A DNA stretch of 64,000 nt from Peteryoungia ipomoeae. Its GTDB lineage: Bacteria; Pseudomonadota; Alphaproteobacteria; Rhizobiales; Rhizobiaceae. Made by a program: the position numbers and the translations under genes. The notes under the pieces were generated by a model. The model did not search any database and had not been told where the DNA came from. It was given only the letters and a program-made list of their open reading frames with translations. The DNA is taken from contig NZ_STGV01000001.1 in NCBI RefSeq assembly GCF_004912165.1, forward strand, positions 682,001 through 746,000. Reading direction: 5' to 3'. Positions 1 to 64,000 of this stretch are shown here, piece after piece. Every line of letters starts with the position of its first letter. Within the stretch, counting starts at the first letter, position 1.

Positions 1-62
1 CTCGTCGGTTGCCACAGCCCTCAAGGCCGGTCGGCTTTGCCGTTACATATACATTCCGAGGA

Positions 63-93
63 TAAAAGTCAGGCCGCCAAATGCATGGCGGCC
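63..93 (-). terminator. Probable terminator after the first GlsB/YeaQ gene
   Basis: An inverted repeat GGCCGCC (72-78) and GGCGGCC (87-93) with an 8-nt loop lies 28 bases past the stop of the minus-strand gene at 121. On the minus strand the stem is followed by TGACTTTTATCC, a short broken U-run. It reads as an intrinsic terminator of moderate quality. Confidence 0.55.
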
Positions 94-120
94 CAGACAT
101 CTCTGCATGGGGAGCAGATG

Positions 121-375
121 TTATCGTCGGACCATTCTGCCAACGGCAATCAGCAGGCAAGCGCCAAGGAAGCCGATGATCAGGTATGCGATTGCCCCGG
201 CATAGGCGACGTTGAAAACCTGCGCCAGGATAAAATTGAGCGCGATCGCGCCCACGATGCCGAGCACGATGTTCATGATGAGCCCCATGTTGCTCCGCAT
301 GAACCGCTCGGCGAGCCAGCCGGCCAGACCACCGATCACGATTGCGCCAATCAGGCCTACACCATTGAGATCCAT
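121..375 (-). CDS. GlsB/YeaQ/YmgE-type small stress membrane protein (paralogue 1)
   Basis: An 84-residue hydrophobic protein with three predicted membrane segments at about 5-22, 31-52 and 59-79. It has the glycine-rich pattern GGLAGWLA and the segment MNIVLGIVG typical of the transglycosylase-associated/GlsB family. Family members are inner membrane proteins linked to envelope or general stress; the biochemical role is not established. I chose the ATG at 375 because GGAG lies 8 nt upstream; an in-frame start at 399 has no such site. It is the last of three minus-strand genes (lpdA, paralogue 2, this one). A candidate general-stress promoter precedes it at 407-433. The family call is firm, the function is not. 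Confidence 0.85.
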   Translation of the reverse strand: MDLNGVGLIGAIVIGGLAGWLAERFMRSNMGLIMNIVLGIVGAIALNFILAQVFNVAYAGAIAYLIIGFLGACLLIAVGRMVRR

Positions 376-406
376 TGTCATTCTCCATCCAGTTTTCAAT
401 GATGGA

Positions 407-433
407 ACAATGTATCCCCGTGGCGAAAGTTCC
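407..433 (-). promoter_or_regulatory. Candidate EcfG (RpoE2-type) general stress promoter
   Basis: On the minus strand GGAAC (433-429) is followed after 18 nt by TT (410-409), matching the GGAAC-N18/19-TT pattern described for rhizobial RpoE2/EcfG promoters. A start site near 402 would leave a leader of about 27 nt carrying the GGAG ribosome site of the GlsB-type gene at 375. The base before TT is A rather than the usual G, so the match is incomplete. Confidence 0.4.
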
Positions 434-507
434 CGATCCGGCGACCGCTTCCATTGCGAATGCCGTAGCCTGTGACCGATTGCACAACGCTCTCTCGCGA
501 CACAGGC

Positions 508-756
508 TCAGCGGCGCAGCAGCTTGACCAGGAACAGCAAGAGGCTTGCACCCAAAAACGCCGTGACGAAGTAACCGAGTCGAGTGTCTGCGACGAGGAC
601 GCCGAAGACCCTGAGTACGGCAATAGCGACAACGGAGCCGACAATTCCGAGCACGATGTTCATGAAGATGCCGTAGCGCATGTCCATGAATTTGCCAGCG
701 AGCCAACCCGCCAGCCCTCCAAAGAAGATCGCACCGATCCAGCTGACGCTTTCCAT
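508..756 (-). CDS. GlsB/YeaQ/YmgE-type small stress membrane protein (paralogue 2)
   Basis: An 82-residue protein of the same family as the neighbour at 121-375; both share GGLAGWLA and an identical MNIVLGIVG segment, so they look like a tandem duplication that has diverged. Three membrane segments are predicted at about 6-23, 29-50 and 56-78. The start at 756 follows a GGAAC-like purine-rich site; the longer version from 780 adds only a polar leader. It lies 46 bp downstream of lpdA on the same strand and may share its transcript. An inverted repeat (AGCCTGTG 467-474 with CACAGGCT 501-508) sits at its stop codon. The exact cellular role is unknown. Confidence 0.85.
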   Translation of the reverse strand: MESVSWIGAIFFGGLAGWLAGKFMDMRYGIFMNIVLGIVGSVVAIAVLRVFGVLVADTRLGYFVTAFLGASLLLFLVKLLRR

Positions 757-802
757 TCCCGTTCCTTTCCCTGCACTCACGGGTGCCCGCCGAAACGCCC
801 GA

Positions 803-2248
803 TCAGGCGTTCAGCACGCGACCATAGGCGTCAAGCACACTTTCCTTCATCATTTCCGACAGCGTCGGATGCGGGAAAATCGTGTGCATCAATTCCTCTT
901 CCGTCGTCTCCAGGTTCATGGCGACGACGAAGCCCTGGATCAGTTCGGTCACTTCCGCACCCACCATATGGGCGCCGAGCAGCTCGCCGGTCTTCTTGTC
1001 GAAGATTGTCTTGATCATGCCCTGGTCTTCGCCAAGCGCTATCGCCTTGCCGTTGGCATTGAAGTTATAGCGGCCAACGCGAATGTCGCGACCGGCTTCC
1101 TTCGCCTTGGCTTCCGTCAGGCCAACCGAGGCGACCTGCGGATTGCAGTAGGTGCAGCCAGGGATCTTTGCCTTGTCCATCGGGTGAACGTTCGGCAGGC
1201 CGGCGATCTTCTCGATGCAGATGACGCCCTCATGCTCGGCCTTGTGAGCAAGCATCGGTGGGCCGGCAACGTCGCCGATCGCATAGAGGCCCGGCACATT
1301 GGTCTTGCCATAACCATCGATGACAATGCAGCCGCGATCGGTCTTCACGCCGAGTGTTTCAAGGCCGAGGTTCTCGATATTGCCCTGCACGCCAACGGCC
1401 GAGATCAGGCGATCGGCGGTGATCTGCTGCACCTTGCCATCCTTGGTCTCGACATGGGCGGTGATGGAGTTTGCACCCTTTTCGACCTTGGAGACCTTGG
1501 CCTCGGTGATGATCTTGAGCCCACGCTTTTCGAGCTGCTTGCGGGCCAATGTGGAGATCTCGACGTCTTCCACCGGCATGATGTTCGCCATCAACTCGAC
1601 AACGGTCACATCGACACCCATCGAGCGGTAGAAAGAGGCGAATTCGATGCCGATAGCGCCCGAGCCCATGACGACAAGCGATTTCGGCATGAAGTCCGGC
1701 TTCATCGCCTCGAAATAGGTCCAGATCAGCTTGCCATCCGGCTCGATGCCGGGCAGCGCGCGCGGCCGTGCACCGGTCGCTACGATAATATGCTTGGCGG
1801 TGTAGGTGCCCTCGCCCTTGACGCCCTTCGGAACCGGGTTTTGCGGCTCGACGACAGGCTTGGTCATTTTGCCAACGATCACTTCGCCGGGCTTGGAAAG
1901 CTTGGCTTCGCCCCAGATCACGTCAACCTTGTTCTTCTTCATCAGGAAGGCGACGCCGCCATTGAGGCGGGCCGATACGCCGCGCGAGCGGGCAACCACG
2001 TCCTTGACGTCGGCGGTCATCGTGCCGTTCAGCGTCAGTCCGTAAGACTTGGCATGATTGGCGTGGTCGAGGATCTCCGCCGAGCGCAAAAGCGCCTTGG
2101 TGGGGATGCAACCCCAGTTGAGGCAGATGCCGCCGAGGTGTTCGCGCTCGACGATCGCGGTCTTGAGGCCAAGCTGGGCCGACCGGATTGCGGTCACGTA
2201 ACCGCCGGGGCCGGAGCCGATGATGATGACGTCGTAAGCATTGGACAT
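803..2248 (-). CDS. lpdA: Dihydrolipoyl dehydrogenase (E3 of 2-oxo acid dehydrogenase complexes)
   Basis: A 481-residue flavoprotein that reoxidises dihydrolipoyl groups on E2 using NAD+. Seen: FAD-binding GSGPGGYV at 11-18, the redox-active disulfide pair Cys42 and Cys47 in CLNWGCIPTK, a second dinucleotide fold with GSGAIGIE, and the C-terminal His460-Glu465 pair in HPTLSE that completes the active site in the dimer. There is no N-terminal lipoyl domain. Start at the ATG at 2248, with GAGGAG about 11 nt upstream; a GTG four codons earlier sits too close to that site. It lies in the pdh cluster but is separated from pdhC by an esterase and a DUF465 gene. The DUF465 gene is 75 bp upstream and carries a FixK/FNR-like site, so oxygen control of E3 is possible. 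Confidence 0.97.
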   Translation of the reverse strand: MSNAYDVIIIGSGPGGYVTAIRSAQLGLKTAIVEREHLGGICLNWGCIPTKALLRSAEILDHANHAKSYGLTLNGTMTADVKDVVARSRGVSARLNGGVAFLMKKNKVDVIWGEAKLSKPGEVIVGKMTKPVVEPQNPVPKGVKGEGTYTAKHIIVATGARPRALPGIEPDGKLIWTYFEAMKPDFMPKSLVVMGSGAIGIEFASFYRSMGVDVTVVELMANIMPVEDVEISTLARKQLEKRGLKIITEAKVSKVEKGANSITAHVETKDGKVQQITADRLISAVGVQGNIENLGLETLGVKTDRGCIVIDGYGKTNVPGLYAIGDVAGPPMLAHKAEHEGVICIEKIAGLPNVHPMDKAKIPGCTYCNPQVASVGLTEAKAKEAGRDIRVGRYNFNANGKAIALGEDQGMIKTIFDKKTGELLGAHMVGAEVTELIQGFVVAMNLETTEEELMHTIFPHPTLSEMMKESVLDAYGRVLNA

Positions 2249-2323
2249 GGGCGCTTCCACTCCTCGGTTTCTTCAAAGCTTCCGCTGACGCGGAAGCCCG
2301 TTTCGGGATTGGAAGCGATACCC

Positions 2324-2590
2324 TCAGCTTGCGGGTGTCTCGGCTTCCGGTTCGTGGTGAACCAGCATCCCGTAGATTTCATCCTTGAGCTGCATCCGCT
2401 TCTTGCGCATCTCCACAATGTGGAAGTCGTCTGCAGGCTCGATATCGGTTTCGGCGCGGTGGATGTCCCTGTTCACTTCGTGATAGCTCTCGAACAATCT
2501 CGCGAAATGACCATCCGTTTCCTTCAGATGACGCATAAGCGCGACGTGTTCAGGGAATTCCACTGCCAGTTCGTGCGGTGTGTTCGACAT
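2324..2590 (-). CDS. DUF465 (YdcH-like) small protein
   Basis: An 88-residue charged, helical protein. The C-terminal part has the DUF465 signature: a basic stretch MRKKRMQLKDEIYGML at about 62-77 preceded by an acidic helix. DUF465 proteins are short coiled-coil proteins of unknown function. The start at 2590 is supported by GAGGAG about 8 nt upstream. The gene lies between the SGNH esterase and lpdA on the same strand; its promoter region contains a perfect TTGAT-N4-ATCAA site. Family assignment is good; no function can be inferred. Confidence 0.85.
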   Translation of the reverse strand: MSNTPHELAVEFPEHVALMRHLKETDGHFARLFESYHEVNRDIHRAETDIEPADDFHIVEMRKKRMQLKDEIYGMLVHHEPEAETPAS

Positions 2591-2650
2591 GATCCCATCT
2601 CCTCTTTCGGGGTTGATGGGTTCAGGTTAGCCTCAGCGCACAAGACCTCC

Positions 2651-2664
2651 TTGATTTTGATCAA
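2651..2664 (-). promoter_or_regulatory. FixK/FNR-type operator upstream of the DUF465-lpdA unit
   Basis: The 14-bp palindrome TTGAT-TTTG-ATCAA is a perfect match to the FNR/FixK/Anr consensus TTGAT-N4-ATCAA. It lies 60 bp upstream of the DUF465 start codon. If its centre is at -41.5, transcription would start near 2616, with TAACCT at 2629-2624 as a weak -10 element. Placement is right for an activated promoter on the minus strand. Confidence 0.6.
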
Positions 2665-2699
2665 CGCGTCCCGCCTCAACCGGCGGGCAGCGATGTGTG

Positions 2700-3338
2700 T
2701 CAGAGCCCAAGCATCATTCGCACGACGGGTTCTATGCCACGACCGATTGCACGGGTGTTCTCCGCATCGAGATGAATGCCATCGAGCGGCGTGGTTTCGG
2801 CGACAGATCCTGCGTCGAAAAAGCCGCAACCCGTTTCATCCGCCGCATCGCTGTACATGCTGGCAAGCATGGCGCCTTCATCGACCGATCGGTTGAACAT
2901 CGCCCCGAACGCCGCATCCGCCGTCTCGCGAATGGCAGGGGGTGAGACGATCAGGATCTCAGGTCCTTCGAACGAGAAACCCCAGTCATGATGCTGGATC
3001 AACTTCACCAGGCGTTTCAAACCGCTGGTGGCGCCAATCGCAGTCCCCTGGATGCCGCGTTTCAGGTCATTCGTCCCGAGCATCAGGATGACAAGGTCGA
3101 TAGGTTTGTGGGTGGCAAGGATGCTCGGCAGAAGCCTTGCACCATTGCGATCACAATCACCCAGATGGTCGTCATAGGCGGTTGTGCGACCATTCAGGCC
3201 TTCGGCAATCACCCGGACGCCATGACCAAGCGACTTTTGCAAGACGCTTGTCCAGCGGTCCTCATAGGCATGCCGACCCAGGTTGACCGGGTCGTATCCC
3301 CATGTGAGGCTGTCGCCATAGACGAGAACGGTCTTCAT
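2700..3338 (-). CDS. SGNH/GDSL hydrolase, arylesterase/acyltransferase (MsAcT-like)
   Basis: A 212-residue serine esterase of the SGNH fold. Seen: block I GDSLTWG with nucleophile Ser10, block III LGTND with Asn90, and block V DGIH with catalytic Asp186 and His189. Length and the motifs GLNGRTT and LPSILATH resemble the octameric Mycobacterium smegmatis acyltransferase/arylesterase family, whose members hydrolyse short acyl esters and can do perhydrolysis. No signal peptide, so probably cytoplasmic. It sits 16 bp downstream of pdhC on the same strand and is probably cotranscribed with the pdh genes; I recall a similar placement in other rhizobia. The natural substrate is unknown. Confidence 0.85.
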   Translation of the reverse strand: MKTVLVYGDSLTWGYDPVNLGRHAYEDRWTSVLQKSLGHGVRVIAEGLNGRTTAYDDHLGDCDRNGARLLPSILATHKPIDLVILMLGTNDLKRGIQGTAIGATSGLKRLVKLIQHHDWGFSFEGPEILIVSPPAIRETADAAFGAMFNRSVDEGAMLASMYSDAADETGCGFFDAGSVAETTPLDGIHLDAENTRAIGRGIEPVVRMMLGL

Positions 3339-3353
3339 GCCACCGCCTCCGGA

Positions 3354-4697
3354 TCAGACCAGCATGCCCATCGGATTTTCGATGTAGCGCTTGAAGGCGC
3401 CGAGCAGTTCCGCCCCGAGCGCGCCATCGACGCAGCGGTGGTCGGTCGAGAGCGTCACGGTCATGACATTCGCTACCGTCATCTCGCCCTTCGTCACGAC
3501 GACCCGCTCTTCGCCCGCACCGACCGCAAGGATCGTTGCATGCGGCGGATTGACGACCGCCGAGAAGCTCTTCACGCCCATCATGCCCATGTTGGACACG
3601 GCAGTCGTGCCGCCCTGATATTCCTCGGGCTTCAGCTTGCGATCCTTGGCCCGCTTGCCGAGATCCTTCATCTCGTTGGAGATGGTGGACAGGCTCTTTT
3701 CCTCGGCCTTGCGGATGATCGGGGTGATCAGACCACCCGGGATCGAGACTGCAACGCCGACATCGGCATGCTTGTGCTTGACCATGTTGGTATCGGTCCA
3801 GGACACGTTGGCATCCGGCACGTCGCGCAGCGCGAGAGCAAGGGCCTTGATCACCATGTCGTTGACCGACAGCTTGTAGGCCGGTTTGCCATCCCTTTCA
3901 GGCGCGGCTGCGTTGAGTTGGGCACGCAGCGCCAGAAGTGCGTCCAGTTCGCAGTCGACCGACACATAAAAGTGCGGAATGGTCTGCTTCGATTCCTGCA
4001 GGCGTTTGGCGATCGTCTTGCGCATGCCGTCATGCGGCACGAGCTCATAGGAGCCTTCGGCGAAGTTCTTGAGAACGGCCTCGTCCGACGCACCCTTGGC
4101 AAGGGTCGGTGCCGGGGCGGCCGATGGGGCTGCGGCCGGAGCCTTGGCACCGCCACTTGATACGGCCTTTTCGACGTCGCTCTTCACGACGCGACCCTTC
4201 GGGCCGCTGCCGGATAGGGCGGAGATGTCGAGACCGGCTTCCTTGGCCAGACGTCGAGCGAGTGGCGACGAGAACTTGCCAGCGGTTGCCGGAGCACCGT
4301 TGCCGACGCCTCCACCATTGCCTGCAGGCGTCGATGAAGCCGCCGGTGCCGAAGCGGCAGCAGGCGCCGTCGCGGCAGGTGTCTCGGTCTTTGCCGCTTC
4401 CGCCTTCGGGGCGGCGGCAGACCCGCCGCCTGCGGCCGCGGCCGCCACGTCTTCGCCCTCTTCGGCGAGGATTGCGATCAGGGCGTTGACCTTGACGGCC
4501 TCCGTGCCGGCCGGAACGACCAGCTTGGCGATGACGCCCTCATCAACGGCTTCCACTTCCATGGTTGCCTTGTCCGTCTCGATCTCGGCGATGACGTCAC
4601 CGGCCTTGACCGTGTCGCCTTCCTTGACCAGCCACTTGGCCAGATTGCCTTCTTCCATGGTTGGAGAAAGTGCTGGCATGGTGATGTTTACAGGCAT
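3354..4697 (-). CDS. pdhC: Pyruvate dehydrogenase complex E2, dihydrolipoamide acetyltransferase
   Basis: A 447-residue E2 core enzyme transferring acetyl groups to CoA. Domains in order: one lipoyl domain (1-80) with lipoylated Lys43 in [11 protein letters not shown], a long Ala/Pro-rich linker (about 85-140), the peripheral subunit-binding domain (about 142-176, [21 protein letters not shown]), a second flexible linker, and the catalytic CAT domain ending with the DHRCVDG motif that carries the catalytic His. The gene begins 15 bp after pdhB stops, all on the minus strand, so pdhA-pdhB-pdhC form one operon. The acceptor complex is pyruvate rather than 2-oxoglutarate dehydrogenase, judged from the neighbouring two-subunit E1. 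Confidence 0.97.
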
Positions 4698-4712
4698 GAG
4701 CCTCGCCTCCCC

Positions 4713-6116
4713 TTATTTGTAGCAGACGGCTTTGACGGCCTGGACCACTTCGCCGACATTCGGCAGAGCGAGCTTTTCGAGGTTTGCCGCGTAAGGCATC
4801 GGCACGTCCTTGCCGGCAATCGTCACGACAGGTGCGTCGAGATAGTCGAAGGCTTCGCGCTGCACCGTGTTGGCGATGAAATCACCGACCGACGACTGCG
4901 GGAACCCTTCTTCGACGGTGACCAGACGACCCGTCTTCTTTACCGATTCGATCACGGTCGGCAGGTCCATCGGACGGATGGTCCTGAGATCGATGAGCTC
5001 GACATCGATGCCTTCCTTCGTCAGTTCCTCCACGGCCTTGACTGCATAGGTCATGCCGATGCCGAAGGAGACGACGCTGACATCCTTGCCCGCCTTGTGG
5101 ATGCGCGCCTTGCCGATCGGCAGGACGAAATCATCCATCTTCGGCACCTCGAAAGAGTGACCGTAAAGGATCTCGTTTTCAAGGAAGACGACGGGGTTGG
5201 GATCGCGGATCGCGGCCTTCAGCAGACCTTTGGCGTCAGCTGCCGTATAGGGCATGACGACCTTGAGACCCGGGATCTGGCTGTACCAGGCAGCATAGTC
5301 CTGGCTGTGCTGGGCGCCAACGCGGGCGGCTGCACCGTTTGGACCACGGAACACCATCGGTGCGCCCATCTGGCCACCGGACATATAGAGCGTCTTGGCG
5401 GCGGAGTTGATGATCTGGTCGATCGCCTGCATGGCGAAGTTGAAGGTCATGAACTCAACGATTGGCTTCAGACCGGCCATGGCAGCGCCGACGCCGACGC
5501 CGGCGAAGCCGTGTTCCGTGATCGGCGTATCGACGACGCGCTTGGCGCCGAATTCCTGCAGCAGCCCTTGGGTGATCTTGTAGGCGCCCTGGTATTCGGC
5601 GACTTCCTCACCCATGACGAAGACATTCTCGTCGCGGCGCATTTCCTCGGCCATGGCTTCCCGAAGTGCTTCGCGCACGGTCATTGTGACCATCTCGGTG
5701 CCTGCCGGAATATCCGGATCGGACGCGACATCGACCTTGGGGGCTGCCGGAACCTTGTCGGAAGGAGCCTCTTCCTTGGCTTCGCGTGCCTTACCAGCTG
5801 CAGCGTCGTCAGCTGCCGGGGCGGCTTCGGCCTTCGGCGCGCTGGCTGCTGAAGCAATGGAATCGGCGCTTTCACCGTCCTGCAGCAGGACGGCGATTGG
5901 CGTGTTCACCTTCACGTTTTCGGTGCCGGCAGATACGAGCAGCTTGCCGAGCACGCCTTCATCGACGGCCTCGACTTCCATCGTTGCCTTGTCGGTTTCG
6001 ATTTCAGCAATCACGTCACCCGATTTAACGGTGTCGCCTTCCTGCTTGATCCACTTGGACAGCGTGCCTTCTTCCATGGTCGGAGAGAGGGCGGGCATCA
6101 AAATTTCGATCGGCAT
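4713..6116 (-). CDS. pdhB: Pyruvate dehydrogenase E1 beta subunit with N-terminal lipoyl domain
   Basis: A 467-residue protein in two parts. Residues 1-80 are a complete lipoyl domain with Lys43 in [15 protein letters not shown], almost identical to that of PdhC; an Ala/Pro/Lys-rich linker follows (about 85-135); residues 140-467 are the E1 beta chain of the thiamine diphosphate-dependent pyruvate dehydrogenase. Free E1 beta is normally about 325 residues, so the lipoyl domain is an added module, known from several alphaproteobacteria. Start ATG at 6116 with the adjacent lipoyl domain in frame. It lies 15 bp after pdhA and 15 bp before pdhC. Confidence 0.97.
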
Positions 6117-6131
6117 GGGTTCCCTCCCCGA

Positions 6132-7178
6132 TTACAACAGGATGTCGGTGTAGAGCTCGGAAACATCCGGCTCCGGATCGGCCTGGGCAAAATCGGCGCT
6201 GTCGGCAACGATATCGCGAACGTCCTTGTCGATGGCCTTGAGGTCATCCTCGGACGCCCAGCCCTGCGCGAGCACGCGCGCCTTGACCTGTTCGATCGGA
6301 TCCTGCTCGGAGCGCATCTTCTGCACTTCTTCCTTGGAGCGATACTTTGCCGGATCAGACATGGAGTGGCCGCGATATCGGTAGGTCAGCATTTCCAGGA
6401 TGATCGGGCCCTTGCCGGACCGGCAATGCTCGAGCGCATCCTCGGCAGCCGCCTTAACGGCGCGGACGTCCATGCCATCGACCTGAACGCCGGGAATGCC
6501 GAAGCTCACGCCGCGCTTGGAATAGTCCGACTGCGCCGTGGCGCGGGCAGTTGAGGTGCCCATCGCATAACGATTGTTCTCGACGATATAAACAATCGGC
6601 AGCTTCCAGAGGGCTGCCATGTTGAAGCTTTCATAGACCTGACCCTGGTTCGCGGCACCATCGCCGAAATAGGCAACAGCAACCGAATCATTGCCGCGAT
6701 ACTTGTTGGCGAACGCCAGACCGGTTCCGAGCGAGACCTGGGCACCGACGATGCCGTGGCCGCCATAGAAATGCTTTTCCTTGGAGAACATGTGCATCGA
6801 GCCGCCCTTCCCCTTGGAAAGACCGCTGCGGCGACCGGTGAGCTCAGCCATGACGCCACGTGCGCTCATGCCGAGCGCCAGCATGTGGCCGTGGTCGCGA
6901 TAGGCAGTGATGACCTGATCACCCTCGTTCTGCGCCATCTGCATGCCGACGACGACAGCTTCCTGGCCGATGTAGAGGTGACAGAAACCGCCGATGAAGC
7001 CCATCCCGTACAGCTGGCCAGCCTTCTCTTCAAAGCGGCGGATCAGCAGCATCTCGCGATAGGCGTGCAGCTCTTCTTCTCTGGAAAAGCCCGGCATGTT
7101 CTGGCCGGTGAACTCGGTGCTGGCGGATTTCGCGGTAGACTTCCGGCTGGAAGCGTTCGCGGATTTGCGCGTCGCCAT
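6132..7178 (-). CDS. pdhA: Pyruvate dehydrogenase E1 alpha subunit
   Basis: A 348-residue thiamine diphosphate-binding E1 alpha chain that decarboxylates pyruvate with PdhB. The cofactor motif runs from GDGAANQGQ to the NN of VYIVENN, and the family signatures YRDHGHMLALG and GKGGSMHMFS are present. An N-terminal Ser/Ala/Lys-rich tail of about 25 residues precedes the domain. I start at the ATG at 7178 because GGGAGG lies 6 nt upstream; the open frame extends to 7283 but that region is the promoter. First gene of pdhA-pdhB-pdhC. An inverted repeat (GATTAAC/GTTAATC, 7306-7328) lies about 130 bp upstream. Confidence 0.97.
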   Translation of the reverse strand: MATRKSANASSRKSTAKSASTEFTGQNMPGFSREEELHAYREMLLIRRFEEKAGQLYGMGFIGGFCHLYIGQEAVVVGMQMAQNEGDQVITAYRDHGHMLALGMSARGVMAELTGRRSGLSKGKGGSMHMFSKEKHFYGGHGIVGAQVSLGTGLAFANKYRGNDSVAVAYFGDGAANQGQVYESFNMAALWKLPIVYIVENNRYAMGTSTARATAQSDYSKRGVSFGIPGVQVDGMDVRAVKAAAEDALEHCRSGKGPIILEMLTYRYRGHSMSDPAKYRSKEEVQKMRSEQDPIEQVKARVLAQGWASEDDLKAIDKDVRDIVADSADFAQADPEPDVSELYTDILL

Positions 7179-7305
7179 ACATCCCTCCCATGGTTTATTA
7201 TTGTCCAAAGTTGACCATAGGATAGGGAAGAAAACAGGCGTCCGCAATGCCAGAAATGCATGGCTCACATTCCACGCAAGCAACTGTAATTACGGAGGAA
7301 AAGGC

Positions 7306-7328
7306 GATTAACTGGATTTCGGTTAATC
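7306..7328. promoter_or_regulatory. Inverted repeat between ftsB and pdhA
   Basis: Two perfect 7-bp arms, GATTAAC (7306-7312) and GTTAATC (7322-7328), are separated by 9 bp. The site overlaps the stop codon of the FtsB-like gene and lies about 130 bp upstream of the pdhA start. It could be an operator or part of a weak terminator; I see no U-run. Confidence 0.3.
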
Positions 7329-7644
7329 AGAAGTATGATTTAAATATCACAATCTCGTCGGCGCGCGACATATTCAGCTGATAGCGCGCCTTCTCATCGA
7401 TGATATCCTCATCCAGCGAGCCATCGCTCAAAAGCCTCACATCCTTCTCCAGCACAGTGCGACGGTGCACCAACTCGGCGAGCTCGGCAGCGCGCTCGAG
7501 CCGCACTTTCTCCAGCGCTTGTCCGGCGCGAAGGCCATAATCGCCGTGGATCGAATGATAGCCGAAATAGGAAAGGAAAGCGACCGCGACAGCGGGAAGG
7601 ACGAGCCGACCGTAGATCTTCTTCTTGTAATGTCTGGTCCACAT
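7327..7644 (-). CDS. ftsB: FtsB/DivIC-type septum formation initiator protein
   Basis: A 105-residue bitopic membrane protein: short basic cytoplasmic N-terminus, one membrane segment at about 14-31, then a heptad-like coiled coil (about 40-80) and a short C-terminal tail with DEKARYQLNMSRADEIV, matching the septum initiator family. FtsB joins FtsL and FtsQ in the divisome. It lies upstream of pdhA and downstream of eno on the same strand, a position I recall for rhizobia. Family assignment is strong; the ftsB name is by analogy because sequence conservation in this family is low. Confidence 0.85.
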   Translation of the reverse strand: MWTRHYKKKIYGRLVLPAVAVAFLSYFGYHSIHGDYGLRAGQALEKVRLERAAELAELVHRRTVLEKDVRLLSDGSLDEDIIDEKARYQLNMSRADEIVIFKSYF

Positions 7645-7723
7645 GCCAACGAATGCCCTGGATACGCGTTACTGTCGCCAAATTATCCTGGAACTCTTAA
7701 GCCTTCGTTGACCCTAACACACT

Positions 7724-7760
7724 GAAAACGAAAAAGCCCACGGCGGGAAATGCCGTGGGC
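7724..7760 (-). terminator. Rho-independent terminator of eno
   Basis: Arms GCCCACGGC (7736-7744) and GCCGTGGGC (7752-7760) form a 9-bp perfect stem with a 7-nt loop, followed on the minus strand by TTTTTCGTTTT. It lies 30 bp past the eno stop codon. Confidence 0.9.
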
Positions 7761-7789
7761 CTCGATGTCTGAAAGCAGCGGTAATTGAC

Positions 7790-9277
<1,488 letters not shown>

Positions 9278-10126
9278 TCAGGACGCCTTGGCGATATCGT
9301 CGAACGCAATCAGTTTTTCGAGCAGGCGGCGCATGTCGGTGATCTTGACCATGTTAGGGCCATCCGACGGGGCATTGTCCGGATCCTGATGCGTTTCGAC
9401 GAAGAGGCCGCCCACGCCGACGGCGACGGCCGCACGAGCAAGCGTTTCGACGAATTCGCGCTGGCCGCCAGACGACCCGCCCTGCCCGCCCGGCTGCTGC
9501 ACGGAATGGGTGGCATCGAAGACGACCGGTGCGCCCATGGCTGCCATGATCGGCAATGATCGCATGTCGGAAACGAGCGTGTTGTAGCCGAAAGAGGCGC
9601 CGCGCTCACAAAGTAGCACGTTCGGATTGCCGCTGGCGTTGATCTTGTTCAGAACATTCTTCATGTCCCAAGGCGCAAGGAACTGGCCCTTCTTGACATT
9701 GATCGCGCGGCCGGTCTTCGCGGCGGCGATCAGGAGGTCCGTCTGGCGGCACAGGAAGGCCGGGATCTGCAACACGTCCACCGTCGGCGCGACAGCGGCG
9801 CACTGCTCTACGGTGTGAATGTCAGTCAGGACCGGAACGCCGAATTCCTTCTTGATATCGGCAAAGACTTCCATCGCCTTTTCGAGGCCGATGCCGCGCT
9901 CGGCAGACAACGAGGTGCGGTTCGCCTTGTCGAAGGACGACTTGTAGACCAGGCCAAGGCCGAGTTCGCGGCAGAGTTCGACCAGCTTGCCGGCGATCAT
10001 GAAAGCATGGTCGCGGCTCTCCATCTGGCACGGGCCGGCGATCAGGGCGAAACGGCCCTTTTGCGAGAAGACAGCCTTGCCGGCACCTTCGCCGACTATG
10101 ACTTCCGAATTGGTGACAGTGCTCAT
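9278..10126 (-). CDS. kdsA: 2-dehydro-3-deoxyphosphooctonate aldolase (KDO-8-phosphate synthase)
   Basis: A 282-residue enzyme condensing phosphoenolpyruvate with arabinose 5-phosphate to KDO-8-phosphate, the first committed step to the inner-core sugar of lipopolysaccharide. Signatures: AGPCQMES near the N-terminus, LTDIHTVEQ, and [12 protein letters not shown]. Length is normal for KdsA. Its start codon overlaps the stop of the upstream glyoxalase-like gene as ATGA (10123-10126), so the two are translationally coupled. The enolase gene follows on the same strand after 213 bp. Confidence 0.97.
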
Positions 10127-11016
10127 TTCAACTCCTCGAAGGCGAAGGCGACACCTTGGCCCTTGTCCGGCGCGACGACGAGACGTGCGCCCATTCTTTC
10201 ATGCTCGACGCCATTAGCAGTGAGGCAGCGATGTGTCACGCCGAGATCCGCGACAGCGATGACGATGGCCGCGCCCAGGAGCCCCCTGCCCGAGACGGGC
10301 AGCGACTGGCCGTAATGTGCGACAAAGCCCTCCGGTGTCAGAACATCAACGGCTGCATTGGCGGTTTCAATGGTCAAGCCGAACGAATGCGCTGCGATCT
10401 CGCGCTGACCCAGCACCATTTCCAGAAAATACTGGAAGTCGCTGGGGTTCTCCTCAACCAGCACCGTGCGTGCAAGACTGGTCGCTCCGTTGGCGTGGAC
10501 GAGCAAAGCGCCTCGATCCTGCGGAATAGGATTGACGCGCTCGCAGGCAAAACCGAAGAAATCCGGTGACCGCAAATCAGCCGCGAAGGCAAGCCGGAAG
10601 CGGCCTTCCGCTGCCCGACCATCCGGGAAGTGGAATTCCCGCGAGAATTCGAGGACCGGGCCGGCACTCAGGCCCTCTTCGATGTAGCGAAGATTATCTG
10701 CCGCCGCCTCTGCGGATTTCACAACCAGTGCCGACAGCCCCTCGCCATGGCGAAAGCGGAATGCCTGGTCGCGCGCCGCAAACACGTTGCCTGCGCGTGT
10801 AGCCTCCAAGCAGTCTTCGCGGCTGGCGACGGCAAGAGGCTCCAGGTAGGTATCATCGGAGAAGAAAATGCAGGCATTCGCTGTTCCGAAGGGATGTCGG
10901 GCCTCTGCGGCAACCGAGAAGCCAAGCTGCTCATAACGCCGGCGGCTGGTTGCGAGGTCTGTGACCGGCAACACAAGATGGTCTAGCGCTCGTGGCGCGG
11001 AAACGGAATATGACAT
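10123..11016 (-). CDS. VOC/glyoxalase-like domain protein
   Basis: A 297-residue protein whose N-terminus ([24 protein letters not shown], about 9-32, split here by the family's loop) is the classic first beta-alpha unit of the vicinal oxygen chelate fold. The whole looks like the two-unit glyoxalase-like family PF13468. Function is not established for this family; it could be a dioxygenase- or lyase-type enzyme with a metal site. It is coupled to kdsA by an ATGA overlap, so it is transcribed with it, but I see no direct biochemical link to KDO synthesis. Confidence 0.75.
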
Positions 11017-11043
11017 GGATGATCTCGCTGAACGGGGCTCAAC

Positions 11044-11586
11044 TTATGGCGTGGACGATTGGCTGGACAAGAGGGCAACATCCTTGCGCAGCGCAGCAAG
11101 CTCTTCGCGCGCCTGTCGCAGTTCGAGGAGCACCTGCTCATCAATTTTGTGATGCAACGCAAGCACTTCGATTTCCGCCTTCAGATTGATCTCGTAATCC
11201 TTGGTCGCCATGAAACGATCTCGCTCTGCCTGGCGGTTCTGACTCATCATGATGATCGGCGCCTGGACGGCCGCCAACATGGAGAGAATGAGATTGAGGA
11301 ATATGAAAGGGTAAGGATCCGGCGCATTCCGCACCAGCACCACCGTGTTTGCGATCGTCCAGGCGGCGAGAAAACACAAGAAACAGAGGATGAAACTCCA
11401 GGAGCCGCCAATGCGAGCGATCGAATCTGCCAACCTCTGACCGGGACTCGAATCGGCCTGAAATTCAAGCCCTGCATCGGTGGAAACGACCTGGCGTCTG
11501 TGCGCCCGTGCCAGCACCCTTTTCTCGGCGCTGGTGAGTTCCGCCTCGGCCTTTCCGAGCAATATATGCTCGATTTCCTTCCGCAT
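11044..11586 (-). CDS. DUF1003 membrane protein
   Basis: A 180-residue protein with a soluble N-terminal part, two membrane segments at about 66-84 and 95-117, and a charged coiled-coil tail (about 120-170). The family signature DPYPFIFLNLILSMLAA followed by QAPIIMMSQNRQ is clear. DUF1003 proteins are inner membrane proteins of unknown function. I start at 11586 because GGAGG lies 8 nt upstream; an earlier GTG/ATG at 11616 lacks a site. It is divergent from lexA. Confidence 0.85.
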   Translation of the reverse strand: MRKEIEHILLGKAEAELTSAEKRVLARAHRRQVVSTDAGLEFQADSSPGQRLADSIARIGGSWSFILCFLCFLAAWTIANTVVLVRNAPDPYPFIFLNLILSMLAAVQAPIIMMSQNRQAERDRFMATKDYEINLKAEIEVLALHHKIDEQVLLELRQAREELAALRKDVALLSSQSSTP

Positions 11587-11702
11587 CGCATTCCTCCGAA
11601 CAGAACATTGCCTCAATTCAGATGCCGGGCGGCCATGCCGCCAGTGTTTTTCTGGCTATCGCATTTTATCCTGCAATCTTCACTGAAATTTATCCACTTG
11701 CG

Positions 11703-11717
11703 GAACACAACTGGAAC
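11703..11717. promoter_or_regulatory. LexA operator (SOS box) of lexA
   Basis: GAAC-ACAACTG-GAAC is an exact match to the alphaproteobacterial LexA box (direct repeat GTTC-N7-GTTC read on the minus strand). It lies 45 bp upstream of the lexA start. A second, degenerate copy GTTC-N7-GTTT occurs at 11729-11743. This indicates autorepression of lexA. Confidence 0.85.
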
Positions 11718-11762
11718 ATATAGGGTCCGTTCTGGATTTGTTTCACAAACGGGGCATTGCAT

Positions 11763-12479
11763 ATGCTGACACGCAAGCAACAGGAACTGCTTCTTTTCAT
11801 CCACGAACGGATGAAGGAATCGGGTGTACCGCCCTCTTTCGATGAGATGAAGGACGCACTGGATCTGGCATCCAAATCCGGCATTCACCGGCTCATCACC
11901 GCACTGGAGGAGCGCGGTTTCATTCGCCGGCTGCCGAACAGGGCGCGCGCGCTTGAGGTGATAAAGCTGCCGGAAGCCTATTCGCCGGGGCTTCAGCCTC
12001 AGCCACGCCGAGGTTTCGAACCCAGTGTCATCGAAGGCAGCCTCGGCAAGACGCCGCCTGTCGTCGCGAAACCCGCAGCGGAGGAACGCACATCGTCTGT
12101 TTCCGTGCCCGTCATGGGACGGATTGCGGCCGGCGTGCCGATTTCGGCGATACAGAACAATACGCATGACATCACAGTCCCTGCCGAGATGATCGGAAAC
12201 GGCGAGCATTACGCACTTGAGGTGAAGGGCGATTCGATGATCGACGCCGGCATTCTCGATGGCGACACCGTGATCATCCGCAACGCATCTAACGCCAATC
12301 CCGGCGACATCGTTGTAGCGCTGGTGGACGACGAGGAAGCCACCTTGAAGCGTTTCCGCCGTCGTGGCGCATCCATCGCGCTCGAGGCTGCCAATCCTGC
12401 CTACGAGACCCGGATCTTCGGACCGGATCGCGTGAAGATCCAGGGCAAGCTCGTCGGTCTCATCCGTCGCTATCATTGA
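11763..12479 (+). CDS. lexA: LexA repressor of the SOS response
   Basis: A 238-residue DNA-binding repressor that cleaves itself when RecA is active. Seen: N-terminal winged helix-turn-helix (about 1-65, including [11 protein letters not shown] and [18 protein letters not shown]), a variable linker, the Ala-Gly cleavage site in GRIAAGVP, the catalytic Ser in [10 protein letters not shown], and the catalytic Lys in ATLKRF. The ATG at 11763 begins the conserved [13 protein letters not shown]; a TTG two codons earlier is unlikely. An operator overlaps its promoter region. Its last 20 bases overlap the 3' end of comEC on the other strand. Confidence 0.97.
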
Positions 12480-14907
12480 TCGACGCTGGTCGCTCTGATT
12501 TTGGATGGATCATCCCGTGGTTTTCAGCGCTTGTGGCGGTTCGCCAGTCATAGAGCCTGTGGCTCGTCCATGGGAAAGGCCTCCCTTCAAACGAGGGGCG
12601 GATGGTGAATTGACGTTGGCTTTCTGGATCGATCCAGATTTCCAGGGCTCCTGAGCTTCGCAGGCTGCTTTCGGTCAGGAGTATTGCGCCGGACCTGCAA
12701 GACTGAACTGAACTTCTGGCAGCGAGTACGACGATGTCGGCGAGATCACAGGCCTGCCCCACCACATCTGGACGATCCATCGTAAGAATCTTGTTGCCAT
12801 ACACCAAGACCGAACACGCGCCTTTGACGCAGGTGAAACGGTTCGCGACTGCGGCGTGAACCAGACGCTCGAGAACGACCCTCGCCTCTTCTTGCGCTGT
12901 CGCCGTCAAAAGCTCTCCGCGCGGGCTCATTTGAGGAAGTCTCAGTTCGGCCAACTGGATCGGGAATTCGGTATGCCTGATTCCGAGTACCGGTCGCCAC
13001 TGGTCGTAGAGAAATGCGCTCGGTCGCAGCCGGTTGACGGCAGCGGCTCCCTTTTGGTCCGCTGCCCAGAGAGCGACAAGTCGGGCATCCTCGCTGACAA
13101 AGAGATCGGCGGGCGTGGCTGTTGGCACTGTTGCTGCGGCCAGTGCGGTAAGAAGAAAGATCAGGCCGCCTGCAAGCCGAAGCCAGGTTCGAAGCAGGGT
13201 GAGCAGCAGAAGTCCAGCGATCGCCCCCAGAATGAACCAGGGAGGCATTCGTTCAAACGCGATACCCTCTCCCCAGCTTGCGGTCGTATGCGCAACATCA
13301 AGCACCAAATCCAGACCAAAACCCATGACGTGGAAGAATGGTTCATCAAGGCCAAGCGGCATGGCCAGCATGGCAAGGAAGCCGGCCGGCATTACGAGCA
13401 GGGAAATCAATGGCATAGCTGCAAGATTTGCTTCCAGGCCGTGTGTTGAAAGGCGATGGAAATGCCAGATTGAAAACACGGCCGTCGACAGTGCGCCAAT
13501 AACGGACGTCAGAAACGTAGCAGAAAACAATTTTCCGACACTAAGGGCGAGGCGCGCAGGGGCGCCTTTCGCTTTGGGGAGAAACGACGGGGGTCGCGCC
13601 GTCCACCGGGCATAGCCCGAAATAAGGGCAGCCGTTGCGGCGAACGACATCTGGAAACTCGGACCGAGGACGATCGACGGTTGACATGCTATCATGATCG
13701 TCGCCGCAAGACACAGATTGCGAAGGCTGATTGCCGGGCGGTCGATCAAAACCGCGCTCAACATGACTGCGGTCATCAAATAGGCGCGCACCGCAGAGAC
13801 CTGATAACCCGAAATCATAACATAACCAGTAATCGCGAACAGGGCTCCCAATGCCGCGAGTTTCTTGATGGGGAAGGCCTGGGCGACAAACGGGATAAGA
13901 CTGAGCAGCCGGCGAGCGCCGACGAAAAATATCCCGGCGGCCAAAGCCATGTTGAGACCCGAAATCGCCGTGATGTGGGCAAGACCGGATAATCGCAGAG
14001 CCTCCGTTGCTTCCCTGGACATCGAGCGGCGTTCACCGGTGATGATGGATGCGGCAAAGCCCCCGGTATCGCCGGGCAGGATCTCGCGAATGCGGTTCGA
14101 AATACGGTCGCGCAGCTGATACTGCCAGGCTTCAACCCTCGTCGCCCAGGATGTTTCGGATTCGGCCTTTGCAGCGATGGACTTGGGCGCCCCGAGGAAA
14201 TAGCCGATAGCGCCAATCTGCGCGTAAAAGCTTTGAAAGGCGAAATCATTCATGCCCGGCAGAGCCGGTCCAGACGGCGGCGACAATCGTGCGCGCCCGG
14301 CAATCGTCGCACCGATCGGCACAGGCGCGTGGCGGGCCCTGGCAAGCAGCGAAATCCGCTGCGGAGCACGCCGTATCGTAGGCCTTGCGGTCTCATGCAA
14401 CGTGATGATGTAACGCCATTCCGTTGACGAGCCCGCCTCCCTACGCTCGACGACACCGGAAATCTCGGTGACGACGGGCTGGTCGAGAATGATGGTCGAC
14501 TGGCGGTCTGTTTCCCACGCGGCGCAAAGCATGCCGGACAAAATGAGGGCTGCGACAGCTCCAGGCCGCCTCTTGTCTCCGCGAACCCCGCCGAGCCACC
14601 GGCCGATCAAGGCCAGGATAGCCAGAGCAGCAATGATGTCTGTCCGCGGGGGCGTCCGCAAGGAAAACCACAGAGCCGCCCCCATACCGAGGAACACCGG
14701 CACAAAGAAAACATCATGTCCATAGCGACATTCCCGGTCGAAGGCTTCGGCAATGCGCGAGCGCCATGATTGACGCCGGCTGGAAGTCAGCAGATAGCCT
14801 AGAGTTTTGGGTATCAGATCAGCAGCTTGGGCTTTGAAACGTTCTCCGATCCCGTGTGCGGAATCGTCGTCCAATTCCCGATTTTGTTCCCTGCCCCAAT
14901 CCAGCAT
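12460..14907 (-). CDS. comEC: ComEC/Rec2-family DNA uptake channel protein
   Basis: An 815-residue polytopic membrane protein. The N-terminal third holds two early membrane segments (about 70-110) and the DUF4131-type extracytoplasmic domain; the centre is the ComEC/Rec2 competence domain with [31 protein letters not shown] and a run of membrane helices to about 600. The C-terminal soluble part (about 605-815) takes the place of the metallo-beta-lactamase nuclease domain but shows no HxHxDH motif. ComEC moves single-stranded DNA across the inner membrane in competent bacteria; activity in this organism is not shown. The 3' end overlaps lexA by 20 bp tail to tail. Confidence 0.9.
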
Positions 14908-15023
14908 CCGACGAAGCTCACCTTGACAGTGCCCGAGCGCAAACCATCGTGCTCACACAATCGCAAAAACAAGCTCCGCGTGCAATGTCGGCGTAAAAGG
15001 CAACCTTAGGCCCCTTTACATCT

Positions 15024-15041
15024 TCGAACCGTTCGGTTCGA
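15024..15041. promoter_or_regulatory. Perfect 18-bp palindrome between comEC and gltA
   Basis: TCGAACCG-TT-CGGTTCGA gives two perfect 8-bp arms with a 2-bp spacer. It lies 137 bp upstream of the gltA start and 117 bp upstream of the comEC start. The short spacer suits a dimeric regulator better than an RNA hairpin. The rest of the 270-bp interval (14908-15177) shows no recognisable gene. Confidence 0.45.
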
Positions 15042-15177
15042 TTGGCACCGTTTTCGCGATGCACAATTTGCCCTTTGGCTAGGTTGGCATTAACTTCCGT
15101 ATCATATAGCTACATCATCACGCTTAACTGACGGCGCCTTCCATTTGGCGCCATCCCGCCATTTTCGGAGGATCAGC

Positions 15178-16467
15178 ATGACGGACAAAAGCGCTTCTTT
15201 GCAACTCGGTGACAAGGCGGTCGACCTGAGCGTCAAAGCCGGCACGATCGGCCCTGACGTCATCGACATCGGCTCCCTTTACAAGCACACCGGAGCGTTC
15301 ACCTACGACCCTGGCTTCACGTCGACAGCCTCCTGCGAATCCAAGATCACCTATATCGACGGTGATGAAGGCGTTCTCCTGCATCGCGGCTATCCTATTG
15401 AACAGCTTGCAGAAAAAGGCGACTTCCTTGAAGTCTGCTATCTGCTGCTCTACGGCGAACTGCCAACTTCTGCGCAAAAAGCAGATTTTGACTACCGCGT
15501 GACGCATCACACGATGGTGCATGAGCAGATGTCGAAGTTCTTCTCGGGCTATCGCCGCGACGCACACCCCATGGCCGTCATGGTCGGCACCGTCGGCGCC
15601 CTCTCGGCATTCTACCATGACTCGACCGACATCACGGATCCGCATCAGCGCATGGTTGCCTCGCTGCGCATGATTGCGAAAATGCCGACGATTGCCGCGA
15701 TGGCGTACAAGTATCACGTTGGCCAGCCCTTCGTGTACCCGAAGAACGACCTCGACTATGCGTCGAACTTCCTGCGCATGTGCTTTGCTGTCCCCTGCGA
15801 GGAATATCAGGTCAATCCTGTTCTGGCGCGCGCCATGGACCGCATCTTCATCCTGCATGCCGACCATGAGCAAAACGCCTCGACATCGACGGTACGCCTG
15901 GCTGGCTCCTCGGGTGCGAACCCATTCGCCTGCATTGCTGCTGGCATTGCTTGCCTCTGGGGTCCCGCCCATGGCGGCGCGAATGAAGCAGCGCTCAACA
16001 TGCTGCAGGAAATCGGCTCGGTTGACCGCATTCCGGAATACATCGCCAAGGCCAAGGACAAGAACGACCCGTTCCGCCTGATGGGCTTCGGCCACCGCGT
16101 TTACAAGAACTACGATCCGCGCGCCAAAATCATGCAGAAGACGATGTATGAGGTGCTCGAAGCGACCGGCCACGGCGACGATCCGCTGATGAAGGTGGCA
16201 CTCGAACTGGAGAAGATCGCGCTCAACGATCCCTACTTCATCGAGAAGAAGCTTTACCCGAACGTCGACTTCTACTCCGGCATCACACTGCGGGCGCTTG
16301 GCTTCCCGACCACGATGTTTACCGTTCTCTTCGCACTTGCACGTACGGTCGGCTGGATCGCGCAGTGGAATGAAATGATCGAGGATCCGCAGCAGCGCAT
16401 CGGTCGCCCTCGCCAGCTGTATACGGGCGCTCCCAAGCGGGACTACAAACCCCTCGGCCAGCGTTGA
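15178..16467 (+). CDS. gltA: Citrate synthase
   Basis: A 429-residue type II (hexameric) citrate synthase condensing acetyl-CoA with oxaloacetate at the entry of the TCA cycle. Signatures: the N-terminal antiparallel beta domain ([12 protein letters not shown]), the catalytic His region in [15 protein letters not shown], and [17 protein letters not shown] with the second catalytic His; the catalytic Asp lies in [13 protein letters not shown] 6 nt upstream supports the ATG at 15178. It stands alone between comEC (divergent) and its own terminator. I would expect gltX between comEC and gltA from memory of other rhizobia; it is not here. Confidence 0.98.
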
Positions 16468-16485
16468 CACTGGCATCAAACTTGG

Positions 16486-16513
16486 AAAAAGGCCGGCTTG
16501 TCCGGCCTTTTTT
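16486..16513 (+). terminator. Rho-independent terminator of gltA
   Basis: AAAAAGGCCGG (16486-16496) pairs with CCGGCCTTTTT around a 5-nt loop and ends in a T-run. It lies 19 bp past the gltA stop and looks bidirectional, though no gene approaches from the right. Confidence 0.92.
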
Positions 16514-16679
16514 ACGTTGTGGCGCAAGCTTCCGCGAAGATGTGAAGTGAGATGCCGGCAGCTTTAGGCCTTGATTGCGGTTTTCGGCTTTCCGCGCCTT
16601 CATTTCCCGGCGCGTTTGTTCTAAGGAAGTCCACCCAATTCGTTAGAGGTAACGATCCGCAAGGAGTTTAGGCGTCCCG

Positions 16680-18569
16680 ATGCTCGTGTTCTTGAGAAAA
16701 GCTTCCCAGACCATTTTCGCAAAATTGCTCCTGCTGTTGCTGGTTGTTTCGTTCGGCGTGTGGGGCGTTTCTGCGTCCCTGTTCAGCACGCAGTCCGACA
16801 CCGTGGTTGCCGTTGGCGATCAATCCGTGTCGATGAGCGATTTCGCATTCGCCTATCAGCGCAATTTGTCGGAGATGAGCCAGCGCTTCGGGACGCAGTT
16901 GACGACGGAGCAAGCCCGTAGCCTGGGCGTCGAGAATCAGGTTTACGCCCAGCTTGCTGCAGGGGCTGCGCTCGATCAGCTTGCGGTCGACATGAACCTT
17001 GGACTGTCCGAGGATCGCCTTGCCCAATTGATTGGCGAGGACCCGGCTTTCATCAATGCCGCTGGCAATTTTGACAAGTCCCTCTTTGTCAGCCGCCTGC
17101 GCAATGCGGGGCTTCGGGAAGAAGACTATATCAACGAGCGCTCACGCGTTGCTGTTCGCAGCCAGATTGTCGATGCGACCTCGGAAGGCTTTGCCGCACC
17201 AAAGGTGTTGCTCGATGCCATCCGAGATCATCGCTTCGAGAATCGCGACCTCGACTACCTGGTCCTCACCAACGGTCAGATCGATCCGATTTCACCCCCG
17301 ACTGAGGATGTCCTCAAGACGTGGTTCGAGGCGGCCAAGGCGCGCTATCGTGCTCCGGAGTATCGCAGCTTCTCCTATGTGAAGCTGGAGCCGTCCGATA
17401 TCGCCGATCCACAGACAATCGGGGCCGAGCAGGTCGCGGCCGAATATGAGCGGCTGAAGGCAACGTTCGAAATCAAGGGAACGCGCACCATCGAGCAGTT
17501 GAGCTTTGCCGATCGAGCCGCCGCAGATGCCGCCGCCGAAAAGCTGAAACAGGGCGCGACCTTCGATCAACTGGTGGCTGAGCAGGGCAAGACTGCAAGT
17601 GACGTTCTGCTTGGCGACTATGCCCGTGATGCCCTGCCAGACGTCGCAATTGCCGATGCCGCCTTTGCCGTTGCCAAAGAAGGTGAAACCACGCCAGTCA
17701 TTGAGGGCGCTCTGGGGCCTGTCATCGTGCGTGTCAGCAACATCAAGGAAGGCCGCACCAAGCCTCTGGAAGAAGTCAGAGACGAATTGCGGGCATCGCT
17801 CGCAGAAACGGCCGCGATCGCCGACATCAATGCCGTGCATGACCAGTTTGAAGATTTTCGCGCTGGCGGCTCGAGCCTGAAAGAGGCCGCCGAACAGCTG
17901 AAACTCAATTCCGTGGCGGTTGCCGACATCGACAGCCGGGGCAATGATGCAAAGGGCGAGGCAGTCGCCGGGCTACCGGAAAGCGCCAGCCTGGTTGCCG
18001 AAGTGTTCCGCAGCGATATCGGGCTGGAAACCAATGCAATCAGCCTCGGGCGGACCGGCTATATCTGGTTTGAAGTCACGGACATCAAGGCGGAGCGGGA
18101 TCGGACCTTGGATGAGGTGCGCGAGCGGGCGATTGCCGACTGGACAGCTGAACAACAGCGCGCGGCGCTTGGAAAATTTGCCGAAACGCTCCGCCAAAGG
18201 GTGCAGGATGGAACACCCCTCGAAACGGTGGCTTCCGAACTCGGGCTTGTTGTTGAACGCAAGGCGAGCGTTACCCGCCGGACCGAGGACCCCGTTCTTG
18301 GGTCGGCGGCTGTCATTGCTGCCTTCAGCGGTCCAGTGGGCACAGCGTCTTCGGCAGCAGGTGGCGATCCGGCAACGCAGATCCTCCTGAAAGTGGCAGC
18401 GGTCCGGACAGAACCGACGGGCATGGCCCAACCCGGCGAAGAAGATCAGTTGGCCAACCTCGCGAACGCCGCGGGCGATGACATTCTCGATCAAATGGTC
18501 AATGCCTTGCAGTCGAAATACGGCGTCAGCATCAATCAGACCTTGGCACAACAAGCCATCGTCCGCTGA
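16680..18569 (+). CDS. PpiD/SurA-type peptidylprolyl isomerase (periplasmic foldase)
   Basis: A 629-residue protein with one N-terminal membrane anchor (about 12-33, [18 protein letters not shown]), a SurA/PpiD-like N-domain with paired helices (about 35-200), a parvulin-like region (about 260-370, [25 protein letters not shown]), and a C-terminal second chaperone-like region. It is the inner-membrane-anchored periplasmic chaperone for exported proteins. Start at 16680 because it gives the family's typical beginning; AAGGAG lies 13 nt upstream, a little far. It precedes trpD by 22 bp on the same strand and is probably cotranscribed with the trpDC-moaC-moeA run. Confidence 0.9.
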
Positions 18570-18591
18570 TTGTCATTTGGGGAGTGTGTCC

Positions 18592-19614
18592 ATGTCCGGT
18601 ATGAAGCCCTTTCTCGCAAAGATTGCGACACGCCAGCCGCTGACCCGGCAGGAAGCAAGCGCCGCCTTTGAAATCCTGATGTCGGGCGAAGCGAGCATGG
18701 CACAGGTTGGGGCTTTCCTGATGGGCCTGCGCGTGCGCGGCGAGACCGTGGACGAGATTGCAGGCGCTGTCTCCATCATGCGCGACAAGATGATCACGGT
18801 GGACGCACCGGAAGATGCGATCGACATTGTCGGCACGGGTGGCGACGGCACCAACACTTACAACATCTCGACACTCGCTGCCTTGATCGTTGCCGGCGCT
18901 GGCGTGCCGGTTGCCAAACACGGCAATCGCGCATTGAGCTCGAAGTCGGGAACGGCGGACGCTCTTTCGCAACTCGGTGTCAAACTCGACATCGATCCCG
19001 AGATGATTTCGCGCTGCATTAGGGAGGCTGGGATCGGCTTCATGTTTGCGCAATTGCATCACCCCGCAATGCGCCATGTCGGTTCTGCCCGTGTCGAATT
19101 GGGCGCCCGGACGATTTTTAACATTGTCGGCCCGCTTTCGAGCCCGGCCAGGGTCAAGAAACAGCTGTTCGGTGTCTATTCGCCGGAATGGCTCCTGCCA
19201 GGCGCCGAGGCACTGCGCGATCTCGGGCTCACCAACGCCTGGGTGGTTCATGGCAGCGGGCTGGACGAGATTACGACAACGGGACCGAGCATGGTCGCCG
19301 AGTTGAAAGATGGCGAGATCCGCAGCTTCGAGCTGACACCGGACGACTTCGGTGTGGCGACCGTCTCGCTCGATGCCATCAGGGGCGGAGATGGCGAAGT
19401 CAATGCAGCAGCTTTGCGCGACGTCCTTGATGGTGCCAAGACCGCCTATCGTGACGTGGCGCTCTGTAATGCAGCTGCGTCCCTGATCGTTGCAGGCAAG
19501 GCGGCTGACGTCAGCGAGGGCATGCATCTCGCCAGCCAATCGCTGGACGGCGGGGGGGCTGCTGCAGCGCTTGCCAAGCTCGTCGCCATTTCCAATTCCG
19601 CTGTTGCGAGCTAA
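18592..19614 (+). CDS. trpD: Anthranilate phosphoribosyltransferase
   Basis: A 340-residue enzyme adding phosphoribose from PRPP to anthranilate, the second step of tryptophan synthesis. Signatures: [14 protein letters not shown] (PRPP-binding glycine loop), [21 protein letters not shown], and [22 protein letters not shown]. The ATG at 18592 has GGGGAG about 8 nt upstream. It is followed by trpC after 8 bp. The trpE/G and trpFBA genes are not in the window, matching the split trp arrangement known in rhizobia. Confidence 0.98.
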
Positions 19615-19622
19615 GCTTGGCC

Positions 19623-20438
19623 ATGACCGACATTCTGAAACAGATCGAGATCTACAAGCGCGAAGAAATCGCTGCAGCGAAGTCGGCGCGGCCGCTCGAC
19701 AGCCTGAAGGCGGCCATTGAGGCCCAATCGGCTCCCCGCGGCTTCTACAACGCACTGCGCGCTGCTCAGGCGGAAAGCCGATTTGGCCTGATCGCCGAGA
19801 TAAAGAAGGCAAGTCCTTCCAAGGGGCTGATCCGCCCGGATTTCGACCCACCGTCACTCGCCCGGGCCTATGAGGCCGGTGGTGCCGCTTGCCTCTCGGT
19901 CTTGACCGACACTCCGAGCTTTCAAGGCGCGCCCGAATTCCTGGTCGCGGCACGCAATGCCTGCGCCCTTCCGGCACTGCGCAAGGATTTCATGTTCGAC
20001 AGCTACCAGGTGCATGAGGCGCGTGCTTGGGGGGCGGACTGCATCCTTTTGATCATGGCATCGCTCTCCGACGACCAGGCTGCCGAACTCGAAGCTGTAG
20101 CGCTCTCGCTCGGGATGGACGTACTGGTCGAGGTGCATGATGCGGAAGAAATGACGCGGGCCTTGAAGCTCACCTCCCCGCTGATCGGCATCAACAACCG
20201 CAATCTACGCACCTTCGAGGTCAGCCTCTCCGTCAGCGAAGACCTGGCAGCCATGGTTCCAGCCGATCGGCTACTGGTCGGCGAAAGCGGCATTTTCACC
20301 CATGCCGATTGCCTGCGCTTGCAGAAAAGCGGCATCAGCACCTTCCTCGTTGGCGAAAGCCTGATGCGACAGAACGATGTGGCGGCAGCCACAAAGCTTC
20401 TGCTCACCGGTGGCGATAGCGCACTGGCAGCCGAATGA
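19623..20438 (+). CDS. trpC: Indole-3-glycerol phosphate synthase
   Basis: A 271-residue TIM-barrel enzyme that closes the indole ring. Signatures: [21 protein letters not shown] (catalytic lysine and phosphate region), [33 protein letters not shown] and [10 protein letters not shown]. It is a stand-alone TrpC, not fused to TrpF. The ATG at 19623 is preferred over the TTG at 19617. Its stop overlaps the moaC start as ATGA (20435-20438), so the two are translationally coupled. Confidence 0.98.
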
Positions 20439-20932
20439 CCGGCGCAGCTGGCGGACTGACCCATCTTGGCGCTTCCGGGGAAGCGCATATGGTCGATGTT
20501 GGCGACAAGACCGAAACGGTGCGCATTGCCGTCGCTGAGGGCCATGTGCGCATGGCAGCCAGCACCTTGGACACCATCCGCGCTGGCAATGCCAAGAAGG
20601 GCGACGTGATTGGCACGGCACGTATCGCCGGCATCATGGCCGCCAAGCAGACGGCCAATCTTGTTCCGCTTTGCCACCCCCTGATGCTGTCGAAGGTGTC
20701 CGTCGAGATTACCGAGGACGACACCCTGCCCGGCCTTCGTGTGGAAGCAACCGTCAAGCTTACCGGCAAGACCGGTGTTGAAATGGAGGCGCTCACGGCT
20801 GTCTCCGTTTCGTGTCTGACAATCTATGACATGGCAAAGGCTGTCGACAAAACAATGGAGATCGGCGGCATTCGCGTGTTGGAAAAGACCGGCGGCAAAT
20901 CCGGTCCGTTCCGCCATCCGGAGGCCGGTTGA
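20435..20932 (+). CDS. moaC: Cyclic pyranopterin monophosphate synthase (molybdenum cofactor)
   Basis: A 165-residue enzyme that acts with MoaA to convert GTP to cyclic pyranopterin monophosphate. Signatures: [23 protein letters not shown] (split by loops), [10 protein letters not shown], and [26 protein letters not shown] with the conserved Glu-Met and Lys-rich catalytic region. Normal length. It is coupled to trpC by an ATGA overlap and to moeA by a TGATG overlap. The pairing with trp genes is a rhizobial gene order rather than a pathway link. Confidence 0.98.
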
Positions 20933-22143
20933 TGTCGCTGCTTTCAGTCGAGGAAGCGCAGGCAAGATTGCTGTCCAGCATTCGTCCGGTTCGCGAAACC
21001 GAGACCCTGCCCCTCCACGACTGCGATATGCGCGTGCTGGCTGTCGATCTGCAAGCCCGCCTCACACAGCCGCCCTTCAATGCGTCTGCCATGGACGGAT
21101 ATGCTCTGAAGGCTGCTGACGCGGCAGAGCCTGGCGCTATTTTACGCGTCATCGGTGAATCGTCTGCGGGTCATGGATTTGACGGCAGTGTGCAGCATGG
21201 CGAAGCGATCAGGATCTTCACCGGCGCGCCGGTTCCTGACGGTGCCGATTCGGTGCTGCTGCAGGAAGATGCCGAAAGGCTCGACGAAGGAAAGGTCCGC
21301 ACGACATTTCCGGTGACGCCTGGTCGGCATATCCGGCCGCATGGTCAGGATTTCCACGAGGGCGAAGTGGCCTTGACCGCAGGCACCCTCCTCGATTTCA
21401 CGCGGATCACGCTGGCGGCGGCAATGAACCACGCGGCCCTGCCCGTCTACCGTAAACCGCGTGTCGCGATCATTGCCACCGGTGACGAGCTTGTGTCTCC
21501 TGGTCAAAAGCCCAGTGCGCACCAGATCATCGGCTCCAACACATTCGGCATTGCCGCACTTGCCCGCAGCCTGGGCGCCGACGTTATCGACATCGGCATC
21601 GTCGGTGATAGCAGCGCCCAGATCGCGGATGCGATTGCCGGGGCTGAAGCCGCCAAGGCGGACGTTATCGTCACCCTCGGCGGAGCCTCCGTCGGCGACC
21701 ATGACCTTGTGCAGTCGTCTTTGCTTGCCGCCGGGATGGTGCTTGATTTCTGGAAGATTGCCATGCGTCCCGGAAAGCCGCTGATGGTCGGAAAACTCGG
21801 CGACGTGCATGTGCTAGGTCTGCCGGGTAACCCGGTATCAAGCATGGTCTGCGGGCTGCTGTTTCTGGAACCGCTTCTGGCCGCCCTCGGGCACCTCCCG
21901 GTACCGAACCGGATGACAAGTGCCAGGCTGCTCAGCCCGCTTGCGACAAACGATCGCCGCCAGGATTATCTGCGCGCCAGGCTGACGAAAACCGAAAATG
22001 CCGACTGGACGGTCGAGAGCTTCGGCAAGCAGGATTCGTCGATGATGAAAATCTTCGCGCAGTCGGACTGCCTGATCGTGCGGCCACCCCACGGGCCAGC
22101 GCTTGCGGCTGGCGATATCTGTCCGATCATGCTGCTGCGCTGA
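20932..22143 (+). CDS. moeA: Molybdopterin molybdenumtransferase
   Basis: A 403-residue enzyme inserting molybdenum into adenylylated molybdopterin. Domain layout is that of MoeA: N-terminal domains I/II with PPFNASAMDGYAL, central MPT-binding domain with IIATGDELVSPG, SNTFGIAAL and TLGGASVGDHD, and the C-terminal beta domain from LPGNPVSSMVC onward. The ATG at 20932 overlaps the moaC stop (TGATG), so translation is coupled. Last gene of the ppiD-trpD-trpC-moaC-moeA run. It converges on the hypothetical gene at 22170 with only 26 bp between stops. Confidence 0.97.
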   Translation: MSLLSVEEAQARLLSSIRPVRETETLPLHDCDMRVLAVDLQARLTQPPFNASAMDGYALKAADAAEPGAILRVIGESSAGHGFDGSVQHGEAIRIFTGAPVPDGADSVLLQEDAERLDEGKVRTTFPVTPGRHIRPHGQDFHEGEVALTAGTLLDFTRITLAAAMNHAALPVYRKPRVAIIATGDELVSPGQKPSAHQIIGSNTFGIAALARSLGADVIDIGIVGDSSAQIADAIAGAEAAKADVIVTLGGASVGDHDLVQSSLLAAGMVLDFWKIAMRPGKPLMVGKLGDVHVLGLPGNPVSSMVCGLLFLEPLLAALGHLPVPNRMTSARLLSPLATNDRRQDYLRARLTKTENADWTVESFGKQDSSMMKIFAQSDCLIVRPPHGPALAAGDICPIMLLR

Positions 22144-22169
22144 TCATCCAGACTGGCGCAACAAAGAGT

Positions 22170-22613
22170 CTATTCGGCAACCATCTTGCCCTCCAACGGA
22201 CCGCTTTCCTCAAAGCCCAAGCGCTGCTTGATGAAGTTCTCGATGTCCTGCTCAACGGCCATGCGTTCTTCCTCGGGAAGTTCAGCAATCTCCTCCTCCG
22301 TCAAACCGTGAGCCTCGAGATACTCATCACGCAGCCGTTCGGCCAGGGACTTGTTCGCGAGATCGTTGAATTCTGCAGCAAGGTCATTCCTTGCAAGCGC
22401 AGCCTTCTCGGCATCCTTGCTGTAATAGACATCTGTCTGCAGCAGCCAGAGGCTGCTGTTAAGAGCCTTTGACGATGTGTCCATTTCAACGCTGCTAGAT
22501 CCACCTGCCGCTGCCGGCCCTGAACTGCGGGCAGCCTGTTCCTCCTGGTTTACCCGGACGGGTGTTTTGTAGAACGCCGAATAGATCGTGTTGTCGCCGA
22601 CTCGCATCATCAT
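22170..22613 (-). CDS. Small acidic hypothetical protein
   Basis: A protein of 145-147 residues; three consecutive ATG codons (22613, 22610, 22607) follow GGAG, so the exact start is uncertain. No signal peptide or membrane segment. The N-terminal half has a Ser/Ala/Gly-rich linker (about 28-46); the C-terminal half is helical and acidic with LTEEEIAELPEEERMAVEQDIE near 103-124, a pattern of repeated acidic helices seen in many uncharacterised rhizobial proteins. It lies downstream of the pyrG terminator and has its own upstream gap of about 55 bp. I do not recognise a function. Confidence 0.65.
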   Translation of the reverse strand: MMMRVGDNTIYSAFYKTPVRVNQEEQAARSSGPAAAGGSSSVEMDTSSKALNSSLWLLQTDVYYSKDAEKAALARNDLAAEFNDLANKSLAERLRDEYLEAHGLTEEEIAELPEEERMAVEQDIENFIKQRLGFEESGPLEGKMVAE

Positions 22614-22668
22614 CTCCGTTTTCTCTACCGGAGATTGCTGTCCTCAACTTGCGTGTAGCTGGAAATGA

Positions 22669-22695
22669 CAAAACCCGGCGCGAAGCCGGGTTTTG
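22669..22695 (-). terminator. Rho-independent terminator of pyrG
   Basis: CAAAACCCGGC pairs with GCCGGGTTTTG around a short GCGAA-type loop. On the minus strand the stem ends in GGGTTTTG, giving a U-run. It lies just past the pyrG stop at 22717. Confidence 0.85.
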
Positions 22696-22716
22696 GAGAC
22701 TTGTCGAAGAACGATC

Positions 22717-24393
<1,677 letters not shown>

Positions 24394-24430
24394 TCATTGT
24401 CCAACAAAATAATGCGGGCGGCGGAATCAC

Positions 24431-24467
24431 GACAAAAGAAAACCGGCGGACCGAGGAGATCCGCCGG
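24431..24467 (-). terminator. Rho-independent terminator of secG
   Basis: Arms CCGGCGGA (24443-24450) and TCCGCCGG (24460-24467), loop 9 nt, followed on the minus strand by TTTTCTTTTGTC. It lies 20 bp past the secG stop. Confidence 0.85.
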
Positions 24468-24487
24468 AGCGATGAAATGCGTACCGA

Positions 24488-24862
24488 TCAGTTGTTCGGA
24501 ACAGCCGTCGGGTCAGCAGGAGCCGGTGTCGCAGGAGCCGGGCTCGACGGCGCGGCGCCGGGAAGCTGGTCAAGAACGCTACCGCCCTGCTGGGTCGTTC
24601 CATTGCCGGCCGGGATACGGTCGAGAATGTCTGTCGGCCGGGATTCGTAGCGGGCAAGTATGCCGAGCGCCAGAGAAATCACGAAGAACAGCGTGGCGAG
24701 GATTGCCGTGGTGCGGGTCAGCGCATTGGCCGTTCCACGCGCCGACATGAAGCCGGAGCCACCACCCACGCCAAGGCCACCGCCTTCAGAGCGCTGAATG
24801 AGGACGACGCCGATCAGGGCGACGACGACCATCAGATAAATTACGAGCAATACGGTCTGCAT
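24488..24862 (-). CDS. secG: Protein translocase subunit SecG
   Basis: A 124-residue small subunit of the SecYEG export channel. Two membrane segments at about 3-22 and 53-72 flank the conserved polar loop LIQRSEGGGLGVGGGSG. A Pro/Ala-rich cytoplasmic or periplasmic tail (about 85-124, ending in TPAPADPTAVPNN) extends it, as in other alphaproteobacterial SecG proteins. It lies 104 bp downstream of tpiA and ends at a clear terminator. Confidence 0.95.
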   Translation of the reverse strand: MQTVLLVIYLMVVVALIGVVLIQRSEGGGLGVGGGSGFMSARGTANALTRTTAILATLFFVISLALGILARYESRPTDILDRIPAGNGTTQQGGSVLDQLPGAAPSSPAPATPAPADPTAVPNN

Positions 24863-24966
24863 TGAGTGTCCATCCTGCCCGCGACGGGCAAAATCTGTAA
24901 GGGTTGGCGGCTCTTTACATGAGAGGGGCGGGCAAAGAAAGCCCCTCCCCGCATTTCAGCCGCAGT

Positions 24967-25737
24967 TCAGGCGGTCAGGTCGGCATATGCCCGGTATATG
25001 GCGAGGAAATCCTCGGCCTTCAAGCTCGCACCGCCGACCAGCGCGCCATCCACATTGGCAACGCCCATCAGTTCCTTTGCGTTGGATGGCTTGACCGATC
25101 CACCATAGAGAATGCGCATGAGCTTGCCGCCTTCGCCAAACCGCTTGACCAGCTCGGCACGCAGAAAGGCATGCGCTTCGGCCACATCCGCCGTCGTCGG
25201 CGTGACGCCAGTCCCAATTGCCCAGACGGGTTCGTAGGCAATCACGATCCGCTCAGGTGTGGCGTCATCGGGAACGGAGCCTGCAAGCTGGCGCTTCAAG
25301 ATGTCGAGGGTCTGGCCAGACTTGCGCTCATCGGCGGTCTCGCCAATGCAGACGACAGCCGTCAGATCTGCCTGAATTGCAGCTTCTGCCTTGGCGCGAA
25401 CAAGGTGGTCGGTTTCGGCATGGTCCGTCCGTCGTTCGGAGTGACCAACGATGACATAGGTGCCGTAGCAATCTGCGATCATCTCGGCAGAAATATCACC
25501 CGTATGGGCGCCCGAGGCGTTCTGATGGCAGTCCTGTGCGCCAATCTCGAGCGGGCTGTCGGTTGAAAGCGCTGTCGCGACATAGAGCAAGGTTGCTGGT
25601 GGGCAAAGCAGACTGTCGACCTTGTCGGCAAGATCTCCTTGCACGCCCGCGGCGATCGCCTTGATTTGGTCGAGCGAAGCGCGGGTGCCGTTCATCTTCC
25701 AATTTCCCGCAACGAGCGGACGCACATCTGGTGTCAT
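24967..25737 (-). CDS. tpiA: Triosephosphate isomerase
   Basis: A 256-residue TIM barrel interconverting dihydroxyacetone phosphate and glyceraldehyde 3-phosphate. Seen: substrate Asn-Lys in [10 protein letters not shown], catalytic His in VIVGHSERR, catalytic Glu in [12 protein letters not shown], and the phosphate loop [10 protein letters not shown]. The ATG at 25737 is preferred over a TTG three codons earlier; AAGGGG lies about 12 nt upstream. An 8-bp inverted repeat (25753-25778) immediately precedes that ribosome site. Confidence 0.98.
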
Positions 25738-25752
25738 TTCGTACAAAACCCC

Positions 25753-25778
25753 TTGCTAGTATCAGAGGGAACTAGCAA
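25753..25778 (-). promoter_or_regulatory. Inverted repeat in the tpiA leader
   Basis: Perfect 8-bp arms TTGCTAGT (25753-25760) and ACTAGCAA (25771-25778) with a 10-nt loop. On the minus strand the second arm is directly followed by the GGGG of the tpiA ribosome site. It may be an RNA hairpin affecting translation or a DNA operator. Confidence 0.4.
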
Positions 25779-25853
25779 ATCCAGTGATGGAAGGGAAGGT
25801 TTTCGCAATCGATTTGACCTGACACCGGACCTATCCGGCATTCCCGCGTTGAA

Positions 25854-26738
25854 TTAACCTTCAAGGATCCAATTCAACACCTGTCGCCAATCGCTCATCC
25901 GCACGGGCGTGCCATGCGATCCGGTCTCGTAGACTGTCAGGCGAACATCCCGGCCGACTTTTTGCATCTTGTCATAAATTGCTTCGACATCGCTAACATT
26001 GTAGACGCTGTCGCGGCTGCCATGGGTGAACCATATCTTCAAATCGGCTTTGGCTGCAGCACTTTTGGGCAGTTCAGGATCAGGCGCGCCGCCGAGAATT
26101 GCCATTCCGGCAAGCTTGGAAACGGCGCCTGCGTCGCGACTGATACCCCAGCAAATGAAGCTCCCCATCGATGCGCAGGCGAGTACGACGGGCCGGCCAC
26201 CGGAGCGCTGCGATGCATGATCGATCAGGGCCGCGGTCGCAGCGACACCGTTTTCGTCAAACGTTGCGATGGAGGGCGCATAGTAGGTACCTCCATTCTC
26301 GCTCGCCAGATTCTTCAGACGATTGAAATTGCCACCAAAAGTGATGTCGTTCATGCCGAGACGCCGGTCGCCGCCCCGGCCGTGGATGAAGATAACGGAA
26401 AAGGCCTGGCCGTCGTCGCGTCCGACCCGCGCCACGTCCAGAGGTCCACTGGAGAGATCGAGTGTCTGATTTTCCTGCTGCCGCCGGACCTTCAGTGACA
26501 CGTAGCGATCCTTCACCCGGCGCTCCGGAATGCTGTCGCGGCCATTGATGTCGCGCATTTCGTCGTAATCGACACGCAAGAATCGGCCGTTGTCGCGCGT
26601 TTCCAAAATCCGCTGGCTTGAGAACAAGTCATCCTTGAACGGCTTCAGCACATCGGCTCCGACTGCGGCGCCAGACAGAAACGGAAAGAGAACACAGCAA
26701 ACCGTTGCAGCGCGAAAATAGATTGTGGACATCTGCAT
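25854..26738 (-). CDS. Exported alpha/beta hydrolase
   Basis: A 294-residue protein with a signal peptide (about 1-28, hydrophobic core AATVCCVLFPFLSGAA). The mature part is an alpha/beta hydrolase: oxyanion region FIHGRGGD (117-124), nucleophile Ser190 in ACASMG (the first Gly of GxSxG is replaced by Cys), Asp243 in HGSRDSVY and His275 in GSHGTP. Probably a periplasmic esterase or peptidase-like enzyme of unknown substrate. I start at 26738; the frame runs on to 27761 but that would cross into parE on the other strand. It lies downstream of tpiA across a convergent-free gap of 107 bp on the same strand. Confidence 0.75.
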   Translation of the reverse strand: MQMSTIYFRAATVCCVLFPFLSGAAVGADVLKPFKDDLFSSQRILETRDNGRFLRVDYDEMRDINGRDSIPERRVKDRYVSLKVRRQQENQTLDLSSGPLDVARVGRDDGQAFSVIFIHGRGGDRRLGMNDITFGGNFNRLKNLASENGGTYYAPSIATFDENGVAATAALIDHASQRSGGRPVVLACASMGSFICWGISRDAGAVSKLAGMAILGGAPDPELPKSAAAKADLKIWFTHGSRDSVYNVSDVEAIYDKMQKVGRDVRLTVYETGSHGTPVRMSDWRQVLNWILEG

Positions 26739-26951
26739 GGAAGACGGCATTCCTTTCAGCTGTTGCCTTGCGTTCGGCGGAAGGCCCACGCAAAGCTGCC
26801 CTGATTTGTTAGAGCGAGCGCCCTTTGGCACTTCGCACGCCCCTCGCCTTTCTGGCATACACCGGACGATTCGCGAACGCGATGTCTGAATTCGGGTGTC
26901 GCGAAGGCGACGCATAAGGCTGCCCGCAACAGTAAAGTATCGAACGACGCC

Positions 26952-29015
26952 ATGGATGACAGCGATCTTTTTTCCTCGATGCCACAGCCCCAGAAGCCGG
27001 AGGCCGGGTTCGCCGAGGCTCCGGCAAAGCCTGCATCTGTCGTTCCGGCAGCGGCACCGGCTACGCCGCCGCCTGTTGGCGCAGCCGGTGAGGAATATGG
27101 CGCGTCTTCGATCCGCGTTCTTGAGGGGCTTGAGCCCGTTCGCATGCGTCCAGGCATGTATATCGGCGGGACGGACGAAAAGGCGCTGCATCATCTGTTT
27201 GCGGAAGTCATCGACAACTCGATGGACGAAGCGGTTGCCGGCCACGCAAACTTCATCGACGTACATCTCGATACCGAAGGGTTTCTGACGGTCACCGACA
27301 ATGGACGCGGCATTCCTGTGGAGCTTCATCCGCAGGTGCCTGGCAAGTCCACGCTCGAAGTCATCATGACCAAGCTGCATGCCGGCGGCAAGTTCGACGG
27401 CAAGGCCTATGAGACCTCGGGCGGTCTGCACGGCGTTGGCGTGTCCGTCGTCAACGCGCTCTCTGACGTTCTCGAAGTCGAAGTCGCACGCAATCGCAAG
27501 CTCTATCGGCAGCGTTTTTCGCGCGGCGTTCCGCAGGGCGGGTTGGAAGAACTGGGCGAAGTCCATAATCGTCGCGGCACGCGAGTGCGCTTCCATCCCG
27601 ATCCGCAGATCTTCGGTGAACACGCCAAGTTCGATCCGGGCCGTATCTTCCGCATGGCGCGCTCCAAGGCCTATCTGTTCGGCGGTGTGGAAATTCGCTG
27701 GAGCTGCGACCCGGGCATGGTGCCGGAAGGCGGCGACATTCCCGAGAAGGCCGTCTTCCACTTTCCAGGCGGCCTGAAGGATTACCTGTCAGCCACGCTT
27801 GGCAAGGAATTCACGGTCACGCGCGAGATTTTCGCCGGCAAGACGGAAAAGACCGGCGGTCATGGCGCGCTTGAATGGGCCGTCACCTGGTATGGCGGCG
27901 ATCCGGCGATCCACTCCTACTGCAATACCATCCCCACACCTGAAGGCGGCACGCACGAAGCGGGCCTGCGCATTGCGCTCCTCAAGGGCCTGAAGAACTA
28001 TGCTGAACTGACGCAAAACAAGCGCGCCAAGGACATCACGACCGATGACGTGATGATTTCCGCAGTCGGCATGCTCTCTGTCTTTATTCGGGAACCAGAA
28101 TTCGTCGGCCAGACCAAGGACAAGCTGGCGACCGGTGAAGCGCAGCGGCTTGTAGAAAACGCACTCCGCGATCCCTTCGACCACTATCTCGCGGACAATC
28201 CGAACGAGGCCGCAAAGCTTCTCGACTGGGTTATCGAGCGCGCGGAAGAGCGCCTGCGTCGACGCAAGGAAAAGGAAGTCAACCGCAAGACGGCGGTGCG
28301 CAAGCTTCGCCTTCCCGGCAAGCTTGCCGACTGCGCACAGAATACCGCCGAAGGCGCCGAACTTTTCATCGTCGAGGGTGACTCGGCCGGTGGCTCGGCC
28401 AAGCAGGCGCGCAACCGCGCCAATCAAGCCATTTTGCCCCTTCGAGGCAAAATCCTCAATGTCGGTTCAGCGAGCCGCGAGAAGCTGATGGCAAACCAGC
28501 AGATCGCCGATCTGATCCAGGCGCTCGGCTGCGGGACGCGAACAAAATACCGCGAGGAAGATCTTCGCTATGAGCGCGTCATCGTCATGACCGATGCCGA
28601 TGTCGACGGCGCGCATATCGCGTCGCTCCTGATCACCTTCTTCTATCAGGAGATGCCGGAACTGATCCGCGGCAACCATCTCTATCTTGCGGTCCCGCCC
28701 CTCTATGTCATCCGCCAAGGTGCAAAGACGGTATACGCTCGCGACGACGCCCATCGCGCGGAATTGATGGAGACCGTGTTCAAGAACAAAAAGGTCGAAA
28801 TCGGTCGGTTCAAAGGCCTCGGTGAAATGATGCCGGCGCAGCTGAAGGAAACGACGATGGACCCGGCCAAGCGCACGCTCCTGCGCGTTGGCATTGACGA
28901 AGTGGATTTCGAGGGAACCCGGGATGCCGTCGATGCGCTGATGGGAACCAAACCGGAATCGCGTTTCCGTTTCATCCAGGAGCGAGCCGCATTTGCGGAA
29001 AACCTAGACATCTGA
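26952..29015 (+). CDS. parE: DNA topoisomerase IV subunit B
   Basis: A 687-residue ATPase subunit that decatenates chromosomes with ParC. Layout: an Ala/Pro-rich N-terminal extension (about 1-50), the GHKL ATPase domain from SIRVLEGLEPVRMRPGMYIGG with Asn in EVIDNSMDEA and glycines in GGLHGVGVSVVNALS, the transducer domain, and the Toprim domain with EGDSAGGSAKQARNR and MTDADVDGAHI. The end with GLGEMMPAQLKETTMDP is ParE-like and, at this length, no GyrB-type insert is present. ParC is not in the window. Confidence 0.95.
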   Translation: MDDSDLFSSMPQPQKPEAGFAEAPAKPASVVPAAAPATPPPVGAAGEEYGASSIRVLEGLEPVRMRPGMYIGGTDEKALHHLFAEVIDNSMDEAVAGHANFIDVHLDTEGFLTVTDNGRGIPVELHPQVPGKSTLEVIMTKLHAGGKFDGKAYETSGGLHGVGVSVVNALSDVLEVEVARNRKLYRQRFSRGVPQGGLEELGEVHNRRGTRVRFHPDPQIFGEHAKFDPGRIFRMARSKAYLFGGVEIRWSCDPGMVPEGGDIPEKAVFHFPGGLKDYLSATLGKEFTVTREIFAGKTEKTGGHGALEWAVTWYGGDPAIHSYCNTIPTPEGGTHEAGLRIALLKGLKNYAELTQNKRAKDITTDDVMISAVGMLSVFIREPEFVGQTKDKLATGEAQRLVENALRDPFDHYLADNPNEAAKLLDWVIERAEERLRRRKEKEVNRKTAVRKLRLPGKLADCAQNTAEGAELFIVEGDSAGGSAKQARNRANQAILPLRGKILNVGSASREKLMANQQIADLIQALGCGTRTKYREEDLRYERVIVMTDADVDGAHIASLLITFFYQEMPELIRGNHLYLAVPPLYVIRQGAKTVYARDDAHRAELMETVFKNKKVEIGRFKGLGEMMPAQLKETTMDPAKRTLLRVGIDEVDFEGTRDAVDALMGTKPESRFRFIQERAAFAENLDI

Positions 29016-29020
29016 GTAAC

Positions 29021-29049
29021 AGGCGGCGGTGGAATTGAACACGCCGCCT
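29021..29049 (+). terminator. Hairpin after parE
   Basis: AGGCGGCG (29021-29028) pairs with CGCCGCCT (29042-29049). There is no T-run, so this may be a factor-dependent stop or only an mRNA end structure. The remaining gap to 29300 holds no gene I can support. Confidence 0.45.
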
Positions 29050-29300
29050 GAGACAGACACGGCCTATGAGACGCGCAGCGGCGCGTCGATGATAGCGGAC
29101 CAAACGCGCTCACGGCAGGCTGCAGTCGCAAAGTCTTGTATGATCCACAATGGATGGCTCATAGTCTCAAGGTCGGGCGCAGCAAAACGTTACTTTCATG
29201 AGGCAGATTGTAGCACAGGCCAATCATCGCTTCGGACGACTTGTGTCTGTCACGACTATGCCCCATATGTCGGTGTCTAGAGTGCGGTGGAAATCACGTG

Positions 29301-30494
29301 ATGAATTCTGAAGAACAGAGCCTGCAACGAGGGCCGCGTTGGCTGGGACCAAATAGGACTGGGCAGGCCGCGCTGATTACCCCTCTTTCAGCCGCCCGTT
29401 GGCTGCTGGTCCTGGTGGTCGCCGCAGCAATCTACTTCTTTCACGGATTTCTGGTGCCAGTGCTCGCGGCACTTGTCATCGCCTTTGCCAGCTGGCCACT
29501 CTACCGGCGACTGCTTGTGCATGTTGGCGGCAGCACCACGATTGCGGCGACACTCGCCCTTCTCGCGATCATTACATTTCTGGTCGTGCCCATCGGCATT
29601 GCCGTCAGCTATGCCGTGGATGAAATCCGCCAATGGATTGGATGGGCCGCCGAGGTCAATCGCACCGGTTCTGCCGCGCCTGACTGGATCGTGGCCCTAC
29701 CCGGCGTTGGTGAGTGGCTCTCCGAGAGGTGGATCAAGCATATCGGCCAGCCCGGCGCGATAGGAGAACTGATCCAGCTCGTCAGCGGCAACAATATCGG
29801 CAATATCTACCGGGCAGTCATCGCTGCCGGCGACGGCGCCTTCCATCTGTTGCTCTCCCTGGTCTTCATGCTGATCGCACTGTTTTTCGTCTATCGCGAT
29901 GGCGCAAGCTTTTCCCGTCAGATCGATCTTCTGGGCGAGCGCATCCTGCCCGCACGCTGGGAGCGGATCTCCCGTGTTGTGCCAGCGACCATCAGTTCGA
30001 CGGTCACAGGCATGACATTGATTGCGGTGGGCGAAGGAATCATCCTCGGCATTGCCTATTGGCTTGCCGGTGTGCCCTCCCCCGTCACGCTCGGTGTTCT
30101 CACGGGCATCATGGCGCTCATTCCCGGCGGGGCACCGCTGTCGTTCACCCTTGTATCCGTCTACCTCGTGGCCAGCGGCTCGCTGGTGGAAGGCATCGCG
30201 CTGTTTGTGTGGGGCTCCGTGGAGCTGTTCATCGTCGATAAGACGGTGCGGCCGCGATTGGTCGGAGGCCCGATCAAGCTTCCCTTCCTGCCCACCTTCT
30301 TCGGCCTGGTGGGTGGCGTGAAGACGATGGGTTTTCTCGGACTATTCATCGGCCCCGTATTGATGGCGTTGCTGGTTTCCATCTGGCGCGAATGGATCCG
30401 CGAAGTGGAGCTTTCGACTGGGGAGCCCTCTGCCACGTCACCGACTGCCGACCATGCCATTCCGCCAGGTCGCGATCGTCGTTCTTTGCCCTGA
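29301..30494 (+). CDS. AI-2E family (PerM-type) membrane transporter
   Basis: A 397-residue polytopic protein with about eight membrane segments. It begins with two close helices (about 25-65), a long extracytoplasmic region (about 105-190), then a cluster of helices with the PerM family signature GIMALIPGGAPLSF and the final block GVKTMGFLGLFIGPVLMALL. Family members are permeases or Na+/H+-type exporters; the AI-2 exporter name comes from E. coli TqsA and need not apply here. The ATG at 29301 has only a weak upstream GGTGGAA. It stands between parE and the hypothetical gene at 30710. Confidence 0.85.
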   Translation: MNSEEQSLQRGPRWLGPNRTGQAALITPLSAARWLLVLVVAAAIYFFHGFLVPVLAALVIAFASWPLYRRLLVHVGGSTTIAATLALLAIITFLVVPIGIAVSYAVDEIRQWIGWAAEVNRTGSAAPDWIVALPGVGEWLSERWIKHIGQPGAIGELIQLVSGNNIGNIYRAVIAAGDGAFHLLLSLVFMLIALFFVYRDGASFSRQIDLLGERILPARWERISRVVPATISSTVTGMTLIAVGEGIILGIAYWLAGVPSPVTLGVLTGIMALIPGGAPLSFTLVSVYLVASGSLVEGIALFVWGSVELFIVDKTVRPRLVGGPIKLPFLPTFFGLVGGVKTMGFLGLFIGPVLMALLVSIWREWIREVELSTGEPSATSPTADHAIPPGRDRRSLP

Positions 30495-30709
30495 AAACGC
30501 TCACTTGCTGATGGCAAGCAACGTCAGTTGAAAAGCGGGCAGAGCCACCTTCAACGACTGAGGAATACGCAATACCTACCAGCCAGGCCGACGTTTCCAG
30601 CGGGCTTAGAAGTCCCTCAGTCGCCAATGTCTATCCGTCGAAATCGTCTTGCTTTGGCTGCAATTCTCCGCTTGGTGTGCAGCATCGATCCAGACGAGCA
30701 GGAGCCAAC

Positions 30710-31138
30710 ATGAAAACCGCCGTGATCTTTATCACCATTCTTGGATGCGATGATAAGGTCAGTCAGTGCGAATTTCACGCGAGTCCGCCAGAGCGCTTCG
30801 TCTCCATCGCGCTATGCGATGCGGCGTCGGAAAAAATCCTCGAGCGCTATGGCGATATTGGTTATCCGACGGCGGTGGCCGTTTGCCAGGAGCCAGCAGC
30901 CGAGCCCGCGCCTGATGTGACAGTCCAAGCGCAGCCCGAGCCGTCTCAGCCGTCGAGCCCCGTCGCTGCGACCGGCGAAGGAACCGATTCGCACAAGAAC
31001 AAGACTTTGGCTGCGCGCGCTGCGGAGCGTATCCGCCATGTGCTCCCCGGCACAAGTGACATCAAAATGATCTTTGAGACGCCGATCCACGTCGTATCGG
31101 ACAGCTATTCCTGGGTGGCGAAGAAGATAACGCAGTAG
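30710..31138 (+). CDS. Hypothetical protein with Cys-rich N-half and Pro/Glu linker
   Basis: A 142-residue protein. A hydrophobic start (1-12) leads into a small domain with Cys13, Cys20, Cys36 and Cys59, then a Pro/Glu/Ala-rich linker (about 60-90) and a C-terminal helical stretch (about 100-142). It is not clear whether the N-terminus is a signal peptide; if it is, it is very short. GGAG 6 nt upstream supports the ATG at 30710. It converges with the DUF2336 gene, stops only 6 bp apart. I do not recognise it. Confidence 0.6.
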   Translation: MKTAVIFITILGCDDKVSQCEFHASPPERFVSIALCDAASEKILERYGDIGYPTAVAVCQEPAAEPAPDVTVQAQPEPSQPSSPVAATGEGTDSHKNKTLAARAAERIRHVLPGTSDIKMIFETPIHVVSDSYSWVAKKITQ

Positions 31139-31144
31139 CCCTGC

Positions 31145-32284
31145 TCAAGCGGCGGCCAGAGCTATTCCGGAAGCATAATCTCTTGCCAAGCGTCGCTCTT
31201 CGGCAATGGCGAGACGCTCGACCAGATCGAGCAACGCTGCGCCGGCATCGGAGAGCTCGGACGACATGCGGAACTTGCCGACAATTCGATGGGCAATGTT
31301 TTCGAGATGATAGTCGGCGGGGGCCTGGAAAATTTCGCGCCACTGTACAATGGCTTCGACAAAGATCGCGCTCACGTCCCGTGCAATGCCAGTCGCTTCG
31401 ATCAGGGCGCGAACCGCGTGGAATCGACCGGTTGCCAAGATGGAGCGCACCCGACGCTCATCCATGCCCGAGATTGCGCTGAGCGCCGCGGAGAAGAAGT
31501 CCGTCCGACCGGCACACAGGCTGTGCATCAAAAACGCCGGGGTTAGCCGTCCGGCAGTCTGAAGGTGCTCGATCAGGCGGTTCAGTTCCTCGCCATGTAC
31601 ATCGGACAGCAACGCGATGCTGGCCGCATCACTTGCTTCTCTCGCGATGCGTTCCAGTCGCCGTTCGCCGATGGCGCCCAGAACAAGATCTGAACCGATC
31701 AGAGCTTCCGCCACGTACTGGACCAGCAGCTGACGCGTTTCGGCCGAAAGATCGGCCCGGTCCAGCAAACGCGCACGAACGCCTTCATCCCGGCCATGGC
31801 GGTCAGCAATTCGTTTCAACGTCCGCGCGGTGAAACGCGCAGCGGGATTTTCCAGAAGAACTTCGATTTCGGCTGCATCGCCGATCTCCGCCAGCGCCGC
31901 CGCCACGGACACGCTCACATTGCCGCGCGAAGCGACAAGCGCGCGAGTTTCCGTCGTTCCTCTTCCCGCAATATCAACCAGATCGCCGTCGGTCAGCACC
32001 GGGGAAAACAAAATAACCGGGCAAGCGATTTCCATCTGATCTTCGGCAAGCGACATCATGATGGCGCGTGGAGCGCAGGCCTCTCGTGCGAGCGCTTCAG
32101 CCAGCGCCAAGCGAACCTGTGGCGCCGGATCGTCGAGCAGGTAGGTCATGCCGATCTGGGCCGCCTGCTTTTCCTCTGGACGCATCCGGCCGCCTATATA
32201 GGCCTTGGCCAAGGCTGCCGCCGCGCGGGCACGATCTTGCGTCCTTGCGGTTTCAGTCCAACGAAGAAATGCTGCCACAATCAC
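31145..32284 (-). CDS. DUF2336 domain protein
   Basis: A 379-residue soluble protein built from helical repeats. The N-terminal two-thirds (about 10-230) matches DUF2336, with motifs such as RTQDRARAAAALAKAYIGGRM and VRLALAEALAREACAP; the C-terminal third is also all-helical. No membrane segment or signal. DUF2336 proteins are common in alphaproteobacteria, HEAT-like, and uncharacterised. The first codon is a GTG at 32284, with a second GTG two codons on; a hairpin at 32293-32331 covers the likely ribosome site. Confidence 0.8.
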   Translation of the reverse strand: MIVAAFLRWTETARTQDRARAAAALAKAYIGGRMRPEEKQAAQIGMTYLLDDPAPQVRLALAEALAREACAPRAIMMSLAEDQMEIACPVILFSPVLTDGDLVDIAGRGTTETRALVASRGNVSVSVAAALAEIGDAAEIEVLLENPAARFTARTLKRIADRHGRDEGVRARLLDRADLSAETRQLLVQYVAEALIGSDLVLGAIGERRLERIAREASDAASIALLSDVHGEELNRLIEHLQTAGRLTPAFLMHSLCAGRTDFFSAALSAISGMDERRVRSILATGRFHAVRALIEATGIARDVSAIFVEAIVQWREIFQAPADYHLENIAHRIVGKFRMSSELSDAGAALLDLVERLAIAEERRLARDYASGIALAAA

Positions 32285-32292
32285 AGTTCTAC

Positions 32293-32331
32293 CTACTCTT
32301 TACTGGAAAGCCCTGTATTTCCATGGAGTAG
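32293..32331 (-). promoter_or_regulatory. Leader hairpin before the DUF2336 gene
   Basis: Outer arms CTACTC (32293-32298) with GAGTAG (32326-32331) and inner arms TGGAAA (32304-32309) with TTTCCA (32318-32323) form a two-part stem. The end of the stem on the minus strand holds AGAGTAGG, the only purine-rich stretch near the GTG start, so folding would hide the ribosome site. Confidence 0.4.
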
Positions 32332-32471
32332 ATCCTACGGCCAAAGGGTTTAAGAAACCTTCACCATAAGCCTTAACCTTACCGACCCGCTCACATCGAG
32401 GGCTGCTTTGACGTCCAGATCCGTTTGCAAGGCAGGCCTCAAGTGCTGAGGTGTGGTCGATCAGCGACCTC

Positions 32472-33086
32472 TTAGGGTGACGACCCCACAAGTGGTCGCT
32501 CCAATTCGAACAGCCCATCGATACCGGCGTAATCCATGTAGCCAAGCCGCATGATCGGATCTGCCAAGGCAAGATCGAACCGGCCGTTGTGGATCACCCT
32601 TTCGGCGATATGGATGCCCACCACCTGCCCGACCACCATGTGGCTGTCGGTCGACTTGCCCTCCATGTCTTGAAGTGTCGTGATCATTGTCGCACGGCAT
32701 TCCAGGGCTGCGACTGCAGCCTGAACATAGGGCGCATTCACAAGCTGCGCCTCTGCCGCCTCAAGGCCGCTCAAGGTGAATTCATCCACTTCGGGCGGGA
32801 CGGGAGCCGAAGATGAATTCATCGCCTTGAGCAAGGCGCGACTCACGAAGCTCACTGTGAAAACACCGGTCTCCTCGATGTTCCGAAGACTGTCCTTTCT
32901 CCCACTGGAAGCGAACATCACGAGTTTAGGCTTGTCCCCAACAGCATTGAAAAAGGAATATGGCGCGAGATTATTCACGCCATGGGACGACCGCGTGCCG
33001 ATCCAGCCGATAGGTCGTGGCGCAACGATCGCCTTGAACGGATCATGCGCCAGCCCATGCCTGTTTGACTGCGTCTCGTAAAACAT
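32472..33086 (-). CDS. Flavin reductase-like (DIM6/NTAB) protein
   Basis: A 204-residue FMN-binding protein of the flavin reductase-like family. Seen: RPIGWIGTRSSHGVNNLAPYSFFNAVGDKPKLVMFA, the family's FMN-binding core (in two runs, near 26-62), and KDSLRNIEETGVFTVSFVS. These proteins reduce flavins or act as flavoprotein oxidoreductases; the partner here is unknown. The ATG at 33086 overlaps the stop of the nitroreductase (TGATG), so the two are translationally coupled, which suggests a joint redox task. Confidence 0.9.
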   Translation of the reverse strand: MFYETQSNRHGLAHDPFKAIVAPRPIGWIGTRSSHGVNNLAPYSFFNAVGDKPKLVMFASSGRKDSLRNIEETGVFTVSFVSRALLKAMNSSSAPVPPEVDEFTLSGLEAAEAQLVNAPYVQAAVAALECRATMITTLQDMEGKSTDSHMVVGQVVGIHIAERVIHNGRFDLALADPIMRLGYMDYAGIDGLFELERPLVGSSP

Positions 33087-33670
33087 CAGCTCTCCGCTCC
33101 GCGCCAGCTGACGATATCATCAAGGTTCGGTCGCGGCCGTTCAGTGATCGGGAATGTCGTTGAACCAATGTGAATAAAGCCTGCCACCTTCTCATCCGGG
33201 GCAACACCCAGGAGATCGTGAGCACGGTCGTCAAACGCAAACCACTCCGACAGCCAGTTCGACACATAGCCATGGGCATTGGCGGCCATCAAAAGGTTCA
33301 GGCAGACGGCACCGGCCGACATGATCTGCTCCCATTCCGGAATCTTGGTGTGCGGGGCTGCCTTTGAGATGACCCCGACGACAACGGGAGCGCGTGTAAA
33401 CCGGGATCGCTCGACAGCGATCATCTCCTCGGAAAGTTCCGGGTTCTTTTCGAGCGCGAGCCTCAGCAGCTCCTCCCCGATGATCCGGCGCTCTTCGCCT
33501 TGATAGACAACAAAACGCCAGGGCGCGAGCTTGCCATGATCAGGCACGCGAATCGCAAGTGTGAGAATCGCTTCGAGCTCGGCGCGGTCGGGACCGGGTT
33601 CGCACATCTGGAAAGCGGGCACCGAACGGCGGCTGGCGAGGTAATCGATCAGTTTGATATCGTTTTTCAT
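33086..33670 (-). CDS. Nitroreductase-family flavoprotein
   Basis: A 194-residue FMN-dependent NAD(P)H oxidoreductase. Seen: the N-terminal SRRSVPAFQ motif, the FMN region [22 protein letters not shown], and [24 protein letters not shown]; the C-terminal basic tail is short, as in the YdjA-type branch of the family. The start at 33670 gives the typical N-terminus; an earlier start at 33724 is possible but has no better site. It is the first gene of a pair with the flavin reductase-like gene. The natural substrate is unknown. Confidence 0.9.
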
Positions 33671-33771
33671 TTCATAACTATCCAGTTTATATGCTGCCGA
33701 AGTGTCCGGTCTTGAAAATGCCATCGGCTTCGGTTTGAACTTGACCGCACTGGGAAGGAAGTCAACCTATC

Positions 33772-34725
33772 GTGTTCCGCATGCCACGTCCCCTCTTTGC
33801 CGCTTTCATTGCTTTCGTGACCCTGTCTGTCGCGCCTGTCCATGCTGCACGCGCGCAGGAGGCCTTCGAAACATTCAAGCAGCTCAACAGCTCTTCGAAA
33901 ATGCCGAAGATGAAGGCCTTCACAGCGCCTGATCCTGCCGCTTTGGCCGCCATGACGCAAACACGGAGCGTGAAACTCGAAGCAAAGTTGGCGGGTAACG
34001 GCGCCGTCATGAATACCGGCCTTTCATGGCGGGTGTTCAGCCCAATCCCCGGCGCTGACGGAAAACTGCCGCTGCTTGCAAGCGCCGAGGGTGGATCTGC
34101 CGATTTCCGGCTGGCGCCAGGTGATTATTTCATCAATGTCTCGTTCGGCCGCGCGGGCGCGACGAAGAAGCTGTCGGTGCCCATCGACAAGGACGTCGAG
34201 CCGCAGGTCATGGTGCTGGACGCGGGCGGGCTCGTCCTCAACGCGACATCCGGGGCTGACACGCAAATCTCGGACAAGCAGCTAAGCTTTGACATCTATG
34301 CCCCAGAAGTCGGCGAGAACGGCGAACGCAAGATGGTGCTTGCAGATGTCAAACCCAACACGATCGTTCGGCTGAATTCGGGCACCTATCACGTTGTCTC
34401 GGAATACGGCACCATCAATGCGGTTGTTCGCGCCGACATCAAGGTCGCGGCTGGAGAATTGACCGAGGCGACTATCCAACACCGTGCGTCCCAGACAACG
34501 TTCAAGCTCGTTTCCGAAGAAGGCGGCGAGGCCATCGCCGACACAGCCTGGTCAATTGTTACGTCCGGCGGTGATATCGTTGCTGAAAGCGTCAGCGCCT
34601 TCCCTGTTCTCGTACTCTCAGAAGGCGAGTATACGGCGATCGCCCGCAACAAGGACGAAATCTACCAGAAGGATTTCGAAGTGGTGGCCGGCGTCAATCA
34701 GGACGTCGAACTGTTGCTTGAGTAG
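33772..34725 (+). CDS. Exported protein with three beta-sandwich-like repeats, function unknown
   Basis: A 317-residue protein with a signal peptide (about 1-28, cleavage near VHAARAQ). The mature part seems to hold three related units of about 70 residues. Each has a hydrophobic strand (LSWRVF, LSFDIY, TAWSIV), a central turn of the form L-x-x-G-x-Y (LAPGDYFI, LNSGTYHV, LSEGEYTA), and a final V-x-x-G or D-x-D-V pair. This is the layout of small surface or regulatory-type beta sandwiches. The GTG at 33772 is preferred because GGAAGGAA lies 12 nt upstream; the ATG at 33781 is an alternative. I cannot name it. Confidence 0.75.
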   Translation: MFRMPRPLFAAFIAFVTLSVAPVHAARAQEAFETFKQLNSSSKMPKMKAFTAPDPAALAAMTQTRSVKLEAKLAGNGAVMNTGLSWRVFSPIPGADGKLPLLASAEGGSADFRLAPGDYFINVSFGRAGATKKLSVPIDKDVEPQVMVLDAGGLVLNATSGADTQISDKQLSFDIYAPEVGENGERKMVLADVKPNTIVRLNSGTYHVVSEYGTINAVVRADIKVAAGELTEATIQHRASQTTFKLVSEEGGEAIADTAWSIVTSGGDIVAESVSAFPVLVLSEGEYTAIARNKDEIYQKDFEVVAGVNQDVELLLE

Positions 34726-34730
34726 AGTGG

Positions 34731-34749
34731 TGCGGCTTATTTTGCCGCA
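34731..34749. terminator. Short bidirectional hairpin between converging genes
   Basis: TGCGGC (34731-34736) and GCCGCA (34744-34749) with a T-rich loop, in the 33-bp gap between the stops at 34725 (plus) and 34759 (minus). Weak as an intrinsic terminator but well placed. Confidence 0.45.
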
Positions 34750-34758
34750 TTCCGACGC

Positions 34759-35613
34759 TCAGGCGGCTTTCTGCCAACGAGCACGAAAACCACGGGTTTT
34801 CTTGACGGGCGCCATGGCGAACACGGCTGCGTAAAGCTTCAACAGAAGATCCTTGCGATCGGAATAGGCGTTTAGGTCGCCCCAGGGCATGACAGTTCCA
34901 ACACGCACCCGCATCGAAGACCCGGACAATCGTCTGAACTCGCGAATGAGCAGCGATATTCGCAGCGTCAGCGATACCTTGCTGGCCAAGTGGAACAGAC
35001 GACCGTTCTGACCCTCGAAATAAACGGGAATCACATTCGCTTTCGCAGCCTGCACGAGCTTTGCCGGGAAGATCTTCCAAGGAAGGTCTTCGGCGCGCCC
35101 GAAGCCCGCTTTCGCCGTGGCAACGCCACCTGCCGGGAAAACGACAATGGTGACGCCTTCCTGCAGCAGCCGATGCGCCTCATGGCGGGTCTTCATGTTG
35201 ATTGCCAGCGCTTCCTTGGTTTCCTCGAAGGATACCGGAAGCGAATAGGGTGCCATTTCCGGCACTTTCAGCAGTTCATCATTGATCAGAACTCGGAAGG
35301 GCCGATCCAACTGCTCGGCGAGCGCCAGAACGGCGATACCGTCGCCAATGCCGAACGGGTGGTTTGCAATGATGACAACTGGCCCATCCGGCAGATCGGC
35401 CGGTGGCCACTGCCCTTCGACCTTCAGATCGACATCGATGAGGTCCAGCATCTTGCCGAAAACCCGATCCGTCTTGCCGACAATATCGTTGCGCCAGATA
35501 TCGTAAAGCCGGGTGAAGCGATCGCGCCCGGAGAGCCCCTCGATCGACCGGATGAACCAACGCTTGAACTTGGGATCGCGCTCGTTGGCATAAGACAGTT
35601 CTTTGAACTTCAC
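34759..35613 (-). CDS. Lysophospholipid acyltransferase-family protein
   Basis: A 284-residue protein of the PlsC-like acyltransferase superfamily. Block I is NHPFGIGD (84-91): the catalytic His85 and Asp91 are spaced H-x5-D, the variant seen in the hemolysin-type branch rather than the usual H-x4-D. Block III corresponds to VVFPAGGVAT. No clear membrane helix. It probably acylates a lipid in the inner leaflet; candidates include phospholipids, ornithine lipids or a siderophore-like acceptor, and the sequence alone does not decide. It lies downstream of thrS on the same strand after a hairpin. Confidence 0.75.
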   Translation of the reverse strand: MKFKELSYANERDPKFKRWFIRSIEGLSGRDRFTRLYDIWRNDIVGKTDRVFGKMLDLIDVDLKVEGQWPPADLPDGPVVIIANHPFGIGDGIAVLALAEQLDRPFRVLINDELLKVPEMAPYSLPVSFEETKEALAINMKTRHEAHRLLQEGVTIVVFPAGGVATAKAGFGRAEDLPWKIFPAKLVQAAKANVIPVYFEGQNGRLFHLASKVSLTLRISLLIREFRRLSGSSMRVRVGTVMPWGDLNAYSDRKDLLLKLYAAVFAMAPVKKTRGFRARWQKAA

Positions 35614-35675
35614 AGATCAACCTCAGCTCGAGCGTTTCTCAAAGACCCGTCATAGGCAGCTTTCGTGACAATTGT

Positions 35676-35705
35676 CTGACAGGCCCGCTGCTGCAGGCCT
35701 GTCAG
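35676..35705 (-). terminator. Strong hairpin after thrS
   Basis: CTGACAGGCC (35676-35685) and GGCCTGTCAG (35696-35705) form a perfect 10-bp stem with a 10-nt loop, 20 bp past the thrS stop. There is no U-run, so termination may need Rho, or the stem may protect the mRNA end. Confidence 0.55.
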
Positions 35706-35724
35706 AACCTTCCGCGTAGGCGGA

Positions 35725-37722
35725 TTACGCCATCTTGCGCGCAAGCTTGCGCCTGACGTCCGGCGCAGTCGCTTCGCCCGCCAACACGGCAACCGCCTCT
35801 GTAAGTGGCATGGACACCTGGTCCTGCGAGCCCAAGCGGCGGATGTTGACGGTCTTTTCTTCTGCCTCGCGCTTGCCGCAGACGATGATGACCGGAACCT
35901 TGGTCACCGAATGCTCACGGACCTTGTAGTTGATCTTCTCGTTGCGGAAGTCGGTTTCGACCTGCAGACCCGCATCGCGCAGGGCCTCGGCGACCTCACG
36001 GCCGTAGTCATCGGCATCCGAGGTGATCGTGGCGACCACGACCTGCAGCGGTGCAAACCAAAGCGGCATGTGACCAGCGAAGTTCTCGATCAGGATGCCG
36101 AGGAACCGCTCCATCGAGCCGCAGATGGCGCGGTGGATCATGACCGGCTGCTTCTTCTCCGACTTGTCGTCGATGTAGAAGGCGCCAAAACGTTCCGGCA
36201 GGTTGAAATCGACCTGCGTCGTGCCGCACTGCCATTCACGGCCTATGGCGTCGCGCAGGGTATATTCGAACTTGGGACCGTAGAAGGCGCCCTCGCCCGG
36301 CAGGATGCCGGTCTTGATGCGCCCACCGGACTGCTCTTCGATCTGCTTCAGCACCTCCATCATCACGCTCTCGGCGCGATCCCAGAGATCGTCGGTGCCG
36401 ACGCGCTTTTCCGGGCGGGTCGAAAGCTTGACGACGACTTCGCTGAACCCGAAGTCCTCATAGACCGAGAGGATGAGGTCGTTGATGCGCAGGCATTCGG
36501 CGGCCATCTGGTCTTCGGTGCAGAAGACATGGGCATCGTCCTGGGTAAAGCCACGAACGCGCATCAGACCATGCAGAGCGCCCGAGGCCTCGTAGCGATG
36601 AACATTGCCGAATTCGGCGAGGCGCACCGGCAGCTCTCGATAGGACTTCAGCCCGTGTTTGAAGATCTGAACGTGACCCGGGCAGTTCATGGGTTTCAGT
36701 GCAAAGACCTTCTGGTCCGCTTCCTCATCATCGGGGTTCATGAAGGCATGGGCCGATTTAACGGCAAACATGTTCTCCTGATACCAACCCCAGTGACCCG
36801 AGGTTTCCCAGAGCGACTTGTCGAGGATCTGCGGCGCATTGACTTCCTGGTAGGTGCCTTCGAGACGACGGCGCATGTAGGAGGTCAGGGTCTGGAACAT
36901 GCGCCAGCCCTTGCCATGCCAGAAAACAACGCCCGGGCCCTCTTCCTGGAAATGGAAGAGATCCATTTCGCGGCCGAGCTTCCGGTGGTCGCGCTTTTCC
37001 GCCTCTGCCAGGATATGGAGGTAGCGATCGAGGTCGTCCTGTTCGGCAAAGGCCGTGCCGTAGATGCGGGTCAGCATCGGATTGTTGCTGTCGCCGCGCC
37101 AATAGGCGCCCGCCACCTTCATCAGCTTAAAGGCCATGCCGATCTGGCCAGTCGAAGCCATGTGCGGGCCGCGGCAGAGATCGAACCAGTCGCCCTGATA
37201 GTAGATCTTCAAATCCTGGTCTTCCGGGATCGCGTCGACCAGTTCGACCTTGTACTTCTCGCCTTTGGCCTCGAAGACCTCCTTGGCCTTATTGCGCGAC
37301 CAGACTTCCTTGGTGAAAGGCTTGTTGCGCTGGATGATCTCCTTCATGCGCTTCTCGATCTTCGGCAGATCGTCGGGCGTGAAGGGTTCATCCTTGGCGA
37401 AGTCGTAATAGAAGCCGTTCTCGATCACTGGGCCGATGGTCACCTGGGTCCCGGGCCACAATTCCTGCACGGCCTCTGCCATGACGTGGGCTGCATCATG
37501 GCGAATGAGTTCCAGCGCGCGCGGATCGGTGCGGGTGACGATTTCGATCTTGCCATTGACGACCGGGTCGGAAAGGTCGCGGAGCGTGCCGTCAAGCGCA
37601 ATGGCCACGGCCTTCTTGGCAAGAGACTTGGAAATCGATTCGGCAACCTGGGCACCCGTGGTACCTGGGGCATAATCGCGGATGGAGCCATCGGGGAAAG
37701 TGAGAGATACGGAAGCGGACAT
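35725..37722 (-). CDS. thrS: Threonine-tRNA ligase
   Basis: A 665-residue class II aminoacyl-tRNA synthetase. Domains in order: TGS domain (about 1-62), the N2 editing domain with [17 protein letters not shown], the catalytic core with zinc-binding residues in [10 protein letters not shown] and [26 protein letters not shown] (motif 2, split by loops), and the C-terminal anticodon-binding domain beginning near [10 protein letters not shown]. The start at 37722 has GGAG 7 nt upstream; the open frame goes 23 codons further without a site. No T-box-like leader is visible, as expected outside Firmicutes. Confidence 0.98.
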
Positions 37723-37854
37723 AAAAGTCTCCTGATCCAGTCCCGCCAACGAATGCGGGTGGTGAAAATTCCGGAGTGCAGACTCCGGCACGAACCGGCG
37801 CTTGATAGGCCGAAAGTGCTGCTGAGTAAAGGATTTCGCGAAGGCCGCCAGCCG

Positions 37855-38223
37855 TCAATCGCGGGCTTTGCGGCCAAACCTCCAAAGCCTCCAAGGTACA
37901 TACCAGGGGTAGCGCTCATCCAAGACATGCGGCACGGGATCAGACCCCCAGGTTCCACCGGGTCCGCAGCGCGCAACGCGAAACAGCGTCAGCCAGCCGC
38001 CTTGCCAGAGGCCATGCCGACCGACGGCTTCATAACCATATTCGGAACAGGTTGGCATATGGCGGCATGAACTGCCGACAAGGCTTGAAAAGGTCAGCTG
38101 ATAAAGGCGGATGAAACCCATGCCGAGCAAACGCCCCGGCGTCTTGCGAAAGGGTCCTTGCCAGTTTCTGCCCTTTCGAACGTTGGCGACCGATGTGTGA
38201 CCGCAATCGGGGCCGTTACACAT
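37855..38223 (-). CDS. yidD: Membrane protein insertion efficiency factor YidD
   Basis: A 122-residue YidD-family protein: the core FIRLYQLTFSSLVGSSCRHMPTCSEYGYEA (in two runs, about 37-66) and RVARCGPGGTWGSDPVP are diagnostic. YidD is a small amphipathic membrane-associated helper of YidC/Sec insertion; yidC is not in the window. An N-terminal extension with Cys2 and Cys7 and a longer, aromatic C-terminus are present. It starts 2 bp after the stop of the NifU-like gene upstream on the same strand, so the two form an operon. Confidence 0.92.
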   Translation of the reverse strand: MCNGPDCGHTSVANVRKGRNWQGPFRKTPGRLLGMGFIRLYQLTFSSLVGSSCRHMPTCSEYGYEAVGRHGLWQGGWLTLFRVARCGPGGTWGSDPVPHVLDERYPWYVPWRLWRFGRKARD

Positions 38224-38225
38224 GG

Positions 38226-38672
38226 TCAGCTTGCCTCTGCCGGCATTGCTGCATGTTCAATCTGGTCGAGACAATCGACGACCGCATCGAAGGTGAGCAT
38301 CGTCGAGGCATGGCGTGCCTTGTAGTCTCTGACAGGCTTCAGAAAGCGCATGTCCTCGAAACGGCCGGTCGGCCCTTCGCCATCTTCCTTGAGCATGGCC
38401 AGCATGTCGGTTCTCGCCTGACGCAGTTCCGTGGGGGTTGCCCCGATCACATGCCGTGCCATGATGCCGGAGGAGGCTTGCCCCAGCGCACAGGCCTTGA
38501 CCTCATGCGAGAAGTTGCTGACCACACCCTCTTGCAGCGAAAGATAGACCTTCACCTTGGAACCGCAGAGTTTGGAATGCTTTTCCGCACTGGCCTGGGC
38601 ATCCGGAATCACACCAATTCGGTCGATGTTTCCGGCGTATTCCAGTATTTTCGTGTTGTAGATGTCGTCCAT
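38226..38672 (-). CDS. NifU/IscU-like iron-sulfur scaffold family protein, third Cys missing
   Basis: A 148-residue protein of the SufU/IscU/NifU N-terminal fold. Two of the three scaffold cysteines are present: Cys36 (KLCGSK) and Cys61 (ACALGQAS). The usual third Cys, in a stretch like RxKCxxL, is replaced: the sequence here is RHASTML (120-126). The only other C-terminal Cys is Cys134, in VVDCLDQ. It may have lost cluster-scaffold activity or use another ligand. The ATG at 38672 is preferred over a TTG two codons upstream. It lies directly before yidD and is divergent from folE. Confidence 0.85.
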   Translation of the reverse strand: MDDIYNTKILEYAGNIDRIGVIPDAQASAEKHSKLCGSKVKVYLSLQEGVVSNFSHEVKACALGQASSGIMARHVIGATPTELRQARTDMLAMLKEDGEGPTGRFEDMRFLKPVRDYKARHASTMLTFDAVVDCLDQIEHAAMPAEAS

Positions 38673-38936
38673 GGTCAATCCGTGCTCCGTCAGTCCACGT
38701 ATATAGGGAGCATGTCGAGCAATGTCGCGCCCATGATGACGCGGCTCCCATCTTTAACAGGCAGCGCCTCGCATTTATATATCTACAAACGTCATGTCAT
38801 AGGCGCCCGGCAATAGTGCTGCGATGGAAGGCCTAGACCAGACCCCGGAATATGCTTTATGAGCCGCATTTCGCATCTCAATACCGGCAAAGCCGAGACA
38901 ATGATCCCCCCGGATCGCGATCGGGAGACCAAGAGC

Positions 38937-39539
38937 ATGGACGCCATCGTTAAGAAGCTGACGACCGAGCCTCGGCGTCCCTCGCAGGAGGACGCCGAGG
39001 CCGCCGTGCGCACATTGCTGCTCTGGGCTGGCGATGACCCGGAGCGCGAAGGCCTGATCGACACCCCTGCCCGCGTCGCGAAGTCATTCCGCGAACTGTT
39101 TGCCGGCTACCATGCCGATATCGAAGAGGTTCTCGGGAGAACCTTCGAAGAAGTCGGCGGCTACAAGGACATGGTGCTCGTCCGCGACATTCCTTTCCAT
39201 TCGCACTGCGAGCATCACATGCTGCCGGTCATCGGCAAGGCGCATGTCGGCTACCTTCCCGATGGTCGGGTGCTCGGCCTTTCCAAAATTGCGCGGATCG
39301 TCGACGTCTTCGCCAAACGGCTGCAGACGCAAGAAAACATGACGGCCCAGATCGCCCAGGCGATCGATGAAACACTCCGGCCAAAGGGCGTTGCGGTGTT
39401 TGTCGAAGCCGAGCACATGTGCATGGCAATGCGCGGCATTCAAAAAAGTGGTTCCACCACGCTGACGACCACCTTCAAGGGTGCTTTTGACGGCAACGCC
39501 GCCGAGCAGGTGCGATTCATGACCATGGTTCGCGGCTGA
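38937..39539 (+). CDS. folE: GTP cyclohydrolase I
   Basis: A 200-residue enzyme making dihydroneopterin triphosphate from GTP, first step to tetrahydrofolate. Seen: zinc and substrate residues in [21 protein letters not shown] (in two runs) and the conserved Cys-containing CMAMRGIQK near the end. The ATG at 38937 (MDAIVKKL) has GGGAG 9 nt upstream and matches the usual rhizobial N-terminus; in-frame ATGs at 38901 and 38859 would add up to 26 residues. hisI follows after 33 bp. Confidence 0.96.
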
Positions 39540-39572
39540 ACCCAGATTTTCAATCCACAGCAAGAGAATGGC

Positions 39573-40037
39573 ATGACCGCGCAATTGTTTGCCGCCCCAT
39601 CCGCCAACAAGGAAGAGCTGGAAGAAGGCCTCGCCCTTTCACCACGATTCGATGACAAGGATCTGGTGACAGCCATCGTTACCGATGCCCGTGATGGTCA
39701 CCTGCTGATGGTTGCGCATATGAATGCTGAAGCACTGAACCTGACGCTTTCGACAGGTATCGGCCACTATTTCAGCCGATCACGCAATGCGATCTGGAAG
39801 AAGGGCGAAAGCTCTGGAAATCTGCAGACGGTGCGCGAGATCCTGGTGGATTGCGATCAGGACGCTTTGTGGCTGAAAGTAGAGGTCGCAGGGCATGACG
39901 CAACCTGCCACACGGGCCGCCGGTCCTGCTTTTACCGGCGGGCCGTCGTCGTGGATGGAACTGCAAAGCTCGAATTGGCGGATGATCACCGTCATTTCGA
40001 CCCGAAGTCTGTCTATTCGGATCCCAAGCCCACCTGA
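39573..40037 (+). CDS. hisI: Phosphoribosyl-AMP cyclohydrolase (histidine biosynthesis)
   Basis: A 154-residue enzyme opening the purine ring of PR-AMP, the third step in histidine synthesis. Signatures: [25 protein letters not shown] and the metal-binding [20 protein letters not shown] (with the zinc Cys residues). It is a stand-alone HisI, not fused to HisE. A short N-terminal extension of about 25 residues is present. It follows folE by 33 bp on the same strand and may share its transcript; no other his genes are in the window. Confidence 0.96.
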
Positions 40038-40116
40038 CGCCACCGCGATGCCCTAACGATTTCGTAAGCAGAAGGTGGCCTAATCGAATTCTGATGGTTC
40101 GTTTCGGGACACTAAC

Positions 40117-41073
40117 ATGCTGAACTGGAATTTCATGGCAGGCGGGAGTGCTCCGATGGCAGAGATCTCCAGTGGCCCGCCCGTTTCGTCAGTCGCGACA
40201 CCAACCCAGCCCATACAGCCTGCCAAGCCCGCGGTCGCGCTCGCACTCGGGGGCGGTGCCGCTCGCGGATGGGCGCATATCGGCGTTTTGCGGGCGCTCG
40301 ATGAAGAGGGAATCGCCGTCAGCATGATTGCGGGAACGTCGATCGGCGCGCTGGTTGGCGGGTGCTATCTGGCGGGCCGGCTCGATGAATTGGAAGCATT
40401 CGCTCGCTCCCTGACCATGCGGCGCATAGCCTCCCTGCTCGATTTGACGATCGGCGGTGGCGGCCTGCTGGGCGGGATGCGACTCACAAAACGCATGCAG
40501 GAGCATCTGGAAGGTCTGACGATCGAAGACCTGCCGAAACCCTTTGTCGCCGTCGCCTCCGAACTGCATAGCGGCCATGAAGTCTGGATTGGCGGTGGCG
40601 ACCTGATCACGGCACTCAGGGCCTCTTATGCCCTGCCAGGCATTTTCGAGCCAGTTCGCTGCAACAATCGCACGCTGATTGACGGCGCCCTGGTCAACCC
40701 GGTGCCTGTCTCGGTCTGCCGGGCGCATGAGCAACCTTTGGTCATGGCCGTCAACCTCAACTATGACGTCTTTGGCCGCTCAGCCGTCGTCAAACATCTC
40801 GCAAGCCGCGAACCTGTCGATGGCAGCGCACAGGCGGACCCCAAGCGGATGGGCCTGACCGGCGTCATGGTACAGGCCTTCAACATCATCCAGGACCGTA
40901 TATCGCGGGCCCGCCTTGCCGGCGATCCGCCAGATCTTGCGCTTCATCCGCGGCTGAGTGATATCGGCCTTTCCGAATTTCACCGGGCTGGCGAGGCGAT
41001 TGACCGCGGCTACCAAGAGGCGAAAGTTCGGGTATCAGAAATCCGCCGCATGCAGGATGCCATCCTACGCTGA
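40117..41073 (+). CDS. Patatin-like phospholipase (RssA-type)
   Basis: A 318-residue patatin-family lipid acyl hydrolase. Seen: oxyanion loop LGGGAARGWAHIG (44-56), nucleophile Ser75 in GTSIG, and the catalytic Asp189 in DGALVNP, giving the Ser-Asp dyad. The N-terminal 35 residues are low-complexity; a second ATG at 40156 has a better ribosome site (GGGAG 7 nt upstream) and would give 305 residues. No signal peptide is clear. Substrate unknown; the bacterial RssA-type branch is mostly uncharacterised. It converges on the CBS-pair gene. Confidence 0.88.
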   Translation: MLNWNFMAGGSAPMAEISSGPPVSSVATPTQPIQPAKPAVALALGGGAARGWAHIGVLRALDEEGIAVSMIAGTSIGALVGGCYLAGRLDELEAFARSLTMRRIASLLDLTIGGGGLLGGMRLTKRMQEHLEGLTIEDLPKPFVAVASELHSGHEVWIGGGDLITALRASYALPGIFEPVRCNNRTLIDGALVNPVPVSVCRAHEQPLVMAVNLNYDVFGRSAVVKHLASREPVDGSAQADPKRMGLTGVMVQAFNIIQDRISRARLAGDPPDLALHPRLSDIGLSEFHRAGEAIDRGYQEAKVRVSEIRRMQDAILR

Positions 41074-41107
41074 CGTGAAGCGAAACTCTGAAATCCCGCG
41101 AACGGAC

Positions 41108-41542
41108 TTAGCCGGCGATATACGCCTTGATCTGCTCCGTTTCTGCCTCGATTTCCCGAATGCGGGACTTCACGACGTCACCGATCGAAATGATTCCCGA
41201 TAGCTGGCCCTCGCGCTCGACGGGGACGTGGCGAAAACGCCGTGTCGACATCGTCTCCATCAACTCGTTCACCGTTGTTTCTTCTCTGCAGCGGAAAACA
41301 TCGGCGGTCATATAGGCGGAGACCGGCTGATCGAAGGCGTCGCGACCTGCCGTCCCGATGGCACGGACCACATCGCGTTCGGTAAATATGCCGACGATCC
41401 GGTTGTCCATTCCGACAACAACGACGGCGCCAATCTTGTGCTCTTCAAGGATGCGCGCCGCATCGGCGAGGGAAACATTGGGATTGACGGTGACGACGTT
41501 GCGCCCCTTCTGTTCCAGGATGCTCTTTGCGGATGCTGCCAT
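41108..41542 (-). CDS. CBS-pair domain protein
   Basis: A 144-residue protein made of two CBS motifs (about 18-70 and 82-135), forming one Bateman module. Both show the pattern GAVVVVGMDNRIVGIFTERDVVRAI and RHVPVEREGQLSGIISIGDVVKSR (split by loops). Such stand-alone modules bind adenosyl nucleotides and regulate a partner; the target here is unknown. AGGAGG 6 nt upstream supports the ATG at 41542; the open frame extends 67 codons further, into the rhomboid gene's end, without support. Confidence 0.9.
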   Translation of the reverse strand: MAASAKSILEQKGRNVVTVNPNVSLADAARILEEHKIGAVVVVGMDNRIVGIFTERDVVRAIGTAGRDAFDQPVSAYMTADVFRCREETTVNELMETMSTRRFRHVPVEREGQLSGIISIGDVVKSRIREIEAETEQIKAYIAG

Positions 41543-41642
41543 GCTTGCCTCCTTCTGGAGCGACGCGCCTAGCACGCCGTTCCTCCTCCCATTGAGGAGT
41601 GAATGGTGCATCGAAGAAGCACACAATGCAACATCTCTAAAA

Positions 41643-42404
41643 TTAAGGGGAAAATCCTCTCGTGCCGCGAAAATCAAAGAGCGGGAAGCAAAAGAAGCCA
41701 AAGATAAAGCCGCCAATATGGGCATCCCAAGCAATATTCGCACCTCCGGCCCCCATGACCGGCAGGCCGAATGCGATGGCGAAGTTACCGATGAACCAGA
41801 TCAGGACAAAGACCCGAACGGTCTTTTCGTGAAGCGATTGCCCAACTGACAGGAGCGGCGGCCGGGCATCTCCCCCTCCCCGACCCACTCTCCGTCCGCC
41901 AAACGCAAATCTGCATGCGGCCCCCATCAAGGCAGCGATCACGCCAGAAGCTCCGACCAGCAGCGAACTGGCACCCCAATTCACGAAAAGGTGAAGCGCG
42001 GCAGCCGCCGCCGCAGAAGCGATCCAGAACGCGAGAAACCGGGCAGCTCCGACACGCTTGGCGACGGGCGCGCCGAAGGCCACCAACCAAAGGCTGTTGA
42101 ATATGAGATGCTCCCAGCCGCCGTGTAAAACCGAATAGGTTATCGGTGACCAAACCCAAGCAAGGGACTGATCCGAAAAGGGAATCACGTAGCGTACGGG
42201 GGAAAAGCCAAGCTCTACCGAAAGCCATGCGCCGATATCGAGCGGGAAGACGTACACCATCAGCAGATGCATCCCGACGATGACGCCGAGCGCCACCAGG
42301 ACGGGTGCCGGGATGTTAAAGATTGGCGGCTCCGTCGAAGGCGTGGGCATAATGTCGTCTGAGGGGACATCGCCATTGCCGACCGTGTTGCGCTCACTGC
42401 TCAT
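41643..42404 (-). CDS. Rhomboid-family intramembrane serine protease
   Basis: A 253-residue protein with a soluble N-terminal tail (1-32) and about six membrane segments. Catalytic Ser153 lies in GASG and His229 in AHIGG, giving the rhomboid dyad; HGGWEHLIFNS (94-104) is the conserved loop-helix with Asn103. Substrate unknown. A Gly/Arg-rich cytoplasmic loop (about 168-182) and a short basic tail are present. It precedes the CBS-pair gene on the same strand and is divergent from the PilZ gene. Confidence 0.9.
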   Translation of the reverse strand: MSSERNTVGNGDVPSDDIMPTPSTEPPIFNIPAPVLVALGVIVGMHLLMVYVFPLDIGAWLSVELGFSPVRYVIPFSDQSLAWVWSPITYSVLHGGWEHLIFNSLWLVAFGAPVAKRVGAARFLAFWIASAAAAAALHLFVNWGASSLLVGASGVIAALMGAACRFAFGGRRVGRGGGDARPPLLSVGQSLHEKTVRVFVLIWFIGNFAIAFGLPVMGAGGANIAWDAHIGGFIFGFFCFPLFDFRGTRGFSP

Positions 42405-42572
42405 TTACACCCCAATATATCTACTGAATCCGAAATCCATCGTCAGATTTTCGCACGATTTTTTCGCAATACACGTTTATCGGGACCGGAATCTGGCCGC
42501 GAAAGCAAACGTTATATTAACGGCTGACCGATAAATCTGCTCGTATCCGCAATAAAAGACAGACCGTCGAAG

Positions 42573-43190
42573 ATGCAATCCTCGCTGACAAGCCAGCCCT
42601 CGACACTTGCCCCGCCACCGGGTGTGCAACGCGCTTTTCAGCGTGTTTCCGTGAGCCTCCAGGGCCGCTTGATGCTGGCCAATTATGAGGAATATGTCTG
42701 CAAGGTTGTGGACATGTCTCCAGGCGATGTGCGCTTCGCCTGTGCAGGCTGCCCACGCGTGAATGAACGGATTGTTGCCTATATCGACCACCTGGGTCGA
42801 ATCGAAGGCACGGTCGTCAAAGTTCTCGACGACGGATTTGTCATTTCGATCAATGCCACCGCACGAAAGCGCGAAAAACTCGCCGCGCAATTGACCTGGC
42901 TCGCCAACAAGCATGAACTCGGCCTTCCGGAAGACCGCCGTCACGACCGCCTCGCTCCCCGCAAGACCCGGACCGAGCTCACCCTTGACGACGGCCAGAG
43001 CCTGCCCTGCCGTCTGATTGACCTGTCCCTCTCCGGCGCCGCAGTGGACATCGATGTAAGGCCACCAATCGGCACCGCGGTGATCCTCGGCCAGAACATG
43101 CGCGGCCGCATTGTCCGCCATTTCGCCGAAGGCGTTGCCGTCGAGTTCTTGACTTTGCAAACACGCGACAGCCTCGCCGAATTTCTCTGA
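42573..43190 (+). CDS. Tandem PilZ domain protein
   Basis: A 205-residue cytoplasmic protein. The C-terminal domain (about 120-200) is a full PilZ module with the c-di-GMP motif RLAPR (Arg126, Arg130) followed by D-x-S-x-x-G (Asp150-Gly155). The N-terminal half (about 20-98) resembles PilZ (QRVSVSLQGRLML, VVDMSPGDVRFAC) but lacks the R-x-x-x-R pair. It is probably a c-di-GMP receptor with one binding and one degenerate module. It has a terminator of its own. Confidence 0.85.
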   Translation: MQSSLTSQPSTLAPPPGVQRAFQRVSVSLQGRLMLANYEEYVCKVVDMSPGDVRFACAGCPRVNERIVAYIDHLGRIEGTVVKVLDDGFVISINATARKREKLAAQLTWLANKHELGLPEDRRHDRLAPRKTRTELTLDDGQSLPCRLIDLSLSGAAVDIDVRPPIGTAVILGQNMRGRIVRHFAEGVAVEFLTLQTRDSLAEFL

Positions 43191-43214
43191 TCGATAGATC
43201 AACGTACCTGTGCG

Positions 43215-43247
43215 AAGGGCGCCCGCAAGCAGCGAGGCGCCCTTTTT
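43215..43247 (+). terminator. Rho-independent terminator of the PilZ gene
   Basis: AAGGGCGCC (43215-43223) pairs with GGCGCCCTT (from 43236) around a 12-nt loop, ending in CCCTTTTT, 24 bp past the stop. Confidence 0.88.
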
Positions 43248-43453
43248 CGTTGCCGTCGCATCTGGTGCGGGACGGCGCCTGTCATTGCCTTGCATTTTAA
43301 CAAAATTCGATTTCAATTTTCCGAAATATAGATTCAAATAAACGATAAATACAAATAGGATTTGTTTTTGTTTCTATTATAATTGAACCGCGAACCTTCG
43401 CGAGAGATCAAATCTTATGTGTCATTGTACATCCCATCACAGGGAGAAAAGCA

Positions 43454-44065
43454 ATGACAACAAAGAAAATCCTGGGAATGCTAATTTCGGCAACCATCAC
43501 GCTGGCAGGAGCAAACGCCGCGATGGCGGCCGGTCAGGCCTCGATGAAAGTGGTCGGCAAGGCCAACCCTCCGATTGGCCACTATGAGTTCTGTCAGATC
43601 AACACCGCTGAATGCGAGGCAACGGGTCGCGATGCGGGGCCACATCGGCTGACCGAACAGACCTGGCGCGCGCTGCTTGAAGTCAACTATGACATCAACA
43701 CCAAAATCATGCCGCTCACCGACATGGAGATCTACGGTGTCGAAGAGCGCTGGGCGTATCCGATTTCCGTTGGCGACTGTGAAGATTTCGCCCTGCTCAA
43801 GCGCAAACTCCTGATTGATCGCGGTTTCTCACCATCGGATCTGCTGATGACAGTGGTCCTTCAACCCAATGGCGAAGGTCATGCCGTTCTAACCGTGCGC
43901 ACAGACCGCGGCGACTTCGTGCTCGACAACATGCGCAACAAGGTGATGCTCTGGTCCGAAACTGAATACACCTACCTCAAGCGCCAGTCGTCCACCCATG
44001 CAGGCCGCTGGGTCAAGCTCCAGGATGGTCGCGCAAGCTTTGTCGGCAGCGTCAACTCGAACTGA
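43454..44065 (+). CDS. Bacterial transglutaminase-like cysteine protease (BTLCP, C93)
   Basis: A 203-residue exported protein. A signal peptide (about 1-26, MAAGQA cleavage) precedes the DUF920/C93 domain with the catalytic Cys109 in GDCEDFA, His143 in GEGHAVL and Asp158 in FVLDNM, the full triad. In other bacteria related proteases (LapG type) cleave adhesins under c-di-GMP control. The neighbouring PilZ gene makes such a link tempting, but no LapD or adhesin is in the window. The upstream 160 bp is markedly AT-rich. GGGAG sits just before the ATG. Confidence 0.9.
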   Translation: MTTKKILGMLISATITLAGANAAMAAGQASMKVVGKANPPIGHYEFCQINTAECEATGRDAGPHRLTEQTWRALLEVNYDINTKIMPLTDMEIYGVEERWAYPISVGDCEDFALLKRKLLIDRGFSPSDLLMTVVLQPNGEGHAVLTVRTDRGDFVLDNMRNKVMLWSETEYTYLKRQSSTHAGRWVKLQDGRASFVGSVNSN

Positions 44066-44124
44066 TTATCTCAACTTCGGCCACGGTCCGTCCCCGCCAC
44101 CCGTCCCCCGACCGCGGCAGAAGC

Positions 44125-44163
44125 GCCGGTCCCGCACCCCGCGGGACCGGCCCCTCAAATTTT
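44125..44163 (+). terminator. Strong hairpin terminator after the C93 protease gene
   Basis: Arms GCCGGTCCCGC (44125-44135) and GCGGGACCGGC (44141-44151) form a perfect 11-bp stem with a 5-nt loop, followed by CCCTCAAATTTT. It lies about 60 bp past the stop; the following region to 44245 holds the next gene's leader. Confidence 0.75.
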
Positions 44164-44245
44164 AAGCTCGCATTAACCACAATCGCGGAAAGCTTTTCCC
44201 GTCGCTGCGATCGCCGCGGCAGATGCCGTCAGCCAGGGAAAGACC

Positions 44246-44983
44246 ATGCCCGATCACGACACGACGCACAGTACGCCCGGCCCGCTACTGTCCAATCGCT
44301 TCCTGTCCGTCGCAACTGCGGTCATTGCCGTGCTCGCCCTGTCGTCTCTGGCCATCAGCTTTGCCGGCAAACACTATGGGCACCAATTGGCGCTCGCCAA
44401 TCATTCCGACAGCACGACACCCATCAAGGTCGCCATCGGCCGAGATGTTCTCACATTGCCGGAAAACACTCTGCGCTTTGCAGTACAGAGAGTGAGCAAG
44501 GCTCACGAGCAAGTGGATTTGTACCTGTCCTGGCCCGAGATGAGAGGATACGAAGACGCACTTCGGAGCCGCTTCAACAGCACTCACCCCGCAGGCATCG
44601 TATTCCTTCAGATTTCGCAAAGCACCATGACGCGCGATATGTCAGGGAGGCTGGATCCGATCTACAGGCAACTTCTCGGACCCGGCGTAACGCAAGGTCC
44701 GGGCGGCCTTGAGGAGCGCCATTTCCTGCCAGGTACCGGCTACGAGGGCGAGGTCCTGCTCACAGGCACAGACAAAGCTGGCCACGTCTATGCAGTTCGC
44801 TGCCTGGACCCTGCCAGAGGGAGCGCGCCGACAAGTAGCGACTGCCAGCGCGACATTCATCTGGGTCGCGACATGAGTGTTCTCTACCGTTTTCCACGCA
44901 ATATTCTGCACGACTGGGAAAATCTGGAAAGCGCAATTCGCACTTACATTCAATCTCGACTCTCGCCGGCAACATCCAGTTGA
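44246..44983 (+). CDS. Single-pass membrane protein of unknown function
   Basis: A 245-residue protein with one N-terminal membrane segment (about 21-41, ATAVIAVLALSSLAISFAG) after a polar tail, and a soluble extracytoplasmic domain (about 60-240) with two Cys residues in the second half (YAVRCLDP and SSDCQRDI) that could form a disulfide. The start at 44246 is in frame with the domain. It resembles conserved rhizobial proteins of unknown function. It lies 133 bp upstream of the carboxypeptidase gene. Confidence 0.7.
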   Translation: MPDHDTTHSTPGPLLSNRFLSVATAVIAVLALSSLAISFAGKHYGHQLALANHSDSTTPIKVAIGRDVLTLPENTLRFAVQRVSKAHEQVDLYLSWPEMRGYEDALRSRFNSTHPAGIVFLQISQSTMTRDMSGRLDPIYRQLLGPGVTQGPGGLEERHFLPGTGYEGEVLLTGTDKAGHVYAVRCLDPARGSAPTSSDCQRDIHLGRDMSVLYRFPRNILHDWENLESAIRTYIQSRLSPATSS

Positions 44984-45116
44984 CTTGCTAAAATCCGGGC
45001 AATTTTCTCAATGGAACCTTCATTATAAACGACTTGGTAAGGCTCCTTGCCTACTCTTTGGAAAGCTCTCGTCGCTCCGTGCGGCAAACCGCAGATTTAA
45101 TTCAAAGAGTATCACT

Positions 45117-46511
45117 GTGCATAAAATCCCGGGACGTGTTCTGTCTGTCTTTGCTCGCGTATGCGTGACGGCTTTGGTGGCAGGCTTGATGATCTTCGGC
45201 GCGGAACGCAGCGCCTTCGCCAATCCGAAATATGCCGGTATTGTCATTGACGCGAAGACCGGTGAGGTCCTCTACAACGAGGATGGTGACTCGCAGCGCT
45301 ATCCGGCGTCGCTGACGAAAATGATGACTCTTTATCTTGTGTTCGAAGCGCTCGACCAGGGTCGCATCACCATGAAGAGCAAGGTAACTTTCTCTGCCAA
45401 CGCCGCGGCCGAACCACCGACGAAGCTTGGTGTTGGCACTGGCCGTAGCGTGACGGTCGAACAGGCCATCTATGCGCTCGTCACCCGCTCCGCAAATGAT
45501 GCCGCAACGGCGCTTGGCGAAATGCTGGCCGGCTCTGAAACCCGCTTTGCGCAGCAGATGACGGCGAAAGCCCGCAGCCTTGGCATGAGCCGCACGACCT
45601 ACCGCAATGCTCATGGCCTGCCAAATAGCGGCCAGGTGACAACCGCGCGCGACCAGGCGCGCCTGTCGATGGCCTTGCGTCAGCATTTCCCGCAATATTA
45701 TGGCGTGTTCTCCGCTCGCAGCTTCAAGTTCGGCAAGCAGACCATTTCGAACCACAATCGCCTCCTTGGCACGGTCCGCGGCGTCGACGGCATCAAGACT
45801 GGCTACACCCGCGCCTCCGGCTACAATCTGGCTACATCTGCGCAGGCAGGCGGACGCTCCATCGTTGCCGTCGTGCTGGGTGCGCGTTCCGGTGCCAGCC
45901 GAAATGCCCATATGACCAATCTCGTCGAGCGTTACCTGCCGCAAGCGTCGCGGAGCGGTTCGGGCAATCTGATCGCCAAGAAGGCGTCTCCAGCAACTGG
46001 TGATATTGGCACCGCATCCGCCTTTTCTCTGCCGACGACCGGACCTGTGCCGGATGTGCGGTTCAACGGCGTCCAGGCATCGGCCTATGCCGAGACGGTG
46101 ACCAACAGCGTTCCAGCCCCGATGCAGGCTGTCGCGCCAAGTGCCGCTCCGGCCTATGCTCCGCCTGCACCCGTCGCCGTGACCGACCGCATGCCGACCG
46201 GCTCGATCCCGGCTGCCAACGCACCTGATATCGATAGCGTTACCACCGCCTCGACCTCCACGCCGACGGGTTGGATCGTCCAGGTCGGCACGTCGCCCGA
46301 ACAGTCGTCGGCGATGGATCTCCTGCGCGCAGCGCAAGATAAAGGCGGCAAGGTATTGCGTTCCGCCACCCCCTTCACTGTTGCCTATAACACCGGCTCT
46401 GCGCAGGTCTATCGTGCCCGATTTGGCGGCTTCGCCGATCAGGACGCCGCCGTGAACGCGTGCAAGGCGCTGAAGAAGAAAGGTATCGGCTGCTGGGCCG
46501 CCGCTCAATAA
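45117..46511 (+). CDS. D-alanyl-D-alanine carboxypeptidase with SPOR domain (DacF-like)
   Basis: A 464-residue low-molecular-mass penicillin-binding protein. It begins at a GTG (45117) with a signal peptide (about 1-36). The S11 peptidase domain (about 37-300) has Ser65-x-x-Lys68 in ASLTK, Ser125-Ala-Asn127 in RSAND and Lys227-Thr-Gly229 in KTGYT, so it is catalytically intact. A Pro/Ala/Thr-rich linker (about 300-380) leads to a C-terminal SPOR domain (about 383-464) that should bind denuded septal peptidoglycan. It trims the terminal D-Ala of stem peptides, probably at the septum. The frame runs further upstream, but that region is not coding. Confidence 0.93.
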   Translation: MHKIPGRVLSVFARVCVTALVAGLMIFGAERSAFANPKYAGIVIDAKTGEVLYNEDGDSQRYPASLTKMMTLYLVFEALDQGRITMKSKVTFSANAAAEPPTKLGVGTGRSVTVEQAIYALVTRSANDAATALGEMLAGSETRFAQQMTAKARSLGMSRTTYRNAHGLPNSGQVTTARDQARLSMALRQHFPQYYGVFSARSFKFGKQTISNHNRLLGTVRGVDGIKTGYTRASGYNLATSAQAGGRSIVAVVLGARSGASRNAHMTNLVERYLPQASRSGSGNLIAKKASPATGDIGTASAFSLPTTGPVPDVRFNGVQASAYAETVTNSVPAPMQAVAPSAAPAYAPPAPVAVTDRMPTGSIPAANAPDIDSVTTASTSTPTGWIVQVGTSPEQSSAMDLLRAAQDKGGKVLRSATPFTVAYNTGSAQVYRARFGGFADQDAAVNACKALKKKGIGCWAAAQ

Positions 46512-46550
46512 CGATTGGTCCCTCGAATTGTTGTGCGTACGAGGAATTCT

Positions 46551-46838
46551 ATGAGTATCAACGATACCCCGATGCTAGTCGACCAGGCCCAGGACAACCA
46601 GGGTGAGTACGCGCCGCTCTCCGGTCTGCACCCTTTGCATGAAGCGGCTTTTCGCCTTGCTGATCTCGGGGCACGGCAAAAGCGTTCACGCACCAAGGAA
46701 CTGATATCTGCGCTGCTTTCGCATGGCGCTCGCGCCTGGCGTTATTCTCAGCCCCAGACGCATATTCACCTGCATGTTCCCGTTCAAAGCGGACGCTTCC
46801 CGGTCATCATGCGGCTGCGTGACCGATCGCCGGCATGA
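46551..46838 (+). CDS. Small conserved hypothetical protein
   Basis: A 95-residue soluble, mostly helical protein ([22 protein letters not shown], split by loops) with a histidine-containing C-terminal strand region ([12 protein letters not shown]) and the tail [14 protein letters not shown] 7 nt upstream supports the ATG at 46551. Its stop overlaps the next start as ATGA (46835-46838), so it is coupled to the gamma-carbonic anhydrase. I do not recognise a function. Confidence 0.65.
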
Positions 46839-47362
46839 GCGTGTACGCGCTGGGCGACCGCCGCCCCCATTTACCCCCGGGCGATCGATATTGGATTGCA
46901 CCGACGGCAGTCGTGGTCGGCGATGTCAGATTGGGCACCGATGTCAGTGTCTGGTTCGGTGCGGTGCTGCGCGGAGACAATGATCCGATCACGATTGGTG
47001 CTGGCAGCAATGTTCAGGACGGCACCGTGGTTCATTCCGACCCAGGCTTTCCCACACTGGTCGGGGCCGGCTGCACCATAGGACATCGCGCAATCCTGCA
47101 TGGCTGCACGCTTGGCGACAACACGCTCGTCGGCATGGGCGCAACCATTTTGAATGGCGCAATCATCGGAAAAAATTGCATTGTCGGCGCCAAAGCGCTC
47201 GTGACCGAGGGAAAGGTATTTCCGGACAATAGCCTTATCGTGGGTGCGCCCGCACGCGTGGTCCGAAGCCTCGACGACAATGCCGTTGCCCGCCTCAGGC
47301 TTTCCGCTGCCCATTATGTTGCAAATTGGCAGAGATATGCGGTTGGGCTGACGGTGCTCTGA
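46835..47362 (+). CDS. Gamma-class carbonic anhydrase-family protein
   Basis: A 175-residue left-handed beta-helix (hexapeptide repeat) protein. The three metal-binding histidines His67 (VVHSD), His84 and His89 (GHRAILHG) are present, as are Arg46 and Asp48 of RGD and Gln61, matching the YrdA/CaiE-type gamma-CA branch. The proton-shuttle Glu of the archaeal Cam enzyme is not evident, so activity is uncertain. It is coupled to the preceding gene by an ATGA overlap, and its stop codon abuts the zur stop on the other strand with no gap. Confidence 0.88.
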
Positions 47363-47755
47363 TCAGGCGCAGCTCTCGCATAAGCCGCGAATCTCGATCG
47401 TCGTCTTCCCTGGTTTGAACGCCAGTTTCTTTGCGATGTCGGCGAGCCTGTGATCAACGGCATGATCATGAAATTCGGTCGCCACGCCGCATTTCTCGCA
47501 AATCATGAAAGCAACGGTCCCGTGGCCGGAACACCCGTCATGCGGATGCGCACAGGCCACAAAGGCATTGATACTTTCGACCCTGTGCACCAGGCCCATG
47601 TCCACCAGCTTTTCAAGTGCACGGTAAACCTGAAGCGGTGCGCGGAACCCGTCGCCCCGAAGCTTGTCGAGAAGCGTATAGGCCGAAAGTGGGGTCTGAG
47701 CATCCCGCAACGCGCCGAAGACAAGTGATTGATTACGGGTCAGATCAGTTGTCAT
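47363..47755 (-). CDS. zur: Zinc uptake regulator Zur (Fur family)
   Basis: A 130-residue Fur-family repressor that binds DNA with zinc. It has a winged helix (about 15-65, DKLRGDGFRAPLQVYRALEKLVDMGLVHRV, in two runs) and the metal sites: Cys86-x-x-Cys89 in CEKC, Cys126-x-x-Cys129 in CESC for structural zinc, and a His-rich hinge (HPHDGCSGHG, FHDHAVDH). It is the last gene of znuC-znuB-zur, with an ATGA overlap to znuB. Likely autoregulated with the divergent znuA. Confidence 0.93.
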   Translation of the reverse strand: MTTDLTRNQSLVFGALRDAQTPLSAYTLLDKLRGDGFRAPLQVYRALEKLVDMGLVHRVESINAFVACAHPHDGCSGHGTVAFMICEKCGVATEFHDHAVDHRLADIAKKLAFKPGKTTIEIRGLCESCA

Positions 47756-48573
47756 GAGCGAACTCCGTTTTGGGTTTCAGAGGAGAGACGGCCTCGCCGC
47801 GGGAGGAGGCTCAGCAGAAACAGCAGGAGGGCCGCGACGACGATCGACGGCCCGGACGGGGTGTCCTGCGTCAGTGAACCAAAGAGGCCGATGATGACGG
47901 CCAGCATCCCGATCAAGGAGGCCACAAGAGCCATACCCTCCGGGGTGCCCGCGAACCGGCGGGCCGTCGCGGCCGGGATGATCAACAATGCGGTGATCAG
48001 GAGGATCCCCACGATCTTCATGGCGATCGCAATTACCAGCGCCATGAGGAGCATGAAGATGATCTTGGCGCGCTCCGGGCGCAACCCCTCTGCCTCAGCC
48101 AGTTCCTCATTGACTGTGGCGGCCAGCAGTGGCGTCCATAACAATGCAATGACACCAACAACGAGGGCTCCACCTGCCCAAATGATCGCAACGTCGGCCA
48201 TCGTTACTGCCAGAATGTCGCCAAAGAGGAAGCTGACGAGGTCGAACCGTACCCACGACATGAAGGCCACCATGACCAGACCGAGGGCAAGCGTCGCGTG
48301 GCTGAGTATCCCCAGAAGCGCATCCGCAGACAGGCCCTGACGCTTTTGTAGCGCGAGCAATACCAGAGAGATGCCCGCTGCCACGCAAAAGACGCTGATC
48401 ATCAGATTGAGTGAAAGCAACAAGGAAAGAGCCACGCCCAACAATGCCGAATGGGCCATGGTATCGCCAAAATAGGCCATTCTGCGCCATATGACGAAGC
48501 ATCCAAGCGGACCTGTCGTCGCGGCCAGACCTATTCCGGCAAGAAGAGCGCGGACAAAAAAATCATCGAACAT
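47752..48573 (-). CDS. znuB: Zinc ABC transporter permease ZnuB
   Basis: A 273-residue integral membrane protein with about eight predicted segments, the family 9 metal-ABC permease. Seen: PLGCFVIWRRMAYFGDTMAHSALLGVALSLLL (in two runs) and the loop AEAEGLRPERAKIIFMLLMALVIAIAMKIVGILL, the EAA-like coupling region. It carries Zn2+ across the inner membrane with ZnuC. Its start overlaps the 3' end of znuC by 11 bp, and its stop overlaps the zur start as ATGA. Confidence 0.95.
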   Translation of the reverse strand: MFDDFFVRALLAGIGLAATTGPLGCFVIWRRMAYFGDTMAHSALLGVALSLLLSLNLMISVFCVAAGISLVLLALQKRQGLSADALLGILSHATLALGLVMVAFMSWVRFDLVSFLFGDILAVTMADVAIIWAGGALVVGVIALLWTPLLAATVNEELAEAEGLRPERAKIIFMLLMALVIAIAMKIVGILLITALLIIPAATARRFAGTPEGMALVASLIGMLAVIIGLFGSLTQDTPSGPSIVVAALLLFLLSLLPRRGRLSSETQNGVRS

Positions 48574-49492
48574 GATGATGCGTCCCTTCCGGCGACGTTT
48601 TCAAAGAAGATGGTGCGTGCTCATGCTCGTGCCGATGACCGTGATGGGATGCATGAGCCCCATGGTCATTGTCATGATCATGGGCATGATGGTGGCCGTC
48701 GTCGGGATGGCAATGATCGGTAACACTTCCATCAGCATGGAGGACACGCCCGTCCGGCAAATGGGTATGATCGTGATCGTGGCTGTAAACCGCCAGCGTG
48801 CCTGCCGCCTTGCCGCCGAAGAGACGCATATATTCCGGGCTGCGACTGACGGCTGCCGGCGTTCCACGGCAACACACATGCCCATTGAGGCAGATCACCG
48901 TATCGGTTGCCGCCATCACCACATGAAGATCATGCGAGATCAGGAGGATGCCGCATTGGCTCTTGTCACGGATGGAGGTGATCAGCTCGTAGAGGGCAAT
49001 CTCACCTGAGAAATCCACGCCCTGCACCGGCTCGTCGAGAACGAGGATGTCGGGTTGACGCGCAATGGCACGCGCAAGCAGCGCACGCTGGAACTCGCCA
49101 CCGGAGAGATGCTGAACTTCTGCACCGGCCAGATGCGCAATGCCGACGGCGTCCAGGGCCGCCTCGATCTCGCTCGCCTTCAGTCTCTGCGTCAACGACA
49201 GCAGACGCCGGACGGTCAACGGCATGGTCCAATCAACCGAAAGTTTTTGCGGCACATAGCCGACCTTCAGTCCAGGCTTCCGCTTCACCGTTCCTTCGTT
49301 GGCCGAGAGAACGCCAATCGCCATCTTCGCAGTCGTCGATTTGCCCGAACCGTTCGGCCCGATCAACGTGACGATCTCGCCTGGGGCAACGGACAGATCG
49401 ACACCCCTCACCAACCATCGGCCATTGCGCTGGATACCGGCCCCCTCGAGCCGGACCAGATGCGAGCTTGAAATCGGAGTGCTGCCCGTCAT
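48563..49492 (-). CDS. znuC: Zinc ABC transporter ATP-binding protein ZnuC with His-rich tail
   Basis: A 309-residue ATPase. The ABC core (about 10-230) has the Walker A GPNGSGKST, signature LSGGEFQRALLARAIA, Walker B ILVLDEP and His-loop LLISHDLHVV. From about residue 236 the tail is extremely His-rich (more than 20 His in about 74 residues) and would bind zinc. ZnuC proteins are usually near 250 residues, so the tail is an addition. The start at 49492 follows GGGATC; the frame extends 21 codons further without support. Divergent from znuA, with palindromes between them. Confidence 0.95.
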   Translation of the reverse strand: MTGSTPISSSHLVRLEGAGIQRNGRWLVRGVDLSVAPGEIVTLIGPNGSGKSTTAKMAIGVLSANEGTVKRKPGLKVGYVPQKLSVDWTMPLTVRRLLSLTQRLKASEIEAALDAVGIAHLAGAEVQHLSGGEFQRALLARAIARQPDILVLDEPVQGVDFSGEIALYELITSIRDKSQCGILLISHDLHVVMAATDTVICLNGHVCCRGTPAAVSRSPEYMRLFGGKAAGTLAVYSHDHDHTHLPDGRVLHADGSVTDHCHPDDGHHHAHDHDNDHGAHASHHGHRHEHEHAPSSLKTSPEGTHHHVR

Positions 49493-49535
49493 GAAAGATC
49501 CCGGAAAATAGCTGTTGCGCCGTGATATGGCACAC

Positions 49536-49570
49536 GTTATAGCGTAACGCAACAAACGTAACTGTATTAC
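49536..49570. promoter_or_regulatory. Likely Zur operator region between znuC and znuA
   Basis: Two interrupted palindromes of the form GTTA-N5-TAAC (49536-49548) and GTAA-N5-TTAC (49558-49570) lie in the 98-bp interval between the divergent starts. Their spacing and AT-rich arms fit Zur-type sites, and the first resembles the GTTATA-containing core of known alphaproteobacterial Zur boxes. The match to a consensus is by eye. Confidence 0.6.
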
Positions 49571-49590
49571 ATTACGAACGGAAGCCTGTC

Positions 49591-50607
49591 ATGCATCGTC
49601 AATTCTCCCTCGCCGCTTCAGTCGCCGCGCTCTGCCTTCTTCCAGGCGTCGCCTTCGCGGCCCCGCAGGTGGTCGCCTCGGTTAAACCCATCCATTCGCT
49701 GGTTGCCTCGGTGATGAAGGGCGTGGGTGAACCCGCTTTGATTGTCGAAGGCGGTGCCTCGCCACATACCTATTCGATGAAGCCATCGAACGCGCGCGCT
49801 TTGGAGAGCGCGGATGTCGTTTTCTGGGTCGGTTCTGGATTGGAGGCGTTTCTCGACAAGCCACTCGAGGCGCTCGCCGGGGATGCAAAAGTCGTTGAGC
49901 TTGAGGACGTTGACGGGCTGCGCAAGCTGCCGTTCCGGGAAGGTGGCGCCTTCGAGGCGCATGACCACGGAGAGGGTGAGCACGCCCATGGATCGCATGA
50001 TGACCATGACCATGCGGGGCACGATCACGGCCATGATGCTCACGCCGAGGACAGCGGGCACGAGCATCATGAGGGCGACGGACATTCGCATGGTGGCTCT
50101 GACATGCACCTTTGGCTCGACCCCAACAATGCCAGCTTGATGGCCAAGGCCATCGCAGTAACACTTTCTGAAGCTGATCCGGACAATGCTGCGACTTATG
50201 CGGAGAATCTGAAAGCACTCCAGGCTGAACTCACAGCTCTCGATGACGAGATCCGCAACACGCTTGCCCCGACTGCAGGCAAGCGCGCGGTGGTGTTCCA
50301 TGACGCCTATCAGTATTTTGAGACGCACTACGGCCTGCGTATCGCCGGCTCGATTACCGTGAGCCCGGAGACGATGCCGGGAGCGGAACGGCTTTCGGAA
50401 ATCAAGGCAAAGATTGCAGAGCTTGATGTCGCCTGCGTGTTTGCCGAACCACAATTCGATACGCGTCTCGTCGAGGTTGTTACGGCAGGCACAAATGCGA
50501 AGATCGGCACGCTCGATCCCGAAGGCGCGACCTTCGAGCCAGGTGCCGCTCTCTATAGCGATCTTATGCGCAAGCTTGCCACATCTGCTGCGGAGTGCAT
50601 GGGCTAA
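49591..50607 (+). CDS. znuA: Zinc ABC transporter substrate-binding protein ZnuA
   Basis: A 338-residue periplasmic protein of the cluster 9 metal-binding family. A signal peptide (about 1-23) precedes two lobes joined by a long helix. Metal ligands: His in PIHSLVASVM, His in GASPHTY, and others in the second lobe (VVFHDAYQYFETHYG, and the Glu-Asp region EPQFDTRLVE). The loop between the lobes is strongly His-rich (about 125-170), typical of zinc-type ZnuA and absent from manganese-type relatives. Divergent from znuCB-zur and presumably under the same repressor. Confidence 0.96.
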   Translation: MHRQFSLAASVAALCLLPGVAFAAPQVVASVKPIHSLVASVMKGVGEPALIVEGGASPHTYSMKPSNARALESADVVFWVGSGLEAFLDKPLEALAGDAKVVELEDVDGLRKLPFREGGAFEAHDHGEGEHAHGSHDDHDHAGHDHGHDAHAEDSGHEHHEGDGHSHGGSDMHLWLDPNNASLMAKAIAVTLSEADPDNAATYAENLKALQAELTALDDEIRNTLAPTAGKRAVVFHDAYQYFETHYGLRIAGSITVSPETMPGAERLSEIKAKIAELDVACVFAEPQFDTRLVEVVTAGTNAKIGTLDPEGATFEPGAALYSDLMRKLATSAAECMG

Positions 50608-50664
50608 GGCCCACAATTGATCGAGCAAGGATTATAGAAACAGCGTTGCGGCGAGGACCTGTCG

Positions 50665-51840
50665 TCAGATTCGACCTTTTCGCCGCAACACATCAAGCAC
50701 GATTTCGGCCCCGGCATCGCCTGCCGGCTCGGGCGTGGCCATCTTGTCGTGCACGTCTGCAAAACCCGCCAGCATGGCCGCACGTTGCTCAGTATCGGCG
50801 CGCAAGCGCTCCGCCCAGCGGACAAGGCTGCCGGGCCTGACGACCTCATTGAAATATTCGGGAATGACCACGTAGTCGGCAATCAAGTTCGGCAAGGCGC
50901 CGGTCCATACCTTGATGCGGCTGCTTATCAAGCGAACAATCCAGTCTGCCTTATAGACAGAGACAGTGGGAACGGACGCCAGCGCGAGTTCGAGAATAAC
51001 GGTGCCCGATGCCGCCCATGCCATGTCCGCCTCGGCAAAGGCTCGAAGCTTGCCATCTTCGCCCACCACAATCTCCGGCTTCAAGCGCCAGTCCTTGGTC
51101 AGCATCCTCACGAGCTCTTCCTGATGCGGCACGGTCGGCAGGAGGAGACGAGGATCTCCGTTGCGGCTGGCAAAGATCTCCGCAGCCTCTCCCATCACGG
51201 GCAACAGATGGTTGATCTCACTCGACCGCGAACCTGGTAAAAGCAGAAGCGTCGCCGGCGCACCAGCGCCCTCACCTTTTCGAGCCATTCGCTGTGCCCT
51301 GACCGCAAGCAGGCCGGCATGGCTTGCAAGCCGGTGGCCAATGAAATGGGTCTTCGGGCCACCCAGCCGCTGCATGACCTCGGGTTCAAATGGCAAGACA
51401 GCCAGCACCTCATCGACATAGGCAAGCATGGCCTGGGCACGGTATTCCTTCCAGGCCCAGACGCTTGGGCAGACATATTTGATGACGGGAACATCGGGCA
51501 ACCGTTGACGCAGCTTCTTTGCCACGCGGTGGGTGAAGTCCGGACTGTCGACCAAAAGCACCAGATCCGGTTTGGCGTCAGCGATCTGCGCGGCAGTCAG
51601 AGAAATCAGCCGTATCAGCCGCGGCAATTTTGCAAGCACGGCCGTAAAGCCCATGATCGACAGTTCGGAAAAATCGAAGAACGAGCGCAGACCCTGTTGC
51701 TGCAAAGCCGGGCCGCCCACACCGACGAGATCCACTTGCCCCGAATAACGCTTCTTCAAAGCCGCAATCAGATCTGCACCCAAGAGATCGCCTGAGACTT
51801 CTCCGGCAACAACCGCAATCTTCAGGGCTCTGTCATGCAT
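50665..51840 (-). CDS. lpxB: Lipid-A-disaccharide synthase
   Basis: A 391-residue GT19 glycosyltransferase joining two acylated glucosamines to lipid A disaccharide 1-phosphate. Signatures: VVAGEVSGDLLGADLIAAL at the start, VLPFEPEVMQRLGGPKTHFIGHRL, LLLPGSRSSEINHLLPV and AASGTVILELALASVPTVSVYKA. The start at 51840 overlaps the lpxI stop (TGATG), so it is coupled. Last gene of the lipid A run. Confidence 0.97.
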   Translation of the reverse strand: MHDRALKIAVVAGEVSGDLLGADLIAALKKRYSGQVDLVGVGGPALQQQGLRSFFDFSELSIMGFTAVLAKLPRLIRLISLTAAQIADAKPDLVLLVDSPDFTHRVAKKLRQRLPDVPVIKYVCPSVWAWKEYRAQAMLAYVDEVLAVLPFEPEVMQRLGGPKTHFIGHRLASHAGLLAVRAQRMARKGEGAGAPATLLLLPGSRSSEINHLLPVMGEAAEIFASRNGDPRLLLPTVPHQEELVRMLTKDWRLKPEIVVGEDGKLRAFAEADMAWAASGTVILELALASVPTVSVYKADWIVRLISSRIKVWTGALPNLIADYVVIPEYFNEVVRPGSLVRWAERLRADTEQRAAMLAGFADVHDKMATPEPAGDAGAEIVLDVLRRKGRI

Positions 51841-52724
51841 CAGGTTTCGCTTTCGCTCTTGTCTATACCCGTGATGAAGATACCGGCCTCGTCTGCCTTG
51901 CGGATCATTGCTTCGCGTTCGACGACAAGTGCACGACCGGCCTCGACCGCAATGCCCGCAAGGCCAGCTTTCACAGCATTTTCGACAGTGGAAACACCGA
52001 TGGTCGGCAAGTCCACCCTGACATCCTGCTGCGGCTTGCACAGCTTGACGAGAACGCCTTTGCGACGTTGGGAGATGCGCCCATCTGCCCGCAACTGCGC
52101 CACGCGATGCAACATCGCATCCGTGCCCTCGACACCTTCCAGAGCGACAATACGTCCGCCGACGGCGACCGCACCCTGGCCGACATCAAGGAGACCCAAA
52201 GCGACAGCCGCAGCGCTCGCCCGAGCAATATCCCGTTCATCTTCTGCTGTCGGAACTCTTGCGCCGATCGGTCCCAAGGTTGCAAGCAGCGAAGGCAAAA
52301 TCTGGTGCGCCCCGACAACCTGGCAGCCTTGCGCTTCAAGCAGGGAGATGACCATGCGCAAAACCGCGTCATCCCCGCCGGACAAGAGAGTCTTCAAGGC
52401 GACAGGCAATTTCAGGATCGAGCGCAGATTGACGCGAATGTCAGAAAACAGCGGCCGACGCTTGACAGCGCCTGACATGACGACGCGCTTGATACCTTCC
52501 CGCGCAATCGTATCCGCAAGGCCCTTCAGATCGCCGACACCAATGACATCGGACTGAAAACCATCAAACGGATCGTCGGCTTCGTTCCTCAGCCGAAAGA
52601 TGAAAGGATCTTCGCCGACTTCGCGTGCTGCCTCAGCGATATAGAGCGGCAGCTTGCCGCTGCCAGCGACAATCGCGAGCCGCCCTTTGATCTGCGCACC
52701 CGATGTCGCTACGCCGGGCCGCAT
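51840..52724 (-). CDS. lpxI: UDP-2,3-diacylglucosamine pyrophosphatase LpxI
   Basis: A 294-residue LpxI (DUF1009) enzyme that hydrolyses UDP-2,3-diacylglucosamine to lipid X; it replaces LpxH in alphaproteobacteria. Signatures: RLAIVAGSGKLPLYIAEAA near the start, GRIVALEGVEGTDAMLHR in the middle, and the C-terminal DLPTIGVSTVENAVKAGLAGIAVEAG (in two runs). The start at 52724 lies 4 bp past the lpxA stop, so the genes are tightly coupled. Confidence 0.95.
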   Translation of the reverse strand: MRPGVATSGAQIKGRLAIVAGSGKLPLYIAEAAREVGEDPFIFRLRNEADDPFDGFQSDVIGVGDLKGLADTIAREGIKRVVMSGAVKRRPLFSDIRVNLRSILKLPVALKTLLSGGDDAVLRMVISLLEAQGCQVVGAHQILPSLLATLGPIGARVPTAEDERDIARASAAAVALGLLDVGQGAVAVGGRIVALEGVEGTDAMLHRVAQLRADGRISQRRKGVLVKLCKPQQDVRVDLPTIGVSTVENAVKAGLAGIAVEAGRALVVEREAMIRKADEAGIFITGIDKSESET

Positions 52725-52728
52725 GGCG

Positions 52729-53544
52729 TCAGGACTTGCCGCGGTTGGGCGAAGACAGGGCTCGATCACTTTCTGCCGATATGAAATCCAGAATTTCAAT
52801 GACCTGCGCGCAATCGCGGTATTCGTCGCGGATGGCTGCCGCATTGTCGCGGGCCGAGCCCTCGCCCTCGAAGATCTGCTTGAACGCCCGCCGCACCTGG
52901 TGAATGACGGATCGTTCAACGCCCGCGCGCGTCATGCCAACCACGTTGAGGCCGCCCAGAATCCCGGGATTGCCGTTCAACATGCCATAGGGAATAACGT
53001 CGTAACTTACGGCAGAGAGACCGCCGATAAAGGCATAGCGTCCGATGCGGGTGAACTGGTGAACCGCGCAGCCGCCGCTTAAGATAACATGATCATCAAC
53101 GCGAACATGCCCTGCCAGCATCACGTTGTTGGACAGGATAATATTGTCGCCAAGGATGCAGTCATGCGCGACATGCGAATTGGCAAGAAACAGGCAATTG
53201 TTGCCGACGCGCGTGATCCCGCCGCCACCAACCGTGCCGCAGTTCATCGTCACACCTTCACGAATGGTGCAATTCGCGCCGACCACGAGCGTCGAATTCT
53301 CGCCTGCTTCGTGAAGGCTCTGCGAAACCCCGCCAATCACCGCCATCGGATGAATTGTTGTCCCGGGCCCGACTTCGGTGAACCCCGTCACGACCGCGTT
53401 CGAAATCAGCTCGACACCGTCCTTCAGAGTGACACGAGGCCCAACCCGGCAAAATGCTCCGATCCGAACGTTCTCGCCGATGATTGCCCCGTCCTCGACG
53501 ACTGCCATCGGATGGATGACGGCGGAAGCGGCAATCTGGCTCAT
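52729..53544 (-). CDS. lpxA: Acyl-ACP:UDP-N-acetylglucosamine O-acyltransferase
   Basis: A 271-residue left-handed beta-helix enzyme, the first step of lipid A synthesis. The hexapeptide repeat region fills residues 1-190, with the catalytic His in [13 protein letters not shown] and the acyl-ACP/UDP-GlcNAc region [19 protein letters not shown] (in two runs); the C-terminal helical domain ends with [19 protein letters not shown]. The ATG at 53544 overlaps the fabZ stop (ATGA). Confidence 0.97.
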
Positions 53545-54008
53545 TTTGCGTCCTTGCGCATGATCATCGCACCGATGTCTGCTTCTGCGGCAAGCGCGCC
53601 GTCGACTTTGGCTTCGCAATGGAACTTCCAGATGTTTCCACGCTGCTTCTGCTTCACGACATGAAATTCAACCCGATCACCCGGAACAACAGGCTTGCGG
53701 AAACGGGCATTGTCGATCGTCATGAAGTAGACGAGATTGCCAGCCTCACCCTGCTTGCGGGCACAGATTGCACCCGCGGTCTGGGCCATGCCCTCAACCA
53801 GAAGAACTCCGGGCATAATCGGCGCATCCGGAAAGTGACCGGTAAAATGCGGCTCGTTGGCCGTAACATTCTTGATGCCGATGGCCGAGTTGTCGCCATC
53901 GATCTCAATGATCTTATCCACCAGCAGGAATGGGTAGCGGTGCGGTAGGAGCTTCATGATCTCCAGAATGTCTGCCGAACCCAGTTCCCCGTTTGCGACC
54001 TCAGTCAT
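53541..54008 (-). CDS. fabZ: 3-hydroxyacyl-ACP dehydratase FabZ
   Basis: A 155-residue hot-dog fold enzyme of fatty acid elongation. Signatures: [17 protein letters not shown] with the catalytic His, [22 protein letters not shown] with the catalytic Glu, and [12 protein letters not shown]. The ATG at 54008 overlaps the 3' end of lpxD by 8 bp; the frame extends 33 codons further without support. It sits between lpxD and lpxA as in most proteobacteria. Confidence 0.97.
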
Positions 54009-55065
54009 TGTTCGCTCCCTTGTCCTTGGTGCGGCTGTCATAGCGGCTGAGCGTTTCGGCCACTTCCCGCAAATAATCCTTGAGCGGGCGCGCAGGCACA
54101 CCACCAAATTTTTCGCCGGGCGGCACGTCTGCCAGTACGCCGCTCATGGCCGCGATCTGGGCGCCATCGCCGATCTTGATGTGGCCGTTGACGCCAGCGG
54201 CGCCGCCGATCATGACCCCATCACCAATCACCGTGCTGCCGGCAATGCCGACCTGGCTGACGATTCCACAATGTCGGCCAATGCGGACATTGTGACCAAT
54301 CTGAACCAGATTGTCGATCTTTGTGCCCTCGCCCACCACGGTGTCATCCATGGTGCCGCGGTCGATCGTCGTGTTTGCGCCGATCTCGACGTGATCTTGA
54401 ATGATGACGCGTCCGACCTGAACGATCTTCAGCATGCCGCGCGGGCCTGGTGCATAGCCGAAACCATCCTGGCCAATGCGCGCGCCATTGTGAATGATCA
54501 CATTGTTGCCGACCAGCGCCACCTGCACGGTGGCACCTGCTGCAATCGTGCAATCCCGTCCGATCTTGACATTCGGACCGATCACCGCGCCCGGGCCAAT
54601 CCGCGTGCCGCTGCCAATTTCGGCTCCCGCACCGATTACGGCCATCGGTTCAATTTCGACGCCCTCTTCGAGCCGGGCGGTCGGGTCGACAAAAGTCGCG
54701 GATGAGATGTTCTGCGAGGCCGTCGTCATCGACGCGGGACGCAAGCCTGCAGGATGCAGCAAGCCACCTGCCAGCGCGAAAGCCGTATGGGCGCTTTTTG
54801 CAATCAAAACCGGAATGTGCGGAGGAATGAGGCTGACAAGCGCCTTTTCGCAGTAGATCGCGGTGGCTTTGCAAGTCTCGAGGTCGGCGCGATTGCGGCG
54901 CGACAGGATGTAGCACACATCCCCGTCTCCTGCGCGCGCAACCGGCGAGACGGACCTTACGATCCGCCCGCCTGCGCTTGCATCGGAGAGTTCCGCCCCG
55001 GTTTTAGCGGCCAATTCGGCCAGCGTAATCCCGGAATGGGGCGGAAAAAATTCATTCTGCATCAT
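54001..55065 (-). CDS. lpxD: UDP-3-O-(3-hydroxyacyl)glucosamine N-acyltransferase
   Basis: A 354-residue left-handed beta-helix acyltransferase, third step of lipid A synthesis. An N-terminal uridine-binding domain (about 1-100) with [16 protein letters not shown] is followed by hexapeptide repeats with the catalytic His in [18 protein letters not shown], and a short C-terminal helix with [10 protein letters not shown]. Two ATGs at 55065 and 55062 are equally plausible starts; GGAGCG lies upstream. The bamA gene precedes it by 51 bp. Confidence 0.97.
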
Positions 55066-55115
55066 CAGCAAACGCTCCAGAACGTCAAACTGTCAGCTGT
55101 TCTGGAAGACCAGTC

Positions 55116-57443
55116 TTAGAACTGGTTTGCCATGCTGAAGCGGAATTCCTGCGTTTCGTCGAAGTCTTCCTTCGCGACCGGAACAGCGTAATCGACGCGC
55201 AGAGCACCGAAAGGCGAGTTCCAGATCACGCCGACACCGGCGGATGCACGCAGAGACATGTCCGTACCCTGAGCACCACCTGCGTTTGCCAACTCGCCGC
55301 CGTAAAGCGTACCAGCATCGGCGAAGACGGCGCCGCGGAAGTTCAGATCCTGCGGAACGAAGGGCATCGGGAACGTCGCTTCAGCTGATGCAGTGAAGTA
55401 GGTCGTGCCACCAAGCGCATCGCCGTTCAGACGAGGGCCAATACCGCTGTTGTCGAAGCCACGGATTTCCTTGCCGCCAAGCTTGAACTGGTCAAAGACG
55501 TTCAAGTTGTCGCCAAGAGCAACCACGTGACCTGCCGAACCCGCCAGCGAGCCGACCACGTCAAACTCGTCAGACAGCGTGTAGAACATACGCGCCCTAG
55601 CATAGGCCTTGTAGTATTCCGAGTCGCCGCCGAGGCCCGCATATTCATGCGTGAAGCTCGCATAGATACCCTCATGCGGGTTCTGGCGGTCGTCGACGGT
55701 GTTGTAGACGAGCGAATGACCGACGATCGACTGCTTCCAAGTACCCTGGTTGATCACATCGAGATATGGCTGAGACGTGTTTACGATCGTCGCACCGTCG
55801 TTGATGTAGTCGATTTCCTTGTAGGTATAGCGCAGTGTGGTTGCCAGATCTTCAGTGATCGGCGCCGTCACGCGCACGGTACCGCCCTGCTCCTCGTAAT
55901 CGTAATAGGTGTTGCTGCTGGTCGAGCTCTTGAAGAGGTCGAAGCCGGCGGCAAGACGATAGCCGAGGAAATAAGGCTCGGTGAAGGAGAAGTTGTAGGT
56001 GCGGGCTTCATCGAAGCCACCACCGGCAGCCACGCGAATGAACTGACCACGGCCGAGGAAGTTCTTTTCTTCCACAGAGGCTTCGAGAACCAGACCACCG
56101 TCACCGACGGAGTAACCGGCACCGATACCAAACGAACCCGTCGGCTGATCCTGCACGTCAACGACCACGACCACGCGGTCCGGCGCACTGCCAGGCTGGG
56201 TCGAGATGTTGACGGCCGAGAAGAAGCCGAGCGCTTCCAGGCGACGCTTCGCCCGCGAAATCGTTTCCTGGTTAAAGGCATCGCCTTCAGAAATGTCGAA
56301 TTCGCGACGGATGACGTAGTCCCGGGTACGGGTGTTGCCGCGAACTTCGATACGCTCGACATAGGCGCGCTCGCCCTGATCGACCAGGAAGGTCACGCCA
56401 ATCGTGTTGGTTTCAAAGTTACGGTCGCCACGCGGCACGACGCGGGCAAAGGGATAACCTGCCGACGAAACGCGGCGGGAGATCGCTTCCATGGATTTTT
56501 GAATATCACGGGCGCTGTAAGTATTGCCGGAGCGAACCTCCAGCAGTCCTTCCAGCTCATCGCCGTTCACGCCATCCACGGTCGACTCGACCGAGATGTC
56601 GCCAAACTTGTAGCGCTGGCCCTCATCAACGGTGATGTTGATCGTGTATTCGTTGCCCGTTTCGTTGAGGACAGCCTCGGACGAGATGACGCGGAAGTCA
56701 GCGTAACCATGGTTGTAGTAGAACTGACGCAGCGCCTCTTCGTCGGCGCGCAGCTTGTCTTCGTTATAGACATCCTTGCGCGTCAGGAACGACAGAACGC
56801 CCGATTCTTTCGTCTGCAGCACGGAGGCGAGACGTCCATCGGAATAGGCATTGTTGCCGACGAAATTGATCGACGAGATCTTGGTGCGATCACCTTCGTT
56901 GATCACGAAAGCGAGATTGACCCGACCCTCGGAAACAGCTGCAGTCTGCGTCGTCACTTCAACGTCGCTGCGACCGATTGCGGCATAAGCCTCACGAATA
57001 CGCTGAATGTCAGCGGTGATGAGGCTTTCGCTGTACGGACCCTGGGGCTGGGTCTGCACAATGCCGGAAAGCTTGTCGTCCTTGATCTTCCGGTTGCCGT
57101 TGAACACAACCTGATTGATCAGCTGGTTTTCCGAAACCGTCACGACCAGCGAACCGCCGGATACGGAGATGCGGACATCGGAGAAGAACCCGGTGGCGTA
57201 AAGACGCTTCACCGATTCATCGATGTCGGCATTGTTGAAATTCTGACCGGGCCTGATCGACAGGTTGGAACGAACAGCTTCCGCGCCCACACGCTGCGCT
57301 CCGCGCACGTCGATGCGCTGGACCACTGCGGCCTCAGCCGGGGATGCCGCACCAAGCACAACCACGCCTGCGCCCGAAGACACGACACCAGCAGACAGCG
57401 CCACCGCCGACACTGCGTTCAAAAATCTTGAACCAGTCTTCAT
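55116..57443 (-). CDS. bamA: Outer membrane protein assembly factor BamA
   Basis: A 775-residue outer membrane insertase. A signal peptide (about 1-35) is followed by five POTRA domains (about 40-430; the first begins AAVVQRIDVRGAQRVGAE) and a 16-strand beta barrel (about 440-775) with the conserved SFTEPYFLGYRLAAGFDLF (in two runs), GYSVGDGGL and GRGQFIRV segments, ending with Phe775. The upstream interval to rseP (57444-57638) carries a long interrupted inverted repeat. Confidence 0.97.
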   Translation of the reverse strand: MKTGSRFLNAVSAVALSAGVVSSGAGVVVLGAASPAEAAVVQRIDVRGAQRVGAEAVRSNLSIRPGQNFNNADIDESVKRLYATGFFSDVRISVSGGSLVVTVSENQLINQVVFNGNRKIKDDKLSGIVQTQPQGPYSESLITADIQRIREAYAAIGRSDVEVTTQTAAVSEGRVNLAFVINEGDRTKISSINFVGNNAYSDGRLASVLQTKESGVLSFLTRKDVYNEDKLRADEEALRQFYYNHGYADFRVISSEAVLNETGNEYTINITVDEGQRYKFGDISVESTVDGVNGDELEGLLEVRSGNTYSARDIQKSMEAISRRVSSAGYPFARVVPRGDRNFETNTIGVTFLVDQGERAYVERIEVRGNTRTRDYVIRREFDISEGDAFNQETISRAKRRLEALGFFSAVNISTQPGSAPDRVVVVVDVQDQPTGSFGIGAGYSVGDGGLVLEASVEEKNFLGRGQFIRVAAGGGFDEARTYNFSFTEPYFLGYRLAAGFDLFKSSTSSNTYYDYEEQGGTVRVTAPITEDLATTLRYTYKEIDYINDGATIVNTSQPYLDVINQGTWKQSIVGHSLVYNTVDDRQNPHEGIYASFTHEYAGLGGDSEYYKAYARARMFYTLSDEFDVVGSLAGSAGHVVALGDNLNVFDQFKLGGKEIRGFDNSGIGPRLNGDALGGTTYFTASAEATFPMPFVPQDLNFRGAVFADAGTLYGGELANAGGAQGTDMSLRASAGVGVIWNSPFGALRVDYAVPVAKEDFDETQEFRFSMANQF

Positions 57444-57550
57444 GTGTATACTTTACCTTCTTCCATTGTCCCGCAAGTCACTACCCCGACTCCGGCCCCA
57501 GTGAGGTTTTACCGGGTTTCACCCTACAAGCAAGACCGCACGTTAATTTC

Positions 57551-57610
57551 TGTTTACTTCGTTTCAAGCCGTGGCCCAATCGCCACTATCAATTTGAAAC
57601 AGCGTAAACA
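57551..57610 (-). promoter_or_regulatory. Long interrupted inverted repeat upstream of bamA
   Basis: Arms of 18 bp (57551-57568 and 57593-57610) match at 14 of 18 positions, with a perfect outer TGTTTAC/GTAAACA and inner GTTTCAA/TTGAAAC. The 24-bp gap between them is unrelated. It lies about 110 bp upstream of the bamA start and 30 bp past the rseP stop; no U-run follows. Confidence 0.45.
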
Positions 57611-57638
57611 AATCCCTTCTAATCTACCTTTTGGACAG

Positions 57639-58772
57639 TCACCCGACCAAACGGCTAATATCGTTCCATGTCGCAAATACCATCAGCGACAAGATCATCG
57701 CAAAGCCGATGCGGAACGCGATTTCCTGCGCGCCCTGCCCGAGCGGTTTTCCGCGAAGACCTTCAATCGCGTAGAGAACGAGATGGCCGCCGTCAAGGAC
57801 CGGAACTGGCATCAAATTCAAAAGCCCAAGCGAAACGGACAGAACTGCCGCCAAATTGAACAGCGCAATGATGCCGAGTGTGGCCATTTCACCCGACGCC
57901 TGGACAACGCGAACAGGGCCTCCAAGCTGATCGGCATTCATACGGCCTGCAATCATGTTGCCGATGTAGTCAAAGGTGCCGGTCACGATGTGGCCCGTCT
58001 GGCGCACACCCTCCCACAGCGCTTCGCCCAAACCAAGTTTGACGATCCGGAAATTTCCAGCCTGTTGGTCCGTAATTATCCCGATTTGGCCGACTTCCAT
58101 CTTGTTTCCGAAGCGGTCCTCGATCACGGAAAGTCGCGGCGTCAGCGTCAGGTCCAGGGCGGCGTCATTGCGGCTGACCGTTACGACGACAGGCACCTCA
58201 GGACGCATGGTGATATAGCGGACGACGTCGTCGAAAGTCTCGATTTTGCGACCATCCAATGCAACCAGAACGTCACCTGGACGGATGCCAGCATCTTGTG
58301 CCGCAGAACCGGACTTGATGCTTGAAACAACCGGATCGGACACCGGTTTACCGACTGTGCCGAACATCACAGCAAAGATCGCGATTGCAAGCAAAAAGTT
58401 AGCCAGAGGTCCCGCCGCAACCGTGAACGCCCTTTTCCACAGCTTGGCGCCATTCAGGGTTTGGGCCTTTTCCGCACCTGTCAGCCGTGATTCGGCCTCT
58501 CCGTCCGGTCGGCTCGCACTATCGGCATCACCAAAGAAGCGAACATAACCACCGAGCGGGATTGCCGAGATTTTCCACCGCGTTCCGTGACGGTCGGTGA
58601 AGCCTATCATTTCCGGGCCAAAACCGACGGAAAATGCCAGCACCCGAATGCCCGACCAGCGGCCTGCGAGATAGTGGCCCATCTCATGAATGAACACGAG
58701 CAGGGAAAGAATGACGATGTAGGGCAGAATATAACCGCCTAGGAAACCGAAGATGCCAGTGATCTGTTCCAT
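57639..58772 (-). CDS. rseP: RIP metalloprotease RseP (site-2 protease)
   Basis: A 377-residue intramembrane zinc protease. The N-terminal zinc motif His29-Glu30-Met-Gly-His33 sits in the first membrane segment; a single PDZ domain (about 115-185, with RPGDVLVALDGRKIETF) lies in the periplasm; the C-terminal LDG motif (VPVLDGGHLVLY) completes the active site. In E. coli RseP cleaves the anti-sigma factor RseA and leftover signal peptides. The start at 58772 is preferred over a TTG four codons upstream. It lies between cdsA and bamA. Confidence 0.95.
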   Translation of the reverse strand: MEQITGIFGFLGGYILPYIVILSLLVFIHEMGHYLAGRWSGIRVLAFSVGFGPEMIGFTDRHGTRWKISAIPLGGYVRFFGDADSASRPDGEAESRLTGAEKAQTLNGAKLWKRAFTVAAGPLANFLLAIAIFAVMFGTVGKPVSDPVVSSIKSGSAAQDAGIRPGDVLVALDGRKIETFDDVVRYITMRPEVPVVVTVSRNDAALDLTLTPRLSVIEDRFGNKMEVGQIGIITDQQAGNFRIVKLGLGEALWEGVRQTGHIVTGTFDYIGNMIAGRMNADQLGGPVRVVQASGEMATLGIIALFNLAAVLSVSLGLLNLMPVPVLDGGHLVLYAIEGLRGKPLGQGAQEIAFRIGFAMILSLMVFATWNDISRLVG

Positions 58773-58824
58773 GTCTTCGTCCAATCCGCTTATGCGCTTG
58801 AAAGTCGGTCCTCAGGGCGCGCCA

Positions 58825-59658
58825 TCAGAGTCCGAAGAGAAAGGCTCCCATCGAGACGACGACACGGTCTCCGCCAGCAGAGACCGCGAGAGCGAGAAAG
58901 AAAGCCGCAAAACAGGCAAATACAAGGCCATCCACCCGGTCCATGACGCCGCCATGGCCAGGAATGAGGCGACTGGAATCCTTCACCCCAAATCGCCGCT
59001 TGATGAAGCTTTCGAACAGATCACCGATCTGCCCTGCGACCGACAGGATGAAGGCGATCATGACCACCCAAAGCCCGATATCCTGGAAATGCGCCGAGGC
59101 AAGCAGCACACCGGCAGCGACACCTGCGAGCGTTCCGCCAATTGCACCGGACCAGGTTTTGCCGGGTGAAATGCGCGGGGCAAGCTTCGGGCCCCCGATC
59201 GCTCTACCAACGAAATACGCAAGGATATCCGTTGCCCACACCACGAGGAAAACGAAAAGCATCGCAATGAAGCCAAGCGAATCCTCGCCCCTGATCGCTG
59301 ACAGGGAGATCGCACTCAGACCGGCATAAAAGACTCCGGCTGGCTGCCACCAGCTTCCGCGGCGAAGGAGCGGTGGAATGAGTGTCGTGACCACCAGCCC
59401 TCCAAACAGCGGAACGGTCAGATCATCCGAGCCGAACAGCAAATTGAGCGCAATCAGCGCCAGGCTCAGCCAGCCGAAAGCATCCGCTCTCAGGCTCTTC
59501 TCGGCGAGACGCGTAATGGTCGACCATTCGTAATAGATCAGCAGGCCCATCGCAGCGGCGAGGAAGCGGAAGGCATAGCCGCCAAGCCATGTGGCGGCCA
59601 CGACTACAACGATCATGACAACAGCCGAATAGATGCGCAGCCTCAGTTCTTGCGACAT
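58825..59658 (-). CDS. cdsA: Phosphatidate cytidylyltransferase
   Basis: A 277-residue polytopic membrane enzyme making CDP-diacylglycerol from phosphatidate and CTP. About seven membrane segments; the C-terminal signature is SFIKRRFGVKDSSRLIPGHGGVMDRVDGLV (in two runs). The ATG at 59658 gives the usual N-terminus (MSQELRLRI); earlier ATGs at 59667 and 59670 overlap the uppS stop. Part of the uppS-cdsA-rseP run. Confidence 0.95.
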   Translation of the reverse strand: MSQELRLRIYSAVVMIVVVVAATWLGGYAFRFLAAAMGLLIYYEWSTITRLAEKSLRADAFGWLSLALIALNLLFGSDDLTVPLFGGLVVTTLIPPLLRRGSWWQPAGVFYAGLSAISLSAIRGEDSLGFIAMLFVFLVVWATDILAYFVGRAIGGPKLAPRISPGKTWSGAIGGTLAGVAAGVLLASAHFQDIGLWVVMIAFILSVAGQIGDLFESFIKRRFGVKDSSRLIPGHGGVMDRVDGLVFACFAAFFLALAVSAGGDRVVVSMGAFLFGL

Positions 59659-59666
59659 AACCGCCA

Positions 59667-60428
59667 TCATAACCCAACCGCAGCCATAGGTTTCGTCGAA
59701 AGACCACCAAAGCGCCTGTCTCGCGATGCATATCGGTCAAGCACCGACAAAAACAGCTCCGCACTGAAATCCGGCCAGAAGTCGGGCACGAACATCAGTT
59801 CGGAATAGGCTGCCTGCCACAGGAGGAAATTCGACAGGCGCTCCTCGCCGCTGGTTCGAATGATGAGATCAGGATCCGGCATACCTGCCGTATCGAGGCT
59901 GCCATTGAGCTTTTCAGCGTCGATCTCCGACGGGTCCAGTCGACCTTCCCTAACGTCAAGGGCCAAGCGCGCAGCGGCTCGGGCAATTTCATCCCGCGCA
60001 CCGTAGTTGAAGGCGATCACCAGCGTCATGCCACTGTTTGCCGCTGTCCGCTCCTCGGCTTCCAGCAAAAGTGTTCGGATATCCGGCTGCAAGGTGACGC
60101 GATCGCCGATCACACGAATCCGAACATTGGCGGCGTGCAGCTCGGCAAGATCCCGACGAACGAAGGCTTTGAGCAGACCGAAAAGCTCGGAAATCTCGGC
60201 CTGCGGTCGACGCCAGTTTTCAGAGGAGAAGGCAAAGAGCGTGAGATAACCAATGCCGGCCTCACGCGCCGTCTTGACTGTGTCGCGCACCACCTCGACA
60301 CCCTTCCGGTGGCCCAGCGTGCGCGGCAGACCGCGCGCGTTCGCCCAGCGACCATTGCCATCCATGATGATGGCAACGTGTTGCGGGACAGGGCGATCGG
60401 CAGGGTTCGACATAGGGTTCTTGTCCAT
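59667..60428 (-). CDS. uppS: Undecaprenyl diphosphate synthase
   Basis: A 253-residue cis-prenyltransferase building the C55 carrier for peptidoglycan and O-antigen. The catalytic Asp23 lies in [10 protein letters not shown], and the regions [11 protein letters not shown] and [19 protein letters not shown] (in two runs) are diagnostic. The start at 60428 is likely; an ATG at 60413 is an alternative, neither has a strong ribosome site. The stop overlaps the cdsA 5' region. Confidence 0.96.
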
Positions 60429-60462
60429 GCGACTAAACAGGCGATGCGCGGCGATGACGCAT

Positions 60463-61026
60463 TTATACCTGCATGATTTCCTTTTCTTTCTCTACGAGCA
60501 AGCGGTCGACCTCGACAATCGTCTCATCGGTCATCTTCTGCACCCGTTCAGACTGGCTGCGACTGTCGTCCTGACCGATCGTGCCATCCTTTTCAGCCTT
60601 CTTCAGGCCATCCATGCCGTCACGGCGAACGTGGCGGATGGCGACCTTGGCCTTTTCGGCATAGTCATGCGCAACCTTGACCAGCGACTTGCGGCGCTCT
60701 TCGTTGAGCTCCGGCAATGGGATGCGCAGGTTCTGGCCGTCGACAATCGGGTTGAGACCGAGATTGGCTTCGCGGATGGCGCGATCGACGGCACCGACCA
60801 TCGACTTGTCCCAGATTGATACACCCAGCATACGCGGCTCAGGCACGGTCACGTTTGCCACCTGGTTCAGCGGCACGCGCGAACCATAGGCCTCGACCAC
60901 GACAGGGTCGAGGACGTTGGCCGAAGCGCGGCCGGTACGCAGCGATGCAATATCATTCTTGAACGCATTGATTGCGCCGTCCATGCGGCGCTTGATGTCG
61001 TTGAGATCAACCCCTGTGGTCATCAT
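60463..61026 (-). CDS. frr: Ribosome recycling factor
   Basis: A 187-residue RRF that splits the post-termination ribosome with EF-G. The three-helix bundle is marked by [14 protein letters not shown] and [19 protein letters not shown] (in short runs), plus [13 protein letters not shown] at the end. GGGAG lies just upstream of two consecutive ATGs (61026 and 61023). The pyrH gene precedes it by 51 bp, with a small hairpin (GACCGC 61049-61054 with GCGGTC 61066-61071) in between. Confidence 0.97.
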
Positions 61027-61077
61027 GGTGCTCCCATTGCTCTTAACAGACCGCGCCGCAAGGCTGCGGTCACTTGA

Positions 61078-61800
61078 TTAATTGTCGGTCACGATGGTCA
61101 TGCGGCCACCGCCCTGGAGGATGTCGCAGAAGCCGCCCTTCTCGTGGATGGAGAAGACGACGATCGGGATGTGGTTTTCCCGTGCAAGCGCAACAGCGGC
61201 CACGTCCATAACGGCCAACCCCTTCTGCAAGACTTCGTCATGGGTCAAACGATCGAAGCGGGTCGCATCCAGCACCTTCTTTGGATCGGCGGAATAGATG
61301 CCGTCAACTTGCGTGCCCTTGAAGATCGCCTGGGCGCCAATTTCGGCGGCGCGAAGGGCTGCTGCCGAATCCGTCGTGAAGAACGGATTGCCCGTGCCAC
61401 CAGCGAAAATCACCACCCTGCCCTGCGACAGATGATGGCTGGCCGCCCGCTGCGAAAAGCTCTCGCAGATCTCCGGCATGGCGATCGCCGACAGGACGAC
61501 GGTATCGATACCGAGCTTGCGCAGCGACGTCGCCAGCGCCAGCGCGTTGATGACCGTCGCCAGCATGCCCATGTGGTCGCCGGTGACGCGATCGCCACCC
61601 TTGGACGCCACCGCAACACCACGAAAAATATTGCCGCCGCCAACGACGACGCCCACTTCGACACCCATGCGGCGGGCATCGGCAATATCGGATGCGATGC
61701 GATCCGCAACGGCAACATCGATCCCGAAGCCCTGACTGCCCATGAGGGCTTCGCCGGAAGCCTTGAGAAGGACGCGCTTGAACATTGGCTCGGCTGTCAT
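61078..61800 (-). CDS. pyrH: Uridylate kinase
   Basis: A 240-residue amino-acid-kinase-fold enzyme phosphorylating UMP to UDP. Signatures: VLLKASGEALMGSQGFGID (in short runs), VVVGGGNIFRG, HMGMLATVINALALA and GTGNPFFTTDSAAALRA. GGGAGA 6 nt upstream supports the ATG at 61800. It follows tsf across a 97-bp gap holding a hairpin, in the conserved rpsB-tsf-pyrH-frr order. Confidence 0.97.
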   Translation of the reverse strand: MTAEPMFKRVLLKASGEALMGSQGFGIDVAVADRIASDIADARRMGVEVGVVVGGGNIFRGVAVASKGGDRVTGDHMGMLATVINALALATSLRKLGIDTVVLSAIAMPEICESFSQRAASHHLSQGRVVIFAGGTGNPFFTTDSAAALRAAEIGAQAIFKGTQVDGIYSADPKKVLDATRFDRLTHDEVLQKGLAVMDVAAVALARENHIPIVVFSIHEKGGFCDILQGGGRMTIVTDN

Positions 61801-61838
61801 GAAGTCTCCCGAATATGAATGTGTGCCGGATACACGAA

Positions 61839-61864
61839 GGGCATCGCGTTGTCACGCGATGCCC
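61839..61864 (-). terminator. Hairpin between tsf and pyrH
   Basis: GGGCATCGCG (61839-61848) and CGCGATGCCC (61855-61864) form a perfect 10-bp stem with a 6-nt loop, past the tsf stop. On the minus strand it is followed by TTCGTGT, so U content is modest; it could be a partial terminator or attenuator before pyrH. Confidence 0.6.
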
Positions 61865-61897
61865 GATGTTTTCCCTGCCCTAAGGCAATCAGGTTGA

Positions 61898-62824
61898 TCA
61901 GCCCTTGGCGGCAGCAGCAACTTCTGCAGCGAAGTCGGTCTCTTCCTTCTCGACGCCTTCGCCGAGCAGGAGACGTGCCATACCAACCACTTCGATCGGT
62001 GCGCCGGCTTCCTTCTCGGCAGCCTTCACGGCGTCACCGACGGTCAGTTCCGGGTTGATGACGAAAGCCTGCGATAGAAGTGCAACTTCTTCGAAGAACT
62101 TGCGCATGCGGCCTTCAACCATCTTTTCGATGATGGCGTCCGGCTTGCCGGAAGCGCGGGACTGCTCGATGAACACGTTGCGCTCGCGCTCTGCGACGGC
62201 TGCGTCAACTTCATCAGCGCGGATCGCAAGCGGGTTGGTGGCAGCAACGTGCATGGCGACCTGGCGACCGATGGCGGCCAGAACGTCCTTGTTGCCGGTC
62301 GACTTCAGCGCAACGAGAACGCCGAGCTTGCCGAGGCCGTCAGCAGCAGCATTGTGGATGTAGGTGGCAACAACGCCGTCCTCGACGGAGAGCTTGACTG
62401 CGCGGCGCAGCGTCATGTTCTCGCCGATGTGAGCGATTGCGTCCTTGATGGTGTCGGTGACCGACTTGCCGGTGGCCGGGTAGACGGCTTCGCCGATAGC
62501 TTCAACCGAACCATCGGTCGAGATTGCAACGGCAGCGACGCCGCGGACCAGATCCTGGAAAGCATCGTTACGGGCAACGAAGTCGGTTTCGGAGTTGACT
62601 TCGACGACAACAGCCGAGGTGCCGGCGCCATTGATGCCGACGAGGCCTTCGGCAGCCGTACGGCCCGACTTCTTGTCGGCCTTGGCAATGCCCTTGGCGC
62701 GCAGCCAGTCGATGGCGGCTTCGATGTCACCGTTGTTTTCGGTCAGAGCCTTCTTGCAATCCATCATGCCTGCGCCGGACTTTTCGCGCAGTTCCTTAAC
62801 CAGTGCTGCAGTGATTTCAGCCAT
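61898..62824 (-). CDS. tsf: Elongation factor Ts
   Basis: A 308-residue nucleotide exchange factor for EF-Tu. The N-terminal UBA-like domain is followed by the core motifs [12 protein letters not shown] and [13 protein letters not shown], and the C-terminal part [13 protein letters not shown] plus [16 protein letters not shown]. Normal length. It lies 254 bp downstream of rpsB on the same strand, with two hairpins in the interval. Confidence 0.98.
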
Positions 62825-62998
62825 TGTGTGCCTCTTGTCTGTTCAGGCGGCCTGTCTGCTGGATGAAGGCAGAGAGTTTGCCGCTGTTTTGGGACGAAAT
62901 GTACCCGGATGTGTGACAGCGTGATGAAATGCTCACCACGAAAACAATCGACCGCATTCCGCGCGGCACCAAATGTGCCTGCGCCGGAAGTGCGCAGA

Positions 62999-63029
62999 CC
63001 GCCCGTCGCTCAATCGAGTCAGCGGGCGG
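62999..63029 (-). terminator. Second hairpin in the rpsB-tsf interval
   Basis: CCGCCC and GCT (62999-63010, with a 3-nt bulge) pair with AGC and GGGCGG (63021-63029). It sits 20 bp downstream of the terminator-like stem at 63049-63069 on the minus strand. No U-run; possibly an mRNA-stabilising or attenuating structure before tsf. Confidence 0.4.
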
Positions 63030-63048
63030 CCAATCCCTTGGAAAAGGG

Positions 63049-63069
63049 GGAGACGGCTTAACCGTCTCC
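63049..63069 (-). terminator. Terminator-like hairpin after rpsB
   Basis: GGAGACGG pairs with CCGTCTCC around a short TTAA-type loop (63049-63069), 10 bp past the rpsB stop. On the minus strand it is followed by CCCCTTTTCC. It may reduce transcription into tsf. Confidence 0.65.
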
Positions 63070-63078
63070 GAAACGCGA

Positions 63079-63846
63079 TTAAGCGTCGGCTTCGGTTTTC
63101 AAAGCCGGCTCGACCGGAGCTTCGGCAGAGGCGCCGAGGTCACGACCCGATGCGCCCTGCTGGCGAGCGATGCCGTCGATGGCAGCGCGCGAGATCAGGT
63201 CGCAGTAGAGAGCGATGGCGCGCGATGCGTCGTCATTGCCCGGGATCGGGTAGTCGATCAGGTCCGGATCGCAGTTCGAGTCGATGACAGCAACAACCGG
63301 GATGCCGAGGCGCTTGGCTTCGTCGATCGCGATCTTTTCCTTGTTGGTGTCGATGATGAACATCAGGTCCGGCGTGCCGCCCATGTCACGGATACCGCCA
63401 AGAGCCTTTTCCAGCTTTTCGCGTTCGCGCTCAAGGTTCAGACGCTCCTTCTTGGAGTAGCCCGAGCCTTCGGTTGCGAGAATTTCGTCGAGCTTGCGCA
63501 GACGGGCGATCGAGTTCGAAATGGTCTTCCAGTTCGTCATCATGCCGCCGAGCCAGCGCGAGTTGACGTAGTACTGGGCCGAACGCTTGGCGCTGTCAGC
63601 GATGATTTCCGAAGCCTGACGCTTGGTGCCAACGAACAGAACGCGGCCGCCACGGGCAACGGTGTCGGAGACAACCTGAAGGGCCTTCGACAGCATCGGA
63701 ACGGACTGTGCCAGGTCGATGATGTGGATGTTGTTACGATCGCCGAAGATGTACGGCTTCATCTTCGGGTTCCAGCGGTGCGTCTGGTGACCGAAGTGAA
63801 CGCCAGCTTCCAGAAGCTGACGCATGCTAAAATCAGGCAATGCCAT
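63079..63846 (-). CDS. rpsB: 30S ribosomal protein S2
   Basis: A 255-residue S2 protein. Signatures: the N-terminal [22 protein letters not shown] (in short runs), [17 protein letters not shown], and [33 protein letters not shown] (in short runs). The start at 63846 gives the expected N-terminus with GGAG 9 nt upstream; the frame extends 34 codons upstream without support. The C-terminal tail beyond residue 235 is low-complexity Ala/Glu, common in alphaproteobacteria. First gene of the translation run. Confidence 0.98.
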
Positions 63847-63888
63847 GCCTTTTTCTCCTTTTCCGGTTGAACCCCCGCGAGACAAACA

Positions 63889-63907
63889 GCGGGCCTTTCG
63901 GGCCCGC
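63889..63907 (-). promoter_or_regulatory. GC-rich hairpin in the rpsB leader
   Basis: GCGGGCC (63889-63895) and GGCCCGC (63901-63907) form a perfect 7-bp stem with a 5-nt loop, 42 bp upstream of the rpsB start. S2 genes in several bacteria are autoregulated through leader structures; whether this hairpin does that is not shown. Confidence 0.35.
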
Positions 63908-64000
63908 CACCGGGCGGAAACGGCAGGATTTCTCCCTGTCGATCCCAAGTCTCGCGTGTGGAATGATGGGGGCCATACAGGGACGGCCCGAGAAAATCAA

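Follow-up and report, generated by a model that had tools for sequence, protein, structure and literature searches.

The closest described counterparts of the promoter analysed here are the alphaproteobacterial anaerobox promoters of the FNR/FnrN/FixK type, such as those of fixNOQP and fixGHIS, in which a palindrome of the form TTGAT-N4-ATCAA stands at a fixed spacing from the -10 element. A box centred near -41.5 corresponds to the class II position of an activator. As to the genes downstream, intercistronic stems which mask a Shine-Dalgarno sequence and thereby give translational coupling form a general class, and regulated expression of the gene for the E3 subunit is known in principle from Escherichia coli, where lpd is also under the control of FNR and ArcA, albeit in an architecture unlike the one found here. 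For Enterobacteriales, control of aceEF-lpdA by PdhR is described in PMC5343134. According to the text of Dufour et al. (PMC2908626), the target sequences of FNR, FixK and DNR are very similar, and Table 1 of that paper assigns UspA, cbb3 oxidase, HlyD, cytochrome c and Zn-ADH to the FixK/FNR core regulons predicted there; cco and nirK are named as targets in the text of Tsoy et al. 2016 (PMC4999443), and the text of PMC7888657 places activating anaeroboxes in R. leguminosarum at -32 to -34 relative to the starts that it gives.

In the window, i.e. the whole 64-kb stretch of DNA analysed, the ORF list gives the minus-strand gene order pdhA, pdhB, pdhC, SGNH hydrolase, DUF465 and lpdA, the pdh names being read off the open reading frames and those of the hydrolase, DUF465 and lpdA resting on profile matches. 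The features of the region are the following.

2700..3338, minus strand: SGNH/GDSL hydrolase gene, upstream, last of the pdhABC-hydrolase run (PF13472, ORFs)
2651..2664, minus strand: FNR/FixK-type palindrome (anaerobox) TTGATCAAAATCAA (sequence; kept in relatives)
2624..2629, minus strand: predicted -10 element TAACCT, beginning 22 nt past the box (TA-N3-T recurs in relatives)
2599..2604, minus strand: Shine-Dalgarno-like GAGGAG of DUF465 (sequence)
2324..2590, minus strand: DUF465 (type A) gene, 88 aa, proposed conserved target (PF04325, E 3.5e-18; helical model)
2304..2317, minus strand: 5' arm of the putative lpdA Shine-Dalgarno-masking stem, CGCTTCCAATCCCG (fold, pairing tests)
2276..2299, minus strand: inner hairpin of the DUF465-lpdA gap (fold, sequence)
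2252..2266, minus strand: 3' arm with the lpdA Shine-Dalgarno sequence, CGAGGAGTGGAAGCG (fold, pairing tests)
803..2248, minus strand: lpdA, dihydrolipoyl dehydrogenase (E3), 481 aa (Pyr_redox_2, Pyr_redox_dim; start from ORF and sequence)

The 14-mer at 2651-2664 reads TTGATTTTGATCAA on the plus strand and TTGATCAAAATCAA on the gene strand. It is followed after 60 nt by the DUF465 ATG (2590), and the distance from the DUF465 stop codon to the lpdA ATG (2248) is 75 nt; the original prediction of an exact FNR/FixK-consensus palindrome 60 bp before DUF465, of a sensible -10 element (TAACCT at 2629-2624) and of lpdA 75 bp past DUF465 is thus borne out. No second exact TTGAT-N4-ATCAA occurs in the window, where dinucleotide shuffling leads one to expect 0.07 (at least one exact site in 7 of 100 shuffles). 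The relaxed form TTGA-N6-TCAA was likewise found once, at an expectation of 0.94 and hence not above chance, so that the significance of the site rests on its position and conservation. A scan of 2150-3400 for the sigma-70 consensus found nothing. Further down the minus strand, two short ORFs at 121-399 and 508-780 look like membrane proteins, which we take to resemble GlsB/YeaQ/YmgE paralogs.

Absence of the site from close relatives had been named beforehand as an observation that would speak against it, and the opposite was found: TTGA-N6-TCAA is present in 33/33 same-genus loci (own locus included), starting at -70 to -76, and the full TTGAT-N4-ATCAA is kept in 30 of them. This set omits L031 (contig edge), L060 (a second DUF465 in genome G006) and the loci L042, L046 and L067-L071 from other families. 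Conservation across the 33 loci peaks at the box, the GG after the box and the -10 element, and the preceding 25 nt drift. In a wider collection, a box at -110 to -50 is present in 141 of 161 loci, which yield 109 distinct 46-nt downstream sequences; in 93 of these TA-N3-T starts 22-24 nt downstream of the box (offset 22 in 68, 23 in 15 and 24 in 10, with no double counting), as compared to at most 4 of the 109 at each of the remaining offsets between 1 and 40, these box-bearing loci sharing ancestry and not being independent samples. TTGA-N6-TCAA is missing at -110 to -50 from the other 20 collected loci, amongst which L031 and L085 are contig edges.

Given the recurrence of TA-N3-T at offsets 22-24, the box would lie about 41 bp ahead of the predicted start, that is, in the class II position, and the transcription start is predicted near 2617. 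As in the fixNOQP/fixGHIS-type promoters, the box would end about 34 nt ahead of the start; its last base at about -34 compares with the -32 to -34 given for R. leguminosarum, where the text of PMC7888657 leaves the counted base unstated. The palindromic box, its spacing to a -10-like hexamer and conservation above background are all found at this promoter, and a candidate regulator is encoded in the genome; judged by its sequence, the promoter is probably a member of an already known, class II type. Unlike the promoters of fixNOQP and fixGHIS, it stands not before a respiratory or heme gene but before a small gene of unknown function within a run of pyruvate dehydrogenase genes. In one Rhizobium (locus L098), two tandem anaeroboxes precede DUF465, at -91 and -71. 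A leader peptide at the box (ATG or GTG plus about four codons) was considered in some relatives and rejected, as it is missing from other clades and its position would be ahead of the predicted start.

Genome-wide, the exact motif occurs at 10 sites and the pattern read backwards at none. The neighbours of these sites are ccoN, nirK with the divergent nnrS, a universal stress protein gene (usp), and genes for a cytochrome c, a zinc alcohol dehydrogenase, a DUF6455 protein, an HlyD-type protein, a Crp/Fnr regulator closest to FtrB, and DUF465, while one further site lies between MepK-like and NtrC-like genes. A relaxed site begins 70 nt ahead of ccoG, and another is found within the longest hemN ORF, 33 nt from its beginning; as the hemN profile is matched from residue 40 onwards only, this second site probably precedes the true start. 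Both sites belong to one cluster with the FnrL-like gene. The search for known FixK targets suggested with the original prediction therefore recovers ccoN with an exact site, and hemN and ccoG with relaxed ones. As in the fixNOQP/fixGHIS-type systems, known targets thus bear the motif in the same genome, and the UspA, cbb3, HlyD, cytochrome c and Zn-ADH genes bearing sites here have their counterparts in the core regulons of Table 1 of Dufour et al. 2010 (PMC2908626).

Some of these sites deserve a description of their own. At the cytochrome c site, a gene of the choline-binding type, named by reading, is found on the opposite side. At locus L052 (site at 2487) an exact anaerobox stands 22 nt before the longest DUF6455 ORF, and CATGAT, at a -10-like offset after the box, overlaps the ATG of that ORF, so that the true start is probably located further down; the DUF6455 gene, also from a family of unknown function, is on this sequence evidence likely to be another member of the regulon. 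At locus L057 (site at 2865) an exact anaerobox lies upstream of the FtrB-like Crp/Fnr regulator gene, which adjoins apparent urease accessory genes (again named by reading).

As to the protein that may read the box, ten of 25 matches to HTH_Crp_2 in the genome exceed the cut-off, and nine of them read as Crp/Fnr proteins. L002 matches FnrL best (231.8 bits, not reaching the curated cut-off of 300), carries an N-terminal C-x2-C-x7-C, and is encoded close to hemN and cco; L003 and L004 match FixK best with 103.4 and 96.4 bits, also below the curated cut-off of 300. Since the targets of FNR, FixK and DNR are very similar, there is more than one candidate for the acting protein.

With respect to the gene to which the site belongs, a family sample of one genome per genus (lpdA match in 58 of 61 genomes) gives a clear division. 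In the 12 Rhizobiaceae genera with DUF465 before lpdA, TTGA-N6-TCAA is found in 12/12, at -69 to -76 of DUF465, in contrast to 0/46 of the genera without DUF465 in this position, searched over 1.0-1.5 kb upstream of lpdA (1/C(58,12) = 1.1e-12, ignoring phylogeny); one of these 46 has, at -110 to -50, a box with a single mismatch. Amongst the named loci, i.e. the best 80 of 320, of which 79 have enough upstream sequence, lpdA is next in 71, and the box lies at -110 to -50 in 70 of these 71 and in 8/8 scored as having another neighbour. One of the eight, L122, is in fact a broken lpdA, with an lpdA-like start 90 nt downstream whose frame soon leaves the match, which brings the true other-context loci to seven; two of the eight are box-bearing Rhodobacterales loci at which no matches to pdhC, the hydrolase or lpdA were found. 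At the level of the order, where matches were obtained in 100 of 297 genomes and 27 new loci were taken from the best matches, the exact box at -110 to -50 is present in 9/14 with lpdA next and in 7/13 without.

The association extends to the class. Amongst 241 genomes, type-A DUF465 is found in 41 (E <= 1e-8), and 31 of these also encode an FnrN-like protein (E <= 1e-30), as against 60 of the 200 other genomes (p 8e-8, ignoring phylogeny). Where both are present, the region from -100 to -55 holds the exact box in 13/31 and a box with at most one mismatch in 26/31, leaving 5/31 without even the latter, whereas random windows of the same loci give 1.1% and 3.4%, respectively; of the ten type-A genomes with no FnrN-like match, two have a box. 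In a comparison of two DUF465 types over 27 loci, the five with a box are all type A, and no box was found amongst those of the second type ('EHRDLD...', sorted by eye). The site thus tracks DUF465, including where another gene follows, and from this distribution DUF465 is its conserved target and lpdA a lineage-specific passenger.

This distribution bears directly on the main meaning given to the site in the original prediction, namely control of lpdA, and with it of E3, by low oxygen. An explanation in which the main role of the site is to raise lpdA at low oxygen, with DUF465 as a bystander, could draw on the 71 of 79 named loci (amongst the best 80 of 320) with lpdA next, and on a scan that found no terminator-like sites between DUF465 and lpdA. 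It has to account, however, for the absence of the relaxed site from all 46 genera having lpdA with no DUF465 ahead, for its persistence with DUF465 when a different gene follows, and for its retention at the two Rhodobacterales loci with no pdhC, hydrolase or lpdA match, and is in our view quite unlikely. What stands of the original prediction is an FNR/FixK-type site before DUF465-lpdA, to which class II spacing, known targets and conservation have been added; lpdA as its main object is not supported. As no terminator-like site was found in the gap, lpdA may still gain low-oxygen transcripts by read-through, which would supplement and not replace any lpdA transcription from pdhABC, since pdhABC, DUF465 and lpdA share one strand.

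It is also conceivable, if unlikely, that the box is read by a relative of the DNR/NnrR type responsive to NO or nitrite, and not by FnrN or FixK: the nirK/nnrS site has a Crp/Fnr gene (L001) at a distance of about 3 kb, and the targets of FNR, FixK and DNR are described as very similar in the text of PMC2908626. Against this stands the co-occurrence of type-A DUF465 with FnrN-like proteins given above, a survey that ignores phylogeny and covers FnrN-like proteins but not DNR. The notion of a chance palindrome, or of a structural element to which no regulator binds (a piece of a terminator, for instance), might appeal to the fact that one window should by chance contain about one relaxed motif, yet the constant distance between box and -10-like hexamer in 93 of the 109 distinct sequences, the conservation peak at the box amid drifting flanks, and a scan that found no terminator-like site at the box render it extremely improbable. 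The palindrome is thus very probably, as far as sequence can tell, a low-oxygen (FNR/FixK) switch.

Turning to the gap between DUF465 and lpdA, the DUF465 stop codon and the 5' arm of the stem are separated by 6 nt. RNAalifold, applied to the MAFFT alignment A3 of the gaps, returned no pairs; as the arms look out of register in this alignment, a partner-permutation test was used instead, comprising 49 distinct arms from 96 gaps (length 45-110), 37 gaps being aligned. Duplexes with the arm's own partner have a mean of -20.7 kcal/mol, in contrast to -15.0 (sd 0.55) for permuted partners, and none of 20,000 permutations was as low. Shuffled or reversed arms showed no comparable own-partner gain; a small gain was seen in two of five shuffled-arm controls (22 and 12 of 1,000 permutations as low), amounting to 0.8 kcal/mol as against 5.7 for the real arms. 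Nor was there a comparable gain for 46 lpdA genes without DUF465, taken over a fixed window from -84 to -50 that is not anchored to a stop codon. Counted on the alignment, 72.4% of cells are paired versus 37-53% for slid partners, and cells changed on both sides number 19 versus 11.1 in shuffles (1/500), with no excess of pairs changed on both sides (7 versus 5.8). A per-genome stem test gave p <= 0.01 in four of 12 genomes with DUF465 and in none of 46 without; the arms of the window itself reach p 0.073.

At locus L144, a gene is inserted after DUF465, and a stem of GGCCTGCTCC and GGAGCAGGCC masks the start of the inserted gene, while the fold pairs the lpdA Shine-Dalgarno with a distant sequence; locus L141 has the same arms before a would-be TTG start. 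Taken together, the arms covary and the downstream Shine-Dalgarno is masked, with RNAalifold negative and the alignment count and the per-genome test mixed. This suggests, with moderate confidence and on sequence grounds, a translational-coupling stem, which resembles the general class in having one arm just past the upstream stop and in masking the next Shine-Dalgarno. A scan of 2100-2800 against Rfam gave three matches, all far below the gathering scores, and the stem is possibly a new instance of this class that does not fall into a described family. At locus L189, a stem with a Shine-Dalgarno-like sequence follows right after the DUF465 stop, lpdA lying about 300 nt further; this stem may be a relic or a terminator.

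The DUF465 protein itself matches PF04325 with 65.8 bits (cut-off 25, E 3.5e-18), and its model is helical (H8-11, H13-25, H27-47, H55-77; mean pLDDT 86). Amongst solved structures HP1242 (1zhc; profile E 2.8e-9) is the closest; it has no assigned function and is the only high-probability match in a Foldseek search (probability 1.00, E 0.048). Invariant residues in alignment A4 include H6, H28, Y36 and H44. In the open-licence literature, outside of supplements, DUF465 was not found together with FNR, and neither lpd nor DUF465 is named in the searched text of PMC2908626 and PMC4999443, again outside of supplements. Unnamed 'hypothetical protein' entries in Table 1 of Dufour et al. (PMC2908626) might include DUF465, and, as the text of PMC4634722 counts annotated hypothetical proteins amongst the ChIP-seq targets of FnrL in R. 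capsulatus, DUF465 could be one of the unnamed genes in such published lists of FNR targets. Elsewhere, SMc03999 appears as a DUF465 gene in the text of an S. meliloti lipid study (PMC8343143), and E. coli ydcH, a possible counterpart of the DUF465 gene of the window, is tabulated in PMC1626474 amongst genes with raised expression in acid under anaerobic conditions, and is given in PMC4207228 as an OxyR target and as induced by peroxide.

The reading that we consider probable as a whole is that of a class II FNR/FixK-type operator with DUF465 as its target and lpdA as a stem-coupled passenger. When oxygen is low, the operator, about 41 bp ahead of the start site, would be occupied by FnrN (Fe-S) and/or a FixK-like protein, which would bring RNA polymerase to TAACCT. 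Transcription would start near 2617, pass through DUF465 and continue into lpdA. The stem would hide the lpdA ribosome-binding site, and, as it begins 6 nt beyond the DUF465 stop, ribosomes finishing DUF465 would probably open it.

This reading would put the DUF465 family, of unknown function, into the low-oxygen response with a concrete promoter, and the stem between DUF465 and lpdA offers a specific proposed mechanism of coupling, while the link between oxygen and E3, attractive as it is, is probably secondary and has been corrected accordingly here. A more far-reaching and distinctly tentative idea is that type-A DUF465 is a widespread protein of the alphaproteobacterial FNR/FixK regulon which, in one lineage, gates E3 synthesis through a ribosome-opened stem and may act on E3 complexes. 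If true, low-oxygen induction and the translation of DUF465 would jointly set the supply of E3.
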